A stretch of DNA of 64,000 bases from the NCBI RefSeq assembly GCF_000800805.1, contig NZ_CP010070.1:434001-498000 (forward strand). Direction: 5' to 3'. Source of the stretch: Candidatus Methanoplasma termitum. GTDB lineage: Archaea > Thermoplasmatota > Thermoplasmata > Methanomassiliicoccales > Methanomethylophilaceae. Below, one piece after another: positions 1-64,000 of this stretch. How positions within the stretch are numbered: position 1 is the stretch's first letter; the number at the start of each line of letters is the position of its first letter. Under the pieces are notes generated by a model. The model saw nothing but the letters and a program-made list of their open reading frames with translations, was not told where the DNA came from and made no database searches. The position numbers and the translations under genes are program-made.

Positions 1-1
1 C

Positions 2-778
2 GACCTCCTGCTTCTTATGACAAAGGACCCTCGCCCGTTGATCCCGTTCATTGAAGAGTTAAAGGAAATGAAGATGAACATCGGATTCCAGATAACCATC
101 ACGCCATACGGAAAGGACATCGAACCCGGGGTCCCGGACAAAGCGGACATCGCAGAAGCTTTTAGGACGATATCGAGGACGATCGGGAAAGAGAGAATGA
201 TCTGGAGATATGACCCGGTCATCCTGAACGATAAATTCGATGTAAGATATCATCAGAGGAAGTTCGAGGTTCTGTGCAGAGAACTGTCGGGATATACTGA
301 ACGTTGCATATTCAGCTTCGTCGAGGAGCATGACAAGCTGAAGGGATACTACTCGAACGGCAGATTACGGAACATATCGCCGGAAGAGGCGGATGATATC
401 GGCAGAGTGCTGTCGGACACAGCACGTGACAGCGGGATAGAACTGAGTATTTGTTGCTCCGAATACGATCTCACAAAATACGGGATATCGTCGAGAGGGT
501 GCATCGACAAGGAGCAGATGAAAGCGCTGGGTGTTCCTTACGAAGAGATGCAGACCCCCATACGGGACAGATGCAAGTGTGTGAGGAACATCGACATCGG
601 AGAATACGATACGTGCGACCATGACTGCATCTATTGTTATGCGAACCGAACTCCGGGAGGGATCAGGAGTCAGAAACAGTACGACCCCGAAAGCAAGATC
701 CTCTTCGGAACCCTTCACAGAACGGACAAGATCGTCGAGCTCGCTTCGAACAAGAACTCAAAGATCACCGATTTCTGA
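2..778 (+). CDS. DUF1848 family protein (5' end outside window)
   Basis: The reading frame is open from base 2 (D-L-L-L-L before the first Met at 17), so the N-terminus lies upstream of the window. The C-terminal part has the DUF1848 hallmark: a C-K-C pair, then TCDHDCIYCYAN, a CX3CX2C cluster resembling a radical-SAM Fe-S site. DUF1848 proteins are about 290-320 residues; 258 are present, so roughly 40 are missing. The family has no established reaction. The gene converges on the next one and their 3' ends overlap by 21 bases. Family assignment is good; biochemical function is unknown. Confidence 0.75.
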   Translation, partial: DLLLLMTKDPRPLIPFIEELKEMKMNIGFQITITPYGKDIEPGVPDKADIAEAFRTISRTIGKERMIWRYDPVILNDKFDVRYHQRKFEVLCRELSGYTERCIFSFVEEHDKLKGYYSNGRLRNISPEEADDIGRVLSDTARDSGIELSICCSEYDLTKYGISSRGCIDKEQMKALGVPYEEMQTPIRDRCKCVRNIDIGEYDTCDHDCIYCYANRTPGGIRSQKQYDPESKILFGTLHRTDKIVELASNKNSKITDF

Positions 779-1792
779 ACCTTCACTCTCAAGCTCGCGC
801 CTCATCCTCTTCTTTGTGAACAGGACCGAATCCATGAACACCACCCAGAGCGTCTCCATTATGACGGATACCGCAACGGCTACCATAGCCGTCGAAACGG
901 CAACCGGACCACCTATCGGAGCCATGACAGCGATGCAGAGTGCGATGGCGATCCCTTTGTTCTTGTAGGACATTATCAGGATATCCGTGACCCTCTGGGA
1001 CCATCCGATACCCATGCGTTTTTCGATTACCTCTACTGCATTGCCCATTCCGTAAGTTCTGAGAGCGCCAACCAGCAGGAACACCGCCACGATCATCAGA
1101 GCATTCTCTCCCGCCGGGAACTTTGTCGAGCTGACCGACATCCAGACAAGGAATCCGATTATGCAATTCAGAACGACCGCCATCACTGTCTTGTTCATCT
1201 TTGCCTTTGTTATGAATCTAGATACCAAAAGCGGGATACCGACGCACTCGATCACAGTGATGATGAGGTCCTTCATGTCGACTTGGCTTCCCAGCAGGAT
1301 GAAGACGATGAAAGGTATCCAGACAAGAGAAACAACATATGTATATATCGTCGCACGGCAGGCGTGTTCCATGTCCCCCCTCAGAATGAACGAAAGGGGC
1401 GCGACGGATGCGGCAAAGGGTGTCGCCGCAATGAAGACAAGCCCGGGCGCATAATCGCGGAACATTTCTGTATCCTTAAGTAATAAATATCCCAAGAGGG
1501 GGAAGATCGATGCCAATACCAATCCGAGCACCAACGCTCTTACGATGGCCATCGGGTTCTTCGCAGGGCTCAGATTCTTACTGGGTATCCTTGACAGGGA
1601 GATCGTCATCATGACCGCAAGCAGGAATATCGTCAGGTTGCTGGTGACGTTGGTGTTAAACCCATTTGGCAGTAAGAAATCATGGTAAAAACCAGAGAAG
1701 TTCGTGACAAGAGCTACGAGCAGAGCAGCCGCCATCATGAAGGCGCTGCTCGTCAGGAGTTTTATCGCCGGACGCATAATTATTGAAAGCAT
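758..1792 (-). CDS. BASS/SLC10-like membrane transporter
   Basis: A 344-residue protein with about nine or ten hydrophobic segments and a charged C-terminal tail, as in the bile acid:sodium symporter (BASS)/Acr3 superfamily. The segment around NKGIAIALCIAV resembles the conserved helix-break region of that superfamily. Substrate cannot be told; pantothenate, organic anions or keto acids are possible. A TATA-like AAATATAAC at about 1796-1804 is only a few bases before the ATG at 1792 but about 25 before an in-frame ATG at 1777 (MRPAIK), so a leaderless start at 1777 is plausible. A second distantly similar transporter lies at 54457-55392. Confidence 0.6.
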   Translation of the reverse strand: MLSIIMRPAIKLLTSSAFMMAAALLVALVTNFSGFYHDFLLPNGFNTNVTSNLTIFLLAVMMTISLSRIPSKNLSPAKNPMAIVRALVLGLVLASIFPLLGYLLLKDTEMFRDYAPGLVFIAATPFAASVAPLSFILRGDMEHACRATIYTYVVSLVWIPFIVFILLGSQVDMKDLIITVIECVGIPLLVSRFITKAKMNKTVMAVVLNCIIGFLVWMSVSSTKFPAGENALMIVAVFLLVGALRTYGMGNAVEVIEKRMGIGWSQRVTDILIMSYKNKGIAIALCIAVMAPIGGPVAVSTAMVAVAVSVIMETLWVVFMDSVLFTKKRMRRELESEGSEIGDL

Positions 1793-1851
1793 AGGTTATA
1801 TTTCAAAGCATATGCGCAAAATAGATAATATTGAAGAGAGTCATGTAAATA

Positions 1852-2787
1852 ATGGCTGATGTCAAGAGTGTGAGGCCTGGGTGGTACAACGCATTCAGAC
1901 CATGGTCTCTGCACGGTGCGGTGATACCCGTCCTCATCGGAGGCGCAGTAGCTTATTACGATGGTTATCTGGACCAAACGAATTGGTGGATATTCGTCAT
2001 GGTACTGATATGCGGTATCCTGCTGCAGTCTGCGGCCAACCTCCTGAACACATATGGGGATTATGTAAGGGGCACGGATACCGTCGACACTCTCGAAGAC
2101 CGTTCAAGGTCTCCCGAACTCGTAACCGGAACGCTGAGACCGAAGGCGATATTCATGGCTGGCCTGGCATGTCTGGGTATAACGGCGCTGTGCGGAGTTG
2201 TCTTCATCTGGTACATAGGATGGGGGATACTGTTCTTCGGGATACTCGGCATCGCTGGCGCAGGCCTGTATACCGTCGGCATCTCATACAAATATCATGC
2301 GATGGGCCTGATCAGCGTGTTCTTCATGATGGGGATACTGATGCCATTAGGAACATACTATGTCCTTTCGGGGGAGATGTCTTACGTTGTTCTTCTGATG
2401 TCCCTGCCCAATGCATTTGTTCTGACGGCCGTTCTCAGCGGCAACGAAACAAGAGATTATTATGAGGACAAACAGGCGGGGGTCAGAACGCTCTCCAGCT
2501 TCTTGTCGTACGAAGGAAGTCTGAGGCTGTACTTGGTACTCAACGCAATAGCTTTCCCCGTATTGCTTGTGCTTATCGTATTCCAAACGATCCCCTGGGC
2601 ATGCGCCCTTGCATTCATCACGCTTATCAACATGTATCTATTGTACGGAAATGCGAAAGGGGCACCAAACGACAAGAAAAAGAGCAGGCTTCTTGTGCCT
2701 TTATCTTTCAGGATGAACTGGCATTTCGGACTCCTTCTTGTGGCAGGATACTTAATAGGGCAGTACATCATCCCCGGAGCATTCTGA
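1852..2787 (+). CDS. menA: UbiA-family prenyltransferase, MenA-like
   Basis: A 311-residue polytopic membrane protein of the UbiA superfamily. Both Asp-rich substrate motifs are visible: NLLNTYGDYVRGTD near residue 65 (prenyl diphosphate and Mg2+ binding) and NETRDYYEDKQAGVRTL near residue 200, the pattern typical of MenA (1,4-dihydroxy-2-naphthoate prenyltransferase). It overlaps the next gene, a UbiE/MenG-like methyltransferase, by one base (TGATG), so the two are surely co-translated. Together they would prenylate and then methylate an aromatic ring to make a lipid quinone or related redox carrier. No other menaquinone gene is in view, and the true head group is unknown. TATA-like sequence about 25 bases upstream suggests a leaderless mRNA. 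Confidence 0.8.
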   Translation: MADVKSVRPGWYNAFRPWSLHGAVIPVLIGGAVAYYDGYLDQTNWWIFVMVLICGILLQSAANLLNTYGDYVRGTDTVDTLEDRSRSPELVTGTLRPKAIFMAGLACLGITALCGVVFIWYIGWGILFFGILGIAGAGLYTVGISYKYHAMGLISVFFMMGILMPLGTYYVLSGEMSYVVLLMSLPNAFVLTAVLSGNETRDYYEDKQAGVRTLSSFLSYEGSLRLYLVLNAIAFPVLLVLIVFQTIPWACALAFITLINMYLLYGNAKGAPNDKKKSRLLVPLSFRMNWHFGLLLVAGYLIGQYIIPGAF

Positions 2788-3542
2788 TGGAAGAAGAACT
2801 AAGACCTAACGGCACCCAATTCGAGGGTAAAGAAGAGTATGTCAAGGAGGTCTTCACCGAGATAGCGTCATATTATGACGAGATGAATGAACTTATGTCG
2901 ATGGGTATGATCAAAAGATGGCATAGATTCATGATGAAAAAGGCCGGGGACATCGATTCAAAGATATGCCTGGACATAGGCACAGGTACGGGCGAGATCG
3001 CTTTCCTTCTTGCAAAGAACGTCGGAAAGGACGGCAAAGTTTACGGTGTCGATATAACTCCCAGAATGTTAGAACATGCCGATATGAAAATGAAGGAACA
3101 GGATATCCCGAGACCGATCATATTCGAGGTGGGTGACGCCCTGTCGTTGAGATTCCAAGACGGTTATTTCGATGTTGTGACCTCCGGATACATGCTCAGG
3201 AACGTCACCGACATTCAAAAAGCGATTAACGAGATGTTCAGAGTACTGAAGCCCGGAGGAAGGGCAGTGGTCGCGGAGCTTTCGAAGCCGAATAACAGAT
3301 TTATAAGATTCTTCTACAACTTATACATGAATCACAGAGTGTACTGGCTCGGAAAGAAGTACGGCGGCGGTAAGAAGATCAACGGGAAAGAGCCGGCATA
3401 TGAGTGGCTGACATCGTCGATAGAAGGGTTCCCTCACGGGAAAGAGATGACAGATAAGTTCAAAAAGGCCGGGTTCGAAGACGCACAGTATTTCGTTAAA
3501 TCATTGGGTGCCGTGAACATCTATCTGGGTATAAAGAAGTGA
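2787..3542 (+). CDS. ubiE: UbiE/MenG-like SAM-dependent methyltransferase
   Basis: A 251-residue class I methyltransferase. The start is the ATG overlapping the menA stop (ATGA at 2784-2789 region), which begins MEEELRPNG; longer upstream reading would run through menA. Motif I (LDIGTGTGEIAFLL, around residue 60) binds SAM, and the UbiE-type signature around SGYMLRNVTD and RVLKPGGRAVV is clear. UbiE/MenG C-methylates demethylmenaquinone or the ubiquinone precursor. Coupling to menA supports late steps of a membrane redox-lipid pathway; the exact substrate is inference. Confidence 0.82.
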   Translation: MEEELRPNGTQFEGKEEYVKEVFTEIASYYDEMNELMSMGMIKRWHRFMMKKAGDIDSKICLDIGTGTGEIAFLLAKNVGKDGKVYGVDITPRMLEHADMKMKEQDIPRPIIFEVGDALSLRFQDGYFDVVTSGYMLRNVTDIQKAINEMFRVLKPGGRAVVAELSKPNNRFIRFFYNLYMNHRVYWLGKKYGGGKKINGKEPAYEWLTSSIEGFPHGKEMTDKFKKAGFEDAQYFVKSLGAVNIYLGIKK

Positions 3543-3550
3543 GCCGAAGC

Positions 3551-4963
3551 TCACTTCTTCTCAAGTTTGCTGTTGTAGAAAGCAAGTATGGCTTTGTACA
3601 AAAGATACACATCGGTCTTGGATGCGATCTCGAACGGAGAGTGCATCGACAGCACGGGCACGCCGATATCTACTGTATCCAGATTGTGGACTGATATGTC
3701 TGCGGCGATGGTCCCTCCGCCTCCGATATCCACCTTCCCCAACTCTCCCACCTGCCACGGGATCCCATTCTCATCCAATATCTTCCTCAGGAATCCCATC
3801 GTCTCTGCGGAAGCGTCGTTCGTGGAGTATTTTCCTCTGCTTCCGGTGTATTTCGATACCACCGGCCCGCGGTTGAGGAACGAGCAGTTCGTCTTCTCAA
3901 ACACATCTCCGAACGCCGGGTCTATGGCCGCATTGACATCGCATGAGAGGCAGAATGACTTTTTAAGCACATGGCGGACCTGCAGTCCGTATGCAGAAAC
4001 AAAATCCTCTATGAAATCCCTGAAGAAGAAGGACCGCATTCCCGACGGCCCGTCGGATCCGGTCTCTTCCTTGTCTGCGAAGACAGTAATCGTTGTGAAC
4101 TCCGGCTCTTTGCAATCGATCTCGGCCATGAAGTTGGCGAACGCGCATGAACTGTCATCCTGTCCGTATGCTCCGACCATTGATCTGTCGAGTCCCACAT
4201 CCTGCGGTTTGAACGCGGGTACCGCACACAACTCTGCGGAAAGGAAATCTTTCTCCACGATCCCGTATTTCTCATTGAGCAGATTCATTATGTTCAGTTT
4301 CACTTTGCCTACGACCTTCTCATCTCCGAAAGGCCAGCACCCGACGAGTATGTTTAGCTGCTCCCCTTCGATTATTTCGGGGGCCGGCTTCTTCATCTGA
4401 TTCTGGGCAAGGTGCGGTAGCAGATCGGTGACGCAGAACGATGGGTCGCCCTCATCCTCTCCGATCTTGATCTTCACTGTCTTGCCGTTCGTAAGCGTTA
4501 CGACTCCATGCAAGGACAACGGAATGGCGGCCCATTGGTATTTCTTGATACCGCCGTAGTAGTGTGTCTTGAAATAAGCCATGTCGGTGTCTTCGAACAA
4601 TGGGTTCGGTTTGAAATCCAGCCTGGGGCTGTCTATATGGCTCACACCGATCCTGAGGCCCTCGGATATAGGTCTCTTTCCGACTGTCACCATTATGAGG
4701 GATTTGTCCCTGTTGTTCATGTAGAATTTGTTGCCGGGAGTGTATTTCTTTCCCATCTGGAATTCTTTGTAGCCTTTCTTTTTCAGGATCGGTATTGTGT
4801 AATCCACAACTTCCCTTTCCGTTTTTTGGCACAGGAATTTTTTATAATCTTCACAGAACTCAATGGCTTTGTCAAGCAGAGACCCATCGGTCTCCCCAAG
4901 GTTCTTCGGTTTCATCAGAAGTCTTTCTGCCAGTTTCTGTCCTTCGCTTTTTTTATCTGCCAT
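3551..4963 (-). CDS. M18 family aminopeptidase
   Basis: A 470-residue zinc aminopeptidase of family M18 (aspartyl aminopeptidase/aminopeptidase I group), of usual length. Metal and catalytic motifs are in order: SHIDSPRLDF at 108-117 (first zinc His), GAYGQDD near 264-270 (bridging Asp), DKEETGSDGPSGM at 297-309 (catalytic and zinc-binding Glu), SCDVNAAIDP, and SMHSPFEIASKTDVY near the C-terminus (last zinc His). No signal peptide, so cytosolic; it trims N-terminal residues from peptides. It converges with ubiE, whose stop is only nine bases away. Confidence 0.88.
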   Translation of the reverse strand: MADKKSEGQKLAERLLMKPKNLGETDGSLLDKAIEFCEDYKKFLCQKTEREVVDYTIPILKKKGYKEFQMGKKYTPGNKFYMNNRDKSLIMVTVGKRPISEGLRIGVSHIDSPRLDFKPNPLFEDTDMAYFKTHYYGGIKKYQWAAIPLSLHGVVTLTNGKTVKIKIGEDEGDPSFCVTDLLPHLAQNQMKKPAPEIIEGEQLNILVGCWPFGDEKVVGKVKLNIMNLLNEKYGIVEKDFLSAELCAVPAFKPQDVGLDRSMVGAYGQDDSSCAFANFMAEIDCKEPEFTTITVFADKEETGSDGPSGMRSFFFRDFIEDFVSAYGLQVRHVLKKSFCLSCDVNAAIDPAFGDVFEKTNCSFLNRGPVVSKYTGSRGKYSTNDASAETMGFLRKILDENGIPWQVGELGKVDIGGGGTIAADISVHNLDTVDIGVPVLSMHSPFEIASKTDVYLLYKAILAFYNSKLEKK

Positions 4964-5064
4964 GACCCTTAATTATTGGCTGATTACTTGATTGTTGTGT
5001 ATGTAAAAAGAAAAAGATTATGCCCCACACTATGGGCTCAAATCACCGCAGGGCACAAAAAGGA

Positions 5065-5523
5065 TCAGACATACAGACGCACAGTATATTTGCCATCAGC
5101 GTAAGTGGTTATTGTTTTACTATCCTGTACCTGACTGCTCCCCTTTAGAGTAACGCTTACGCTCATACTCTTACCTGTTGTTGATGAGGTGTATTTGTAA
5201 TCATTAACGTTATGGAATGTGGAGCCAGGTGTAATATTGTTGTAGGTCATGTAAAATTTCCCATCGATATATACATCAGCGCTGACGGTCATTGAACGTG
5301 TGGAAGTTATTTCTATCTGAATGAGGGCGGGATGCTCTGCGTTATATTCTAGATCGTATAGTTCTTTGAGCTTATCGAGTTGAGAAGGATCTATTGCATG
5401 AGGGTCGAAAGTACTCACGGTGTGATGAGCAGTCGCTTTGCCGAACATAGCAATGCATGTTGCCGCAATCACGATGACTGTTAATACCCACCGATATGAT
5501 TTTTTTGGAGATTCTTCTGCCAT
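5065..5523 (-). CDS. small membrane-anchored secreted protein, unknown function
   Basis: Not recognised. Starting at the ATG at 5523 it is 152 residues: a short basic N-terminus (MAEESPKKSYR), one hydrophobic helix, then a Ser/Thr-rich beta-like ectodomain of about 110 residues. An in-frame ATG at 5553 would add ten residues encoded across a run of ten C. However TATAAATT (coding strand) at 5550-5543 lies about 24 bases before the 5523 ATG, so a leaderless start at 5523 is more likely and the C tract would then sit between TATA box and start. Extracellular or pilin-like role is possible; no prepilin motif is convincing. Confidence 0.55.
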   Translation of the reverse strand: MAEESPKKSYRWVLTVIVIAATCIAMFGKATAHHTVSTFDPHAIDPSQLDKLKELYDLEYNAEHPALIQIEITSTRSMTVSADVYIDGKFYMTYNNITPGSTFHNVNDYKYTSSTTGKSMSVSVTLKGSSQVQDSKTITTYADGKYTVRLYV

Positions 5524-5551
5524 AATCCTATAGGGGGGGGGGAATTTATAC
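5523..5551 (-). promoter_or_regulatory. core promoter containing a C10 tract
   Basis: On the coding strand TATAAATT (5550-5543) is followed at once by ten C (5542-5533) and then TATAGGATT before the ATG at 5523. The TATA-to-start distance is about 24 bases, the archaeal optimum for a leaderless transcript. Slippage in the C tract would change that spacing. Confidence 0.5.
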
Positions 5552-5561
5552 ATTACTCTCG

Positions 5562-7439
5562 TTATTTTTTTTGTAATTCAAGATCCTTCAGTTGAGACCT
5601 ATATTTCGATATCCTTAACATGCGGATCGAGTTCAATATCGCAATGACCGCGACACCCACATCGGCAAACACAGCTTCGACCAGAGTTATATGACCCAAT
5701 GCGCCCAACGCCAGGAACAATACCTTGACGCTTAATGCGAAAACAATATTCTGGAAAGCAATGGATCTGGTCTTTTTTGATATCTTGATCGCGATCGGGA
5801 CCTTAGATGGCATATCGTCCATGATGACGATATCCGCCGCTTCAATCGCCGCATCTGATCCCATAGCCCCCATGGCTATACCCACATCCGATCGCGCAAG
5901 CGAAGGCGAATCGTTAATACCGTCGCCGACAAATGCGACCGATCTGCCTTCCGAGAGCAGCCTTTCGACTATCGATATCTTATCGCCGGGAAGAAGATCC
6001 GCGTATACATCATCTATCCCTATCGATTCGCCGACATGTTCTCCGACTATCTCGATATCTCCCGTGAGCATTGCGATATTCTTTATGCCGGCATCCTTCA
6101 GCATCGAAACGGCCTGTAAGGAATCATGCCTGATGCGGTCGGTTATCACGATGCATCCTCTGTAAACGCCGTCCACTCCGACGTATATCACCGTTCCGAA
6201 AATATCCGGTCTTTCAAAAACGATGTTTTCGGCAGACATTAAAGACTCGTTCCCGAGGAGAACATTGCGCCCGCCCACCGATGCCTTTACTCCCTTCCCT
6301 CCGATCTCTTCCACCGAACCGACGATCGAACCGTCTATTTCTCCGCTGTATGTGTTTTTTATACTGACGGCCACAGGGTGGTTCGAGTGGAACTCGGCAT
6401 GGGCAGCGATCCTAAGCAGCTCCTCTTCCGAAATATCGTCGGGAATGATACTTTCAACATCAAAAGTTCCTTCCGTGAGCGTTCCGGTCTTGTCGAAGAC
6501 CACGGTGTCAACTTTGGAAAGAGCATCCAGGTAATTGCCGCCTTTGATCAATATGCCCAGACGCGACGCCCCTCCGATGCCTCCGAAGAACGCAAGCGGT
6601 ATCGAGATGACCAACGCGCACGGGCAGGAGATCACCAGGAATGTGAGCGCCCTGTATATCCAGATGTCGAACGCTTCGCTTAGGATGATCGGGGGAAGAA
6701 AAGCAAGCAAAAGAGCGCCGAGGACGACGAGCGGAGTGTAATATCTTGCGAATTTTGTCACAAAATTCTCGGACTTGGATTTTGCTTCGTATGCGTTCTC
6801 GATCATGTCGATTATTCTGGATGCGGTCGAGTCGGCGTACAGGGACGTTACCCGCACTGTCAGTACGCCGTTGACCGAAATACATCCGCTCAACACTGTA
6901 TCTCCGACCGTTGCTTTTCTGGGAACGGATTCTCCGGTTATCGAGGAGGTATCGATCATTGACGAACCTTCTGTGATTATGCCGTCCAAAGGCACTCTTT
7001 CGCCTGGCCTGATAACAATAAGGTCATCGATCATCACCTTTTCGGGCTCAGATCCGACGATCTCTCCGTCTTTAAGGAGATTCACGCTTTCCGGAAGCAG
7101 GTCTGTCAGAGACGATATCGATCTTCTCGAACGGTCGACGGCATAGTCCTCGAACAATTCTCCGACCTGATAGAAAAGGAGTATAGCAATGCCTTCCGGG
7201 GCTTGTCCTACGGCAAAAGCACCGATCGATGCCACGGTCATAAGGAAATTCTCATCGAAAGGCTGCCGATTCCATATCGCTTTCAAAAATCGGATGAACA
7301 CGGGGTATCCGGCTATGACGTAAGATGCAAGGAATACGATCAGATTCACATTATACTCAAAACCGGAGAATATCCCGATCACAAGCAATATCCCCGAGAC
7401 GATCACCCTTACAATCGTGGTCGCTCCGAACAAGGTCAC
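5562..7439 (-). CDS. cadA: P1B-type heavy-metal ATPase (Zn2+/Cd2+/Pb2+ exporter)
   Basis: A 625-residue P1B ATPase. The membrane metal site CPC is at 272-274 inside SCPCALV, the phosphorylation site DKTGT at 316-320, TGES of the actuator domain at 168-171, and GDGINDSPSLA in the hinge. The final helix carries an Asp-Val-Gly pattern (ADVGVAV), which with CPC points to the P1B-2 (Zn/Cd/Pb) class rather than copper. It has no N-terminal HMA domain; a separate HMA protein is encoded just upstream with a four-base overlap (ATGA), so the metal-binding domain has been split off. The ArsR regulator forms the first gene of the operon. Confidence 0.88.
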   Translation of the reverse strand: MTLFGATTIVRVIVSGILLVIGIFSGFEYNVNLIVFLASYVIAGYPVFIRFLKAIWNRQPFDENFLMTVASIGAFAVGQAPEGIAILLFYQVGELFEDYAVDRSRRSISSLTDLLPESVNLLKDGEIVGSEPEKVMIDDLIVIRPGERVPLDGIITEGSSMIDTSSITGESVPRKATVGDTVLSGCISVNGVLTVRVTSLYADSTASRIIDMIENAYEAKSKSENFVTKFARYYTPLVVLGALLLAFLPPIILSEAFDIWIYRALTFLVISCPCALVISIPLAFFGGIGGASRLGILIKGGNYLDALSKVDTVVFDKTGTLTEGTFDVESIIPDDISEEELLRIAAHAEFHSNHPVAVSIKNTYSGEIDGSIVGSVEEIGGKGVKASVGGRNVLLGNESLMSAENIVFERPDIFGTVIYVGVDGVYRGCIVITDRIRHDSLQAVSMLKDAGIKNIAMLTGDIEIVGEHVGESIGIDDVYADLLPGDKISIVERLLSEGRSVAFVGDGINDSPSLARSDVGIAMGAMGSDAAIEAADIVIMDDMPSKVPIAIKISKKTRSIAFQNIVFALSVKVLFLALGALGHITLVEAVFADVGVAVIAILNSIRMLRISKYRSQLKDLELQKK

Positions 7440-7663
7440 ACCTTTCTCATCCTTACATCCGGTTCGATCTTTCTGATCATTTTTTCAGCTTCCGCTTCGA
7501 TCGACTTTATTTTCGTTTCGTCCGCTTCGATCGTCATCCTCGTTGTCATGAAAACGATGCTTGCGGACGATACGCCGTCTATTTTACTGATCGCTCTTTC
7601 CATTTTTGCTGCACATGCGGCGCAGCCGAGGTTCTCAAGACGGTAAGTGAATTTCATTATCAT
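7436..7663 (-). CDS. stand-alone heavy-metal-associated (HMA) domain protein
   Basis: A 75-residue ferredoxin-like HMA domain (beta-alpha-beta-beta-alpha-beta). Cys14 and Cys17 in NLGCAACAAK form the CXXC metal site; the usual MXCXXC Met is replaced by Leu-Gly. It is sandwiched between the ArsR gene (four-base overlap) and the ATPase (four-base overlap), so it probably delivers metal to, or regulates, the pump that lacks its own HMA domain. Confidence 0.8.
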   Translation of the reverse strand: MIMKFTYRLENLGCAACAAKMERAISKIDGVSSASIVFMTTRMTIEADETKIKSIEAEAEKMIRKIEPDVRMRKV

Positions 7664-8010
7664 TCCTCCATATGCTCCAGTAATACGTCCAGCAGGATCT
7701 TCACATGGTGGTCATCCAGTGAATAATAGATGTTCCTGCCTTCTCTTCTCGCCTTGACCAAATGCGCCTGCCTGAGTGTCTTAAGCTGATGTGAGACGGC
7801 GGACACGGACATACCGAGAAGTTCTGATATACAGCAAACGCAGACCTCTCCGCCGCCGATTGCCCACAGGATCTTAATCCTCGTCGGGTCGGAAACGACC
7901 TTAAAAAGCTCGGAAAGCTCTTTTGCGGTCTTTTCATCCGGAACATGACTCTGTCCTCTCTTTACAAGCGCGTCATGTTCCTCTCCGAGATGTTCTTTGT
8001 GTGCTGTCAT
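7660..8010 (-). CDS. ArsR/SmtB family metal-sensing repressor (CadC/SmtB-like)
   Basis: A 116-residue winged-helix repressor starting at the ATG at 8010. Two metal sites can be read. Cys57/Cys59/Cys60 in EVCVCCISELL match the CadC alpha3N site. Asp100, His102, His113 and Glu116 match the alpha5 zinc pattern DXHX10HX2E of SmtB/CzrA exactly. The recognition helix is MSVSAVSHQLKTL. An in-frame TTG at 8040 would add ten residues but lies upstream of the expected transcription start and within the operator, so I reject it. It most likely represses its own operon (HMA protein and ATPase) until Zn2+, Cd2+ or Pb2+ binds. Confidence 0.87.
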   Translation of the reverse strand: MTAHKEHLGEEHDALVKRGQSHVPDEKTAKELSELFKVVSDPTRIKILWAIGGGEVCVCCISELLGMSVSAVSHQLKTLRQAHLVKARREGRNIYYSLDDHHVKILLDVLLEHMEE

Positions 8011-8060
8011 GATATTCACATTACTTGAACAGTTGAACAACCATTCAAATATATTTATGT
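8011..8060 (-). promoter_or_regulatory. promoter and ArsR-type operator of the metal cassette
   Basis: Coding-strand ATAAATATAT (about 8057-8048) is a TATA box about 25 bases before a start near 8027. Overlapping its downstream edge is the inverted repeat TTGAA-N6-TTCAA (8033-8048), with a further TTGAACA half-site at 8025-8031. This matches the TGAA..TTCA operators bound by SmtB/CadC-type repressors and would block transcription factor B or polymerase. Confidence 0.6.
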
Positions 8061-8244
8061 GATATAATACTTCCCATAATCCGAAAGTCGAAATATTTTA
8101 TGCGATTGGTCCTTAATCGTACACAGTGTGCATCTATGAAAATAATGCGTTGCTTCCAGGTTCTATGAAAAAGTCGCACTTTTTAGTAAAGGAAAGGAGA
8201 AAAGGAAAAATTGTAAAAGGTTTTTTTAGGTTTGTTCGAATAGC

Positions 8245-10561
8245 TCAGCGCGGTTCTATCGTCACGTCGCCGGTGATCTCTTCTTTGGGTATTACGAAGC
8301 TGCCGTCGGCGTTGGGGAGTATCGTCTTCCAGACAACATCCTCTTTGTCGCCGATGCGGTAGACGATCGTTCCGGAGTATCCTTCGACCTTGAAGCGGTA
8401 CTCGCTCTTCCTGTGCACCCTGTCAGCACCTGCGATGTTCAATGATTCGTTCTTGAGAACGTCATAGTATCTTCTGTAGAACAGAAAGAACCATAGCAGG
8501 ATGCCTGCGATTATGAGCAGGACGACGATACCGAGTACATACCACCCGATGCCGCTGTCGCTGGCGGCTGTGCCGCCGGAACCGATCTCGAAGTAGAGGG
8601 TTAGGTGCGTGTTGCCTGTGACGCTGTCGAAATGGAGGTTCGGCTCGGCCGTGACCTCATCGGGATGAGCCTCTGTGCTGACCTTCCACGTGCTGAAGGT
8701 GTAACCGTCTTCGGGCACCGGCACCACGAACAGTTCCGTGCCGTAGGCGAGGATGACCGGCGAGGTGTAATCCAGGAAGGACAGACCGTCCGTGCTGTAT
8801 TTCGCATATCCTTTCCCTTCCGTTATGTCTATCGTCAGAGTGACCGATGCAGCGACCGAACTCTTAACGTCGATGATGTGGTTCATCATCACATTCGTGA
8901 AGGTATAGCTTCCAGAATCGATCTGCTCCTGCGTCAAGAGTCTGCCGTCCACCGTTACCGACGATACTACATATCCGTCGGCTGCGGAGAAGTGGAACGT
9001 TTGGTCATTGAACCTCTGCACGGTTACAACTCCGCTCGGCGTTATCGTCGAGTTGCTGTCGGAGCTTGCGTTTATGTAATTGTTCTTTACGCCGGGAGCG
9101 ATGGGATCGAGACCTTTGTACTTTACGACCATCCCATCAAAATAACCGTGCCCCTCAACGCCTTCCCAGTTGCCGGTGCCGAAGGAATCCTCATACGAAT
9201 ACCCTGCCGCGACTAATCCTCCGTCCGAGATTACCGTGACAGCATAGAAGTACTCATAGCTCCCCCCGCCGAAGTTCGTCAGCCATTCCACCGTGCCGCT
9301 GCCGTCACACTTTATGATGGTCGCATCATAATCGCCGTACCCTGTAACGTCTACCCAGTCGCCGGTGCCGAAGCTATCCTCGCTTGAATACCCTACCACA
9401 ATGAATCCTCCGTCCGAGGTAGCAGCGATACTATTGAAGCCTTCGTCGCCCACCCCGCCGAAGTTCTTTGCCCATTCCAAAGCACCATTTTTGTCATATT
9501 TTACGGCGATCGAATCATATGAACCGTATCCAGGAACGCCGTCCCAGCTGCCGGTGCCGAAGGAACCCTCATAGGAAAGCCCTGCCGCAATGAATCCTCC
9601 GTCCGAGGTAGCTGCTACACTGCGGAATCTATCATAGTCCGCCCCGCCGAAGTTCTTTGCCCATTTCACCGTACCGCTGCCGTCAAACCTAACGACTATC
9701 GCATCACCATTACCATACCCCGCAACGCCATCCCACGCTGCCGGTGCCGAAGCTATCCTCGCTTGAATACCCTGCCGCAATGAATCCTCCGTCCGAGGTA
9801 GCTGCGACACAACTGAAGTCATCATCGCCCTCCCCGCCGAAGTTCTTTGCCCATTTCACCGTACCGTTGCTGTCGTACTTTACGGCGATCGCATCACTAT
9901 AACCATACCCCGCAACGCCATCCCAGCTGCCGATGCCGAAAGAATCCACATAAGAATACCCTATCGCAACGAATCCTCCGTCCGAGGTAGCTGCGACACC
10001 GTAGAATACATCATCGCCCTCCCCGCCGAAGTTCCTTATCCATTTAACCATACCGTTGCTGTCGTACTTTACGGCGATCGCATCATATGAACCGTACCCC
10101 TCAACGTCTTCCAAACTGCCGGTGCCGAAAGAATCCACATAAGAATACCCTACCGCGATGACTCCCCCGTCTGAGGTAGCTGTGACACTGTAGAAAATAT
10201 CATTGCCCTCCCCGCCGAATGTCCTCACCCATTTAACCATACCGTTGCTGTCGTACTTTACGGCGAGAGCATCTACCCCGCCGTACCCAGCAATGCCTCC
10301 CAAGTCGCCGGTGCCGAAGGAATACTCCTGAGCATACCCTACCGCAACGAATCCTCCGTCCGAGGTAGCTGCGACACCTTTGAACGTATCGCTGTCCGCC
10401 CCGCCGAAGTTGCTCTTGCTTAAGACAACAGTCCCTCCGCCGGATGCCCCGGCCGCGGAACTCTCCGTAACTTGTACGGCGGCGATCACTGTCATAAGCA
10501 GCGCCGCTGCCAAAAGCACGGCAACCACGCTTCTTTTTTTATCTAAACCAATAATGGTCAT
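8245..10561 (-). pseudogene. surface seven-bladed beta-propeller protein, split by a one-base frameshift
   Basis: The start is the ATG at 10561 (MTIIGLDKKRS), preceded by GGGGGGAG and followed by a good signal peptide. Blades of about 62 residues (FGG..D.F..VAATSDGGFIAVGYS...GYG..DAIAVKYDSNGTVKW) follow. Frame one runs to a stop at 9710; a second frame from about 9740 carries on to 8245. Sister blades read TCCCAGCTGCC where this has TCCCACGCTGCC, an extra C at 9736. Removing it joins the frames into about 771 residues with exactly seven blades. Downstream are a TITPSG-type beta module, another beta domain, a transmembrane helix ending WFFLFYRRYYDV near residue 685, and a charged tail of about 70 residues, both shared with the protein at 36308. 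It could be a true off-phase gene or an assembly error. Confidence 0.7.
9114..10410 (-). repeat. seven propeller blades of the frameshifted surface gene
   Basis: Seven tandem copies of a roughly 186-base unit coding FGG(E/A)..D.F.SVAATSDGGFIAVGYS..DSFGTG. The one-base insertion at 9736 is inside the fourth copy. The three copies before and three after are in consistent frames. Confidence 0.75.
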
Positions 10562-11098
10562 ACTTTTCTCCCCCCTGATAATGCAAGTTAAGAAAGCATC
10601 TCTTTCCATCCCAGCATTCCTGGTATATATAATGCACTCGTATATAATCTTATCTATCCATCGGTAGGGTACAGAATAAGGCGGAATATTGAGTGCACAT
10701 TCTCCGATTTCAAGCGTATGCTGTCGTAAACCCTCAGGGCAATGGAAATAGGTATGATGGCTGCGGAACCCCACTGGAAGGTACTGACTTTCGATCAATA
10801 AAAATCAGTAATGAAAGGGCTTTCAGGTACGGCCTGATTATCCGAACACAGCATTACATAGTATCAGATGTGCGATTCGATTTTCTGAACAAACATTAGA
10901 CGAAATATATTTTCCATCACCGGCGACCGTTGTCGAAGTGCACTCGGTTGCAGGCCGCCGATAAGGCTTCTGACCCCCTTTCCGACTACAAGCAATATGG
11001 AAAAGCATGATTTTTATGGTATTTTATATATAAATTTCTTTAAAAGAAGCGGTAACCTATAAAAAAGACTAACACCATGACATCATACAGGTAACAAC
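10562..11098. other. intergenic region between divergent genes
   Basis: Contains the promoter of the frameshifted propeller gene on the minus strand (TATA-like TTATATATA about 10622-10632, then GGGGGGAG Shine-Dalgarno) and the promoter of the DUF1508 gene on the plus strand (TTTATATATAAA about 11022-11035). The 10690-11000 stretch has an open frame of 68 codons that resembles nothing known, so I do not call a gene there. Confidence 0.5.
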
Positions 11099-11476
11099 AT
11101 GGGCAAATTTGTCGTTAAACCAGCAAGCGAGGGAATGACCTTCAATCTGTTCGCAAATAACGGACAGGTAATATGCAGGGCATCGCAAGTATATGCGAGC
11201 GAGGCCACGTGCATGAACGGAGTGGAAAGCGTAAGAAAAAACTGCAAGTCCAAAGTAGAGGATCAAACCGTTGCGGACTATGCAAAGCTTAAAAACCCGA
11301 AATACGAGATATTCATGGACAAGAACGGAGAAAAATACTACTTCCGCCTTAAAGCGATGAACGGAGAGATCATTGCCGTGTCCCAGGGCTATGCGGGCAA
11401 GGATTCGTGCAAGAACGGCATAGAGAGCGTCGGGAAAAATGCCCCTGACGCAACAGTCGTCAAAGAAGACGAATAA
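11099..11476 (+). CDS. tandem DUF1508 (YegP/UPF0339) protein
   Basis: A 125-residue protein made of two copies of the small DUF1508 fold. Residues 1-50 (KFVVKPASEGMTFNLFANNGQVI...) and 68-118 (KYEIFMDKNGEKYYFRLKAMNGEII...) align with each other, each ending with the C-KNGIESV helix motif. The family is widespread and cytosolic but has no settled function. A strong TATA box lies about 70 bases upstream; the T-rich stretch after the stop probably ends transcription. Confidence 0.85.
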   Translation: MGKFVVKPASEGMTFNLFANNGQVICRASQVYASEATCMNGVESVRKNCKSKVEDQTVADYAKLKNPKYEIFMDKNGEKYYFRLKAMNGEIIAVSQGYAGKDSCKNGIESVGKNAPDATVVKEDE

Positions 11477-11521
11477 ACCAAAAAGCAGGGTTCATCGCCC
11501 TGCATTCATATTTTTTAAAGA

Positions 11522-12850
11522 TCACTGATTCGCTTCCTCATCTGTCAGCAGTTTCTCGATCGCTACCGTACGGTTCTTTTCCATCCTCTTATATGCATGG
11601 GTCATCAGCGGAGGCGCCAATATCGATGTGACCAGTGCCATGAGGATTATGGAAGTGAACATATCGTAAGTGAACACAGCCGTACTGAGGCCGATCGTGG
11701 CAACGATGATGCCGACCTCCCCTCTCGGAATGAAACTCACCCCTATCAGATGGGCCGAGTCGTTGGGGAGTTTTCCCATCTTGCTTCCGATATATCCCGC
11801 CACATATTTGGTGGCTATAGCCACGGCCATTATCAAGCTGAATAAAGGCAGGATGCCCGGATCTATCCTATCCATCTGCAGCTCCATCCCGACCCAGATG
11901 AAGAAGAATGGGAGCATGAAGTATGTGATTATGTTGAAATTATGTTCGCATGGGATCGTGAGCTTGAACTCTGCGAATATCATTCCCGCGAAGAACGCCC
12001 CGATGATTGCCGCCAGACCGATGTTGACCGCAACTGCGGACAAACCGAAACATACCATTATAGCAAGGCCGACGGAACTCAGCTCACCCATGGGCCCCGG
12101 CTCCTCGCATGCGCATGCAGGCGAATTCGAATCGTCAACCCTTTCTCTCACAGCGGACCTCTGATGTCTTTTCCTTCTTCTGGAAGAAACCCTTTTTACT
12201 CTGGATATAAAGACGAACATGAAGATCACGAACGCTGCCACGATGGCGGCGTTGATGATTATCGTCGTAGTGTTCGCATTTGGTTTGATCGCCCCTATTA
12301 TGACTCCGAGCAGAGCAAGACAGAGGATATCGTCAATAATGGTGGCGCTTACGATGAGTTTCGCCTCGTGCGTATTCATTGCTTCCATATTCCTCAGACA
12401 TTCCACACCCACCGCCGTACTCGTACCGAACAGCGCCGCACCGATGAGCAATGCGGCGTTGAAGTCGATGCTGTCCTTGAGTATGAACAGCATTCCTCCC
12501 ACGAAAGGTATCGCTATGCCGAACACGGCGATGTAAGACGCTGTTTTTCCGACCTTCATCATATCGCTGAATTTTGTTTCGAGGCCGACTGCGAACAAAA
12601 GGAAAACGATGCCCAATTCTCCCATTATATGAAAGAAGTTCTCGGTCGTATCCGAATTGAACCCTTCGATACTGAACTTCATAAGGGTTGAGAACTCGGG
12701 TACGAAGATTATCATGTTGATGAACACCGCTCCGGCGAGGATCTCTCCGATGAGTTTCGGCAGCTTGACCCTTTCAAAAAGACTCCCCAGGATCTTAGAA
12801 AGAAGCAGTAAAACGAATATCTGCAGTATGATTGCCGGGATGTCCTCCAT
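11522..12850 (-). CDS. CPA2 family cation:proton antiporter (KefB/NapA-like)
   Basis: A 442-residue polytopic membrane protein of the monovalent cation:proton antiporter-2 family (Na_H_Exchanger domain). The ATG at 12850 (MEDIPAIILQ) is the sensible start; a much longer open frame continues antisense through the thermosome gene and is spurious. ATIIDDILCL contains the paired Asp typical of electrogenic Na+/H+ exchange. A loop of about 45 residues rich in Arg, Ser and Cys (SSRRRKRHQRSAV to ACACEEPGP) interrupts the middle of the protein and may be a cytosolic regulatory insert. No TrkA-N or TrkA-C domain follows. It is transcribed divergently from the thermosome gene. Confidence 0.82.
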   Translation of the reverse strand: MEDIPAIILQIFVLLLLSKILGSLFERVKLPKLIGEILAGAVFINMIIFVPEFSTLMKFSIEGFNSDTTENFFHIMGELGIVFLLFAVGLETKFSDMMKVGKTASYIAVFGIAIPFVGGMLFILKDSIDFNAALLIGAALFGTSTAVGVECLRNMEAMNTHEAKLIVSATIIDDILCLALLGVIIGAIKPNANTTTIIINAAIVAAFVIFMFVFISRVKRVSSRRRKRHQRSAVRERVDDSNSPACACEEPGPMGELSSVGLAIMVCFGLSAVAVNIGLAAIIGAFFAGMIFAEFKLTIPCEHNFNIITYFMLPFFFIWVGMELQMDRIDPGILPLFSLIMAVAIATKYVAGYIGSKMGKLPNDSAHLIGVSFIPRGEVGIIVATIGLSTAVFTYDMFTSIILMALVTSILAPPLMTHAYKRMEKNRTVAIEKLLTDEEANQ

Positions 12851-13018
12851 GGTAGGTTCGAATAGGTATGGCACTTTACTGCTTTTATTGTTTTCATTAG
12901 CTGGAAAGATATATGCCCCTCGGAAGATATGTCCCATCAGTACTGAACACGTACCTTGCAGAAGAATGTTAATATAGAAGAACAAAATTACCAATACCAA
13001 ATAAAGGAGAAAAATCCT

Positions 13019-14656
13019 ATGTATGCGAATGGAAACCAACCCATCATCGTGCTGAAAGAGGGCACGGAGAGAACCAAGGACAAAGAGGCCCAGTTCAATA
13101 ACATCGCAGCCGCAAAGGCTGTGGGCGACGCCGTAAGGTCCACACTCGGTCCGAAAGGAATGGACAAAATGCTCGTGAACACCATCGGCGATGTCGTGAT
13201 CACGAACGACGGAGTAACGATCCTTAAGGAGATCGAAGTACAGCACCCGGCGGCAAAGATGGTCGTAGAGGTTGCAAAGACACAGGACAACGAGTGCGGG
13301 GACGGAACGACCACCGCAGTCGTGCTCGCAGGAGAACTTCTCAAACAGTCGGAAGAACTCATCAACGCAAAGATCCACCCCACTGTTATCACCAACGGAT
13401 ACAGGATGGCGGCGGAGAAAGCGACCGAGATCATGAATGATATCGCAGTCGATGCGACCAAGGACGACGTCCTCAAAAAGGTCGCAGTCACCTCGCTGAC
13501 AGGCAAATCGGTAGGCGAAGAGTACGAAAAGCTCGCAGAAATGATCGTGAAAGCGGTGAAAGCGGTCGCTGAAGACGGAAAGGTCGACACAGACAACGTC
13601 CGCGTAGAGAAGAAGATAGGCGGAGTCATCGGCGACACATACCTTGTTGAGGGTGTTGTCGTCGACAAAGAGGCTGTGCACTCACGCATGCCTAAGACAG
13701 TGTCCAACGCAAAGATCGCACTTTTTGCCGCTTCATTGGAAGTAAAGAAAACAGAGTTCGATGCGCAGATACAGATCACTGACCCCGCCTCGATGTCGAA
13801 ATTCCTCAACGAGGAAGAGAACGCAATGAAAGCTCTTGTCGACAAGATCAAAGAGGTCGGAGCAAATGTTGTGTTCTCCTCAAAAGGCGTAGATGAGCTT
13901 GTGCAGCACTACCTCGCAAAAGCCGGAATACTCGGATACAGAAGGCTCAAACAGAGCGATCTCGATGCGATCGCGAAAGCTACAGGCGGAACAGTCGTCG
14001 GCAGCGTCATGGAGATAACCAAGAAAGACCTCGGAACAGCCGGTCTCGTCGAAGAGAAGATGGTCGGAGAGGACGGAATGGCGTTCATCACCAAATGCAA
14101 GAACCCCAAGGCAGTAACGATCTTCCTGCGCGGAGGGACCGAGCACGTCCTGGAAGAGGTCGAGAGAGCGGTACACGATGCGATACGCACGGTCGGCATA
14201 ACATATGAGGACAAGAAGGTCGTCGCGGGCGGAGGCGCCCCCGAGATCGAGCTTTGCCTCAGGCTTTCCGAGTACGCGTCCACAGTCGGCGGCAGGGAAC
14301 AGCTCGCAATAGAGAAGTTCGCAAAGGCCATGGAGATCATACCCTGGACGCTTGCGGAGAACTCGGGATTGGATTCGATCGACAGCATCATCAAACTCAA
14401 GAACGCCCACGAGAAAAAGAAGGACGGAAAGTATTACGGCATCGATCTCTCCACGGGAGATGCGGTCGATATGCTGAAACTGAACGTCGTAGAACCCCTC
14501 AGGGTCAAGACGCAGGCGATAAGCGCAGCTGCTGAAGTGGCGAACATGGTCCTCAGGATCGACGATGTCATCGCCGCGCGCAGGAACACAGCACCGCCGC
14601 AGATGCCTGGCGGACCTGGCGGACCTGGCGGCGGAATGCCTCCGGGCATGATGTAA
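13019..14656 (+). CDS. thsA: thermosome subunit (group II chaperonin)
   Basis: A 545-residue group II chaperonin subunit. The ATG at 13019 (MYANGNQP) is chosen because AAAGGAG precedes it by about nine bases; an upstream in-frame ATG gives an unrelated extension. Nucleotide-binding motifs are [20 protein letters not shown] and [17 protein letters not shown] near the N-terminus, and the Gly/Met-rich tail ([15 protein letters not shown]) projects into the folding chamber. It assembles as an ATP-driven double ring for protein folding. No partner subunit is in the window. Confidence 0.97.
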
Positions 14657-14851
14657 AACTAAACTTTCGGGGGGAATACCCTCCTTCCTTTATTCCCTTT
14701 TACAAAGATAAGCATAGGATTTTTCGGTCCAGTTAATGAGGATAGCGGTCACTTCTAACTTCTTTTGACACGTGTCCGCTATTCCATTTTTCTGCCTAAC
14801 AATTTCGAAGGAAATTATTTATAGAAATAGTACGATATTATTCCGATAAAT

Positions 14852-15067
14852 ATGCTCGTTACTGCTACGGAATTCAGAACGAATGTCGGAAAATACCTTG
14901 ACCTAATGGTAAAAGAAGACGTCTTCATAATGAAATATGGAAAGTTTGCCGGAGTTTTATCTGCAGATAAACAGTCAAAAAAGAGGGTTCTTGAAGCATA
15001 TGCCGGATCATATAAACACGAAGGGGATCTTGAAGACCTTCTTAAAAAAAGGTTGGATGAACTTTGA
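14852..15067 (+). CDS. antitoxin-like protein (Phd/YefM type)
   Basis: A 71-residue protein starting MLVTATEFRTNVGKYLD, the typical Phd/YefM N-terminus that forms the DNA-binding dimer, followed by an acidic/basic tail for toxin binding. Its stop TGA overlaps the TTG start of the PIN toxin gene. It should neutralise the toxin and repress the operon. An AT-rich upstream stretch with TATTTATAG-like sequence (about 14816-14825) is the likely promoter. Confidence 0.75.
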   Translation: MLVTATEFRTNVGKYLDLMVKEDVFIMKYGKFAGVLSADKQSKKRVLEAYAGSYKHEGDLEDLLKKRLDEL

Positions 15068-15522
15068 AAGCACTCATAGACACAAATGTTTTGATAGATG
15101 TAGTGCAGATGAGAGAGCCGTTCTATAAGGATTCAAAAAAAATTTTTCAGATGGCGATCGACGAAACGATCGAGGGTTATGTTTCCGTGCAATCACTAAG
15201 GGATGTCTTTTATGTGTGCAAAGAAAAATACAAGAGCAAAGACCCGTTCTTACCAATCGAACAATTGGCATACTTGTTCAACATTATTGATGTTACATCA
15301 GAGGATTCAATATCTGCGTTAATGTCCGGTCAAGAGGACTATGAGGACGCTTTACTAATTTTTTCCGCAGAGAGAAACGATTTAGATGCGATCATTACGA
15401 GAAACACAAAAGATTTCTATGACACGGATCTTTTTGTAATAGATCCTTCTGAAATAGACAAAATTTTTGAGCCGGGTATCAGGTCCGGAAAATCAGTGGT
15501 TGACTTAAAGTGTGGTGATTAA
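15064..15522 (+). CDS. vapC: PIN-domain ribonuclease toxin (VapC-like)
   Basis: A 152-residue PIN-domain protein with a TTG start overlapping the antitoxin stop. Acidic residues expected for Mg2+ binding are present: Asp6 in LIDTNVLIDV, acidic residues around 91-95 in QEDYEDALL, and Asp108 with ITRNTKDF, the classic PIN C-terminal signature. VapC toxins cut tRNA or rRNA. It lies between two antitoxin-like genes with no spacing. Confidence 0.85.
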   Translation: MKALIDTNVLIDVVQMREPFYKDSKKIFQMAIDETIEGYVSVQSLRDVFYVCKEKYKSKDPFLPIEQLAYLFNIIDVTSEDSISALMSGQEDYEDALLIFSAERNDLDAIITRNTKDFYDTDLFVIDPSEIDKIFEPGIRSGKSVVDLKCGD

Positions 15523-15768
15523 ATGAAAGTATGGGAAGAAGAGTTAGCTGCCAATTTTGAACAATGTGTGGCAATGTCTCTGTTAGAGGATCTCATTATC
15601 ATGAGAAAATGCAAAGCCATCGGGGTACTTTCTGCATCTGATTATTTAAAGAATGAAGTCAAGAAAATAGCAGAACTTGCTGATGCTGAATTTAAAAACG
15701 GCCAAACATCAGAAAAGCCGGCATTAGATATGTTAAAGGATCTTTTGAGTATAGATGAATGCGATTGA
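15523..15768 (+). CDS. second, divergent antitoxin-like protein
   Basis: An 81-residue protein starting directly after the toxin stop. The stretch LIIMRKCKAIGVLSASDYLKNEVKKI aligns with FIMKYGKFAGVLSADKQSKKRVLEA of the first antitoxin, but the N-terminal VTATEFR strand is missing. It could be a decayed antitoxin copy, or a second antitoxin that binds the toxin without DNA binding. Confidence 0.55.
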   Translation: MKVWEEELAANFEQCVAMSLLEDLIIMRKCKAIGVLSASDYLKNEVKKIAELADAEFKNGQTSEKPALDMLKDLLSIDECD

Positions 15769-15821
15769 AAATGAACAATTTTGAAAAGGGATTTCTTCGC
15801 AAAAGGCAAGTCTTTATAATT

Positions 15822-15844
15822 AATGTTGGTAAAGGTACAACATT
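15822..15844 (+). promoter_or_regulatory. inverted repeat before recombinase pair
   Basis: AATGTTG-N9-CAACATT is a perfect seven-base inverted repeat just downstream of TTTATAATTA, between the toxin-antitoxin set and the recombinases. It may be an operator or recombination half-sites. A second TATA-like TTTTTATAT follows at about 15870, some 35 bases before the recombinase start. Confidence 0.35.
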
Positions 15845-15910
15845 TATCAATTTCACTCAACTCTAACCTTTTTATATCTCTCATTAGATGGTGTATAAGG
15901 ATGGGGATCC

Positions 15911-16708
15911 ATGCGGGCAGCACTCTACGTCAGAGTGTCGACGGAAGACCAAGCAAAAGAAGGGTTCTCCCTCGATGCACAGACAAAAAGACTGGAAGCC
16001 TACTGCAGGCTTAAAGGGTATGAGATATCCGACATCTACAGGGATGAAGGGTGTTCCGGAAGGAACACCGAGCGTCCGGAATACAAGAGGATGATGGAAG
16101 ACCAAGACAACTGGGACGTCCTCGTTGTGCTGAAGATGGACAGGATACACCGTAACAGTGTGAACTTTACACTGATGATGGACGATCTCCGCAAGAACAA
16201 GAAAGAGTTCTGCTCCACTCAGGAGAAGATCGACACCGGTACCGCTATGGGCAGATTCGCTATGGACATGATGCAGAGGATCGCCCAGCTCGAAAGCGAA
16301 CAGATCGGGGAAAGAGTAAAGATCGGAATGGCCAGAAAGGCCGAGTCCGGAGAAGGGTACATGGGCTCCGGACATCCTTACGGTTATGTTTACGAAAGGG
16401 GCTCTTTGGTGGTCATTGAGAACGAAGCCAGGGTCGTAAGGGACATCTACTCCATGCATCAGCGGGGAATGTCCCTGAGGGCCATTGCGGACGCATTGAA
16501 CCATTCATACATCTTATCTAAAAAAGGCGGAAGATGGACCCACCAATCGATCTCGAAGATCGTTCACAACCCGCTCTATGCGGGCTATGTCAGATGGACA
16601 TACTTCGATGAGCACACACAGAAAACAAGATGCATTATCCGCACCGGAGACCACGCCGCGATAGTGAACAAAGGTGTTTTTGAATCGATCAACGGCCCAA
16701 TCGAATGA
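15911..16708 (+). CDS. serine recombinase (resolvase/invertase plus recombinase domain), copy 1
   Basis: A 265-residue serine recombinase. The nucleophile Ser10 is in YVRVSTEDQ, the catalytic Arg region is LKMDRIHRN (Arg78/Arg81), and QLESEQIGER begins the long dimer helix. Residues 150-250 form the PF07508-type recombinase domain (YGYVYERG...SISKIVHNPLYAGYVRW). It lacks the zinc ribbon and coiled coil of large integrases, so it is at the short end of that class. Nine bases separate it from a paralogue, suggesting the two act together. Role: DNA inversion, excision or integration. Confidence 0.9.
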   Translation: MRAALYVRVSTEDQAKEGFSLDAQTKRLEAYCRLKGYEISDIYRDEGCSGRNTERPEYKRMMEDQDNWDVLVVLKMDRIHRNSVNFTLMMDDLRKNKKEFCSTQEKIDTGTAMGRFAMDMMQRIAQLESEQIGERVKIGMARKAESGEGYMGSGHPYGYVYERGSLVVIENEARVVRDIYSMHQRGMSLRAIADALNHSYILSKKGGRWTHQSISKIVHNPLYAGYVRWTYFDEHTQKTRCIIRTGDHAAIVNKGVFESINGPIE

Positions 16709-16717
16709 GGTCCTCTC

Positions 16718-17557
16718 ATGAAAGCGGCAGTTTATTTGAGAGTATCAACAGAAGAACAGTCGATGGAAGGATACTCGCTGGATGCTCAGAGGTCGATACT
16801 TTTGGATTATTGTCTGTCGGAAGGGTGGGAAGTCTTCGACATCTATACGGATGACGGGTATTCGGGGAGAAGCATAAAGAGGCCCGAATACACAAGGATG
16901 TTCAACGAGTTAGAAAAATGGGATGTACTGTTGGTCCTGAAGATCGACCGTATACACAGGAACATCCGCAATTTCATGAATATGATGGACGATCTGAACA
17001 AGAAGGATAAGAAATTCGCTTCTGCGATGGACTCTCTGGACACCACAAATGCATTGGGCAGATTCGTTGTAAACGTTATACAGATGATAGCTCAGCTGGA
17101 AAGCGAGCAGATCGGTGAAAGAACGTACTTTGGAATGGAAGAGAAAGCGAGATCGATGGTCAACACCGAAAAAGAGAGCCGGACGATGGGGTTCAATGCC
17201 CCATACGGGTACGGTCTTGACAAAGGCGTTCTGATATCTGTGCCTGAGGAATTGGCCGTCGTGAGGAGTATTTTCAAAGAATATTTGGACGGATCAACAA
17301 TGGACAGCATTGCGTACAGATTGAACAACGCCGACCAATTGACGAAAAATGGCAATCCATGGAACATTTTCAACATCAGGACCGTTCTCCACAATCCCAT
17401 TTATGCCGGGTATATGAGATGGGATAAGGTGCTGGTAAGGCACTTTGCGCAGGAGGCTGTGTCGGCTGATGAGTTCAACCGTGTTCAGGACATGATTTCC
17501 TCTAAGATCAGGGATCCTAAGAAGAGAAAAGACAGAAAAATCCCAGAAGAATTATGA
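16718..17557 (+). CDS. serine recombinase, copy 2
   Basis: A 279-residue paralogue of the preceding protein over the whole length. Ser10 is in YLRVSTEEQ, the Arg motif is LKIDRIHRN, and it ends with a Lys/Arg-rich tail (KIRDPKKRKDRK). The recombinase domain ends at IRTVLHNPIYAGYMRW. The pair sits 345 bases before the giant surface-protein gene. Tandem non-identical serine recombinases are known to act as heteromers in some elements, but here that is only inferred. Confidence 0.9.
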   Translation: MKAAVYLRVSTEEQSMEGYSLDAQRSILLDYCLSEGWEVFDIYTDDGYSGRSIKRPEYTRMFNELEKWDVLLVLKIDRIHRNIRNFMNMMDDLNKKDKKFASAMDSLDTTNALGRFVVNVIQMIAQLESEQIGERTYFGMEEKARSMVNTEKESRTMGFNAPYGYGLDKGVLISVPEELAVVRSIFKEYLDGSTMDSIAYRLNNADQLTKNGNPWNIFNIRTVLHNPIYAGYMRWDKVLVRHFAQEAVSADEFNRVQDMISSKIRDPKKRKDRKIPEEL

Positions 17558-17902
17558 CACGACTATGACGGCTCTGGTGAAACCCTGCTGAACAATAGTT
17601 CGTATGTGAATATTTCCACATGACCTCGGTTCGAGTCCGAAGCATCAAGGTCTGATTACTTTTGTTAATTTGCATGATGCAATAATGGATTTCATTAGAG
17701 TTTCTCCCTTTTCGGCTTTGCCAATGACAAATACAATTATTCTACTTGTTTAGAAACAACTGCAAGCAACATGGATTTTAATAGTATATATAACAGACTG
17801 GTATTCTATACTATTATTGTAGATTGACCATTTTTATATAGTTTTCAAACTAACGTTATTGCCATAATGGGGGGCTGATAAAAAAGTCAATGAGGGAATA
17901 AG
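17558..17902 (+). promoter_or_regulatory. intergenic region with promoter of the giant surface gene
   Basis: Holds, in order: GGTTCGAGTCC at about 17631-17641, which looks like a tRNA T-loop without the rest of a tRNA; the palindrome TTGCATGATGCAA (17670-17682); two TATA boxes (AGTATATATAAC about 17785-17797 and TTTTTATATAG about 17831-17841); a leader motif CCATAATGGGGGGCTGAT (17862-17879); and a GAGGG Shine-Dalgarno 6-10 bases before ATG 17903. The second TATA box puts the transcript start close to the leader motif. Confidence 0.5.
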
Positions 17903-20900
17903 ATGAAAGGATTGAACAAGCTGTTGCCAATCTTGGCAATATCGATAATGTTGCTTGCTTCAGTACCGGTCGCACTTTTTGCCGGTAACTCGAACGCAGC
18001 AGCGGGGGGGGGGGAAGAGGAACATTGGGGACTGCCGTCAACTAATTATTTAGGCAGCCAGGCCCAAACATACAGTGATCAATCAGAATTTTCCGAACTA
18101 TACAAAAAGAACTTCGGCGGGGCCGGCACAGATGCATATTATTCGGTCGCCGGCACACCCGACGGCATAGTGGCCGTGGGGTATTCGGCCGCATTCGGAA
18201 GCGGTGACTGGAGCGGCACCGCCGGGAAAGGCGGCGTTGACGCAATAATTGTAAAACATGATAACTTCGGGAATGTGATATGGAAGAAGAACTTCGGCGG
18301 GGCCGGAGGCGATTATTTCCAATCGGTGGCGGTCGTTCAGGACGGGTTCGTTGCCGTGGGGTATTCGGACGAAACATCCTTCGGTAACGGGGATTGGATG
18401 GGGGTAGGGGGAAAAGGCGGTGCCGACGCGATCATCGTAAAATTCGACAACAACGGGAATGTGATATGGAAGAAGAACTTCGGAGGGAACAGCACAGATC
18501 AATATCTTTCGGTCGCTGCGGTATCCGGCGGGATAATCGCCGCTGGATACTCGAGCATATTCGGAAGCGGAGATTGGACAGGGGTCGCAAGCAAAGGCAG
18601 CAATGACGCGATCGCGGTAAAATATGACGATATCGGGAACGTGGTATGGAAGAAGAACCCCGGCGGGAACGGCGACGATCGATACAACTCCGTCGCAGCA
18701 ACATCGGACGGGTTCATCGCTGTTGGATACTCATCCGCATTCGGCAACGGGGATTGGATCGGAATGGCAAGCAAAGGCACCTATGATGCGATCATCGTGA
18801 AGTGCGACAACCTTGGTAACATAGTTTGGAAGAAGAGTTTCGGAGGGACAGGTGTGGATTATTTCTATTCCGTCGCAGCAACATCAGACGGATTCGTTGC
18901 GGCAGGGATCTCCGCCGCCTTCGGGAACGGCGATTGGACAGGCTGTGAAGGAAAAGGCGGTTATTATGATGCTATTGTCGTGAAATATGACAACTTTGGG
19001 AATACGGTGTGGAAGAACAACTTCGGGGGGACGGGAACAGATTATTTCCAAGCAGTTACCGCCGTCCAGGACGGGATCATCGCCGCGGGGTATTCGAACG
19101 TTTTCGGCGACGGCGATTGGATCGGCTTTGAAGGAAAAGGCGGTATTGATGCAACGGTCGTGAAGTATGACAATTCCGGAATCATAGTATGGAATAAGAA
19201 CATCGGGGGTTCCGGCACAGACATATGTTATTCGGTCGCCGCGGTGTCGGACGGAGTAGTCGCCGCAGGGTATTCTCAGACATTCGGCAACGGGGATTGG
19301 ACAGGCGTCGAGGGGAAGGGCAGTATTGATGCGTTCCTTGTGAAGTACGGTACGGCTCCGGACGTCATCCCCGTAACGGACATAATCGGTGCGCCCTCGG
19401 CCGCGACCGCAGAGGTGCCGCTAATACTAACGGGAACGGTCATCCCCTCGAACGCTACCGGCCAAGCAATAACATGGACGGTGAAGAACGCAGGGACCAC
19501 GGGCGCCGCAGTTGCCGGCAATAACATCCTCCTGACCACCGGTGCCGGCACCGTCGTCGTGACGGCGACGGTCGAGAACGGTCTGTCGCTTGGCACGAAT
19601 TTCACAAAAGATTTCACGATCGCGGTAACGGCGGTGGCCGGAGAAGGCATCACCTATGATGAATTGTACAAAAAGAACTTCGGAGGGTCCGGAGGGGACT
19701 ATTATCAGTCGGCAGCCGTTGTTACCGACGGGGTCATTGCAGTCGGGTATTCGGATGCGACATCCTTCGGTAACGGGGACTGGAGCGGCACCGTCGGTAA
19801 AGGCGGCGTAGATGCGATAATCGTAAAACATGACAACTTTGGGAATATAACATGGAAGAAGAACTTCGGAGGGTCCGGAGGCGACTATTTCAATTCCGTC
19901 GCTGCGGTATCCGACGGGTTCATCGCGGTTGGGTATTCTAACCCAGAATCATTCGGCAACGGCGACTGGACCGGTGTCACGGGGAACGGTGCCGCCGAGG
20001 CGATCATTGTTAAGTACGATAACGATGGGAACGTATTATGGAAAAAGAACTTCGGCGGGAACGGCACAGATCAGTACAATTCGGTTGCTGCGGTTCCGGA
20101 TGGGTTTGTCGCAGTTGGGCATTCTATGGGTTCCGGTAACGGGGACTGGGTAGGTATGACGGGGAAAGGAGGCGACGACGCGATAGTCGTGAAGTACGAC
20201 AACCTTGGGAACGTAATTTGGAAGAAGAACTTCGGAGGGTCGGGCACAGATTATTTTAATTCGGTCGCCGCTACATCTGACGGGTTCGCAGTAGCAGGAT
20301 ACTCGACAGCATTCGGTAGCGGAGATTGGGTCGGCATCACAGGAAAAGGCAGCTACGATGCGATCATAGTGAAGTACGACAGCAACGGGAACGTGCTGTG
20401 GAAGAATGCCCTCGGAGGATCCGGCGCAGATCAGTACAATTCGGTCGCCGCTGTACCGGATGGGTTCGTCGCTGTAGGGTATTCGGAAGCGGCGACCTTC
20501 GGCAGCGGAGACTGGATCGGCGTTCTATGTAAGGGAAGCACTGATGCGGTCATAGTGGAGTATGACAGCTTGGGGAACCCGGCATGGAAGAAGAACTTCG
20601 GAGGGTCGGGAGTCGATTACTTTTATTCGGTGGCCGCCGTCTCGGACGGGGTCGTCGCCGTTGGGTTCTCGAACGTTTTCGGCGACGCCGATCTGACCGG
20701 CATGACGGGCAAAGGTGCCTATGATGCAACGGTCGTTAAGTATGACGACCAGGGGAACATAACATGGAAGGACAGCCTCGGAGGATCCGGCCTGGATCGG
20801 TATAATTCTGTCGCTGCAGTGTCGGACGGGATCGTCGCCGCAGGTTATTCTCAAACATTCGGCAACGGGGATTGGACAGGTGTCGCAGGTAAAGGCAACA

Positions 20901-23900
20901 TCGACGCGATCCTTGTGAAATACAACATGATCATCGCCGAAACCAATAATGTCACCTCCATCGAGGTCACAGTTCCGGCAAGGACACAATACTTCATCGG
21001 AGAAACATTCGACCTCACAGGAATGGCCTTAACAGCGTTTTACAGCAATGGAACGAGTGCCGATGTGACCGACTATACAACATCCCCAGAGAACGGATCG
21101 ATATTCAGCACCGCCGGTACACGGACCGTTACCGTCACTTACACCGAGAACGGAATAACACAGACAACATCCTTTGATGTTACCATAGTACTTTGCGGAG
21201 ATGTCAACGGGGACGGGAATGTCGACACATTCGATCTGGGGATTTTGACAAGCTTTGTCGCAGGATTGCCAGGTTACACAGTAGATGAAAAAGCGGCAGA
21301 CGTCAACGCAGACGGAACGATCGACCAATTAGATGAATTGATATTGACACGTTTTATCGCAGGATGGCCGGGCTATTCGCTCCCTTACATGCTGCCTGTG
21401 ACCTTCAGCATAACATCGGTCTCCGACGCAGGTTCGACGATATCTCCGTCGGGAAGGACGGAGGTCGTTTACGGTGCAAACCGGACCTTTACATTCTCGG
21501 CAAACGAAGGATATCGGGTGTTTTCAATTACTGTGGATGATGTGCCGTTATCTCAGGCGATGATCGACCTCGGGACATACACCTTCGCCAATGTGGTGGG
21601 GGATCACACGATATCGGTTGTTACAACTGCGTATTACACTCACACTCTCACCTTCAATGCCAACGGCGGAGACGGGGTTCCGGCAATGATGATGCTGACG
21701 GACACCTCGACCGCATCTAACATGACGATACCTTCGACAGTGCCGACAAGAGCAGATCATATATTCTTGGGATGGACCACCGCTTTCAACGGGACCGGTA
21801 CCGTCTATCAGCCCGGAGAAACCGTCTCGGTCGGCGCCGCGGAGATCATTCTGTATGCAAAGTGGGCTATAATCACATACAGCCATACCATTAACTTCAA
21901 CGCAAACGGCGGTAACGGGGCTCCGGCATCTATGATATTGACGGACGCCTCGGCCGTTTCGAATTTGACGATACCTTTGACCGTGCCGGCAAGATCAGGT
22001 TATGCATTCTCCGGCTGGGCAACCGCTTCCAACGGAACAGGCACGATCTATCAGCCGGATGACAGGATATCGGTCGGCACCGCGGCGATCACTTTGTACG
22101 CAAAGTGGACCATTATTACTTATACCCACACACTTAACTTCAACGCAAACGGCGGTAACGGGGCTCCGGCCTCTATTGTATCGACGGACACCTCGGCCGT
22201 TTCGAATTTGACGATACCTTTGACAATGCCGATACGGACCGATTATGCGTTCTTAGGCTGGACAGTTACCGCAGACGGGACCGGCACGATATATCAGCCG
22301 GGCAGCGTGATAGCTGTGGGATCCGATGGTGTGACGCTGTACGCTTTCTGGGCGGCAACACCCCCCTATGTAAATAACACCTACAATGGGCCGACATTAA
22401 CGGGATCGAAGATATTCCCCAATCCGGACCGTATGAATGTATGGGGGGAATACATACAACAGGACACGTGGGTACTCACAACGGGACAGAAGCTCGACGG
22501 CTACATGAGTTACTATAATGTGGCCTCACACACCGCATACGGTACCCTTCCGCCGGGAGTGCGTGATGACCAGGGCCTCCCGGGTTATCAGGGGGTTCTG
22601 AACTTCACAGGTATACCCACGGCACCCGGGACGTATTTCCGTGAGTACGACATTCTGTTCACTGATGCAGCCAAAACGCCAGGATGTTACAATGTGCAGA
22701 TCACTTTCATTGTGCTGGACGGCAGTATAACGCATCCCCTGTACTTCAACGCCAACGGAGGAGAGGGGGTGCCGCCGACACAGATAATCAAAGATCTGAC
22801 GAAAACAACTGCGATGATCATACCTGATATTATACCGACCAGGACAGGCTACGGTTTCGCGGGGTGGACGACGATCGCGGCCGGGACGGGCACGATCTAT
22901 CAACCGGGCACCAGCATTAATGTCGGGACCGCACCTATCACACTGTACGCAAAATGGATGACATACACCCACACCCTAAACTACAACGCCAACGGCGGAA
23001 CGGGAGCGCCTGCTTCACAGATCATAACGGATACAACGGCGACAACATCACTGACCGTGCCGCTGACGATACCGTCAAGGACTAGTTATATGTTCCTCGG
23101 ATGGGCAACGACCGCCGCGGGCACGGGCACGGTCTATCAGCCCGGTGACGCAATACCCATCGGGACCGTGGCCGTCACGCTCTATGCAAAATGGTCGGCG
23201 GCTTATACCCATACGCTCATCTACGACGACAACGGCGGAACGGGAGCGCCTGCTTCACAGATCGTAACAGATATAACATCAACGTCATCGGTCGCAATAT
23301 CCGGCACAGTGCCGGCAAGGACCGGTTATGTATTCTCCGGATGGGCCACGACCGCCGCGGGATCGGGCACGAAATATATACCCGGAGATATGATATCCGT
23401 GGGAACGACAGCGGTCACTTTGTACGCATATTGGTCGGCTGCCGCGACCAGTTACACCCACACCCTCAGCTTCAACGCCATGGGTGGTACGGGAGCGCCT
23501 TCAGCGCAGACGGTAACGGACACCTATCAAACATCCAATGTCATGATACCGTCGGCCGTGCCGACAAGATCGGGTTACGCACTCTCCGGCTGGAACACGA
23601 ATTCCGCCGGAACAGGAACGAATTACCTTCCCGGTGCCTCGGTCAAGGTGGGGACATCTGCGGTCATACTATATGCCGTATGGGGAACGGCATACACCCA
23701 CACGCTTAACTTCAACGCCAACGGAGGAACGGGAGCGCCCGCTTCACAGATAATAACGGATGCGAACGTGACCTTGCCGATCACCATACCGTCCTCACTG
23801 CCCGCAAGAGCCGGTTATATATTCGCCGGCTGGAATACCAACTCCGCCGGAACTGGGACGAATTACCTTCCCGGAGACTCGGTCAGTGTGGTTAACGTTG

Positions 23901-26900
23901 CGGTAACACTGTACGCAAAGTGGACCTGGATCTATACACACACCCTCAGCTTCAACGCCAACGGAGGAACGGGTGCCCCGGCCGCACAGACGGCGCAGGA
24001 CATCAACGCAACCGCCGGGATACAGATACCTTTCGTAGCACCCGCAAGGGCAGGTTATATATTCGCCGGCTGGAACACCGCCGCGGACGGGAACGGCGCG
24101 ACCACCTATCAACCGGGCACCTTCGTATCCGTCGGAGCGGCAGCCGTCACGCTGTACGCTAAGTGGACAATGCCCGCTTATACACATACGATCAATTACA
24201 ACATCAACGGCGGGACGGGAGGACCCGCGGCGCAATCAGTAACGACAAAGAACACATCTGAGGTTATGATAATATCCAACATAATTCCTGTCAAAGCGGG
24301 ATATTACTTCAACGGCTGGGTTGTCAGCAGCGGAATGGGCCTGACATACCAACCAGGAAGTTCGATCAACGTGGGGACCTCTCCCATTACATTGAACGCC
24401 TTATGGGAATATGAACACACCCTCAGCTTCAATGCCAACGGCGGGACCGGAGCCCCGGCATCGATGACGATAGTGAACGTGAGCTCGACGGGAACGCATA
24501 CAATACCTCTCACAGTTCCATCAAGAGTGGGTTACATTTTTGCCGGCTGGACCGATAATGCGGCCGGAACAGGTACGGTATATCTTCCGGGAGCATCGAT
24601 AACCATCGGAACTCCCGGGCTCACGCTGTACGCAAAGTGGTCAACCACTCCTACCAATTACACCCATACGCTCAGCTTCAACGCCAACGGCGGAACCGGT
24701 GTCCCACAGACAATGACGATAACGAACACGTCGATAGTGACCGCATTCACAATACCCTCTACCGTTCCTACGAGAGACGGCTACAAATTCTATTGCTGGA
24801 ACAGCGAGGCAACAGGCTGGGGCACGGACTGCCAGCCCGGCGGCTCGATCAATGTCAGCACCGCTGCGCCGGTCACGCTGTACGCTCAGTGGAGTTATAT
24901 CCCCACAGTCACCCACACGCTTGAATTCGTCGCCAACGGCGGAACGGGCGCTCCTACGACGCAGACGTTGCAGGATAAAGCGGCATCATCGTTAATGGTG
25001 ATACCCAAAATAATACCGACAAAAACAGGCTATGAGTTCTTCGGTTGGACCACCACGCCCAACGGTAGTATATACTACCAACCGGGCGACTCGATCTTAG
25101 TAGGAACTGCGACGGTCACAATGTACGCAAAATGGAACATAAGCGTCCTAGCAATGGATATTTATGGGGTACCAGACTCAATGATAGTAGGCACACCCTT
25201 GATTCTAAACGGAACGGTGGTCCCTTCTACCGCAACGTACAAAACCATAACGTGGTCTGTGAAGAGTGCAGGAACAACTGGAGTCGAGATCAGTGGAAAT
25301 ACTCTCACGGCAACTGGAAGTGGAAAGGCAGTTGTAACAGCAACAATAGCAAACGTTCAAGGTAATATTTTCATGAAAGACTTTACAATAGAGGCATTCA
25401 CTCCAGTGGCTGGGGAATTTGATGGATTAATCAGAAAGAACTCCGACGCGTCCGGCGAAAATAATTATAATTCGGTTGCAGCAGTAGGTGACGGAGTAAT
25501 CGCTGTAGGTTCCTCCTCCTCGTTTGGCACCGGCATATGGGTGGGTGTTTCGGGTAAAGGCGGCACTGACGCAACGATAGTGAAGTATGACAAAGATGGC
25601 AATGTGATATGGAAGAATAATTTCGGCGGTTCGGGCGACGACAGTTTCAATGAAGTCATCGTAATGTCTGACGGCAGCATCATTGCTGTTGGTTATTCCA
25701 ACAAATTCGACAAAGACCTGTCCGGCATCACCGGAAAAGGCGGTAATGATGCGATCGTCGTAAAGTTTGATGGGAACGGTGTATGGAAGTGGACGAAGAA
25801 CTTCGGCGGGACAGGTGACGATTATTTCGATTCGGTAACTGCGACTTCCGACGGAGGCTTAATCGCTGTAGGGTGTTCGTTCATCACGAAAGCCTTTATG
25901 GCGGACACCAATTATGCGATCATTGTAAAGTACGGATACGGCGGCAACTCCGAATGGGACGACAAATATGAGGGTAAAGGCGGCGATGATAAGTATCAAT
26001 CAATCACTGACGTATCCGACGGTGTCATTGTGGCAGGATATACGGGGGCCTACAAACAAAGGCCCGGTGCGTTCACTTCTGTATACAAAGATGCGCTCGT
26101 TGTAAAGTACAGCTATGGCGGCGGTAAAGAATGGGAAAAGACATATGAGGGGTCCGTTGGAGATGCCGAATTCCATTCAGTAACGGCAATACAGGGTGGC
26201 TTAGGCTTCGTTGCCGTGGGATACACAGAGATTTCTAAACAAATCCCAGGCAATACTCTGAAGATAGTAAGAGATGCGCTCTTGGTCAGATACGATAGCA
26301 GCGGCAATATTAATTGGGAAAAGAGATATGGGGGGACTGCCGGCGACACAGAATTCCATTCTGTTGTGGCAATACCTGGTGCAGGCTTCGTTGTCGCAGG
26401 GCATACAGTGAGTTCCGAACAAAACCCCGTCGGTCTTCTAACAGTATGCAATTATGCGTTAATCGTCAGATATGATGATGTCGGCTATATCCTATGGGAG
26501 AAGAGACTGGAAGCGTCCGGCGGTAATAGGTATCTCTCGGTAGCGGAAGCGGACGGCAACTATTTCGCAGTGGGGTACACACAAGGCCATAGATTAACCC
26601 CTCCTGGTTTTACTGAATATTATAGAGATGCTGTGATTGTGAAGTATGGCATAATGGGAATTACAAACATAACCGAGGTTCCTTTAACGGCAATTGCAGG
26701 GATGGCGCTTACTTTGACAGGAACAATATCTCCAATTAATGCCACAAATAAGTCGATCACGTGGACGGTTGAGCCAATAGGAACTACTGCTACAGGAGCG
26801 ACGATAGGCGGCAATACGCTTTCAACAACAGGGGCAGGCATCGTAAAAGTGAAAGCGACAGTAGCGGATGGCACCAAAAAAGGTGTCAATTACACTCAGA

Positions 26901-27604
26901 CATTTACCATTGAAGTAAAAAATATACCTTCTGACTATAAAATTATAATACACTATCAAACGGTGGAGGATAATTTCAAATATAGCGATCTTACAGATTC
27001 TATGGTTGGGGTACTCGGTGGAAGTAATGTTGGAATCGACCTATCTCCGGCAGGTTGGTTTGTATTCGGGGCCTGGGTGGACGGAAAGGAACTGACCAAA
27101 GCAGAGATAAAAGAAGGATATTATTTGATTAAAAATGTTACAAAGAACTACAACGTGACTATAACCTACGCACCAAAAGGTGGGATAAGCGGTAAAGAGG
27201 ATCTCGGAGGCACTTTAACAAATTACTATTTCAAAGAATCAGATAGGATTGGGATTTTAATTTTGACAATTGAAATGGGAGTACCATATGGGAGTGTGGT
27301 CGGACTTCTCTTTGAAGGGATTAATGCGGATGACGCAGCGGGTGTCGCTATAGATATTGCTGATAAAATAATCGATAGCGAAAAAGTTCAAGATGCTATA
27401 AAGAAAGCAGGTTATGTAATACCTCTGATAGGGCAGATATGGTTCGTTGTTGACACGGTATTGACAGTTGAATGCTTGGCTATGGCGATTTGTATGTTTA
27501 CAGAGTTAAATGTTTTCCTTAATCACGATGCTTCAAAGGGGGTGATGTTGACAATCGATGACTGGGTGTTGGCGTTCAGGTATTACGGTGTACAATCACA
27601 ATAA
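17903..27604 (+). CDS. giant modular surface protein: three beta-propellers, dockerin, 13 InlB repeats
   Basis: 3233 residues. Signal peptide 1-33 (LLASVPVALFAGNSNA), then Gly/Glu linker over a G11 tract. Propeller one at 71-482 (seven blades); a BIG2-like Ig domain to about 580; propeller two at 593-1008 (seven blades); a Big_3-like Ig domain about 1016-1096; a dockerin type I pair at 1097-1162 (GDVNGDGNVDTFDL and ADVNADGTIDQLDE); a TISPSG module; thirteen InlB B-repeats about 1244-2411, split after the third by a putative Ig domain (1488-1606); BIG2-like domain; propeller three at 2513-2916; BIG2-like domain; a unique C-terminus (3010-3233) with two hydrophobic stretches. It lacks the WFFLFYRRYYD anchor. 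Likely an extracellular adhesin or matrix protein. Base composition becomes A-richer after about 25130. Confidence 0.85.
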   Translation: MKGLNKLLPILAISIMLLASVPVALFAGNSNAAAGGGEEEHWGLPSTNYLGSQAQTYSDQSEFSELYKKNFGGAGTDAYYSVAGTPDGIVAVGYSAAFGSGDWSGTAGKGGVDAIIVKHDNFGNVIWKKNFGGAGGDYFQSVAVVQDGFVAVGYSDETSFGNGDWMGVGGKGGADAIIVKFDNNGNVIWKKNFGGNSTDQYLSVAAVSGGIIAAGYSSIFGSGDWTGVASKGSNDAIAVKYDDIGNVVWKKNPGGNGDDRYNSVAATSDGFIAVGYSSAFGNGDWIGMASKGTYDAIIVKCDNLGNIVWKKSFGGTGVDYFYSVAATSDGFVAAGISAAFGNGDWTGCEGKGGYYDAIVVKYDNFGNTVWKNNFGGTGTDYFQAVTAVQDGIIAAGYSNVFGDGDWIGFEGKGGIDATVVKYDNSGIIVWNKNIGGSGTDICYSVAAVSDGVVAAGYSQTFGNGDWTGVEGKGSIDAFLVKYGTAPDVIPVTDIIGAPSAATAEVPLILTGTVIPSNATGQAITWTVKNAGTTGAAVAGNNILLTTGAGTVVVTATVENGLSLGTNFTKDFTIAVTAVAGEGITYDELYKKNFGGSGGDYYQSAAVVTDGVIAVGYSDATSFGNGDWSGTVGKGGVDAIIVKHDNFGNITWKKNFGGSGGDYFNSVAAVSDGFIAVGYSNPESFGNGDWTGVTGNGAAEAIIVKYDNDGNVLWKKNFGGNGTDQYNSVAAVPDGFVAVGHSMGSGNGDWVGMTGKGGDDAIVVKYDNLGNVIWKKNFGGSGTDYFNSVAATSDGFAVAGYSTAFGSGDWVGITGKGSYDAIIVKYDSNGNVLWKNALGGSGADQYNSVAAVPDGFVAVGYSEAATFGSGDWIGVLCKGSTDAVIVEYDSLGNPAWKKNFGGSGVDYFYSVAAVSDGVVAVGFSNVFGDADLTGMTGKGAYDATVVKYDDQGNITWKDSLGGSGLDRYNSVAAVSDGIVAAGYSQTFGNGDWTGVAGKGNIDAILVKYNMIIAETNNVTSIEVTVPARTQYFIGETFDLTGMALTAFYSNGTSADVTDYTTSPENGSIFSTAGTRTVTVTYTENGITQTTSFDVTIVLCGDVNGDGNVDTFDLGILTSFVAGLPGYTVDEKAADVNADGTIDQLDELILTRFIAGWPGYSLPYMLPVTFSITSVSDAGSTISPSGRTEVVYGANRTFTFSANEGYRVFSITVDDVPLSQAMIDLGTYTFANVVGDHTISVVTTAYYTHTLTFNANGGDGVPAMMMLTDTSTASNMTIPSTVPTRADHIFLGWTTAFNGTGTVYQPGETVSVGAAEIILYAKWAIITYSHTINFNANGGNGAPASMILTDASAVSNLTIPLTVPARSGYAFSGWATASNGTGTIYQPDDRISVGTAAITLYAKWTIITYTHTLNFNANGGNGAPASIVSTDTSAVSNLTIPLTMPIRTDYAFLGWTVTADGTGTIYQPGSVIAVGSDGVTLYAFWAATPPYVNNTYNGPTLTGSKIFPNPDRMNVWGEYIQQDTWVLTTGQKLDGYMSYYNVASHTAYGTLPPGVRDDQGLPGYQGVLNFTGIPTAPGTYFREYDILFTDAAKTPGCYNVQITFIVLDGSITHPLYFNANGGEGVPPTQIIKDLTKTTAMIIPDIIPTRTGYGFAGWTTIAAGTGTIYQPGTSINVGTAPITLYAKWMTYTHTLNYNANGGTGAPASQIITDTTATTSLTVPLTIPSRTSYMFLGWATTAAGTGTVYQPGDAIPIGTVAVTLYAKWSAAYTHTLIYDDNGGTGAPASQIVTDITSTSSVAISGTVPARTGYVFSGWATTAAGSGTKYIPGDMISVGTTAVTLYAYWSAAATSYTHTLSFNAMGGTGAPSAQTVTDTYQTSNVMIPSAVPTRSGYALSGWNTNSAGTGTNYLPGASVKVGTSAVILYAVWGTAYTHTLNFNANGGTGAPASQIITDANVTLPITIPSSLPARAGYIFAGWNTNSAGTGTNYLPGDSVSVVNVAVTLYAKWTWIYTHTLSFNANGGTGAPAAQTAQDINATAGIQIPFVAPARAGYIFAGWNTAADGNGATTYQPGTFVSVGAAAVTLYAKWTMPAYTHTINYNINGGTGGPAAQSVTTKNTSEVMIISNIIPVKAGYYFNGWVVSSGMGLTYQPGSSINVGTSPITLNALWEYEHTLSFNANGGTGAPASMTIVNVSSTGTHTIPLTVPSRVGYIFAGWTDNAAGTGTVYLPGASITIGTPGLTLYAKWSTTPTNYTHTLSFNANGGTGVPQTMTITNTSIVTAFTIPSTVPTRDGYKFYCWNSEATGWGTDCQPGGSINVSTAAPVTLYAQWSYIPTVTHTLEFVANGGTGAPTTQTLQDKAASSLMVIPKIIPTKTGYEFFGWTTTPNGSIYYQPGDSILVGTATVTMYAKWNISVLAMDIYGVPDSMIVGTPLILNGTVVPSTATYKTITWSVKSAGTTGVEISGNTLTATGSGKAVVTATIANVQGNIFMKDFTIEAFTPVAGEFDGLIRKNSDASGENNYNSVAAVGDGVIAVGSSSSFGTGIWVGVSGKGGTDATIVKYDKDGNVIWKNNFGGSGDDSFNEVIVMSDGSIIAVGYSNKFDKDLSGITGKGGNDAIVVKFDGNGVWKWTKNFGGTGDDYFDSVTATSDGGLIAVGCSFITKAFMADTNYAIIVKYGYGGNSEWDDKYEGKGGDDKYQSITDVSDGVIVAGYTGAYKQRPGAFTSVYKDALVVKYSYGGGKEWEKTYEGSVGDAEFHSVTAIQGGLGFVAVGYTEISKQIPGNTLKIVRDALLVRYDSSGNINWEKRYGGTAGDTEFHSVVAIPGAGFVVAGHTVSSEQNPVGLLTVCNYALIVRYDDVGYILWEKRLEASGGNRYLSVAEADGNYFAVGYTQGHRLTPPGFTEYYRDAVIVKYGIMGITNITEVPLTAIAGMALTLTGTISPINATNKSITWTVEPIGTTATGATIGGNTLSTTGAGIVKVKATVADGTKKGVNYTQTFTIEVKNIPSDYKIIIHYQTVEDNFKYSDLTDSMVGVLGGSNVGIDLSPAGWFVFGAWVDGKELTKAEIKEGYYLIKNVTKNYNVTITYAPKGGISGKEDLGGTLTNYYFKESDRIGILILTIEMGVPYGSVVGLLFEGINADDAAGVAIDIADKIIDSEKVQDAIKKAGYVIPLIGQIWFVVDTVLTVECLAMAICMFTELNVFLNHDASKGVMLTIDDWVLAFRYYGVQSQ
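18004..18014 (+). repeat. G11 homopolymer in the coding sequence just after the signal peptide
   Basis: Eleven consecutive G in codons 34-38 (GCG GGG GGG GGG GAA). Loss or gain of one base shifts the frame right after the signal peptide and would abolish the 3233-residue protein. Confidence 0.9.
18113..19350 (+). repeat. propeller block 1, seven blades
   Basis: Seven tandem units of about 58-62 codons with consensus FGG.GTD.F.SVAA..DG.IAVGYS..FGNGDW.G..GKG..DAIIVKYD..GNV.WKKN. Seven units equal one closed beta-propeller. Confidence 0.85.
19679..20926 (+). repeat. propeller block 2, seven blades
   Basis: Seven more copies of the same unit, very close to block 1 at DNA level, after a BIG2-like spacer domain. 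Confidence 0.85.
21190..21390 (+). other. dockerin-like segment within the giant protein
   Basis: Two calcium-loop repeats, GDVNGDGNVDTFDLGIL and ADVNADGTIDQLDELIL, spaced as in type I dockerins, each followed by a helix ending FVAGLPGY or FIAGWPGY. It is internal, not C-terminal. Confidence 0.7.
21632..25137 (+). repeat. thirteen InlB B-repeats (Listeria-Bacteroides repeat)
   Basis: Units of about 80 codons with consensus YTHTL.FNANGGTGAP...GY.FAGW.T...GTGT.YQPG..I.VGT..VTLYAKW. A 120-codon putative Ig domain (22364-22722) separates units three and four. Neighbouring units are near-identical in parts at DNA level. Confidence 0.85.
25439..26650 (+). repeat. propeller block 3, seven divergent blades
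   Basis: Seven units again, but units 3-7 differ from blocks 1 and 2 (YEG/YGG in place of FGG, longer loops, EWEK or NWEK strands). Block 3 was probably added from another source or diverged long ago. Confidence 0.75.
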
Positions 27605-27641
27605 ATAATCAGAAATGCAGTCCAGCGTATAAAGCAACCAT

Positions 27642-28501
27642 TTCGCAGGCGGAAAGGTCGTGAATGACCTGGGGGCTGCTGAATACTGCGTCATGATGGA
27701 ATCATCCACATACTCGTACCGGGTCTACTGGTTCTTCGAATCCATGGGAGTAGAAGCGCATGTTGTCCATACGCGGAGTCTGAAGATGATCACAGAATCC
27801 ACCAAGAAGACTGACAGGAACTACGCGGAAGCGATTGGGATCATGCTGAGGCTCTGGAAGAAAGGCGGGATACCGGATATTTACATCTCCTCCATACCGA
27901 CCCAGGAACAGGTGGAACTGAAAGACATATACAGGTACTGCGAGGAGCTGTTCTGCCGAATAGGGGAACTTCTCAGCGGCGAGATCGAGAGAGTACATCA
28001 GGGCCCGGTGGCCGAGAGTGTTACGCAGCAGCTGAGAATCGGAGAATCCCACAGGCTGCTGACCGAATACAAAGGGGCGGTGAGGACATAGAGTCCAGAA
28101 TGCCGGGTGACTTGAATGTGGGTCTTCTGATGAGCATAACGGGGATTGGGAGATGGACAGCCGTTCAGATAACGTCCACGATTATCGATGTCGGTAGATT
28201 CAAGGATGCTGAAAAGATGTGTGCATACTTCGGGATGGTCCCAAAAGTCGGGGACTCTGGCAGGAAAGTACATTATGAGAGGATGATCAAGACCGGCGAC
28301 AAGATAATGAGACCGATAATGGGAATGGTGACCCTCTCTCACATCCAGCACTGCGACTCATCGGTCACGGCATACTACCGCCGAAAAGAGAAGGAGATGG
28401 GAAAGAAGAAAGTGCTCATAACAGCGTCCAGGAAGATGCTGGCAGTGATATTCGCCGTACTCAGGGACCAATCAGTTCAAGGCATGAGCCTCCTCTCGTG
28501 A
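27642..28501 (+). pseudogene. IS110 family transposase remnant
   Basis: Two frames of one IS110 transposase. The first (GGKVVNDLGAAEYC to KGAVRT, ending TAG at 28091) has the DEDD-domain part with TRSLKMITESTKKTDRNYAE. The second starts upstream of 28100 (EDIESRMPGD) and has the C-terminal transposase_20 part with SITGIGRWTA and the serine region GDSGRKVHYERMIK. One missing base near 28080 breaks the frame. The first 60 or so residues with the first catalytic Asp are absent, so the element is dead and truncated right behind the giant surface gene. Confidence 0.8.
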
Positions 28502-28953
28502 GGGCCGTATTCGGCCCCATCCCCGCACGCTGTCATGAGAGAATAAGGGCCGAAGACATGCCCCGTTTCCTTTGCGGAATCTGTCGCCTAAGGAAACTGA
28601 GATGTTCCGAACAGGACAGTGTGTCGAAAGGTGGAAATTCACCAGCGTAAGCTATAAACAACAATACTTACAAAGCGGAGAACACCGTCCCCCTACAATC
28701 AAATTTTGTATTTTACGGGATTGAATTCTTATGCTTAACTACTATTGTAAGGTTGCGTTACGTTAATTTGTATTTATATCTTTCTAGTTTTTTGTCTATA
28801 TTGCATTAAAAAGTGTGTAATAGTACAACTTCGACAGAGCAAAAAAAAAATAACTGTCTGGGTCTTTAGAAAAAGATTTTCCTCACACAAGGTTATTTAT
28901 ATTATCTAAGTGGAATCCAGTAGCTGAGGTTAAACCTCAAAGGAGGAAAAAAG
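28502..28953. other. intergenic region after IS110 remnant
   Basis: The first 140 bases are GC-rich with the hairpin GGCCG-TATT-CGGCC at about 28503-28516, possibly the end of the IS110 element. The rest is AT-rich and holds the promoter of the acetate transporter (TTATTTATATTAT about 28892-28904). Confidence 0.4.
28925..28939 (+). promoter_or_regulatory. palindromic operator candidate before the acetate transporter
   Basis: TGAGGTTAAACCTCA is a perfect inverted repeat (TGAGGT-TAA-ACCTCA) about 25 bases after the TATA box and directly before the AAAGGAGG Shine-Dalgarno. It could be a repressor site or a small RNA hairpin near the ribosome site. Confidence 0.4.
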
Positions 28954-29490
28954 ATGGTAGAATGCCAAAAATGTTTGGACCCGACATCATTGGGTCTCTT
29001 TTTGGTCGCAGTAGTTTCATTTGCACTAGCGTTCTGGCAACTGGTCGGACAAGATGGTGCATATGGTCTTCCCTCTGGAGTATTTTTCCAGTTGATCGGA
29101 CTGTTTGCAATTGCTGTGGCCTATTTTGCATATAAAGCAGAAGCCAATTTCGGATTCGTGGTCTTTGGACTTGTCGGTGCAGCAGTTGCATTGACTGGAT
29201 TTGGAATGGGTGCATTTGAGAATATTGCATTTGCGATTACGTTTGCAATTGCGATAGTATGGTCAATATTCGTAAAGACTCCGAAGTTCCTGAGCCTGAT
29301 ACTGGTCACGACAACTCTGATATTCCTGTTTGTTGGAATAGCATTGTATATTGACCCCAACGGGGCGAACTTTATTGGAGCGAACACTGACTATTGGCAC
29401 TGGCTGATTGGGTTGGCAGCACTGTTCAACTTCATCTTCAGTGTATATCTTGCATTTGCGATCGCAACAGAGAAGGCTCCGGCCGTCTAA
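28954..29490 (+). CDS. satP: acetate/succinate-proton symporter family protein (GPR1/FUN34/YaaH)
   Basis: A 178-residue protein with six hydrophobic helices. DPTSLGLFLVAVVSFALAF near the N-terminus corresponds to the NPAPLGL signature of the AceTr (SatP/YaaH) family. The start at 28954 follows a perfect AAAGGAGG. It likely takes up acetate, which methylotrophic hydrogen-dependent methanogens need for carbon. The first residues (MVECQKCLD) have a CXXC that is not usual in the family. Acetate specificity is inferred from the family. Confidence 0.78.
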   Translation: MVECQKCLDPTSLGLFLVAVVSFALAFWQLVGQDGAYGLPSGVFFQLIGLFAIAVAYFAYKAEANFGFVVFGLVGAAVALTGFGMGAFENIAFAITFAIAIVWSIFVKTPKFLSLILVTTTLIFLFVGIALYIDPNGANFIGANTDYWHWLIGLAALFNFIFSVYLAFAIATEKAPAV

Positions 29491-29497
29491 GCGAGGA

Positions 29498-29592
29498 TTG
29501 CAAATAAACCCTTTCGAAAACACCTTTAATTTTACTATTTCTTTGTACTTTGTCGGATAATTCAATTTGAGTGTTTTCGGGCGGTTTGCAAT
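29498..29592. repeat. interrupted inverted repeat downstream of the acetate transporter
   Basis: ATTGCAAA (29498-29505) and TTTGCAAT (29585-29592) pair perfectly, and inside them CGAAACAC (29516-29523) pairs with GTGTTTTCG (29571-29579) with one bulge. A loop of about 47 bases remains. It may be a transcription-end structure or a miniature element; no gene is inside. Confidence 0.4.
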
Positions 29593-29671
29593 GACGTTAT
29601 GTACCGATTCAGTCATGTTGTCGTATTTGGTTGGTGTTAAACCTGAGTTCGACACCTGATTCTTTTTAAGG

Positions 29672-31225
29672 CTGTATCAGAAGCGATGCTGGCGCAAGGT
29701 AGAAGTGTCCCGGACCGGATGTTTGTTCATGACCACAAAACCTCTTCTGCCCGGGACGTGTTCCATAGAGCCGAATGATAATAAATCCCTGCCTATCGGG
29801 ACGATAACGGCAGTGAGAGAGTTCCTTGGTAAATTGGGATTGGACGAATACTTCGACGGGATCAAGAGCGGAGGATCGCCGTTATCTCCGCTGGTGTCTG
29901 CTCTTATCTCTTATCGACTGACAGAGAATTTCTCGATACAGGGTTGCGGAAGATGGCTGTCTTCGCAGGAAGTGAGAAAGGAGCTCGGGATAAGGGCGGA
30001 AGTAAGCGGCAGGATGCTCAACCGAGCGGTGGAGAGAGTGGGAGAGAACATGGAGAATGCGCTGGTACGCCTTCGGGATTCGCTGTTCTCGCTGTACGAT
30101 CTTGAGCATACGGATGTGAACGCCGATACCACATCCGTCGCGTTGTATTCGAAGCGGACCGATATATTCGAATTCGGTTATTCGAGAGATAAACGTCCCG
30201 ATCTCAGGCAGGTGAACATCGGCGTTGCCGAGCTGAGGGATCCGATCAACATACCTTTCCATTTGACGGTGGAGAAAGGCAACACCGCCGATCCGGTCAC
30301 GTTCCTGAGACTTGTGGATGACATAATGAACGAACTCAGGGACGGTTCGATGTTCGTGTTCGATGCCGGAGGCGACTCCAAGAACATCACCGATGCGATA
30401 GCGGGGAAGGGCATGAGGTATATCACGCGAAAGAAGCTCGACACGTCAGATGACGAATGGATATCGAAGTTCCGGAAGGAGAACGTCTGTTACAAGGATG
30501 ATGACGGCGCAGTGTACAGTCAGACCAGAACCTTCGAGTCCTCCGGAAGAACTACGTACCTGTTCTTCTCGGAGAAGCTGTACAAAGATAAAATGAACAT
30601 ATTGGACGGCATGGCGCAGAGGTGCGTGGAAGATGCCAAGGACGTCATCAAGAGAAAGAAGGACGGAACGTTGAGGATATCGAGGACGGTGATCAAACGT
30701 CTCCGGAACCCTCTGATATCGCTGAACGTGGGGATCCAAAGCAAACCCCTCGGTTCCGACGAAGATAGTTTTCATTATGTGCGGGAGCATCTGAGCAACG
30801 GCAGAGAGGGATTTTTTAAGCTCGAATGCAGCGAGAAAATGACATCTGCCGATGTTTTGAAGATATACCGCAGAAGAGATTCCGTCTAGAAACTAATAGA
30901 GTCCCTGAAGAACCAAATCGATATCAGACCGCTGAGGGTATTGTCCGAGAACTCCGTCAAAGGCATCCTTTTCATAGGTTTCCCGGCTCAGGCGATCGTT
31001 TCCATGATAAGGTACGAAGTACCCGAATTGAGGACGAGATCGACGAAATTCATCATCGCGTCCCTTCAAAATTTGACAGTAACGTACATCTATGACAAAA
31101 AGAACATCCTCAGGCGCATATTCTCCAACTTCGAACCGATCAACTCGCTCATTCTTAGGGAAATACTGATCAAAACCGACGGTTCCGGGGGCTGAAAGCC
31201 CATCGGAACCCTTCTTCGGACAGTG
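29672..31225 (+). mobile_element. IS1634-like (IS4 superfamily) insertion sequence
   Basis: One DDE transposase gene flanked by short imperfect inverted ends: CTGTATCAGAAG at about 29672-29684 and its relative CTTCTTCGGACAG at about 31213-31225. The ends are only a guess since no direct target repeat is obvious. Confidence 0.45.
29705..31195 (+). pseudogene. IS1634 family transposase with in-frame TAG at the catalytic Glu
   Basis: A DDE transposase of IS4/IS1634 type. VNADTTSVALY carries the first Asp and MFVFDAGGDSKNI the second. The frame meets TAG at 30887-30889 and then stays open for 101 more codons to TGA at 31193. The read-through sequence is IYRRRDSV-stop-KLIESLK, an exact fit to the Y(2)R(3)E(6)K signature with the stop in the position of the catalytic Glu; GAG to TAG is one base. 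Conserved sequence continues (NQIDIRPLRVLSENSVKG). Start may be GTG 29705 or ATG 29729. In a pyrrolysine-decoding cell the full protein would be made, but with pyrrolysine at the active site; otherwise it is truncated. Confidence 0.8.
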
Positions 31226-31621
31226 CAAAAGCACCCGTCTGCGGCCTTTGTCTCAGCGTAAGCTCAACTGCCAAATTTCCTAGAAAACAAGATCATCTGT
31301 CGAGGTCAGGGTGTAAATGTAAATATATCATTTCAGAGATATGACGTTCAGATCCCATGAGAGAAGAGAAAAAGATCAAGATGATGGCATGGTTCATGGT
31401 AGGAATAATGGTTCTTGTTGTGGTAGTAGTAGCAGCGCTATGGCTCGCACAGAACCTATTTAAATAATTAAGCTAATTGCTTAATTACATTAATTTATTA
31501 TGCTTTACCATATTCAATAATTACATTGTGTGTTAATGCTTTATTAGTTAATGTAATAGCTTAATAACATTAACTATTATTGAGTAGTGAAATGGCAACC
31601 ATTTTTGGCCATAGTTTCAGA
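31196..31621. other. intergenic region with a small ORF and AT-rich palindromes
   Basis: After the IS1634 end this stretch carries the 36-codon membrane ORF at 31357-31467 and two AT palindromes: AATTAAGC-TAATT-GCTTAATT (31466-31486) and TAGTTAATGT-N12-ACATTAACTA (31545-31576). Confidence 0.5.
31357..31467 (+). CDS. small single-helix membrane protein (36 residues)
   Basis: MREEKKIKMMAW opens a charged N-terminus followed by one strongly hydrophobic helix (VGIMVLVVVVVAALWLA) and a short NLFK end. AAATATATC at about 31321-31329 is a TATA box about 30 bases before the ATG, which fits leaderless transcription. Codon choice looks normal. It is not recognised as any family; a regulator or membrane-complex subunit is possible. 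Confidence 0.45.
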   Translation: MREEKKIKMMAWFMVGIMVLVVVVVAALWLAQNLFK

Positions 31622-31996
31622 TCATAACACTAAAGCAAGCCCTCTGCCTAAGAATCCCACTCCGATACATACGGCCGCACTTAGTACGAAAATAACAAGG
31701 GCCCTCATGGGCTTATCTTTCCAATGCTGAGCCATCTCCATGGAAACCGAAGACATGGTAGTGAACCCTCCGAAGAATCCCGTGAAGATCAACAGTCTCA
31801 TGATCTCGGTCATATCTGTGAAGTAAAAGAAAATGAAGCTGATCAGGAAGCACCCGACTATGTTCACTGTGAACACGCCCCATAAGATCGGTTTGATGAA
31901 GGGGAACCATCTTGTAATGCCGTACCTCACAACGGAGCCGACAGCCCCACCAAGTGCAACAGCTGCAAGCTGCAGCATTGTATCTTCGACACCCAC
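31622..31996 (-). CDS. crcB: FluC/CrcB fluoride channel
   Basis: A 124-residue protein with four hydrophobic helices. GGAVGSVVRY, GVFTVNIVGCF and GFFGGFTTMSSVSME are the FluC signatures, including the polar track and central Na+ site region. FluC works as an antiparallel dimer to export F-. Translation may start at GTG 31996 or at ATG 31978 (MLQLAAVALGG). It is a single gene, so a dual-topology homodimer is expected. No convincing fluoride riboswitch is seen upstream. Confidence 0.9.
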   Translation of the reverse strand: MGVEDTMLQLAAVALGGAVGSVVRYGITRWFPFIKPILWGVFTVNIVGCFLISFIFFYFTDMTEIMRLLIFTGFFGGFTTMSSVSMEMAQHWKDKPMRALVIFVLSAAVCIGVGFLGRGLALVL

Positions 31997-32300
31997 AAAA
32001 GCCTGAGTGCCTCATCGGATATAAGTCATGCTCCCGGAAAGGGTCACAAGCGTGCATTTTAGGGTGGTTGAGCCTAAAAAGATAGAATGATCACATTATC
32101 CCGACATTATGCATGATTCTGTATGGTAAAACGTTGATTTTTAGGGTGTTCAAGTTGATATTCGGGGAACCGTCGTAGACACTTTTTTGTTGACTTTTTG
32201 TAGAAAATGATCGTTTTTATCGTTTTTTTCAAGTGAAGTGATTTTTTACCTCAGAAAATGATATTTTTTATATTTTTTTGCAATAATTTTTACTCAGTGT

Positions 32301-32334
32301 ATTTTATTAAGTTAATTGCTTAACTGAATAAAAT
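32301..32334. repeat. AT-rich palindrome A
   Basis: ATTTTATTAAGTTAA (32301-32315), loop TTGC, then TTAACTGAATAAAAT (32320-32334): 15-base arms with one mismatch. Confidence 0.7.
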
Positions 32335-32387
32335 AAATTCACTATATGATGTAAATTTTATTTTTAAGCACCATAGATTATTACACA

Positions 32388-32426
32388 CTATAATTATTTT
32401 AGTTAATAGCTTAACTAAATAAATTA
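32388..32426. repeat. AT-rich palindrome B, related to A
   Basis: ATTATTTTAGTTAA, loop TAGC, TTAACTAAATAAATT: the AGTTAA core and four-base loop ending GC match palindrome A. Outer CACCATAG and CTGTGGTG (7 of 8 pairs) extend the structure. Confidence 0.6.
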
Positions 32427-32659
32427 TTTTTACTGTGGTGATGGATATTGCAATTTTAATCAGCTGTAATATAACGTAGTGTAACTAATTAAGCTAAATA
32501 CGTTATTAACAATATTATTTGTTCAATTTTGTAAAAAGATGATTTTGAGTTTAGTATAATGATAATGTGGCATAATTAATTAAGCTAATATAGATACTTA
32601 TTTAATAAATATCACTTAAACGAAAATTGATAAAATCTTAAATATTGTGAGGTTGGTAT

Positions 32660-32860
32660 AGAACACAGGAAGTGTTTAACGACCCCCCAAGGGGAGTTGG
32701 GTTCTTTACGAGAACCACACGACTGTAGTTTAGTGTATGTCGAGGTCTATAACAACCTCGGTGTCACCCAGGACTACGGTGATCCTGACGCGGAACACTG
32801 TTCTGGAAATCATGTGTATACACCTCATTTAGACATAAATTGGGGCCTACACCCCCATTT
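32660..32860. ncRNA. candidate structured RNA (row of hairpins), unknown family
   Basis: In about 180 bases I read: CCCC-CCAA-GGGG (32683-32694), GGTTCT-TTACG-AGAACC (32700-32716), CGAGGT-N8-ACCTCG (32741-32760), TCACC-N9-GGTGA (32764-32782), GTGTATACAC (32814-32823) and TGGGG-N7-CCCCA (32841-32857). This GC-rich island sits in a strongly AT-rich flank, as many archaeal RNA genes do. I find no signature of SRP RNA, RNase P RNA, 5S rRNA or tRNA. Strand is unknown. It might belong to the neighbouring IS110 or to the host. Confidence 0.4.
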
Positions 32861-33126
32861 ATGCGATATACGTTACTACAATTAGAAAGCTATCGCTATG
32901 TCATGTTGCGAAAAGACGGATCACAAGGAGTTTTTTTCAATGCTCGGACAGGTACGGGAAGGGCATCTCATTTCCGACCATCGCTAAACGAGGCCACATC
33001 TGCTTCCGGCCGAACGGAACCCTACTGTGCAATCTCCTGCTCGTTCGATGTCCGACAGGACATGAGACCCGGTGAGCCCTGCAATCTTTCGGTTTCCGGT
33101 TCCTTTCTCCGCTTCGCATCATATGC

Positions 33127-34233
33127 TCAGTCCTCTTCGGCATCCTCCGTTTCTCTTGCACGCTTCAGCAGTTCGGGGTCGACTGTGTAAGGTGCGTTTT
33201 TCTTCAACACCGACCATATCACGGTCAGCAGCTTCCTCGATGCTGCGGTCAGCGCCTCGTTCTTCACTTTACCTCTCTTCACCAGTCGGCGATACATCTC
33301 TGTGACCACCGAATCCTCGACATTCTGGATATGCGAGAACGCACAGCGCTTAAGCATTACCCTTGCTACCTCGTCCCCTCTGTGGGTGGTCGGACAGTCA
33401 GGACTGTGGTCGGCCGAGTCCCTCTTTCCCGGCACAACACCGAATGACGCGGTGAATTGCGTGACCTTGCCGAATCTTCCGATGTCCACGATCAGGGACG
33501 TCAGATACGCTGCGGGCACAATCCCTACTCCGGGGATGGAAAGGATCAATTCATACATGCGGTTCCCGGAGAACATCTGGGCTATCGCCTTCTCAACGAA
33601 CCTTACTCTGGATTTGGCATCCAAGGCGAACTTTATCTGCATCAGCAGATAAGGGTCCTTGTGCTCCTGCATCTCCCGAACGGCCTTGACGGACAGAATG
33701 TCATCGTATTCCTTTGACAAACTGATGCCGTGGAGAAGCAGGTGCGCTCTGATCCTCTGCCTGGCCTCTTTGAGATATATCCTTTCGTTGTACACTCCTC
33801 TGCACATCTCCCGCTTGGTCATCCATTCCGGAGAAGGGATGAAGCAAGCGGCGAACTCATTCTCGCCGTTCAGCCTTCTCCTCATATATGCCGCCAGTTC
33901 GATGGAATCATTGCGGTCTGTCTTCTTCACCGATCTCGTTATCCGGTACAGGTCCACCGCCTGAGCAACGGTCACGTTCATACCTAGGCCCTTCAGCATC
34001 CAGTATATCTCGTGAGATTTCGTCGAATTCTCTATCAGGACATGGCATTCGTGCTTCGAAAGGAACGCCGCCATCTTCTTCATTCCATCTCCGTCGGCAG
34101 GGAATTTCCAGAACTCTTTATTGAATGAATCCAGGAACTTCTCGTGCCTTTCCCGTGTTTCCCCCATGCCCGCATAAACGGCATAGGCGGAACAGAACTT
34201 TGCATGGACATCCATGCCAATCGCTGTTTTCAT
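33127..34233 (-). CDS. IS110 family transposase (DEDD recombinase)
   Basis: A 368-residue transposase starting at ATG 34233 (MKTAIGMDVHAK) after GGGAG. The RuvC-like DEDD residues are visible: Asp8, Glu68 in LIENSTKS, Asp106 and Asp109 in KKTDRNDSIELA. The C-terminal transposase_20 domain starts SIPGVGIVPAAYL, and the catalytic serine region is FGVVPGKRDSADHS. The usual Ser-Gly-Lys is changed to Ser-Ala-Asp, so activity is uncertain, but the gene is uninterrupted. It is only distantly related to the remnant at 27642. IS110 enzymes act with a bridge RNA from the element end. Confidence 0.88.
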   Translation of the reverse strand: MKTAIGMDVHAKFCSAYAVYAGMGETRERHEKFLDSFNKEFWKFPADGDGMKKMAAFLSKHECHVLIENSTKSHEIYWMLKGLGMNVTVAQAVDLYRITRSVKKTDRNDSIELAAYMRRRLNGENEFAACFIPSPEWMTKREMCRGVYNERIYLKEARQRIRAHLLLHGISLSKEYDDILSVKAVREMQEHKDPYLLMQIKFALDAKSRVRFVEKAIAQMFSGNRMYELILSIPGVGIVPAAYLTSLIVDIGRFGKVTQFTASFGVVPGKRDSADHSPDCPTTHRGDEVARVMLKRCAFSHIQNVEDSVVTEMYRRLVKRGKVKNEALTAASRKLLTVIWSVLKKNAPYTVDPELLKRARETEDAEED

Positions 34234-34369
34234 ATTCTTTTTCTCCCGCTGACAAGAGAAAGAGCACTGTCTAAAGAAGGGGTTTTTATCCTGCCCAGCC
34301 CATATGATCCATGACCTGTGCTCTTTGTCGTTGTAAGCAAACACAGAGGCGCAGGCCACAATTTATGTC

Positions 34370-34441
34370 TTGGGCAGTCTCCTTCCAGGTCGGTTCCGGG
34401 TACGCCGGCGGTTTGAGCGTCGGCGTACCCGAACTGCCCAA
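34370..34441 (-). ncRNA. candidate IS110 bridge RNA segment
   Basis: TTGGGCAG (34370-34377) pairs with CTGCCCAA (34434-34441). Inside, CGGGTACGCCG (34397-34407) pairs with CGGCGTACCCG (34421-34431), and the helix extends to about 14 pairs around a seven-base loop. It starts about 137 bases before the transposase ATG, on the 5' side, as for bridge RNAs of the IS110 group. Guide loops are not assigned. Confidence 0.4.
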
Positions 34442-34546
34442 CTACCGGTAATTCCTCCATGTTGCATTTCATATTAATAGCAAAGCGGGGGAGGTATCCT
34501 AAAGTACCGAAACTACAACCCTGCCAGATGGAAAAATGCGTGGCGA

Positions 34547-35425
34547 TTATGATATCCTGTAACCGCTCTTTTCTCCCTCTACTTGGAATTTTATGTTGCG
34601 GTCTTTCAGTATCGTCTGAATTGTTTTCGTATGTATCCCGAGACCCACATTTATGAATTGGTTCTCAACGACCCTCTTCCCTTCATACTCGGCCGTCGGC
34701 TGGAATCCGAGCGGCATGTGCGCTGTCTGCACCTGCATAGCATATATCCTTCCTTTTGTGTCAAAGATCGGGCCTCCCGATTGTCCCCTGAGGCCGGGTG
34801 TTGTGGTTTCCACGTAAAGCATCTCGTAGTTACCTTCTTTGCTTCTTCCTTTGAGGACGTTACGTGTATGCATTCCATCGTTGGGGAAAAGCGGGAGCGG
34901 AAGCACTCCCTTCTTTATCCTGAATGATTTAACGCTCTCATCGAACTCGGATTCGACGTTCGCAAACGGAAAACCCAGCCTGCATACACTGGTGCCCGGC
35001 CTGAGAGAGTTCGGATCTCTGAATACGGGATATTCAGTGATCCATTTCGAATCGAACGGTTCTAATCTTCCGACACAGATATCTATTTGTCTGTCCACGA
35101 ACGCTTCGACAAGCCTTACGCCGTCCCACGCCCACCAAAAAGAGTGATTGGTAAGCCAGTCCGGGTCTGTGCGGATCATACCCGGCATATGTCCCGTTCC
35201 GGGGCCTCTGGAAGAGTTAAGCCCCTCCACTTCCTTGATCTTGTTCTGATCCCCTTGGAATTTTACAAAGGAGTCGAACATATGGCCGGCGGTCATTATC
35301 CACCCCTCTTTGTTCAAAATGACGAACGCACCGCAAGTGGCATCCACCTTGCCATCCATGTGCCTCGTTGAGATTATCAAGGGTCTTGTGAATTTTGCTG
35401 CCTTATCGCATGCATCCGCAAACAT
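34547..35425 (-). CDS. trypsin-like serine protease, probably cytosolic
   Basis: A 292-residue S1/V8-type protease. The triad is readable: His48 in MTAGHMF, Asp115 in RQIDICVG, and Ser216 in GLRGQSGGP. There is no signal peptide or membrane helix, so it would work inside the cell unless exported by another route. No PDZ domain follows, unlike HtrA/DegP. TATA-like ATTTATACTA lies about 28 bases before the ATG, suggesting a leaderless mRNA. Substrate unknown; quality control or a defence or regulatory cleavage are possible. Confidence 0.75.
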   Translation of the reverse strand: MFADACDKAAKFTRPLIISTRHMDGKVDATCGAFVILNKEGWIMTAGHMFDSFVKFQGDQNKIKEVEGLNSSRGPGTGHMPGMIRTDPDWLTNHSFWWAWDGVRLVEAFVDRQIDICVGRLEPFDSKWITEYPVFRDPNSLRPGTSVCRLGFPFANVESEFDESVKSFRIKKGVLPLPLFPNDGMHTRNVLKGRSKEGNYEMLYVETTTPGLRGQSGGPIFDTKGRIYAMQVQTAHMPLGFQPTAEYEGKRVVENQFINVGLGIHTKTIQTILKDRNIKFQVEGEKSGYRIS

Positions 35426-35499
35426 ACAAGCACATTAATGTCCTTGTAGTATAAATTTATCTCAGACAGGAAAAGAAGTGGTTAAAGAGGGCTGTGCCC

Positions 35500-36009
35500 T
35501 CATAATTGTTTTAAGATGATGTCAAAATACTCCGGGGTTTCCATCACGATGTTCCCTATCAGTCTGACAAGTTCTTCGTCGGCGAGCATGACATCAAGCA
35601 CCTTGGGGTCGGTGAGAGCCATCCTTCCGAGGTACAACTCGTTCGCTCTCCTAAGATCCTGAACATACTTTATCTTGATATCCATCGCGGCGTTATCTTC
35701 TATCCTGTCCTCATCGGAGAGGGCTGGAAGGTACATGTCGTTGTAGATCCTGACCGAGTCCGGAGGAAGGGTCGCTATGTCCTCAATGTATCCGCTTAGG
35801 TCGTTGCTTCCGTCTTTCAGGTCGTCAACTATCGTTTTGTAGCCGATAATATCTTTCTTGAGGAAATCAATCATGTTTAGGTATTGATCCGCTTCATCGC
35901 CTTTTATCACTGTCAGTTTGTCCTCGAGCTCGTCGATCTCCATGATCTTACGGCCTATGACGGAACGAAGCAGCACCACTTGTTTTCTTATGTCGATATT
36001 CCCATCCAT
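35500..36009 (-). CDS. hypothetical coiled-coil protein
   Basis: A 169-residue acidic, helix-rich protein. Residues 8-60 (RKQVVLLRSVIGRKIMEIDE...) have heptad-like Leu/Ile spacing. No motif is recognised. It follows the protease gene's start by 75 bases on the same strand, so it may be its upstream operon partner. An AGGTGA Shine-Dalgarno precedes the ATG. Confidence 0.65.
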   Translation of the reverse strand: MDGNIDIRKQVVLLRSVIGRKIMEIDELEDKLTVIKGDEADQYLNMIDFLKKDIIGYKTIVDDLKDGSNDLSGYIEDIATLPPDSVRIYNDMYLPALSDEDRIEDNAAMDIKIKYVQDLRRANELYLGRMALTDPKVLDVMLADEELVRLIGNIVMETPEYFDIILKQL

Positions 36010-36307
36010 TTAATTCACCTGTCCATATAATACTTGAACTTACTATAACATATACGCTTGGTTCTTATAGTCTTTTTCGTTGAAGTGTATAAAATATGCC
36101 TGTTTGTTTTCCCATGCGCTTTATGCTTCATCTTTCAATGTTAGTCATTTTTTTTGCCGGAAAAACCGATAAATTCTATGTAGTTCAATAATGTTTATTT
36201 AGGAAAACAATAACTATAGGAGAAGGACTGGGGGGTGCGTATGTGCAGTTCAGTGGTAGATGGAACATTTGTGTTCTATATTCCATCGCATCAAGTGGGG
36301 GGATAAT
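36010..36307 (+). promoter_or_regulatory. promoter and leader of the second surface protein
   Basis: About 300 bases with AATGTTTATTTAG (about 36189-36201) as a possible TATA box, an ACTGGGGGGT leader motif at 36228-36237 like those before the other surface genes, and a GTGGGGGGAT Shine-Dalgarno directly before ATG 36308. Confidence 0.4.
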
Positions 36308-38926
36308 ATGAAAAAACGGATCACATCTATTGGCTCCAATAATAAAAAAACGAGCCTGCTCCTGCTGATAGCAGTTGTAACTTTTGCGGCGGTCATTTTT
36401 CCTGCGTTCAATCAGTCTTCTGAAGCAGCCGCAGGTCAATTTTATAATGAGAATAATGTACTCGAAGACCTGCCGGATGTGATGATCGAACTCACCGGCA
36501 CCGAAACGACCCTGAACGGCGGAACAACGGATTATGTCACGTACTATGTAAGCCACAACATCTCATACACTTCAATCTGTTCCATCCAAGGCAAGGTCCG
36601 TATCATCATCGATGACGGATGCACAATGACCGTACCGAACAACTCCAACGGCGGCGTGCAGGTGAAAGCCGACAGCACCCTGTCTGTTTGCCCGAGAGAA
36701 GATAGAACCGGTCTTTTGTATTCAACAGGCGGAAATACGATTAAGCTTACAGGCGCTCAAAGCACTCTGATCAACGTAGCCACAATAAAAAATGATGAAA
36801 ATAGCTATGTTGGGAGGGGGGCAATAGCATGGACCGTATCTCTCTCCAACATTTCAGTTACCAACTATGGTATTATCCAGGGCCCTAACGGCTTTTATAT
36901 TAGCTGCTTTGTAGTATCGACAGTTTACAACTACGGCGAGATAATCGGCACCAAAAAGAGCGGCATCTACGATCCCGGTGTGGTCTATAACTACGGTACG
37001 ATCGAAGGCGCCGATTCGGGTATTTACTCTGCCGGTGCCCTAACGGTCACGAATGACGGCACCATATACGGCGTGAATTATGGAATAATGTGTACATCGA
37101 ACGGAGGAATCAGGACCTTCATCAATTACCAGAACGGCACTATCGAGGGCGGAAACATTGGTATAAATGTCGAAACGGCGGGAGCAAAAATAGAGAATGA
37201 CGGTATAATCACCGGTTCGAACATCGGCATTAATAACGGATATAACATCACTCTTATCAACAACAACACAATAAACGGAAATGTCTCTCTCGCCGGAACG
37301 AACACGATCTCGTTCGGTGCCGGAAGTAAGATCAACGGCAACTTCTCGACAACCGCAGGCTACAAACTGACCTTTACGGGTACACCGGGCGATGATCTCA
37401 CATATGCGACCATTACCGGTAAGACCGACCTGACCAACGATATATCCAACGTATTTTTCGGCGATGACTGGGTCGTTCCTCCGGTATTGCATGCTAGGGA
37501 CAAGATCGTTCTCATAGGCGGCGGAACAATAGCAAACAGTCCCGCATCAAAAGCATATTCGGCCGGAGGGTATGATTTCGATGTATCGGTGGAGAATGGG
37601 AACAAACTCGTCGCAATACCTCGTTTGATAGAAATTGCGCTGAAAGATAGTGATACCAGCGCAATATTCGACAGTGCAAACCCATATGATTTTGCCACAG
37701 AAACGCAGGGTTACACTCCAAAGGTCCTGAATGTCACAGTAACCAACATCGGAAATGCAGGCACAGGTGCCCTGTCGATAACGACCGCAGGTGCAAACAA
37801 AGAGGATTTCTTTGTCTCTTTGAACAGTGTTTCAAACATAGGGCCGGGAGAAAACTATTATTTCACGGTCACACCCAGTGCCGGCCTTTCTCCCGGAACA
37901 TATACAGCAACAATTACTGTCGGACCGGCTGCCGGGAACGCCAAGGCTGTCAACTCTGTAAGTTTCACCGTAAGCTTTACGGTAAACTCTGCAGGCCCGA
38001 CAGGGAAAGATAAAAATTACATCATCGAAGCGACCTCAGACACGGGATCCACCATAACTCCGAGCGGAGAGATCGTTGAGCTGCAGGGCGCCACCCAAAA
38101 CTTCTTCTTCAAGGCGAAGGACGGTTACACCATAACCGAGGTAATGATAGACGGTTACATCAGCTTGACACCGGCTGAGATAGCCGGCGGAACATACACC
38201 TTCACCGGCGTGATGGCCGACCACAAGATCGAAGTGAAGAGCACGTTAAACTCAGGAGACAGCGGCGGCAAGGGCGAGAAAGGTAAGACCTATACCGTAA
38301 CAGCGACCGCCGACCCCGGCTCCACAATAACTCCGAGCGGAAAGGTCTCGGTGCAGGCAGGCAACGATCAGGCGTTCACCTTTGGGGCAAAGGACGGCTA
38401 CAAGATAACCGCGGTGTCGATAGACGGCATCTACAGTCTCACACAAGCGGAGATCGACAGCGGATCGTACTCCTTCACCATCGTTATGTCCAACCATACA
38501 ATAGACGTGAAGAGTGCCATATACTCCGGAGGCGACGGCAAAGGAGACGGCGGAGACGGTATGTTGGGTTACACTGATAACAGCAACGTTATCGATAACA
38601 GCAACGCTACAGGTAACAGCGGATTCCCATGGTGGATAATCGGCCTTTTACTCTTACTGATCCTCGCTGTGCTGCTGATATGGTTCTTCCTGTTCTACAG
38701 AAGATATTATGACGTGATAAAAGTTGGAACCTCAGTCACGATCGTCGGTAAAGACAGGGCACACAGGAAGAGCAGATATTCATTCAAAGTAGAGGGAACG
38801 TATTCCGAAGTTTCCTACACGATCGGAGAAGAAGGCGAAAAAAGGATAATTCGCCAAACACCGAACGGAGACTTCTCAATACCGAAAAGAGAGATAACCG
38901 ACACAGTGACAATAGTGGCACACTGA
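36308..38926 (+). CDS. surface beta-helix protein with C-terminal membrane anchor module
   Basis: An 872-residue exported protein. Signal peptide to about residue 40 (LLLLIAVVTFAAVIFPAF). Residues 58-390 hold irregular parallel beta-helix turns of the form YGTIEGADSGIYS and NDGTIYGVNYGIM. An ASH/Hydin-like beta domain follows at about 461-561 (VTNIGNAGTGALSITTAG). Two copies of the GSTITPSG module lie at 568-644 and 659-736, then a short Gly/Asn linker, a transmembrane helix at about 776-798 and a 74-residue charged tail. Helix and tail match the frameshifted gene at 8245 (WFFLFYRRYYDV...HRKS.Y.FKVEG...IPK.EIT). The start at 36308 is fixed by GGGGGGAT. Likely an adhesin or S-layer-associated protein. 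Confidence 0.8.
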   Translation: MKKRITSIGSNNKKTSLLLLIAVVTFAAVIFPAFNQSSEAAAGQFYNENNVLEDLPDVMIELTGTETTLNGGTTDYVTYYVSHNISYTSICSIQGKVRIIIDDGCTMTVPNNSNGGVQVKADSTLSVCPREDRTGLLYSTGGNTIKLTGAQSTLINVATIKNDENSYVGRGAIAWTVSLSNISVTNYGIIQGPNGFYISCFVVSTVYNYGEIIGTKKSGIYDPGVVYNYGTIEGADSGIYSAGALTVTNDGTIYGVNYGIMCTSNGGIRTFINYQNGTIEGGNIGINVETAGAKIENDGIITGSNIGINNGYNITLINNNTINGNVSLAGTNTISFGAGSKINGNFSTTAGYKLTFTGTPGDDLTYATITGKTDLTNDISNVFFGDDWVVPPVLHARDKIVLIGGGTIANSPASKAYSAGGYDFDVSVENGNKLVAIPRLIEIALKDSDTSAIFDSANPYDFATETQGYTPKVLNVTVTNIGNAGTGALSITTAGANKEDFFVSLNSVSNIGPGENYYFTVTPSAGLSPGTYTATITVGPAAGNAKAVNSVSFTVSFTVNSAGPTGKDKNYIIEATSDTGSTITPSGEIVELQGATQNFFFKAKDGYTITEVMIDGYISLTPAEIAGGTYTFTGVMADHKIEVKSTLNSGDSGGKGEKGKTYTVTATADPGSTITPSGKVSVQAGNDQAFTFGAKDGYKITAVSIDGIYSLTQAEIDSGSYSFTIVMSNHTIDVKSAIYSGGDGKGDGGDGMLGYTDNSNVIDNSNATGNSGFPWWIIGLLLLLILAVLLIWFFLFYRRYYDVIKVGTSVTIVGKDRAHRKSRYSFKVEGTYSEVSYTIGEEGEKRIIRQTPNGDFSIPKREITDTVTIVAH

Positions 38927-38935
38927 AAACCTTTT

Positions 38936-39571
38936 TCAATAAATTTTATCTTTTGATACTCTTTTTACAGATTTGCCGCAGAAAGGACACTCGGTACATA
39001 TGGTCTCGAGGCCGTTCTCGTCATCTCCCACCAACTCTGTTCCTTTATAAGTTTCAACGACCCTGAAATGGTCGTCAAGGACCGCGTCATACATCTTTTT
39101 GCAGCATACCGCCTCAACATCCTGGTCGGATATCTCAAGGTTCAGGATCGGCCTGGATCTCAATCTTCTGCTTCTCAGCTCAGATAGTCTGGTATAGATC
39201 CTATCTGCATCATCTTCAGCACCAGGGATGCCCATTTCGGCGGCAAATGCATAATAGAACAGCGCTTCGCGGTCGTTCTGCTCAACGGCAAGACCGCGTT
39301 CATACATTCCTCCAAGGGCATACATCGCTACCGGATCGAGAACCCCCGCGGCCTCGGAGATCATATCGTAAGCTTTTTTCAGATCTCGTTCGACGCCCTT
39401 TCCGTCCAGATACAGGAACCCCATAACTCTTTTTGATGGAAGATGCTCCTCTTCGCAAGCCTTTGTGAGCAGCTCGGCCGCCCTTTTCAGATCCGCATCC
39501 CCGCCATCATTCAGGAGAAGGATAGCTTCATTATACATATCGTCCGGATCGCTGTACTCTCTTTCTTCCAT
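38936..39571 (-). CDS. SEL1-repeat protein with C-terminal zinc knuckle
   Basis: A 211-residue protein. Residues 15-120 form about three SEL1-like helical repeats (ALGGMYERGLAVEQNDREALFYY). The C-terminus has CTECPFCGKSV, a CXXCPXC zinc site. Twelve bases separate it from a larger SEL1 protein upstream, so they form one operon. SEL1 repeats mediate protein contacts; partners are unknown. Confidence 0.75.
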   Translation of the reverse strand: MEEREYSDPDDMYNEAILLLNDGGDADLKRAAELLTKACEEEHLPSKRVMGFLYLDGKGVERDLKKAYDMISEAAGVLDPVAMYALGGMYERGLAVEQNDREALFYYAFAAEMGIPGAEDDADRIYTRLSELRSRRLRSRPILNLEISDQDVEAVCCKKMYDAVLDDHFRVVETYKGTELVGDDENGLETICTECPFCGKSVKRVSKDKIY

Positions 39572-39583
39572 GATCTTCCTCCG

Positions 39584-40474
39584 TTACTCAATCTTGGAAA
39601 GCAGGTCCCTCGCCTCTCCGCTTCCGCTGGATGCGGCGAGTCTGAGCCATTTCATCCCTTCTTCCTCGTCCTTTTCTACCCCGAAGCCGTCAATATAATA
39701 CATCCCGACAAAGTACATCGCGCCTAACATACCGCCGAGCGCCGCTTCCGTGAACCATTTAAAAGACAATTCCGGATCCTTAGGCAGCTCTGCCGACCCG
39801 ACATTGTATATTATCCCGAGCCGCTCCATAGCAAAGACGTCGTTGTTGCCGGCCGCTTTTTCGTACCATTCGGCCGCTTTTTTAAAATCGGACTTTACGC
39901 CCATGCCGCTCTCATAGCATACGCCGGTCTGATATTGGGCGTTTATGTTCCCTGCCGATGCCGCGTTCTTATGGAGTTTGAATGCTTTTGACAGATCCTT
40001 TTCGACACCCAATCCCTCTTGATATAGGAACGCCAGAGAGTTCCTTGCTTCCGAATTGCCTTGTTTAGCGGACTTTCTGAACAATTCGGCGGCTTTTTTA
40101 TAATCTTTTTCGACTTCTACACCGTCCATATACGCTATCCCGAGGAACAACTGAGCATCGCTTATTCCTGCCTCTGCGCCGATCTTTGAATATTCGACGG
40201 CCCTCTTCCTGTCCATTTTTTTGTAATCGCCTGACATGAACATCTTTACCAAAAGAGTCATCGCATCCGGATTCCCTCCCTTGCTTGCTTCTTCGAGCAA
40301 TTCGAATCCATTATCGACATTCTGTTCGATGCCGATGCCGAACAGATTGGCCATTCCCAAAGCATACAACCCGTCCGGATCGCCTTCTTTTGCCATTCTC
40401 TTTACTTCATCCAGATCGGCGTCAAAAGAGCCGTTGTCCGTCTCGAATACAAAATCCTTATTTTTTTCGGGCAC
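39584..40474 (-). CDS. SEL1-repeat (TPR-like) protein
   Basis: A 296-residue soluble protein made of about seven SEL1 repeats of 36 residues (consensus A..G...A...LG..Y..G.GVEKD..KA..W..KAA). It starts at a GTG. It has no signal peptide or enzyme motif, so it is a scaffold or adaptor, first in a two-gene operon. Confidence 0.85.
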   Translation of the reverse strand: MPEKNKDFVFETDNGSFDADLDEVKRMAKEGDPDGLYALGMANLFGIGIEQNVDNGFELLEEASKGGNPDAMTLLVKMFMSGDYKKMDRKRAVEYSKIGAEAGISDAQLFLGIAYMDGVEVEKDYKKAAELFRKSAKQGNSEARNSLAFLYQEGLGVEKDLSKAFKLHKNAASAGNINAQYQTGVCYESGMGVKSDFKKAAEWYEKAAGNNDVFAMERLGIIYNVGSAELPKDPELSFKWFTEAALGGMLGAMYFVGMYYIDGFGVEKDEEEGMKWLRLAASSGSGEARDLLSKIE

Positions 40475-40573
40475 AAGGGTGAATATGCCGTCTGTCTTAT
40501 ATCATTTCACTTCGTTTTTATGGCCCACGCTGAGTGTTCCACTCAATTCAAAATAGGACCTGTACGGTTGGCG

Positions 40574-41893
40574 TCATTCTTTCCTTTTGACGGTCTTCAA
40601 AATATGATCTCTCAGCTTCCAAATGACGTAAAGCGGGATGTAGATCACATTGTCCGTTTTTCCGCTCTTTACGGAAATGGTAACAGCGATTTTTGGATCA
40701 TACCTTTTAATGAATTCCAGAAGGCTTTTTGACTTGTTGCTGCCGGCTTTGACTTCGATCGGGACTACTATTCCGTTGATCTGCGCAACAAAGTCCACTT
40801 CCGCTACGCCTTCAGATCTCCAATAGTACGGTACATCTCCGTTAGAGGCTACCAGTTCATTAAGAACATAGTTCTCCGCAACTGCTCCCCTATACTGACT
40901 ATACTCTTTGTCCTTGCTAAAAATGAAATCTGGTGGAACGCCGGCCATCTTTCTCAGTATCCCAATATCTGCCAGATATACTTTGAAATTTGCATTGTCT
41001 GCGAACATTGACATAGGCACGGCGGGCTGCACGACCTTAATCACCTTGTAAACAAGCCCCGCATTGATGAGCCATTCCAGAGCATCCTCCAGATCCTTTG
41101 ATCGTGCACCGGTCTTCACATGGCCGAATACGAATTTGTTATTGTCCTTTGCCAATTGGCCCGGAATGGATCTCCAGATCAGCGTCAGTTTGGTAAGTGA
41201 TTCCGAAGCGTGTTTTGAGAAGTCCTTCTCGTAGCCTTTTATTATATCTTCAAGTATCGTTTCGACCATTCTGATATCTTTGTTGTTGATCCATGAAGCT
41301 ACCGCTTCAGGCATACCACCCACCAGATAAAAGTAGTCAAGATATGTGTTCAGTTTGTCTGCTATAGGCAATGGGAGCGGCACAGTCGGATCGCTCTTGT
41401 CAATATGCTCTACCAACATGTCTTCTGCGTTCGCGAGCAGAAACTCCCTAAAGTTCATAGGTCTCATCTGTAGCCTGTTGACCTTTCCAACAGGGAACGA
41501 GTACGGTTGGGAGGTCAGCACTCCTAGCAATGAACCCGCGCACGCAATGTGGTATTCCGGAGCGTTCTCATAAAAGGGTTTCAGTGAGGCAATCGCCTGA
41601 TTGCACAGCTGTATTTCATCGAATATCACCAACGTCTTATCTGGTTCGATCTTTTTCATACGGAACAGACCAAGCTGATCTATTATCCTTTTTGGATCAA
41701 GATCCATACTGAAAATGTCATTCAGACGGGGGTTATTATAGAAAGTGAAGTATGCGACGTCCTCGTAGTTCTCCTTTCCGAATTTGTTAAGGATATAAGT
41801 TTTACCGCACTGTCTTACACCTTCAAGGAGCAAGGGCTTGCGATCCTTTCTGTTCTTCCATTCGAGGAGTTTACTGTAGATTTCTCTCTGCAC
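40574..41893 (-). CDS. AAA+ ATPase with DUF4143 domain
   Basis: A 439-residue protein of the AAA_14/DUF4143 type. Walker A GVRQCGKT lies near residue 25, Walker B LVIFDEIQ near 90, and a sensor-like CAGSLLGVL near 118. The C-terminal DUF4143 part ends with a nuclease-like stretch EVDFVAQINGIVVPIEVKAG, whose E-V-D and E-V-K residues resemble a PD-(D/E)XK core. Function in this family is not settled. An IS630 end lies 18 bases before the start, so the native promoter is cut off. Confidence 0.83.
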   Translation of the reverse strand: MQREIYSKLLEWKNRKDRKPLLLEGVRQCGKTYILNKFGKENYEDVAYFTFYNNPRLNDIFSMDLDPKRIIDQLGLFRMKKIEPDKTLVIFDEIQLCNQAIASLKPFYENAPEYHIACAGSLLGVLTSQPYSFPVGKVNRLQMRPMNFREFLLANAEDMLVEHIDKSDPTVPLPLPIADKLNTYLDYFYLVGGMPEAVASWINNKDIRMVETILEDIIKGYEKDFSKHASESLTKLTLIWRSIPGQLAKDNNKFVFGHVKTGARSKDLEDALEWLINAGLVYKVIKVVQPAVPMSMFADNANFKVYLADIGILRKMAGVPPDFIFSKDKEYSQYRGAVAENYVLNELVASNGDVPYYWRSEGVAEVDFVAQINGIVVPIEVKAGSNKSKSLLEFIKRYDPKIAVTISVKSGKTDNVIYIPLYVIWKLRDHILKTVKRKE

Positions 41894-41924
41894 GAAGAGA
41901 TATTATCTATAATCACGAACCTAA

Positions 41925-42455
41925 CTATTTAGACTCATGGTCGATTAAAAAAGTCCTCTTCCATCCTTCAGCATAGCTCATTTTCAGGGATTCTTTCATG
42001 AATGTCTCTTTAACAAACTCCACCAGATGATCTTTGCAGAGAAGGAACATACCGGAGACCCTTGCTTTGACGGTCTTCCATATGAATTCGATCGGATTGA
42101 ACTGCGGAGAATACGGCGGAAGGAAAAGGAACTCGATATTGAGTTCGGCCGCATGGGATCTCACTGCCTTTGTATGATGGATCCTGCCGTTATCCAATAT
42201 CATCAGCACTTTCGTGTTTCCGTTGGCTGCGCGGATCGCATCAAGAAAAGCACACATGTCAGCGCCTTTGGATGATTCCGGGAACAGCACGGAAGAATTA
42301 CCGTTGATCGCATAGAACCCGAATGTGTTGGCGTTCACACGATCGGAGTTCATCTTTCGAACGGGTCTTCCCAACGACCACACTCTTGCGGTGTTTACGC
42401 TGATCCTCTGTGCGGATTCGTCTGCGAACCCCCAGGCGATATCGTTCAGGCTCAC
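41925..42455 (-). CDS. IS630 transposase, DDE domain (frame B)
   Basis: The catalytic half. FADES contains the first Asp, ILDNGRIHHTKAV the second Asp, and PYSPQFNPIEFIWKTVK the catalytic Glu, a typical DDE_3 end. Its own GTG start at 42455 overlaps the stop of frame A, but the frame is open further upstream to the A7 slip site, so it is probably made as a fusion. It ends with TAG, one of very few in this window. Confidence 0.85.
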   Translation of the reverse strand: MSLNDIAWGFADESAQRISVNTARVWSLGRPVRKMNSDRVNANTFGFYAINGNSSVLFPESSKGADMCAFLDAIRAANGNTKVLMILDNGRIHHTKAVRSHAAELNIEFLFLPPYSPQFNPIEFIWKTVKARVSGMFLLCKDHLVEFVKETFMKESLKMSYAEGWKRTFLIDHESK

Positions 42456-42964
42456 AGAGTCCAGCGCTGTTCCGAGTCTTTTTTTAAAATGCCTTCCGCA
42501 TCGGCAGGGCGCCGATAATCGACATCATACGGCTTGGCATGTCTGAATCCCATGGACCTGAGCATGGAACGGATGTGTTTCGGAGTGAATTCGATACCGA
42601 AATGTTCTCTTACGAACGCCCCGGCCTCAACGGTGGTCATCATGTCCCTTGCCACCGCATCCCTGAACCTTTCTTTCTGTTCAAGGGTCATGGCGGAGGG
42701 TCTCCCGCCTCCGTAGTTAGGCATTACGGAATCAATGCCGTTCTCGTTCCAGGAACTCTGCCAATTGTATCCGGTCTGAATGGTTATGCCTTTGATCATG
42801 CACGCTTCCGGGACCGAATATCCAAGATACCTCAATCTGATGAACTCAAGTCTTTCGCCCGCTTTCTTTTGTTTCTTGCTCTCTGCCTCTATCTCTTTCA
42901 GCTTTCCTTCGATGAACTTCAGGTCGACAGGCTTCGAGATCGGTATCAGTTCAATTCCCGCCAT
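42452..42964 (-). CDS. IS630 transposase, helix-turn-helix half (frame A)
   Basis: A 170-residue DNA-binding half with winged-helix/homeodomain-like motifs (RLRYLGYSVPEACMIKGI and FTPKHIRSMLRSMGF). It ends GILKKDSEQRWTL. The A7 run at 42485-42479 (coding strand TTTTAAAAAAAGAC) is a good -1 slip site; slipping joins KKRLGTALDS to frame B with no stop between. The start ATG at 42964 lies 45 bases inside the right end. Confidence 0.8.
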   Translation of the reverse strand: MAGIELIPISKPVDLKFIEGKLKEIEAESKKQKKAGERLEFIRLRYLGYSVPEACMIKGITIQTGYNWQSSWNENGIDSVMPNYGGGRPSAMTLEQKERFRDAVARDMMTTVEAGAFVREHFGIEFTPKHIRSMLRSMGFRHAKPYDVDYRRPADAEGILKKDSEQRWTL

Positions 42965-43037
42965 GAAAGAGATATGAACTTAATCATTCAAATAAGTTAG
43001 GTTCGCAACTATAATTTCTATTTGTATTTTACTGGCA

Positions 43038-43130
43038 TGCATTTTACTAACGAATGTTTTGCAATGTTACTGCATTTTACTAACGAATGTTTGGCAATGT
43101 TACTGCATTTTACTAACGAATGTTTTGCAA
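43038..43130. repeat. 33-base tandem repeat, about 2.8 copies
   Basis: Units at 43038-43070, 43071-43103 and 43104-43130 (partial). Each starts TGCATTTTACTAACGAATG and ends TTTGCAATGTTAC or a one-base variant. It begins 28 bases from the IS630 right end, in the gap before the DUF45 gene. Function unknown. Confidence 0.85.
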
Positions 43131-43194
43131 CAATTTCTCTGAATGTGGATCCGATCAATGGTTGAATTTGTACCATGAGTTTGTGAACGATATC

Positions 43195-43878
43195 TTATCT
43201 GCTGCCGAGAGCTTTGAGATATTTTTCTGCTTCTTCATACTTTGGATATTTTCTTTCTTGCTGACGGAATTCTTTGGAATGAGATCTCTGACCTGGCCTG
43301 TATCCCTGCTTTAGATGGAGCGCTTCGTGATACACCACATAATCCAAGACGAATTCTGGGATCGAGACATCGTCAAGTAAACACGATATACCCACGACCC
43401 TCATCATGGGTGAGCAGAAACCGAACTTCCTTACATTGGGGATCTTTGTCCAGGAGAAGAATGAATTTCCGATGCTGCCCGGATCCAGAAGTCCGGAGTC
43501 AAGCAGCCTGTCCAAGGATTCGATAAGGTTCCTTTCGTTCCCTTCCGGCGATCCCGTAAGGTTCCTGCTTCTTCTGAGATATATCTTTCTTTTACTGTCG
43601 ATGTATTCGTCGGACCTCACCCAATCCAAGTATGTTCTTCCGTATGTGGGTCTTTTTTTCTTTATCGTTCCGATGACGGTCTTTGAAAAATCCGCTATAA
43701 CATCATCCGGTGCGTCGATCAGATAATCGGAGATCCTGATGTCTATCATGTTCCCTGATCTTTTCCAGGTAGCCTGGAACTCTTTCGGGCCGAAGAATGC
43801 GGCATTCCTAAGATCCAGACCATTCTCGGAGACAATAGGGGAGATAAGATCGAACAGTCTCTCATCGTCTTTTTTCAT
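43195..43878 (-). CDS. DUF45/YgjP-like zinc metallopeptidase
   Basis: A 227-residue protein with YHEALHLKQGYRPGQRSH near residue 190: an HEXXH zinc site with a downstream His, as in SprT/WSS1-like DUF45 peptidases. The family is linked to DNA-protein or protein maintenance, but substrate is unknown. Its start overlaps the end of the ygiQ-like gene by 17 bases, making it the last gene of a four-gene operon. Confidence 0.72.
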   Translation of the reverse strand: MKKDDERLFDLISPIVSENGLDLRNAAFFGPKEFQATWKRSGNMIDIRISDYLIDAPDDVIADFSKTVIGTIKKKRPTYGRTYLDWVRSDEYIDSKRKIYLRRSRNLTGSPEGNERNLIESLDRLLDSGLLDPGSIGNSFFSWTKIPNVRKFGFCSPMMRVVGISCLLDDVSIPEFVLDYVVYHEALHLKQGYRPGQRSHSKEFRQQERKYPKYEEAEKYLKALGSR

Positions 43879-45574
43879 ACCCTTTCCCCTTGGATCCCAA
43901 CAGGATATCTTTCTGCTTTTGTTTCGTCTGCATCGAATGTTCAGACTTCAGATTCTTTGTGTTATCGAGGTCCCTTCTTGTGTGATACATCAATGTGGAT
44001 ACGGTAGAGGGTGTGGGAGTGAATATCTGGACCTGTTCGGGGTTGGTCTTCAATTCCCTGTGGACAAAATTGTTCAGTTCTTCCATGTCCTCTTCATAGC
44101 AGCCGGGATGCGCCGCCATGAGATAATAGGTGAGGAATTGGTCCTTTCCTTGTTTTTTATTCGATTCGTCGAACATCTCCTTGAATTTGATAAGGACATC
44201 GGGGCCGGGCTTGCACATAAGTTCCAGAACGTGCGGGACGGTATGTTCGGGAGCCACTTTCAGCTGACCCGAAACATGATTCCCGACTATCCGATCCACA
44301 TACTCAGCGCCTTTCTTTCTGTCAAAGATGACCATGTCGTATCTTATTCCGGAGGCGACCATGACCTTCTTCACTCCCGGTATCTCGGACATCTTCTTCA
44401 GAAGAGCGATCTGCTTTGAGTGGTCTATGGGAAGGTATGGGCACGGCTTCGGATAGAGGCATTTCTTGTCCTTGCAGGCGCCCTTTATGGGCTTGATCGA
44501 ACACTCGATCCCGTACATGTTCGCGGTCGGCCCTCCGACATCGTATATTATGCCGTTGAACCCCGGTCGGGAAGCGATCCTTTCCGCTTCCGATATGATC
44601 GATCCTTCCGATCTGGATATAACGGTCCTTCCCTGGTGAACGGATATCGCACAGAAGGAACATTCGCCGTAGCATCCCCTGTGGGACGTGATGGAGTTCT
44701 TGATGGTATCCATCGCTCTGACCGCTCCCTTCTTCAGATAATACGGGTGCACGGCGTTCTCATAATCCAGAGAGTAGATGCGGTCCAACTCCTCGGATGT
44801 GAGATGTCTCGACGGCGGGTTTTGGATCAGGTACCGATCGCCGTGTTTTTGGAATATCCCTTTGGAAGAGACGGGATCATTGTTCTCATAGAATATCTTA
44901 AAAGCTTTGATGAAATCGTTCTTGTCCTCGGCGCATTTCTCATAGGCGGGCATACCGATATAGCCGCCGGAGGGAGGCTCTTTTCCGATCCTGCATATAC
45001 CCCTTACGTCTGAAATGTCCTTCCCGTCCCTCATCCTCTGTGCAAGTTCCAGATTGGATAATTCAGCCATTCCGTATGTGATGACGTCCGCTTTTGAATC
45101 GAACAATATGCTTCTTCTGACTGAGTCGGACCATGCGTCGTAATGTGCTATTCTCCTAAGGCTCGCTTCGATCCCGCCGAGTACGACAGGCTTGCCCTTG
45201 ATGTATTTCTTTATCAGGTTGGTGTATGCGATGCAGGCGCGGTCCGGACGTCGGTCGTTGATGCCGCCGGGTGTGAAATCATCATCTTTCCTGAATTTGT
45301 TGGTGGGAGTGTAGTTTGCCACCATAGAATCAACCGCACCGGCGGTGACGCTCCAGAACAATCCCGGTTCCCCGAGCCTTGTGATATCCTTATCAGAATC
45401 GATATCGGGCTGGCAGACGATGCCCACTCTGAATCCGTTGTCTATCAGCCAATGTCCGATGACCGCAGCTCCGTTGTAAGAAGAATCGATATATGTGTCG
45501 CCCGAAACTATGATGACGTCAAGGGCTTTCCATCCTCTTTTGTTGACCTCTTTGGGAGTGGTTGGTATGAACAT
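43862..45574 (-). CDS. ygiQ: YgiQ-type radical SAM protein
   Basis: A 570-residue radical SAM enzyme of the YgiQ family. A B12-like N-terminal part (DVIIVSGDTYIDSSYNG) precedes the 4Fe-4S motif GCYGECSFCAI (CX3CX2C) near residue 305, then the conserved DVGGPTANMYG and PEHTVPHVLELM. YgiQ proteins are widespread and have no proven reaction. It is 10 bases from the GNAT gene upstream and overlaps the DUF45 gene downstream. Confidence 0.88.
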   Translation of the reverse strand: MFIPTTPKEVNKRGWKALDVIIVSGDTYIDSSYNGAAVIGHWLIDNGFRVGIVCQPDIDSDKDITRLGEPGLFWSVTAGAVDSMVANYTPTNKFRKDDDFTPGGINDRRPDRACIAYTNLIKKYIKGKPVVLGGIEASLRRIAHYDAWSDSVRRSILFDSKADVITYGMAELSNLELAQRMRDGKDISDVRGICRIGKEPPSGGYIGMPAYEKCAEDKNDFIKAFKIFYENNDPVSSKGIFQKHGDRYLIQNPPSRHLTSEELDRIYSLDYENAVHPYYLKKGAVRAMDTIKNSITSHRGCYGECSFCAISVHQGRTVISRSEGSIISEAERIASRPGFNGIIYDVGGPTANMYGIECSIKPIKGACKDKKCLYPKPCPYLPIDHSKQIALLKKMSEIPGVKKVMVASGIRYDMVIFDRKKGAEYVDRIVGNHVSGQLKVAPEHTVPHVLELMCKPGPDVLIKFKEMFDESNKKQGKDQFLTYYLMAAHPGCYEEDMEELNNFVHRELKTNPEQVQIFTPTPSTVSTLMYHTRRDLDNTKNLKSEHSMQTKQKQKDILLGSKGKGYEKRR

Positions 45575-45583
45575 AACGGCATC

Positions 45584-46063
45584 TCAATAACAATATTCCA
45601 TCTTATAATCATCCAGGAAGAAACCGTTGCCGATATCCTCAATGATATCTTCTGTGATGACGAACCCTTTTCTTTTGTAGAATTCGATGGATGGCTTATT
45701 GTCCTTGTTGGCGCGCAGATATACCTTTTCCTTTTTCATCATCTTTCCAAGACCCAGAATGTCATCTATCGCTTTTGAACCGAGCCCTTTACCGCGGAAA
45801 TCCTTTGAAAGGTACAATTTGCTCATGAAAAGGGATTTGTCTTCCGGGACTACGCAGAAATATCCTGCTTTATCGTTCCCATCCATTATGTAAGAATAAA
45901 GATACCCATCTTCTATCTGCTGTTTTATCGCGCTCTCGGACTGGACCATCTTTACTATATACTCTATCATTTCGCTGTCAAGGAATCCGGTGTAGTAGTC
46001 CATCCAGATATCCGCCGCCATATCGGCCAGTTCCTTCGCTTCCTCAACGCCGCAGAATCTCAT
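45584..46063 (-). CDS. GNAT family N-acetyltransferase
   Basis: A 159-residue GNAT fold. LYLSKDFRGKGLGSKAID holds the acetyl-CoA pyrophosphate loop (R-G-K-G-L-G), and NKPSIEFYKRKGF is the usual C-terminal motif. Acceptor substrate unknown. It follows the pyridoxal kinase stop by three bases. Confidence 0.85.
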   Translation of the reverse strand: MRFCGVEEAKELADMAADIWMDYYTGFLDSEMIEYIVKMVQSESAIKQQIEDGYLYSYIMDGNDKAGYFCVVPEDKSLFMSKLYLSKDFRGKGLGSKAIDDILGLGKMMKKEKVYLRANKDNKPSIEFYKRKGFVITEDIIEDIGNGFFLDDYKMEYCY

Positions 46064-46066
46064 TTC

Positions 46067-46915
46067 TTATCCTTCTTCGATCTTTTTGATCAGTTTGCCA
46101 AGTCCTTCTTCGAAGTTCACTCCGAACCTGATATCCGTGCCGGCCTCCCTGGTCCTTTTTATGCTTTCGGCAGTGAATTCTACGGCTAAAGCATTTGCTT
46201 TCTTAATATCCAGACCCTTCATGAGAGCGGAGACTATCACCGAGCCGAAGACATCACCGGTCCCGTGGTAGTAGCCGGGTATAAGGTCGTAAAAAGAGTA
46301 TGATATCTCGTTCTTTTCGGTATCGTAGGCCGCCGCACCTAAGCGTTTATTATCGAAGAACACGCCGGTGAGAACGATCTTCTTCGAACCGATCCTCCCC
46401 AGCTTTCTCAGCAATCCCTCGATATAATCCTTTGAATATGGACCCCTGATGTATTTTTCACCGAGAAGCAATGCGGCCTCTGTTATGTTCGGGATTATAA
46501 CATCCGCCGTCTCGCATAATCTCCTCATTCCCTTTGGGAAATCTTTGTTGAAGATGGGGTAGAGCTCTCCGTTATCCGCCATTACGGGGTCGACTATGAT
46601 CATGGTGTCCGCGTCTTTCAATTCGGTGAATATCTTTGAAACAATATCGATCTGTTCAAAGGATCCGAGGAATCCCGTATATATGGAGTCGAAACGAACA
46701 TCAAGGGTCTTCCAATGGTCGAGTATGGGTATGAGATCCTCGGTGAGATCCCGGTAGGTGTATCCGGTGAACCCTCCGGTATGCGTGGACAGGACCGCCG
46801 TCGGCATCACCGTGCATTCCACTCCTGTCGAAGATATTATAGGAAGCGCAACGGTGAGCGAGCATTTGCCGAAGCATGATATATCATGTACGGCGAGGAC
46901 CCTTTTTTGGACCAT
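46067..46915 (-). CDS. pdxY: pyridoxal/pyridoxamine kinase (PdxY/PdxK-like)
   Basis: A 282-residue ribokinase-superfamily enzyme close to PdxY. VDPVMADNGELY binds substrate and Mg2+, and YYHGTGDVFGSVI holds the anion hole and catalytic Asp. It phosphorylates pyridoxal-type vitamers with ATP to make PLP. ThiD-like activity is an alternative, but the VLSTHTGGFTGYT segment is typical of pyridoxal kinases. It heads the operon; TTATAAA sits about 30 bases before the ATG, so it may be leaderless. Confidence 0.85.
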   Translation of the reverse strand: MVQKRVLAVHDISCFGKCSLTVALPIISSTGVECTVMPTAVLSTHTGGFTGYTYRDLTEDLIPILDHWKTLDVRFDSIYTGFLGSFEQIDIVSKIFTELKDADTMIIVDPVMADNGELYPIFNKDFPKGMRRLCETADVIIPNITEAALLLGEKYIRGPYSKDYIEGLLRKLGRIGSKKIVLTGVFFDNKRLGAAAYDTEKNEISYSFYDLIPGYYHGTGDVFGSVIVSALMKGLDIKKANALAVEFTAESIKRTREAGTDIRFGVNFEEGLGKLIKKIEEG

Positions 46916-47409
<494 letters not shown>

Positions 47410-50169
47410 ATGAGAAAAAATACGATTGCAATTGCTGCATTTGTCGTGGTCATGGTGATGGTGCTGACAGCACTTGTACCACTGAGCCATTCAACGACAT
47501 CCGAGGCGGCGCCTGTCGGAAGTGGCCCGACAGGTGGCAATTTTGACCCAAATGCTCAGTATTGGATATCTGATCAGTGGGTCCTTGGGAAAGGCGAAGT
47601 CGTCGTCAACACCTGGTTCACAGACGGTGGATTCTGGGGCGACATGAAAGGAATAGGAGGAAGCAACTCAGTTCTTGATATTACGGTCAGGGACTCTTTG
47701 GATCCGAACAATTACAGCGCATACACAGCGTTCTGTGCCCATTACGGCTCGAAATCCTTCGGACAGGACGACAGCTATCAGGCAGGCGCTCTTGATCCGG
47801 TGCTGAAGGCGAACATCCTTTCGGCACTTAACTACATCTACGACAAATACGGAAGCATCGATTCGTGGCAAGTTGACAATCAGATCGGATGGAACGGTCA
47901 GCTTGGGCAGCCTTACGACAGGCCGATAACGGTAGAGGGCACAACCAATGTCCTTTCTCAGATCGCAATATGGATGCTGATGGATGACAATATCGATGTG
48001 ATTAAGGCTATGTATGCTAACCCCGGCGGCCCGGATTACAGCCCCTGTTTTGGTGTCTTTGACGATGCCGTAGCAGAGATACTTGCCGCTGTTGCGGCCG
48101 GCTACACCGGAAGCGGAGCAATAACAGACCTCGTTTACCTGGTCGGCCCCAATTTCCCGGACGACACGGTCTCGCACCAGCCTCAGATCGTCCCGATCTT
48201 CGGCCCGACAAACTATGTTGAGCCGACCTTCGGCAGCCTTACGATCGCCAAGGATCTTGGCAACAAGGCCAGCTACCCCGGCTCGATAACAGGCGGTTAT
48301 CCGACCGAAGCGAAGCCAACGGTCGCAAAGAACGGTAAGGAGACATGGGACCACACAATATACGCACATGACCTGGCTACAAAACTCGGTGAGGGTGGCG
48401 TTAACTGGTTCCAGTGGAACGGCGGTGCCGCCGACAACAAAACGGCCGGCATGACGTTCGCCAACGCAGGCGACAGTTATAACTTTGCACTTGTGCAGGG
48501 AGACAAACTCACTCAAGTCGGCAACTATACTATAACATACAACGGCGGGACAAGCTTCACAGTGACCTTCAACGACCAAATGTCGACGAACAGCGCACAC
48601 CTGTCCATTTCGAACACTATCCTGGCCGCTAAGAACACCAACGACAAGAACTACAACAAGAACAACATCTGGACGACAGCACCCGGTCAGCAGCAGATCG
48701 CCTTCAGCGGAAACTCGTTCACATTCAATGCAACGTGGCTGAACCTGAAGAATCCGGTTTTCGTATACATACACCTTGACGGTCTCAGCGGATACGAGAA
48801 CACCTTTGGTGCTCCGATCGGAGCGGCATTTGACTTCAAAGTGACCGGCCCGAGCTTCCCGAACGGCGAATTAGTCAGCGTTACGGCCAACAGCTCAGTA
48901 ACGCTCACTGACCTCATCCCCGGCGAATACACTGTAAAAGAGATTGCCAGCGGATGGACCGCAACCTATTACGTGGACGGAGGAAGCGCAGTAACAACAC
49001 CTTCCGTCAAGGTAACGGTCGTCGGCGAGAACAACACGGTCGTCAGAGCGGTGAACATACCTGGCGAGAATAAGGTACAGGGAGAGTTCTCATTCCAGAA
49101 AATGGTCGAGAACATCGACGGCACTTCTTCTGCCGGAGCGGACTTCACCTTTGCAGCCTATGACTCAGACGGTAACTTCATTGCCAACGCAACATCGAAT
49201 GCGAACGGTATCGTAACATTCGGACCTTCCGAAGACATCATACCCGGCGAGATATACTACGTCTCTGAGGTGACCCAGAGTTCCAGATATGTATCCACCG
49301 CAGGAGAATCCTTTGAGATCGTAGCGGTCGAGGAAGGCACGGTAATTGCGCAGCAGAACATGTTTGTCTTCACCAACTACCTCGCACCCGGCGCACTCAA
49401 GGTGACCGCCGATGTGCAGGAGAACTACTACAAGTGGTACTACAAGCCAGTGTACAAGACCGCCGGTCCCGATACATTGGTAAGCTGGGCCGTTAACCGT
49501 GCCGATCTGCCCGATGGCTTCACAGGAGCCGTTGTCAACAACGGATTCACCTATCTGAAGATAGATGTGGGGACACTGAGGGCCCTCGGAGACGCTGGTG
49601 CAAACATAGGTATCGCTAAGTCTGACCCATCGAACACAAGCATCGGCTACACATACAATGTGAAGATAGTCGGAGATAAGATCGTCGTCACATGCAGCAG
49701 CAGCCTATTCGGGTCGGGAGAAGGGTTTGGCATCAAGGTGTCCGATACACCATGGACCGACAACCCCAACGACAGTTCGCTGAAGCATTTCAGAGTCGAA
49801 GTGCAGTCATGCGATCTGCCTGCAGGCGACACTGTCTACTTGTTCTTCCATGTGGATAAGGGCGAATGGACCCTCTTGCCGCTTGTACAAACAGGTTGGG
49901 CATTGGACCATAAGGAAGGACCGCTGGCAAGAGAGTACGCGGGAGATGTCACCATGACCGTCACGAATGCGGCGGGCGATGAGGTCTACAGCGGCGCTCT
50001 CGGTCTGGTCGATAACCTTAAGGCAGGCGAGTACACAGTGTCTGTTACAGCCGGAGGCGAGGTCATCGGCACAGAAACAGTGACCGTAGAACCCGGCGAA
50101 ACGACCAACGTCGATTTCGGCACACTGGTCCTGACAGCTCTCGGTTCGACTGAAATAGTCTACCTCTGA
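47410..50169 (+). CDS. thioester-domain surface adhesin with SpaA/Cna-B-like domains
   Basis: A 919-residue exported protein. Signal peptide 1-33 (AAFVVVMVMVLTALVPLS). At 85-190 is a region like Gram-positive thioester (TQXA) domains: Cys109 in YTAFCAHYG and Gln184 in LSQIAIWML match the Cys and TQXAXW Gln that form an internal thioester. Several prealbumin-like SpaA/Cna-B domains follow. The one near 557-655 has Lys in FSFQKMVE, Glu in YYVSEVTQ and Asn in VFTNYL, the usual isopeptide triad. The C-terminus ends on a beta strand (LTALGSTEIVYL) with no LPXTG or membrane helix, so anchoring is unclear. Likely role: covalent binding to host or biofilm surfaces. The ATG at 47410 follows GGGAGG. 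Confidence 0.75.
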   Translation: MRKNTIAIAAFVVVMVMVLTALVPLSHSTTSEAAPVGSGPTGGNFDPNAQYWISDQWVLGKGEVVVNTWFTDGGFWGDMKGIGGSNSVLDITVRDSLDPNNYSAYTAFCAHYGSKSFGQDDSYQAGALDPVLKANILSALNYIYDKYGSIDSWQVDNQIGWNGQLGQPYDRPITVEGTTNVLSQIAIWMLMDDNIDVIKAMYANPGGPDYSPCFGVFDDAVAEILAAVAAGYTGSGAITDLVYLVGPNFPDDTVSHQPQIVPIFGPTNYVEPTFGSLTIAKDLGNKASYPGSITGGYPTEAKPTVAKNGKETWDHTIYAHDLATKLGEGGVNWFQWNGGAADNKTAGMTFANAGDSYNFALVQGDKLTQVGNYTITYNGGTSFTVTFNDQMSTNSAHLSISNTILAAKNTNDKNYNKNNIWTTAPGQQQIAFSGNSFTFNATWLNLKNPVFVYIHLDGLSGYENTFGAPIGAAFDFKVTGPSFPNGELVSVTANSSVTLTDLIPGEYTVKEIASGWTATYYVDGGSAVTTPSVKVTVVGENNTVVRAVNIPGENKVQGEFSFQKMVENIDGTSSAGADFTFAAYDSDGNFIANATSNANGIVTFGPSEDIIPGEIYYVSEVTQSSRYVSTAGESFEIVAVEEGTVIAQQNMFVFTNYLAPGALKVTADVQENYYKWYYKPVYKTAGPDTLVSWAVNRADLPDGFTGAVVNNGFTYLKIDVGTLRALGDAGANIGIAKSDPSNTSIGYTYNVKIVGDKIVVTCSSSLFGSGEGFGIKVSDTPWTDNPNDSSLKHFRVEVQSCDLPAGDTVYLFFHVDKGEWTLLPLVQTGWALDHKEGPLAREYAGDVTMTVTNAAGDEVYSGALGLVDNLKAGEYTVSVTAGGEVIGTETVTVEPGETTNVDFGTLVLTALGSTEIVYL

Positions 50170-50333
50170 TAAAAAACCTTAATCACAAACAGCACACACT
50201 CTGGGTGCGAAAGCACTCAGGGCGTGTCATTATTTTTTCTATCATTTTGCCATCATCTTTATCAAATCAAAAGAGCTACATAATTTCCTGTCACTATAGC
50301 TGAAGAGAATAAAATTCGCAACAGAGGATCATC

Positions 50334-50978
50334 ATGAAAAGAGAGTTCCGCGAGAGAAATGAGATACTGGAGTTCAATAAGAAATTTCCGGATCAGAACA
50401 AAACAACTCCTTTTGAAAAATTATATGTTAATTTGAGAATAAGAACGGCACCGTTCTTTTACAGAAGATACAAAGCCGGGACAGATAAATGGCTTGTGAA
50501 GCAAGAGAAGCTGAGTCATTTGGCTTCCGCGGGGCTGGGCCCGAAGCTCAGAGCGATCTTTTACGAAGAGACCCTTACGAACTGCGGGAAGAACATGTAC
50601 ATCCACTCGGGAGTAACATTCTACTTCCCATACAACATCTCCATCGGGGACAATGTCTACATGAACAGGAACGTCTTCATTACGGCCAGGGACAGGGTGG
50701 AGATAGGGGACAATGTATTGATAGGGCCCAATGTGATGATAAACACCGGCAACCATGTATACACAGACCCGAAGACCCCGATATACCTGCAGGGTCATGT
50801 CTCAGAGGAGATCGTCATCGAGGACGACGTGTGGATCGCCGCAAATGTGGCCGTACTCAAAGGCGTAAGGATAGGAAAGGGATCAGTTGTCGGCGCAGGC
50901 AGCGTTGTGGTGAAGGATGTCCCGCCGTACAGCGTTGTCGTAGGGGTACCGGCAAAAAAGATCAAAGAAAGAGCTTAA
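50334..50978 (+). CDS. hexapeptide-repeat O-acetyltransferase (maltose/galactoside acetyltransferase type)
   Basis: A 214-residue left-handed beta-helix acyltransferase. Hexapeptide repeats are clear (ISIGDNVYMNRN, VEIGDNVLIGPNV, IVIEDDVWIAANV, VRIGKGSVVGAGS), His is in NTGNHVYTD, and it ends with the usual YSVVVGVPAKKIK. It acetylates a sugar or related alcohol with acetyl-CoA. The N-terminal 60 residues are longer and more basic than in LacA/Maa. Its place behind the surface adhesin may hint at glycan modification, but that is speculation. Confidence 0.87.
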   Translation: MKREFRERNEILEFNKKFPDQNKTTPFEKLYVNLRIRTAPFFYRRYKAGTDKWLVKQEKLSHLASAGLGPKLRAIFYEETLTNCGKNMYIHSGVTFYFPYNISIGDNVYMNRNVFITARDRVEIGDNVLIGPNVMINTGNHVYTDPKTPIYLQGHVSEEIVIEDDVWIAANVAVLKGVRIGKGSVVGAGSVVVKDVPPYSVVVGVPAKKIKERA

Positions 50979-51090
50979 TCGAATGATAACGAATGTGTTG
51001 CCAAAGATCCAACAGTATGATTTTTACTGAAAACACATCCAAAATCCAGTTCATTGCTCAAATTTAAATCAAAAGATAACATAGCATAAG

Positions 51091-52008
51091 ATGATGCCAT
51101 CATTCGACGAACATCTCGAGGCTGTTTTGCGCGACTGCAACGACAGGATCAATCAGCTTGAGGAATCCGGTTTTTCTGACGAAGAGATGCTGGACGCCCT
51201 GATCAACAGAGGCAGCGCCCTTTCGATGATGGAATATTACACTTCCGCACTCGCCGACTACAACGATGCCGTAGATCTGATAATTCAGATGGAAAAGAAC
51301 GGGAAACCGGTCGACCCCGGAAGCTTTGTTCGTGTTTTTGTCTCAAGGGGGGAGCTGAACGCAGACCCGAGCCAAATGGCAGAGGATTACGCCGTCGCTT
51401 CGACCCGTCTTGCAGAGATCAAAGATGATACAAAATACTACGATCGAAAAAAGATGATCCGCATGTGCATGGACTGCTGCGAAGATCTCGTCGACAACGG
51501 GCTCTCGGGCGGAACGGCGCCGTACATTGATAGACTGTATGAGATGCTGGTCGGCAGGGACGACAATTGGTCAAAGAACCGATACCTCGAGTTAATGAAT
51601 CTCAGTGCCCAGTCGATGTTCGATCTCGGCATGGAGGACGAGGCGATGGAATACCTCTCCGAAGCTATCGCCACCGGATACACCCTATTCCAAAAGAATT
51701 TGCTGGATGATTATATGTCCCTTGTTTTTGCGCTTGTAGTAAGAGGGGATATCGAACAGAGGAAAGGCCTTTTGGAACAATATTTCATAGACAGGAAAGC
51801 GGCGATATCCCTGCTGGAAGAACTTCTTTCCATGAACAAGCTCGATGATATCTCAGTATTGGTAAGGATGCATCAGGACATCGCAAGCTCGTACATGACC
51901 GTGAACATGGTCAAAGAGGCCGAAGAGCATCTTATGAGAGAAGTGATTCTGAACATGGACGGGGCGGAAGAATACATCCGCGAGTATGTGAACAGAGACA
52001 AAAAGTGA
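51091..52008 (+). CDS. TPR-like helical repeat protein
   Basis: A 305-residue soluble protein of antiparallel helices; LINRGSALSMMEYYTSALADYNDAV fragments (residues about 37-61) fit a TPR, and a second is near MFDLGMEDEAMEYLSEAI. No enzyme motif. AATTTAAATC about 28 bases upstream suggests a leaderless transcript. Function unknown. Confidence 0.75.
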   Translation: MMPSFDEHLEAVLRDCNDRINQLEESGFSDEEMLDALINRGSALSMMEYYTSALADYNDAVDLIIQMEKNGKPVDPGSFVRVFVSRGELNADPSQMAEDYAVASTRLAEIKDDTKYYDRKKMIRMCMDCCEDLVDNGLSGGTAPYIDRLYEMLVGRDDNWSKNRYLELMNLSAQSMFDLGMEDEAMEYLSEAIATGYTLFQKNLLDDYMSLVFALVVRGDIEQRKGLLEQYFIDRKAAISLLEELLSMNKLDDISVLVRMHQDIASSYMTVNMVKEAEEHLMREVILNMDGAEEYIREYVNRDKK

Positions 52009-52193
52009 TGTTCTCGGTACTTTCGGGTACTTTCGGACACCCCCCGATTTTGCTTATATACCTAAAAAACACTATTCTAATTAAGTGAAAAGGGACCGGA
52101 TTTTGTCATCAAAATCACAGTTGAAACCGACTTTACTGTGGTGTATTTTTCACAACGAGCAAAACTCGACTGAAGGAGCAGTGGTGATGAAAA

Positions 52194-52355
52194 ATGAACA
52201 AACCGAGTGAAAAAGTAAAGTTGTTCGAGAACATAGAAGTCCGTGCAACATGGGATGAGGAAAAAGAGAAGTGGCGGTTCTCGACCATAGATATTATTGG
52301 GAGTGGGGAAGGTTGTGAAGTGGTTAGCAATACTAACCAGTTGAAAATTGGTTAA
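52194..52355 (+). pseudogene. truncated BRO/KilA-type phage antirepressor-like fragment
   Basis: A 53-codon ORF whose first 34 residues (KLFENIEVRATWDEEKEKW then RFSTIDIIG) match the start of the widespread BRO-N-like family, where a helix-turn-helix region should follow. Here the similarity ends and the frame stops after VVSNTNQLKIG. It is a remnant of a mobile or viral gene, directly before the helicase gene. Confidence 0.55.
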
Positions 52356-52367
52356 GAGGTGGATCAA

Positions 52368-54416
52368 ATGGAGCAACAATTCTGTCCAAATTGCAGTTCG
52401 ATAATTTTTCCGAACCAGAAAAAATGCGGTTCGTGCGGGCGTGCAGTGGACAGATCCTCCGGCATCGGCTTGGACAGTTTCCTTAACAGATCCCAGCCGG
52501 AGAAGAAAATGGTGAAGGAAGAGAACCCCGAAGCGCCGTACCTCCCGTATGAGCCGAGGCCGATGCAGCTTGAGATCATCACCGACGTAAGGCGTGCGAT
52601 CGACGAAGGAAGGCACATCGTGATGGAATCGGGCACAGGCACCGGAAAGACCATCGTCTCTCTCGCGGCGGGCTTGGAACACGCCATGCGAACGGGAAAA
52701 AAGATAGTCTACCTCACAAGAACGATATCTCAATCCGACCAGGTGATGAAAGAGCTGAGAGCCATCTCCACAATAAAACAGGTCTCAGGAATAACGATAA
52801 CCGGAAGGAACAAATCCTGCCCTCTCTTTGCAAAAGAGGGTTTGGACGATCTTCCTCCCAATGTGCTTTCGCTGATGTGCGACGACAAGAAAAAAAAGAG
52901 CATGAACGACAACGCAGGCGGCTGCAGGTTCTTCGACAGGACAAAGGCGGAGATCAACAATGTCATGAGCTACTGTCTCAAAGAATTCCCCACCTCCGCC
53001 GAACTCGATACCTACTGCGAGAAAGCGGGCGTCTGCCCGTATGAGATGAAGAAGATGCTGATGAAGGAGATGGACGTCGTCGTTGCGCCATATATCCACA
53101 TATTGTCGGAAGACATCAGAACGAACTTCATCGCAAATCTTGGGGGAGAGGATGTTCCGCTTTTACTTATTGTGGATGAGGCGCACAATCTGATCGATGC
53201 GGCGAGGGATCAGGAGAGCTTTTCCATCACCATGAGGATGATAGAGGCGGCGATGGACGAATGCACTGTAACAAAGACGGGAGAAACGCTTAATAGCATT
53301 AAGATAGAGGACGTTATCAAATTCCTGAAGGCTGCGATAAAACAACTTGCGACCCAAAACATATCTCTCGGGGTAAAAGAATTCAGACTCGGAAAGGATG
53401 CCCTTGAGAGCCTGATCATGAAACGCTTCAACGTAACGAGGAACGAGTTGAACGTTCTCATCGAAGATATGATCGGCGTCGGCGACAAACGAATGGACAC
53501 TCTATCTGAAAAAGGGGATTTCTCCATCTCCGAGATATACACACTCGGCGTAGCTTTGAGGGACTGGGTCATGTCAGATAACGACAGATATGTCAGGTCA
53601 GTGAAAACATCCGAGAACGGGGAATACCTGTTCGCCGCATGCATAGATCCGTCCGACATAGTGAAGTTCATGCAGGAGCAGCAAGGCGCTGTGCACATGT
53701 CCGGAACGTTGCAACCTCTCGAACAATATTACAAAGTAATGGGATTACCCAGAACGGCGATCGCCAGGACGTACCCTTCCCCCTTCCCAAAGGAGAATCG
53801 TTCGGTAATATATGTGGACGATGTGACCACCAAGTACGACAAAAGGGATCCCGTGATGATGTCACGTATCGAGAACAGGATAATCGATCTGTGCAATGCG
53901 GTCGAGAAGAACACACTGGTCTTCTTCCCCTCGTATAAAATGATGAAGGATATGCGCGCAAGTCTTGAACTTAAGATCAAAAAACCTATGTTCTGGGAGG
54001 AATCCGGACAGCAGAAAAGAACGATGAACGCTCTGAATGCGTTCAGAAGAGGCTCAAACGGCGTATTCTTCAGCGTAATGGGGGGTTCAGTGGCGGAAGG
54101 TATCGACTTCCCGGGCGAAGAGTTGTGTTTCACCATCATCGTGGGTATTCCGTACCCGCCGCCATCGCTTGAATTAAAGGCAATGTCAGATATGTTCGAC
54201 GCAAGATATGGGCCGAGGATGGGATGGAGATACACCAGCGAAGTTCCCGCTATAAGAAAGATCAGACAGGCCATAGGCAGGATGATCAGGACCGAAACGG
54301 ACTACGGCATGGCTGTGATACTCGACTCCCGGGTATCGGAGTATCAAAGACAGCTCGAAGCAACATTGTCAAAACACCCGATAAAAGATGCGGTCGACTT
54401 CTTTTCAAAAAGATAA
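52368..54416 (+). CDS. superfamily 2 DNA helicase, DinG/XPD (Rad3) type with N-terminal zinc ribbon
   Basis: A 682-residue helicase. ATG 52368 follows a GAGGTGG Shine-Dalgarno; a GTG three codons earlier is less likely. Cys6, Cys9, Cys20 and Cys23 form a zinc ribbon not usual in XPD. Walker A is SGTGTGKT (88-95) and the DEAH box is LLIVDEAHNLID. Between them Cys151, Cys186, Cys217 and Cys223 (ending CPYE) are candidates for the 4Fe-4S cluster of this family. QAIGRMIR (motif VI) is in the C-terminal part. It unwinds DNA 5' to 3', probably in repair. Confidence 0.88.
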   Translation: MEQQFCPNCSSIIFPNQKKCGSCGRAVDRSSGIGLDSFLNRSQPEKKMVKEENPEAPYLPYEPRPMQLEIITDVRRAIDEGRHIVMESGTGTGKTIVSLAAGLEHAMRTGKKIVYLTRTISQSDQVMKELRAISTIKQVSGITITGRNKSCPLFAKEGLDDLPPNVLSLMCDDKKKKSMNDNAGGCRFFDRTKAEINNVMSYCLKEFPTSAELDTYCEKAGVCPYEMKKMLMKEMDVVVAPYIHILSEDIRTNFIANLGGEDVPLLLIVDEAHNLIDAARDQESFSITMRMIEAAMDECTVTKTGETLNSIKIEDVIKFLKAAIKQLATQNISLGVKEFRLGKDALESLIMKRFNVTRNELNVLIEDMIGVGDKRMDTLSEKGDFSISEIYTLGVALRDWVMSDNDRYVRSVKTSENGEYLFAACIDPSDIVKFMQEQQGAVHMSGTLQPLEQYYKVMGLPRTAIARTYPSPFPKENRSVIYVDDVTTKYDKRDPVMMSRIENRIIDLCNAVEKNTLVFFPSYKMMKDMRASLELKIKKPMFWEESGQQKRTMNALNAFRRGSNGVFFSVMGGSVAEGIDFPGEELCFTIIVGIPYPPPSLELKAMSDMFDARYGPRMGWRYTSEVPAIRKIRQAIGRMIRTETDYGMAVILDSRVSEYQRQLEATLSKHPIKDAVDFFSKR

Positions 54417-54456
54417 ATGCAAAGCATGAAATATCGACCTCAGGTTTAAGTGGAAT

Positions 54457-55392
54457 ATGGCGCTGATCGGCACCCTGTCCAATATGAGGTACTGGATAAT
54501 TCTGGGCGTTGCGATGGCGCTACTGATCGGGCCGATCGGGGACTTCTCTTCGAATCTGCTGATCATCGTCCTGATAATCCAGATGACCTTGTCCATGGAC
54601 GGCCTTACGCTGAATTCAGAAAATATAAAGAAGAACAAAAGGCCGATTCTGTATTCTGTCATCGGGTGCTTCGGCATCTCTGCTGGAGTTACGCTGATAA
54701 TCGGGTCATTCTTCATTTCCGGTCACCAAGATCTGTGGAATGGATGGGTATTGCTTGCGGCAGTTCCCTGCGCAGTATCATGCGTGACGATGTCATTCTA
54801 TCTTAAAGGCAACACGACGATGTGCGTGCTTGCGTTAGCGGTGGTATATTTCTTGGCTCTCGCGCTGACGCCTCTTATAACTCTGGTGATGCTCGGAGAG
54901 GCAGTCAGCGTGCTCAAAATACTCTCATATGTGATATTGTTCGTCGTTGTGCCCATGGCGGCGTCTTTCCCGCTGAAAAAAATAAAGATCGACCGCACGA
55001 CAAGAATGATAACAGTCAATATCATGATGTTCCTGATGGTGTTCTTGGCTCTGGGTGCGAACAGGGATTTTCTGTCATCGGAACCGGTCGTGGTTATTCT
55101 TGTGATCATCGCATGCATAGTACGCGTCTTTGTCGTAGGTTTCCTGATGACCCACATTTTCAAGAAAAAGGGTTCGAACAGAGAGAACGCTCTTGTTTAC
55201 ATCCCGATGTCGGTGTGGAAGAACTCCGGTCTTGCAACGACTTTGTGTTTCGTTCTGTTCGGAAGTGCCGCCGGAGCGGCCCTGCCGTGCGCCATATCTC
55301 TGCTTGTCGAGGTCCTCTGGTTCGCATCGATATCAAGTTATATAGAAAAGATCTGGCCTAGTGATAATCCTATTTCTGCCGTTAACGGTTGA
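54457..55392 (+). CDS. BASS-like membrane transporter, second copy
   Basis: A 311-residue protein with about nine or ten hydrophobic helices. LTLNSENIKK, AAVPCAVSCVTMSF and VWKNSGLATTLCF occupy the places of the conserved BASS motifs, where the last resembles KNKGIAIALCI in the protein at 758. The two are distant paralogues. Substrate unknown. It starts 40 bases after the helicase stop and may be in the same transcript. Confidence 0.6.
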   Translation: MALIGTLSNMRYWIILGVAMALLIGPIGDFSSNLLIIVLIIQMTLSMDGLTLNSENIKKNKRPILYSVIGCFGISAGVTLIIGSFFISGHQDLWNGWVLLAAVPCAVSCVTMSFYLKGNTTMCVLALAVVYFLALALTPLITLVMLGEAVSVLKILSYVILFVVVPMAASFPLKKIKIDRTTRMITVNIMMFLMVFLALGANRDFLSSEPVVVILVIIACIVRVFVVGFLMTHIFKKKGSNRENALVYIPMSVWKNSGLATTLCFVLFGSAAGAALPCAISLLVEVLWFASISSYIEKIWPSDNPISAVNG

Positions 55393-55424
55393 GTTAAATA
55401 TGACCACCATATTGCATGAATTAA

Positions 55425-55512
55425 GCGGAGGTAGCTAAGCCCGGCCCACGGCGCCGGTCTTGAAAACCGGTGGTGTCTCACCCCGGGAGTTCAAATCTCC
55501 CCCTCCGCGCCA
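55425..55512 (+). tRNA. tRNA-Ser (UGA), CCA encoded
   Basis: Acceptor GCGGAGG (55425-55431) pairs with CCTCCGC (55502-55508), then G and CCA (55510-55512). The anticodon arm GCCGGT-CTTGAAA-ACCGGT gives anticodon TGA at 55461-55463. The long variable arm (GGTGTCTCACC) is the class II form of serine tRNAs. T-loop TTCAAAT is present. Confidence 0.95.
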
Positions 55513-55584
55513 CTTTTACCTACCCAGATGTTTGAATTTTCAAATTCAAAATTTTTGTCCGAGCTGTTCCTGCAATAAAGATTA

Positions 55585-56178
55585 ATGCGAGTAATGGGTT
55601 GTCCAGTCATGAACGAAGTACTGAAAAACATCTACGGCAGAGCCTCCGTAAGAAGATACAAGCCGGACAAGGTCCCGGAGAAGGATGTGAGGGAGATCAT
55701 AAAAGCCGGATTCCACGCCGCCAACGGCATGAATCGCCAGGCGCTCGAATTCGCAGTGCTGGAAAATAAGGATGCGATCAAAAAATACAACAGGAAGGCC
55801 ATATTGCTTTATGCCGACATGATAAGAGCGGCAGGACACTCCAACCCCATGGTCGAGAACATGGTGAAGAATCCCGAAGCGGACATATTCCACGATGCGC
55901 CGATGCTTGTGTTCGTATTTGCGAACCCTAGTGCGGTAACGCCTGTCGAGGATGGTTCGTTGGCGGTAGGCAACATGATGTTGGCGGCACACTCGATGGG
56001 ATACGGCACGTGTTTCATAGGCTTCGCCGCAGGACTGGGTAATGATAAAGAATTCAGGAACGAGTTGAACGTTCCGGAAGGCCACAGATACCTCGCATGC
56101 ATGACGTTAGGAAAGCCCGACGGCAGTATGGGGACGCATTCCCGCTCAGAGATAAAGATACTCAGCTGGGTAAAGTGA
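55585..56178 (+). CDS. nitroreductase family protein
   Basis: A 197-residue FMN-binding nitroreductase fold. RASVRRYKPDKVPEKDV is the N-terminal FMN phosphate motif; VGNMMLAAHSMGYGTCFIG is the conserved central helix; GKPDGS is near the end. It probably reduces quinones, nitro compounds or flavins with NAD(P)H. ATG 55585 and ATG 55609 are both possible starts. Confidence 0.85.
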   Translation: MRVMGCPVMNEVLKNIYGRASVRRYKPDKVPEKDVREIIKAGFHAANGMNRQALEFAVLENKDAIKKYNRKAILLYADMIRAAGHSNPMVENMVKNPEADIFHDAPMLVFVFANPSAVTPVEDGSLAVGNMMLAAHSMGYGTCFIGFAAGLGNDKEFRNELNVPEGHRYLACMTLGKPDGSMGTHSRSEIKILSWVK

Positions 56179-56182
56179 CCGA

Positions 56183-56874
56183 ATGAGATACCGAAAGACA
56201 CTGCTCGGTACGTTCATAGAGAGGCCGAACAGATTCATCGCTTACGTTGAGGTAAACGGAAAAAAGAAAAATGCCATGTGAAGAACACAGGTCGATGCAA
56301 AGAACTTCTTATTCCCGGAGTCAAAGCAGTGCTTTCGATCTCCGATAACCCGGACAGATCCACGGCATACGATCTTATCGCAGTATACAAAGAGGATATG
56401 CTTGTAAACATCGATTCTCAGGCGCCTAACAAAGTGGTCGAAGAATCCATACGGTCTATATCAGGTTTCGAGGATGCTGACGAAATACGCCGCGAATACA
56501 CTTACGGAGATTCCCGCATAGATATTTTCGCAAAGACCGGGAATACAAAGAAGCTTATGGAGATCAAGGGAGTGACCCTTGAGAACAACGGCATGGCTCT
56601 GTTCCCAGACGCCCCCACCGAAAGGGGGCTTAAACACATCAGAGAGTTGGAGTCATCCTTGAGGGACGGTTATGAAGCATATGTCATGTTCCTTTTACAA
56701 ATGTCCGGGCCGAGATCTTTCACCCCGAATTATGAGATGCATGAAGAATTCGCACTGGAGGTCGAAAGAGCTTATAGTTTAGGAGTTAAGATACTGGCAT
56801 TCGACTGCCAAGTGACAGAGGACGGCTTAACTTTTGGAAGGCAAGTTGAGGTTAAGTTCAGGGATCATTCGTAA
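56183..56874 (+). CDS. sfsA: SfsA family protein, interrupted by a -1 frameshift
   Basis: SfsA (sugar fermentation stimulation protein, OB-fold plus nuclease-like domain). The N-terminus (MRYRKTLLGTFIERPNRFIAY) is in one frame that stops at TGA 56279. The remaining 198 codons (KNTGRCKELLIPG on, with SRIDIFAK, LMEIKGVTL and FPDAPTERGLKHI) are in the -1 frame. At 56260-56266 there is A AAA AAG, a textbook slip site. Slipping there gives GKKEKCHVKNTGRCKELL, which fits the family well. It may be programmed recoding, a one-base deletion, or an assembly error. The 3' end overlaps the next gene by ten bases. Confidence 0.75.
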
Positions 56875-57752
56875 TCCGCATCCGAAGAGGCGCTCTTCCC
56901 GGAGTCCGCATCATCTTCTTCGATTATCTGCTGTATCAATTTCAGATATTTTACAAGCGCCTTTTCCTGATCATTGATCATCTGGTGTACAAGATATAGA
57001 TTTTTCAATGCAGGCTGGGCAGTGGCGAACTTTCCGTTCTCCGGTTCTTCCCTCAGCATGTTCAGCAGCACAGATTTCATTGACTTTGTGCCGGCCATCG
57101 CGTCCTGGTATCCAAGAATTGCGTTCATCGCGGATGCGCCGTAAGATGTGGCGGTGATGAATTCCATCGCAGCATCACACAGGTCCGAATAGTAATCGAA
57201 ATTTATCTCTTCCACCAGGTTCGTGAGTTTCTCGTTCAGTTTATCTTGATGGAAGGCATAGATCTCGATCTTCGATTTACCGACATCCGATATCAATTCG
57301 GATTGGCCGTACATGTCCCTCATGTCCTTTATTGTGAAGGTAGAATCTATTTGGAATTTTCTGACGGTCTTGTCATTAGGAGTGATGACCATATTCTTTC
57401 TGACCAGATACATATCAATAATGGGTTGGACGATCCTGTTGTGACGGACCACAGCCTTCCTTTCGTCGCGCTTTCTTTTTCTTTTATCGTTATAGGCGTT
57501 GATGTTGTCAAGGAATATCACTGCGAAGAACAGCGCGAATATGCTCCCCAGACTTCCTTTCAGGATCTCTGCCGGGCCGACACCCTCTCCGGCAACGAAT
57601 AAGATGGCCCAGACGATGACAAGGGAAGCTATTATCGCAAGTACCGACAATATCAGTATTTTCGACATGTATGTCCTTTCGGCACTGACATGTCCTTTCT
57701 TTCTGGGACTGTTCCGAACCGGTATCTTTTTTGCAATATCCGGTATTTTCAT
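56865..57752 (-). CDS. hypothetical two-helix membrane protein
   Basis: A 295-residue protein. Basic N-terminus (KKIPVRNSPRKKGH), two membrane helices at about 30-55 and 66-82, then a highly charged stretch (NDKRKRKRDERK) and a helical cytosolic domain of about 200 residues. No family recognised. It lies four bases after the HPr-kinase-like gene, so they are coupled. Confidence 0.65.
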   Translation of the reverse strand: MKIPDIAKKIPVRNSPRKKGHVSAERTYMSKILILSVLAIIASLVIVWAILFVAGEGVGPAEILKGSLGSIFALFFAVIFLDNINAYNDKRKRKRDERKAVVRHNRIVQPIIDMYLVRKNMVITPNDKTVRKFQIDSTFTIKDMRDMYGQSELISDVGKSKIEIYAFHQDKLNEKLTNLVEEINFDYYSDLCDAAMEFITATSYGASAMNAILGYQDAMAGTKSMKSVLLNMLREEPENGKFATAQPALKNLYLVHQMINDQEKALVKYLKLIQQIIEEDDADSGKSASSDADYE

Positions 57753-57756
57753 CCTA

Positions 57757-58701
57757 TCACAGGTCTTGAATGATCGTGTTTCTTATTAGCTCTTGCGTCT
57801 CTTGCGGGGTCTTTATCGTGTTCACAGAATATACTTCGCACTTGGAAAGGAAATCAGCGAAGAACGCTGTCCTGACCTTTTTCTTATGATCGTTCCAGAT
57901 GATCTGGTGAGGGTTGCAGAGGTCGTTCTTAAGCAGATAATCAACTCCTTCTTTTGGCGACAGGCGTCTTATCGTAACGGGATCGTCTTTATCGCGTTTC
58001 AATAGGAATATACAGCGGATCTTGGTCATCGGTATCACCGAAGATTCTCCCGTTACCCATCTGACATTGGCGATCCCCCTCCCTTTATTATCAAACACGA
58101 CCTGGCTTACCAGCGGTTTGTACTCTTCCCAAACATCGCCTATATCTGCATCTATGTAGCAGTTCTTCTCCGAACCGTATGCAATAGGTCTTCCACCGCC
58201 AAGTTTGACAAAGTACCAATCATCAGAGACGAGGTATGCGTTCTCCATCCTGAGCAGCCCCCAAGATTGAGTTGTTTTTCCCGTTTTTGAGGGGGCGATC
58301 AGGGTAACGCCCTTTCCGTCGATATCAAGCACGGCGCCGTGAACGGAATATATGTCGTGGGCCTCCTCCAATATATTCCCCGATATACCCAGCGCTATAC
58401 TTTTTATCCATCCGTAATAATCAAAATTGTATAGGAAAGCTACATTCGTCGACGGTTCGAAAAGGACCTTCATCTCATGCGATGGATCCCTTATGGAGTA
58501 GATCTTTGCGTGTGACCTTATCTCTTCGGACATTGAATAGAAGTTGTCCTCCCACATTTTCAGATGTTCTCTGTCCTCTGTCAGGAATTCAACGCAAAGG
58601 CCGGAAATGTTCACTTTTGATGAATAGGATTTAAGCCCTTTGTATTTGGAACGCAGCTCATAAGACCTGTCCAAACCGATCGTTTCTACTTTGTAGCCCA
58701 T
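57757..58701 (-). CDS. HPr kinase-like P-loop protein
   Basis: A 314-residue protein. The middle part has SVHGAVLDIDGKGVTLIAPSK and then TGKTTQSWGLL, a P-loop (APSKTGKTT near 133-141) of the HPr-kinase/PEPCK type, followed by LVSDDWYFVK, the second metal-binding motif. The N-terminal 100 residues are of unknown type. Archaea lack a normal PTS, so the substrate is not HPr; small-molecule or peptide-modifying kinases also use this fold. Paired with the two-helix membrane protein downstream. Confidence 0.65.
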   Translation of the reverse strand: MGYKVETIGLDRSYELRSKYKGLKSYSSKVNISGLCVEFLTEDREHLKMWEDNFYSMSEEIRSHAKIYSIRDPSHEMKVLFEPSTNVAFLYNFDYYGWIKSIALGISGNILEEAHDIYSVHGAVLDIDGKGVTLIAPSKTGKTTQSWGLLRMENAYLVSDDWYFVKLGGGRPIAYGSEKNCYIDADIGDVWEEYKPLVSQVVFDNKGRGIANVRWVTGESSVIPMTKIRCIFLLKRDKDDPVTIRRLSPKEGVDYLLKNDLCNPHQIIWNDHKKKVRTAFFADFLSKCEVYSVNTIKTPQETQELIRNTIIQDL

Positions 58702-58847
58702 ACAGCCTAATTCGGGTAGGAGTATTCATATTTACTTGAACTATGCCGGCAAAAACCGTTTTCAGAACTATATAATTAAAATATCAGCTATGCCATTGGT
58801 GATACTGCATCAAATAATCAACAAAATAGATGCCGAAGGATGGGACG

Positions 58848-59267
58848 ATGGGAAACAAAATGCCAGCGAAAGCAGTAATATATACTTCAAGACTAGGAAA
58901 AACAAGAAAAATAGCCAAATACATCGCAAAAGAATTGCACGCCGATGAATTTGATCTTAAAAAGCAATCTGTGATCGACCTTTCTAAATATGACCACATT
59001 GTGCTCGGTACGGGGATATGCGCAGGAAAACCTTATGGGGCGCTGGTCTCTTTCCTGAATGAGAATCGGAATCAACTGATAAATAAGAAAGAGTCTCTTT
59101 TCATATCCTGTATGTATGATGATATGAAAGGCGTGAATCAGTTGGAAAGGGTCTCAAGCGAACTCAAGATCCGCGACGCGTTCTTTTTCCACGGAAAGGG
59201 AGAAAAGAACGATGCCGGAATGGAGGTATCTGTTGATGAGTTCATTAAAGAGATGTTGAAAAGATGA
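58848..59267 (+). CDS. flavodoxin-like protein
   Basis: A 139-residue flavodoxin fold. YTSRLGKTRKIAKYIA near residues 11-26 is the FMN-phosphate loop, and VLGTGICAGKPYGAL carries the second FMN contact, as in protoporphyrinogen oxidase HemG-like flavodoxins. ATG 58848 follows GAAGGATG; ATG 58830 is an alternative. It overlaps the DUF1294 gene by four bases. Confidence 0.8.
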   Translation: MGNKMPAKAVIYTSRLGKTRKIAKYIAKELHADEFDLKKQSVIDLSKYDHIVLGTGICAGKPYGALVSFLNENRNQLINKKESLFISCMYDDMKGVNQLERVSSELKIRDAFFFHGKGEKNDAGMEVSVDEFIKEMLKR

Positions 59268-59545
59268 ACCGGGAAACGGTCTTTCTGATCATCATTCTTT
59301 ACATTGCGCTGAACATCGCAGCGCTTCTTCTTTTCTGGATAGATAAACGCAGGGCGATGAAGGAACAATACCGCATTAAAGAATCCACTTTATTGACGGC
59401 AGGGTTCCTCGGCCCGTTCGGTGCGATAGCGGGGATGGAGATATTCAGGCACAAAACGAGAAAATTGAAGTTCAAGGTAGTTTATCTCTTCCCGATGGTC
59501 CACCTGATCATCATTTACATCATATTTTTCTATTTCTCGATCTGA
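59264..59545 (+). CDS. DUF1294 membrane protein
   Basis: A 93-residue protein with three hydrophobic helices and the DUF1294 signatures FWIDKRRAM and LGPFGAIAGMEIFRHKTRKLKF. No known function. The overlap ATGA with the flavodoxin gene indicates coupling. Its 3' end overlaps the convergent taw1 gene by 26 bases. Confidence 0.85.
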   Translation: MNRETVFLIIILYIALNIAALLLFWIDKRRAMKEQYRIKESTLLTAGFLGPFGAIAGMEIFRHKTRKLKFKVVYLFPMVHLIIIYIIFFYFSI

Positions 59546-60479
59546 TGCGCGGCGTGTTCCTAACATCTGTATCGAGATCTTCTTTTGCCATGAGCAATAC
59601 TCTGCTGTCCGGCCTTTCCCTTATTATCGACATACCTACGATATCTCCCAATTGAGATGAGAAATCTCTTATTTCTTCGAATGACGGCATTGATGTGAGC
59701 GAAAGCCTTTGTCTTGATGCACCGACAAAGACATACCCTTTCGGCTCGATGAGATCCGGATCGGCCCTGTTGTCAAGTTTCCCATACTCATCGACCCATC
59801 CGAAGTTCAGGTCCTTTACCAGAGTGTGTCTTATCACAGTGCGTGTATCAAGTGACGGAAGAAGGTCCAAGGTCTTCATGAGTCTGCCCCATCCGTCGTT
59901 TATTTTCGGGCGGCAGACCTTCTTGTATATCTCTTCGTTGGGAGCGGCGATCGTCACATACAGCTGCATCGGCAATTCGTCCAAAGATCCAAGCTGATCG
60001 GGGTATGTTCCGTTAGTCACGAGGAATGTGGTCATTTTTCTTCTGTGGCATTCCTTGATGAGATCCGACAGGTAAGGATAGGTTATCGGCTCGCCGGCTA
60101 AAGATATGGCAACCTGATTCGGATCGGATGCTTCTTCGAACATTTGCTTAGAGCATCTCGGATCGCCTTTGAACCCGGATATGAGGAGTCTGTGATGTGC
60201 GATAAGAGCGTCCAACATCTCTTTGGGCTCTGCCCAATCCCTGACCTCGAAGTCCCTCTCCTGGACCCTCCAGCAGAAACTGCAGCAATGGCTGCATTCG
60301 TTGATCGCCGGGGTCATCTGCAGGCAGCGATGGCTTTCTATGCCGTAGAAGTCCTGCTTATAGCAGTGTCTTCCGTGGATCATACTCTCTTTCATCCAAT
60401 GGCACAGTTTCACTGCCGCGTGATCTTTATATAAACGATACTGCTGTTTTATCAATAATTCACGATAGGATTCGTCCAT
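59520..60479 (-). CDS. taw1: tRNA 4-demethylwyosine synthase (Taw1/TYW1)
   Basis: A 319-residue radical SAM enzyme. Cys62, Cys66 and Cys69 (ECSHCCSFCW) bind the SAM cluster; Cys26, Cys39 and Cys52 are placed as in archaeal TYW1 for the second 4Fe-4S cluster. SLAGEPITYPYL and LVTNGTYPDQL follow. It builds the tricyclic imidazopurine from N1-methylguanosine-37 of tRNA-Phe using pyruvate. It is six bases after rfcL in the same operon. Confidence 0.95.
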   Translation of the reverse strand: MDESYRELLIKQQYRLYKDHAAVKLCHWMKESMIHGRHCYKQDFYGIESHRCLQMTPAINECSHCCSFCWRVQERDFEVRDWAEPKEMLDALIAHHRLLISGFKGDPRCSKQMFEEASDPNQVAISLAGEPITYPYLSDLIKECHRRKMTTFLVTNGTYPDQLGSLDELPMQLYVTIAAPNEEIYKKVCRPKINDGWGRLMKTLDLLPSLDTRTVIRHTLVKDLNFGWVDEYGKLDNRADPDLIEPKGYVFVGASRQRLSLTSMPSFEEIRDFSSQLGDIVGMSIIRERPDSRVLLMAKEDLDTDVRNTPRIRSRNRKI

Positions 60480-60485
60480 GGTCCC

Positions 60486-61940
60486 TCAGAAATCGAACAG
60501 GTTCTTCCCCGGTTTCTTTGCGGTCGTTATTGGTGTGTTATTTTCATTCTTCTCGGGCTGTTCGGGTATCCCGGTATCGCGCGGATATGTTTCTTTAATT
60601 GGAACTTCTTCCCGCGGCGTTTCCGTTTCTTTATTCGTCCTCATTTGCGAAGCTTTCTCCAAGGTCTCTTTGACGATCTTGGAATCTATCTTAGCATCGA
60701 TAAGGAATCCGAGCTCTTCGGGTTCCAGCCCCATCTCTCTCACAAGCATTATTCTTATTTTTTCATCATTCCTGGCAAGTTCTTTCAAAGGACCCAGGAT
60801 ATCCAATGCAACCCCTTTGGTCGATGTATGCATTGCACAGGCGATCTTCAGACACAGCGACGACTTTATTCCGCGCATGGATTTTGTTCTGGACATCTTT
60901 ACCATATATGTCGGGAATCTGAATTGTCCGTACCCTGCCTTTCCGCCGTGTCTGGAGACCGCCACGCCCGCGGTCATCATATCGCTTGCGTACGACCAGA
61001 GGCCGAAATATTGGCGGCGGCTGACCCTTCCCAAGAACACATCCGAACGTGAAAGCTTTTCATACCCCCTCACAAGATCGCCCGGTTCTTTGTATTCGTA
61101 CGGCAGATTCTCATCTATCCACAGCATAGCATCTCTGGGTTCTATATCCACATCTGACAGTGTCTTTTTCGCTCCGAAGGGGTCGTTCTCCCTGAACACC
61201 TTTCCCAGAACAGAATACATGTCCTTTTTGACGATCCTTTCCTGCAGTATCTCCGTCGATTCCTTGTTCAGTTCCTTTCTTCCGTGGGAGAGTGCCTCCA
61301 GGTCCCTTACCGCGGCCCTCATGTCCCCGTTGGAGTTCTCGGCTATCTTCATCAGCGCAGCGTCGTCGGCGGAAACACCTTCGGATGCGGCGATCTTCTT
61401 CAAAGCGCCTGCGATAGACCTTGCGACCGGTCTTCTGTACGTTATCTGTATCGTGTCGCTCTTCACCGTGGCGCTTTTCTTTGAAAGGGCATAGAAATCG
61501 TTCACTATCAGGATCACAGGCTGTTTTGTTGTTTTGATGAGATCGTTTATTGCGGGCAAGGCGCCCCTGTCGGCATTCCCGAATAAGTTATCCGCCTCAT
61601 CCATAACGATGAGTTTCTTCCTGTTCCCCCCTTTGTACTCCTCATCCATACCTATGGAGTTGAAGTATGATGCCCTTTGGGCGATATCCTTCACAACCGC
61701 GGCCGTTCTCTGATCGGAAGCGTTCATCTCAACAAGGTCCCAATCCATATCGTTAGCGAGTGCGATGGCGGATGATGTTTTCCCTATGCCCGGTGATCCT
61801 ATCAGCACGACCGCACGTTTATCCGGTATCCCGGCTTTCCAGGACAATGCCCATTCTTCCAATTCCTTTACGGCAGACGGATTGCCGATTACTTCAGAAA
61901 GCTTCTTCGGTCTGTATTTCTCGGTCCAATCTTCCGCCAA
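60486..61940 (-). CDS. rfcL: replication factor C large subunit
   Basis: A 484-residue AAA+ clamp loader. WTEKYRPKKLSEVIG is the RFC box; Walker A is GSPGIGKTSS near 48-57; Walker B is LIVMDEADNLF. The lid and collar domains follow. The C-terminus is Lys/Pro/Glu-rich and ends GKNLFDF, a minimal PCNA-interacting tail. It loads PCNA on primed DNA with the small subunit, which is not in the window. Confidence 0.96.
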   Translation of the reverse strand: MAEDWTEKYRPKKLSEVIGNPSAVKELEEWALSWKAGIPDKRAVVLIGSPGIGKTSSAIALANDMDWDLVEMNASDQRTAAVVKDIAQRASYFNSIGMDEEYKGGNRKKLIVMDEADNLFGNADRGALPAINDLIKTTKQPVILIVNDFYALSKKSATVKSDTIQITYRRPVARSIAGALKKIAASEGVSADDAALMKIAENSNGDMRAAVRDLEALSHGRKELNKESTEILQERIVKKDMYSVLGKVFRENDPFGAKKTLSDVDIEPRDAMLWIDENLPYEYKEPGDLVRGYEKLSRSDVFLGRVSRRQYFGLWSYASDMMTAGVAVSRHGGKAGYGQFRFPTYMVKMSRTKSMRGIKSSLCLKIACAMHTSTKGVALDILGPLKELARNDEKIRIMLVREMGLEPEELGFLIDAKIDSKIVKETLEKASQMRTNKETETPREEVPIKETYPRDTGIPEQPEKNENNTPITTAKKPGKNLFDF

Positions 61941-61946
61941 GAGGTA

Positions 61947-62495
61947 TCACTCCGTTGTTTTCGGAGGGGTGAATGCCAGCATCACCACTTCCATTGTCTG
62001 CATAAGGAAGAAGAACACCGATGCGGTGAAGAATAAGAAATGCATCAGTGTGGTCATTTCCGGTTCGGTATACATTATGAAGAACATTAGCGCGGTTATC
62101 AGAAGGAACCACGCTCCTCTCTTCCACTTTTTGAAATAAAAGTGTCCGAGCCCGAAGATACTGAACATCCCCGATAAGGGCCCTATCGGTCCGATGGGAA
62201 GGAAAACGAGTATCCCGCCTATGACCGCAAGTGCGATCCCTATCCAGCCGTTCTTTACCATTTTCGGTCTGAAAGTTGCCATCTGGATCCTCGATCTCGG
62301 CTCGCCGCATTTTTGGCATATGAGGTCGTTCGGGGACATCTCCGCCCCGCAGGCAGTACACTTATTCTTTTCCGGCTCGACAAAATGCCCTGCCGGATCT
62401 ACTCTGATGGTGTTGTCTCTCTTCCTCCCGCAACGGTAGCAGAATTCGGATTCTTCGGGGATGTCGCTCCCGCACTCCGGGCAAATGTAATTCAT
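61947..62495 (-). CDS. double zinc-ribbon membrane protein
   Basis: A 182-residue protein with two zinc ribbons, CPECGSDIPEESEFCYRCG (residues 5-23) and CTACGAEM with CQKCGE (about 46-64), then three or four hydrophobic helices. Such proteins are common in Methanomassiliicoccales-like genomes and have no known role. It lies seven bases before rfcL. Confidence 0.8.
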   Translation of the reverse strand: MNYICPECGSDIPEESEFCYRCGRKRDNTIRVDPAGHFVEPEKNKCTACGAEMSPNDLICQKCGEPRSRIQMATFRPKMVKNGWIGIALAVIGGILVFLPIGPIGPLSGMFSIFGLGHFYFKKWKRGAWFLLITALMFFIMYTEPEMTTLMHFLFFTASVFFFLMQTMEVVMLAFTPPKTTE

Positions 62496-62514
62496 TTTAC
62501 TCCTTCAACTGCAC

Positions 62515-63297
62515 TCACAAGTGCATATGGTATGTTCCGTTATTGTGTTTGACTTTAATATCATCATCGTACAGGTCGCTTATGATCTTTGATGTGAACA
62601 GCGATGTCTTTTTCCCGTCGGCGAATATCTTTCCGCCCTTCATCATTATAATGCGGTCTATCCTGTCGGGAATGTCCTCAAGGCTGTGAGTCACAATGAC
62701 AAGGCTTACGCCTGAATCTATGAGAATATCGAACATCTTCCTGAACTTTGATGCCATTGTGATGTCGAGGCCCGTCATAGGTTCATCCATTACGAGCGTG
62801 GAAGGATCAGTGACCAAAGCTCTGGCGATCAATGCGCGTCTCATCTCTCCCAAGGAAAGCCCGTCCAGGGTTCTGTCCAAAAGATCATCGATGCCCATCA
62901 TCACCGCTGTGTCATGGGCTTTTGAGATCATTTCTTCCGTAACGGTCATGCCTCTGAACACGTCCAAGCTTCCGAAGAATCCGGAAACGATCACCTCGCT
63001 CACTGTAGTATCGTCTTCGAACCGGCTTTGAAGGTCCATTGAGACGATGCCCATTTTGCTCCTCACGTCAAAGATGTTCCAATACGGGTCCCCGAATATC
63101 TTCATTACCGCGGGAGACTCCTCATTATAGAACGGACGTATCTCGCCCCTAAGCAGTTTTATAAGCGTGGTCTTGCCGGAACCGTTGCATCCGATTATCG
63201 CAACGCTTTCATTCTCTTCTATTGAAAGGTCAATGGAATCGAGGATCTTCTTTCCGTTCCTTACCACAGAAACATCCTTCATTTCCAGCATCTTCAT
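62515..63297 (-). CDS. ABC transporter-type ATP-binding protein (ModF-like)
   Basis: A 260-residue single ABC ATPase. Walker A GCNGSGKTT, Q-loop MDLQSRFEDD, signature LSLGEMRRALIARAL, Walker B TLVMDEPMTG, and switch His in VIVTHSLED. No permease gene is next to it. The ATG at 63297 is preferred since KMLEMKDVSVVRNG starts there; ATG 63318 is possible. It lies 19 bases before the zinc-ribbon gene, perhaps one transcript with rfcL and taw1. Confidence 0.82.
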   Translation of the reverse strand: MKMLEMKDVSVVRNGKKILDSIDLSIEENESVAIIGCNGSGKTTLIKLLRGEIRPFYNEESPAVMKIFGDPYWNIFDVRSKMGIVSMDLQSRFEDDTTVSEVIVSGFFGSLDVFRGMTVTEEMISKAHDTAVMMGIDDLLDRTLDGLSLGEMRRALIARALVTDPSTLVMDEPMTGLDITMASKFRKMFDILIDSGVSLVIVTHSLEDIPDRIDRIIMMKGGKIFADGKKTSLFTSKIISDLYDDDIKVKHNNGTYHMHL

Positions 63298-63381
63298 GCC
63301 TGACCCATAGATAACCATACTAAAAAAGGTTACACAAAAAAGAAAGATTTGAAGATGTTTTTAAAAAATGTTTCTGGAAAT

Positions 63382-63999
63382 TTACGATTCGTTCCCTTCG
63401 TCAACAACCTCGATTCCCGTATCAACAGTCCTTTTGTTCTTCCACCACATTATGGCATATGCTATGATCAGAGTCGCTGCTGATAACGGAAGCGAAATGA
63501 TCAACGCATCGACGTATTGTATCGTTCCGCCAAACAATACTGGGTTTCCTGTAAGCCATTTACAAATAGGAAGGAATATCGACGAGCCTGAGTTGATGAA
63601 CAGTGCCCAAAACAAATACGAAACCGTTCCGACAGTTATGCTTGCAAGTGCGACGTTCTTCTTCGGATCCTTTCCGAATAATCCGTATATCATCAGAGGA
63701 AGGATCGCTGCTGCGGTCAGACCCATGAACAACGACGTCGCCTTTGCAACGATGTCGTTGGGCATAAGGAAACAATAAACAACGATAAGAACCATTACTA
63801 TTGCTGTTACTGATCTGTTGACGAACAGAGATTGCTGATCATCACTTTCTTTCTTCCTCCCACCTTTTCGCACACGTACTTTAAAATCTTCCCAAGTAGC
63901 CACTATATTGTCGCTGAATTTTGTGGATTTACCATCTTCTATTCTCTTTTTCTTCCAATCCTTCCACACTGCGAAAACGTCATGGCCTCCTGCGGTGCC
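63382..63999 (-). CDS. sodium:solute symporter family protein, C-terminal part (continues past window end)
   Basis: The frame is open to the window edge (G-T-A-G-G-H-D-V-F before a GTG at 63969), so the 5' end is missing. Four hydrophobic helices are present; FMGLTAAAILPLMIYGLFGKD followed by the next helix resembles the last helices of SSS family (SLC5-like) transporters. The C-terminus is acidic. Substrate cannot be told. Confidence 0.6.
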   Translation of the reverse strand, partial: GTAGGHDVFAVWKDWKKKRIEDGKSTKFSDNIVATWEDFKVRVRKGGRKKESDDQQSLFVNRSVTAIVMVLIVVYCFLMPNDIVAKATSLFMGLTAAAILPLMIYGLFGKDPKKNVALASITVGTVSYLFWALFINSGSSIFLPICKWLTGNPVLFGGTIQYVDALIISLPLSAATLIIAYAIMWWKNKRTVDTGIEVVDEGNES

Positions 64000-64000
64000 G

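Follow-up and report, generated by a model that had tools for sequence, protein, structure and literature searches.

The run of eleven G in codons 34 to 38 of a gene encoding a 3233-residue secreted repeat protein of the termite-gut methanogen Candidatus Methanoplasma termitum is very likely a simple-sequence contingency locus that undergoes phase variation by slipped-strand mispairing and belongs to a genome-wide set of such tracts. The gene lies in the window, the 64,000-nucleotide stretch of DNA that was analyzed (positions 434001–498000, G+C content of 48%), in a genome assembled as one contig of 1,488,669 bp (Ca. Methanoplasma termitum MpT1, 1.49 Mb and 49% G+C; PMC5011839). The genus is placed in the Methanomassiliicoccales, Thermoplasmatota. 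A sequence-only reading of the window had located the tract after a signal peptide and ahead of a giant protein body, and had proposed that a one-base slip would abolish the protein and that the tract was a likely on/off switch. That reading did not go far enough: the genome contains ten such tracts, this one included, and up to 97 are present per genome in the genus. The features of the tract-bearing gene are the following (window coordinates).

17892–17896, plus strand: GAGGG, a Shine-Dalgarno-like motif inferred from the sequence, 6 nt 5' of the ATG
17903–27604, plus strand: ORF for the 3233-residue secreted repeat protein, the tract-bearing gene
17903–18003, plus strand: signal-peptide segment adjoining the 5' side of the tract (translation read by eye)
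18004–18014, plus strand: G11 tract, codons 34–38, candidate slippage switch, ON at 8, 11, and 14 G
18095–19354, plus strand: predicted first seven-bladed β-propeller, FGG...GDW...DAIIVKYD repeats (AlphaFold, pLDDT of 93.9)
20978–21184, plus strand: Big_3 Ig-like domain, residues 1026–1094 (Pfam)
21197–21358, plus strand: type I dockerin, residues 1099–1152 (Pfam)
23699–23920, plus strand: best List_Bact_rpt repeat (PF09479), residues 1933–2006 (Pfam)

The window sequence and the translation of the ORF agree on the position of the tract. Exactly eleven G start at base 102 of the ORF, so that codons 35 to 37 fall wholly within the tract, together with one base each of codons 34 (the third) and 38 (the first), immediately after the signal-peptide-like start of the protein, MKGLNKLLPILAISIMLLASVPVALFAGNSNAAA. 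The length of the tract was varied in silico from 8 to 14 G. The full-length protein was encoded with G8, G11, and G14, and products of 46 to 50 residues with G9, G10, G12, and G13. Changes of one unit in tract length therefore switch the reading frame, as expected for a contingency locus, and the proposal that a one-base slip abolishes the protein was borne out in silico, since G10 and G12 both lead to a stop near residue 50. The window gene is in the ON state at the single length, G11, present in the one assembly.

The repeats located 3' of the tract are read as a seven-bladed β-propeller, the AlphaFold model comprising 28 strands arranged as seven four-stranded repeats. The closest PDB structure to this model is that of CylK, a propeller enzyme. 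Pfam detected 13 List_Bact_rpt repeats in the protein. The combination of a secretion signal, recognized by eye, with propeller, dockerin, Big_3, and List_Bact repeats is that expected for a surface adhesin. No clear C-terminal anchor was seen in the translation. The protein is read as a secreted repeat protein that is probably located at the surface. The window also contains a propeller paralogue (8245–10560, minus strand) with a signal peptide, a C-terminal transmembrane segment, and one frameshift near position 9715. There is no homopolymer tract at the break, and this paralogue is either a pseudogene or affected by a sequence error.

The tract might also encode a fixed poly-glycine linker connecting the signal peptide to the propeller, long by chance or for reasons related to the protein, and not engaged in switching. 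The frame is intact in the sole assembly, glycine-rich stretches often follow signal peptides, and a neighboring propeller gene of the window has ASGGGT at the same place without a long G run. However, glycine only requires GGN codons, and a linker leaves unexplained both the unbroken run of eleven G and the lack of any G8 in 1.49 Mb. Because tracts are additionally found 5' of start codons and as poly-C, where no glycine is encoded, and because sibling genes are out of frame at the tract (see below), we consider the linker very unlikely.

Runs of G or C were counted by pattern search on both strands of the whole genome, and the stretches around the tracts were read. There were 39 runs of exactly 7 bases, none of 8, one of 9, five of 10, four of 11, and none of 12 or more, for a total of ten tracts of 9 to 11 bases. 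Since a decaying distribution would not skip 8 and return at 10 to 11, this set is bimodal and not simply a tail. Under a fifth-order model computed from the window, 0.012 G-runs of at least 11 are expected in 64 kb, and the probability of at least nine runs of 10 or more bases is about 2e-7 even if a survival as high as 0.25 is allowed for each extra base. A/T runs of 5 to 10 bases decreased smoothly in number (330, 123, 36, 5, 0, and 1 in a 170-kb sample; the complete genome has eight A/T runs of 9 or more). The lack of a second peak for A/T indicates that the excess is specific to G/C. Thus, the bimodal run lengths indicate that the tract is longer than expected by chance, as are contingency loci.

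An OFF state was found in the same genome in the gene located at 399784–401022 (minus strand), in which MKNKKIYSIATVAILVAVGIWIF is encoded in one frame and a 413-codon body in another. A G10 tract (401012–401021) is located exactly at the junction of the two frames. Homologues of the body in four congeners (G058, G064, G068, and G066) have a transmembrane or signal segment fused in frame, without a tract, indicating that the split at G10 is a true frameshift leaving an undecayed body in the OFF state. The probability of 413 open codons by chance is about 3e-12. The intact bodies of OFF genes are, indirectly, in keeping with reversibility.

A second type of tract was detected in the window.

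5533–5542, minus strand: second tract of the window, C10 between a TATA-like box (5550–5543) and an ATG (5523)
5065–5523, minus strand: gene for a 152-residue protein with an N-terminal hydrophobic segment, 3' of this tract

The 152-residue protein had no Pfam match. Including this one, three C10 tracts of the genome separate a TATA-like box from an ATG located 27 to 30 bp away from the box, and the corresponding genes encode small proteins with hydrophobic segments. From their position in the sequence, these tracts appear to be of a promoter type. Three tandem genes for small membrane proteins were observed at L030:8100–9650 (genome positions of about 1322100–1323650), with C10 between the TATA-like box and the ATG in two of them and none in the middle gene. 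A Fic/HTH gene (L024:6192–7328, genome positions 23191–24327) has a C11 tract near its start, in frame. No clear switched gene could be assigned to the tracts at 60145, 920375, 1101014, and 1226911.

Among 147 genomes of the order, the number of runs of at least 9 was mostly 0 to 10 per genome. Three congeners had 97, 64, and 42 such runs; several other congeners had few tracts or none. The sampled G+C content was 0.49 for the congener with 97 tracts and 0.58 and 0.64 for the other two, which are therefore G+C-rich and have a raised base rate of G/C runs. The distribution was bimodal in sampled DNA of G058, with 1, 1, 0, 3, 7, 11, 6, and 1 runs for lengths of 7 to 14, respectively. Homologues of the window gene were searched for in the genus with the N-terminal 595 residues as the query. 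A propeller homologue of G056 has a G11 tract directly after the signal peptide, in frame with a 1097-residue body. The closest giant homologue, a protein of 3418 residues in G056, has no tract, and neither do the other propeller homologues of that genome. Thus, the switch is not conserved at the window gene: a tract is found again at this position within the propeller family, as judged from the sequences, and is not conserved gene by gene. The lack of a tract in the closest giant homologue also ruled out comparison of tract length between orthologues.

Tract-bearing genes of G067 were equally divided between five ON and five OFF genes, mostly consisting of a transmembrane segment, the tract, and List_Bact or LRR repeats. 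The ON genes were L097, L104, L111, and L121 (signal or transmembrane segment, tract, and repeat body) and L110 (type ISP restriction gene). The OFF genes were L098, L099, L109, and L112, with the same arrangement, and L106 (GT87 gene). Thus, ON and OFF states were both found among sibling genes and paralogues, the window gene being known in the ON state only.

The run lengths were likewise bimodal in Ca. M. glyptotermitis (G057), in which runs of 7 to 13 bases numbered 6, 1, 4, 19, 38, 37, and 5, respectively, in stretches that were chosen around tracts and in part overlap. About 33 LRR surface genes of this species have an MN(I/T/M)K-like start followed by G11 to G13 and then by the signal peptide, with LRR_5 repeats in the members that were scanned. 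Only 2 of the 26 typed copies were ON, the other 24 being OFF, and ON lengths are mostly 10 or 13 in a family in which lengths of 11 and 12 are the usual ones. The proportion of ON copies is lower than one third (P of 0.0025, an optimistic value as the copies are related), indicating that free-running switching between three frames does not fully describe the family. ON cells may be rare by design; alternatively, selection, assembly, or slippage at the RNA level may be involved. Four additional G057 loci, L047, L049, L058, and L163, encode a D12 methyltransferase, an HsdS-type specificity subunit, and two Peripla_BP_2 proteins, whose bodies are split from their apparent starts at poly-G tracts and out of frame with them. 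The methyltransferase and HsdS tracts possibly represent archaeal phase-variable methylation. Overall, the tract-bearing classes of the congeners include D12 methyltransferase, HsdS-type, type ISP, GT87, and periplasmic-binding genes; restriction-modification, glycosyltransferase, and binding-protein classes phase-vary in bacteria.

The OFF genes raise the possibility that RNA polymerase or ribosomes slip on poly-G, producing mixed frames and some protein from OFF templates without any requirement for variation in the DNA. Long open bodies are retained in many OFF genes, which continued expression would explain, and the strong excess of OFF copies in G057 (24 of 26) would be tolerable. However, paralogues with near-identical flanks differ in the length of the tract in the DNA, as do L144 (G11) and L145 (G13) of G057, whose flanks are 90% and 99% identical, and slippage at the RNA level would not work for tracts located 5' of the start codon. 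We therefore regard this explanation as improbable. Homopolymer errors in the sequencing or assembly of ordinary genes might likewise account for the tract lengths and OFF states, since length miscalls are a common class of error, most congener assemblies are fragmented, and some tracts are at contig ends. Such errors shift the length by about one base and cannot create tracts of G10 to G14 or an empty length-8 class, and separate assemblies of several species concur, making this origin hardly credible. The interpretation of the window tract as a likely on/off switch, as initially proposed, is supported by its position, the frame arithmetic, the bimodal set of tracts, the out-of-frame sibling gene, the G11 tract of the propeller homologue in a congener, and the mixed ON and OFF paralogues.

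In the mechanism that we propose, the G run would gain or lose single bases during replication by slipped-strand mispairing. Cells with 8, 11, or 14 G would make the 3233-residue surface protein; at other lengths, translation would end about 15 codons past the signal peptide. Display of the protein would thus vary between cells of the same population in a heritable and reversible way. Across the genome-wide set, tracts in coding regions would switch the frame, and those separating a TATA box from a near-leaderless start codon would alter the spacing between promoter and start. Slippage in vivo, its reversibility, surface display, and a benefit in the gut are the parts of this scheme that we infer. 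No match for MutS or NucS was found in 17 genomes of the genus, in which positive controls were detected. Slippage would therefore be poorly corrected. Almost all of the order lacks NucS, indicating that loss of repair is a permissive background and not the cause of the tracts. Accordingly, genus-specific loss of repair was rejected as the cause of the tract excess.

Poly-G/C contingency loci mediate slipped-strand phase variation in Campylobacter, Helicobacter, and Neisseria. The tracts of Methanoplasma resemble them in length (about 9 to 14), in location (5' part of the coding region or promoter), in the associated genes (surface proteins, glycosyltransferases, and methyltransferases or HsdS), in the mixture of ON and OFF states, and, for some of these bacterial species, in the presence of dozens of tracts per genome. 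They differ in that the hosts are archaea, with different replication and promoter machineries and no detected MutS or NucS, and in that switching is deduced here from sequence. In Neisseria, the opa genes form a multigene surface family, in which a repeat close to each signal peptide allows the gene to switch separately. The G057 family similarly comprises many paralogous surface genes with their own repeat near the signal peptide, but the repeat is a poly-G located 5' of the hydrophobic core, the bodies are made of LRR_5 repeats, and the typed copies are almost all OFF in the assembly. In bacterial surface genes, homopolymers or short repeats in the promoter alter its spacing and hence transcription. 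The poly-C tracts of Methanoplasma likewise lie inside a putative promoter. In contrast to the bacterial repeats, they adjoin an archaeal TATA-like box about 27 to 30 bp from the start codon, so that the start site itself would be predicted to move.

A survey of homopolymeric tracts in 99 prokaryote genomes, 18 of them archaeal, proposed that tracts located in 5' regions act as switches (PMC2831843). The 5' location is shared with Methanoplasma, but the tracts of that survey were mainly poly-A/T of 3 to 7 bases, poly-G/C being generally under-represented, in contrast to the long poly-G/C described here. A 2025 review of phase variation mentions archaea only as a possible future extension of phase-variable loci (PMC11868660). 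In the open-access literature, a scope outside which most subscription papers and preprints fall, no paper was found that joins phase variation with Methanomassiliicoccales or contains phrases for archaeal phase variation. The mechanism is known from bacteria; the domain and the scale appear to be new, without priority being established.

Phase variation through slippage of DNA is a characteristic feature of bacteria that live with hosts. If our interpretation is correct, gut archaea have evolved or acquired a bet-hedging device of the bacterial type, and the ways in which methanogens vary their surface, resist viruses, and contact hosts become directly testable. Single assemblies of such archaea would record arbitrary ON and OFF states, and some archaeal 'pseudogenes' may be switched-off genes. 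A broader proposal, for and against which we see the balance as even, is that of a phasome in the Methanoplasma of termite guts. Tens of poly-G switches would act independently on surface, restriction-modification, and glycosylation genes. One species or more would have some 33 LRR genes biased toward OFF, whose ON lengths (mostly 10 or 13) border the common range of 11 to 12, so that any one cell would show few of the proteins. In addition, a poly-C promoter switch would set the distance from TATA box to start.

Other tract arrangements were observed in congeners. Several tracts of G058 (L234, L239, L245, L247, and L253) come after a common start similar to ATGACAGCA and may mark a further family of tract-bearing genes. 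In G056 (L126:7003), a G9 tract lies two bases 5' of an ATG, at the position expected for a Shine-Dalgarno sequence, and the gene located 3' of it resembles, by eye, an O6-alkylguanine methyltransferase gene.

Follow-up and report, generated by a model that had tools for sequence, protein, structure and literature searches.

An in-frame amber codon at the catalytic glutamate position of a single-copy IS1634-family transposase in Candidatus Methanoplasma termitum

In this study, the window, a stretch of 64,000 nucleotides from Candidatus Methanoplasma termitum (contig NZ_CP010070.1, positions 434,001 to 498,000), was found to harbor an insertion sequence of the IS1634 family with one transposase frame, whose features are collected in Table 1. 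The IS1634 family was formerly known as IS1549 and was split off from the IS4 family. The element is 1669 bp long with the ends CCTGAGTT / CCTGACCT, and its 13-bp inverted repeats, CCTGAgtTCGACA / CCTGAccTCGACA, are alike at 11 of 13 bases by eye; this agrees with the size of 1500-2000 bp and the terminal pattern C-----YT published for the family (PMC2266710, in the available part of that survey). The ends could be fixed only by comparison with related copies, because the two ends, when only they were aligned locally, scored 27, which is not above shuffled sequences (mean 20.9, maximum 40). The element thus resembles its family in the single-ORF transposase, the length, the C-----YT ends and the Y...E......K signature, but differs from it in carrying TAG for the catalytic glutamate and in lacking an exact target duplication of 5-6 bp. 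Neither this kind of duplication nor the long variable repeats also described for the family were detected at the mapped ends, and no repeats of at least 9 bases were found within 600 bases on either side; a target duplication can be lost with age. The neighborhood holds other mobile DNA, as an IS110-family remnant (window 28100-28501) and a full-length IS110 transposase (33127-34359) flank the element. Further upstream, a giant surface protein seems to be encoded by a single ORF of 3233 aa (17903-27604), whose start is signal-like and whose product contains many repeated modules.

Table 1. Coordinates of the IS1634-family element and of its transposase within the window.
Feature	Position	Strand	Basis or remark
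IS1634-family insertion sequence, 1669 bp	29642..31310	+	ends drawn at the limits of similarity to copies from two related genomes
Left terminal inverted repeat CCTGAGTTCGACA	29642..29654	+	4/4 aligned left ends agree, with a single deviating position in one of them
Right terminal inverted repeat CCTGACCTCGACA (minus-strand reading)	31298..31310	-	right end aligned in 7 sequences, mostly conserved
IS1634-family transposase frame, 496 aa with TAG read through, 394 aa if terminated	29705..31195	+	
First catalytic Asp (D141, GAT), present	30125..30127	+	homologue columns; model strand 138-148
Second catalytic Asp (D220, GAT), present	30362..30364	+	homologue columns; directly after model strand 216-219
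Y(2)R(3)x(6)K signature, Y388 to K402	30866..30910	+	
TAG in place of catalytic Glu (residue 395)	30887..30889	+	codon alignment, homologue columns; helix 392-403 of model

The transposase ORF offers a GTG start at 29705 and an ATG at 29729, and remains open past the TAG until the stop at 31193-31195. The read-through protein reached 166.1 bits with the IS1634 model NCBIfam NF033559 (cut-off 100), which bears out the family named in the original prediction, and 24.5 bits with Pfam DDE_Tnp_1 (cut-off 23). Its DDE triad is incomplete: D141 and D220 are present, and Glu 395 is TAG. The protein is otherwise well preserved: 43 columns reach a conservation of at least 85% in 27 full-length homologues, and it agrees with all of these except for the TAG and N246D. 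A ColabFold model was built on an alignment of 32 sequences and reached a mean pLDDT of 81.7; its first core strand carries D141, and its helix 392-403 carries residue 395. The triad geometry is suggested by these residue positions in the model rather than by a residue-by-residue superposition. A profile sequence search against solved structures gave nothing useful; a fold search gave matches, the best being Tn5 transposase with a Z of 23 over 340 residues. The Tn5 (IS50) transposase and its inhibitor accordingly have a fold in common with the window transposase over these 340 aligned residues, at a sequence identity of about 11%. Judged on sequence, the element is a derelict member of the IS1634 family by descent and not a working one.

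The original prediction placed an in-frame TAG exactly at the glutamate of Y(2)R(3)E(6)K, and this was confirmed, since Y388, R391, TAG395 and K402 of the read-through translation are spaced just as in the motif and glutamate occupies the position in 43 of the 43 other distinct contexts. The column counts were drawn from the loci of the best matches in a search of 147 genomes of the order Methanomassiliicoccales, 41 of which had matches, together with 20 selected stretches and further loci; duplicates were counted once, and only stretches that cover the glutamate column were used. Across the 44 distinct contexts obtained, the codon was GAG in 36, GAA in seven and TAG only in the window transposase, and all 26 other full-length homologues have glutamate at column 395. 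A TAG at this column as a family trait of IS1634 was therefore ruled out (0 of 43 other distinct sites), and conservation of the in-frame TAG, by which pyrrolysine proteins are judged, was seen at 0 of the 43 homologous sites. Known as region C1 in IS4-type transposases, the motif supplies the glutamate of the IS4-family DDE triad, and its arginine is listed for only 5 of 32 IS1634-family transposases (PMC2266710, in the portion consulted); in the window transposase this arginine is present (R391). The claim that a single base change had occurred is likewise probable, as GAG is the commonest codon at the site and is also found in most close relatives. A single base change could turn any of 85 other codons of the frame into TAG, and a random amber mutation would hit the glutamate codon about once in 86 times by arithmetic on these one-step codons. 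Such a chance strike on the catalytic codon is mildly surprising, and carries modest weight after the scanning of many interrupted elements. The literature searched yielded no description of an amber codon at the catalytic glutamate, which may still be published elsewhere.

What becomes of this codon depends on the host. The window lies inside a single contig of 1,488,669 bases with a genome completeness of 99.96%, and the genome of strain MpT1 is reported as complete, with 1.49 Mb and 49% G+C (PMC5011839, in the part available). Matches above the curated cut-offs were obtained for pylS, pylB, pylC and pylD (TIGR02367, TIGR03910, TIGR03909 and TIGR03911, respectively). Directly upstream of pylS, a tRNA-like stretch with a CTA anticodon was recognized by eye (L081:5107-5038, minus strand); ARAGORN made no pylT call there, and its predicted minimum-energy fold is not a clean cloverleaf (z -0.80). 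Two mtmB genes have one TAG each. In a 264-kb sample made up of the window plus ten stretches of 20 kb, TAG terminates only 4 of the 174 ORFs of at least 150 aa (2.3%), one of which is the window transposase itself, and it makes up 3213 of the 18255 stop triplets in the same 264 kb. TAG-ended genes are given as 1.6% in Ca. M. alvus and about 4-5% in Methanosarcina, and a low share of TAG stops is taken there as a sign of efficient pyrrolysine decoding (PMC4153887, in the passages available). With the four pyl genes, the pylT-like stretch, the TAG codons in both mtmB genes and the rarity of TAG as terminator, the host very probably reads UAG as pyrrolysine, a point that the original prediction had left as a condition. 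No PYLIS-like element was found downstream of the transposase TAG, and this element is described as not essential (PMC2933860, in the section seen). A PYLIS_1 match that begins at the TAG of one mtmB gene (L081:11326-11428, minus strand) is weak, with 31.7 bits where the gathering score is 70.

It is established for the DDE class that activity is lost when the glutamate is missing. In all likelihood, we are dealing with a single-copy IS1634 element that lost its activity when an amber codon replaced the catalytic glutamate and that was then fixed by drift, and the inactivation would be recent because the frame is open everywhere else. The ancestral codon would have been GAG. If the transposase gene is transcribed, the ribosome would mostly insert pyrrolysine at UAG 395, giving as the main product a full-length protein with a long lysine derivative where the metal-binding third carboxylate is needed, presumably able neither to cut nor to join DNA. 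The share of translation that stops would leave a 394-residue fragment devoid of the glutamate and of the C-terminal helices. The read-through and terminated products should both be inactive because neither has the catalytic glutamate. That the enzyme is disarmed either way, as originally proposed, follows from the TAG at the column of a glutamate that belongs to the DDE triad and is called 'essential' there (PMC2266710, in the available part). The observation is real and was correctly read; as an instance of a presumably dead mobile element, it is probably ordinary and accidental.

A check for other copies of the element in the genome had been suggested; no second copy exists, hence none that is active with TAG, and other active copies were thereby ruled out. 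The only other IS1634-family match (G000:C1:1170718-1172130) encodes 479 aa in an intact frame, and has Tyr (TAT) at the first catalytic aspartate (L066:1345-1347, minus strand), a position with 42 Asp, this one Tyr and one Asn among the 44 distinct contexts. This second element also adjoins an IS110-like transposase (L002:3192-4325, by eye). Both IS1634 transposases of the genome are thus deprived of one catalytic acid, with little else changed. Among the 27 full-length frames, four depart at a catalytic column (TAG, Asp to Tyr, D220G and D220E), and that both elements of this genome should be among the four has a P of about 0.017 under random placement, a figure calculated after the fact. 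This fits a genome with a dying IS1634 family in which each last copy was stopped by one change. Survivorship may be the cause of two singly damaged copies, because copies that move leave more copies and frankly broken ones soon decay beyond recognition. The catalytic loss in the second element makes pure drift slightly less comfortable. The single copy, the missing exact target duplication and the decayed copies in related genomes together suggest an old family on its way out; the copies of Ca. Methanoplasma glyptotermitis are 59-70% identical and several are broken by stops or split. A search of a plasmid collection gave only three distant matches to the transposase. Short stretches matching only the right end of the element (L052, L053 and L054 of genome G057) could be MITE-like relics. 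The genome also has four IS5-type copies with open frames, and the two whose translations were inspected keep D, D and E, these residues being located by eye from the IS5 motifs.

Amber codons in insertion sequences of pyrrolysine-using methanogens are already published. Transposases of Methanosarcina with a conserved amber codon have long been known (PMC2933860, in the section available; PMC1914089; PMC3639795), and for ISO4-H5 in-frame amber codons are reported in 46 genes, including 10 insertion sequence elements (PMC5011839, in the part consulted). The amber-bearing elements of M. acetivorans, M. mazei and ISO4-H5 resemble ours in having an in-frame TAG in an insertion sequence transposase of a pyrrolysine-decoding methanogen (PMC2933860, PMC5011839 and PMC3639795, in the portions available). 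By contrast, in Methanosarcina several copies share the TAG, whose place within the protein the available texts leave unstated there and for ISO4-H5, whereas the TAG of the window element is private to a single copy and falls on a catalytic residue.

These published cases, the Methanosarcina transposases (PMC2933860) and the ten elements of ISO4-H5 (PMC5011839) in the parts available, lend some color to a regulatory switch, where the supply of pyrrolysine would set the ratio of truncated to full-length product and the full-length form would be active, and five other full-length IS1634 frames of the order have one TAG each (L021, L024, L031, L056 and L057). Yet these five TAG codons fall in columns that vary or do not align and that could accommodate pyrrolysine, the window TAG is conserved in no relative, and pyrrolysine should not support catalysis at a site with glutamate in 26 of the 26 other full-length homologues; we regard a switch as extremely improbable. 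Hardly to be expected, too, is that a near-cognate tRNA inserts Glu or Gln at the UAG and yields some active enzyme, for though this is compatible with the sequence, the dedicated UAG-decoding system of the host should outcompete near-cognate tRNAs. A sequencing or assembly error, with a true base that restores a glutamate codon and an intact element, has more to be said for it, seeing that the TAG rests on a single base, that no second copy or strain offers a comparison, and that every relative has glutamate at column 395. It is unlikely all the same: the single-contig genome is 99.96% complete and its mtmB frames have the expected TAG, no other errors are apparent in the transposase frame, and the catalytic residue lost in the other IS1634 match would require a second error.

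The Tn5 inhibitor protein, which represses Tn5, offers a model for yet another reading, that the dead full-length pyrrolysine protein was retained as an inhibitor which binds the element's ends or enters mixed complexes and represses related IS1634 elements. The otherwise conserved frame speaks for this, as does the fact that both IS1634 transposases of the genome are full-length and each is without exactly one catalytic acid; structure 1b7e, 'Transposase inhibitor', was also among the fold matches, through the shared Tn5 fold only. Against it, no active IS1634 copy remains in the genome to be repressed, only one genome has the change, the closest relatives, at about 54-70% identity, are too distant for selection to be computed, and the Tn5 inhibitor is without its N-terminus, not without a catalytic residue. 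We consider this reading quite improbable. That both dead full-length transposases act in trans as inhibitors which silence or keep out incoming IS1634 elements is very improbable; such selection for dead but DNA-binding transposases is a bolder reading than survivorship and has no positive support. If true, it would mean an immunity made from dead transposases, of which one would rely on the 22nd amino acid.

On the preferred reading, accidental inactivation of a single-copy element, the case matters because, where the host decodes UAG as pyrrolysine, an amber mutation may be only leaky and not lethal to the gene it strikes, so that mobile elements could stay active with a TAG, and only an amber at a residue of irreplaceable chemistry would kill outright; the window element would be a clean natural example, its last copy killed by one active-site change where an amber elsewhere might not kill. 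Residue 395 also provides a simple testable site for what the host puts at an unselected UAG. As to the frequency of such codons, 7 of the 27 distinct full-length IS1634 frames have one internal stop, namely six TAG, one TGA and no TAA. The one-step codons of the window ORF number 85 for TAG, 49 for TAA and 37 for TGA, by which about half of the stops would be expected to be TAG, and at least six TAG among seven stops has a P of about 0.06 by arithmetic; the TAG excess among otherwise intact IS1634 frames of the order is therefore suggestive and not significant. In a wider search of 389 genomes, in which at most three candidates were scored in most genomes, the matches listed hold too few interrupted full-length frames to decide on such an excess, and they include one TAG frame outside the order (G160).
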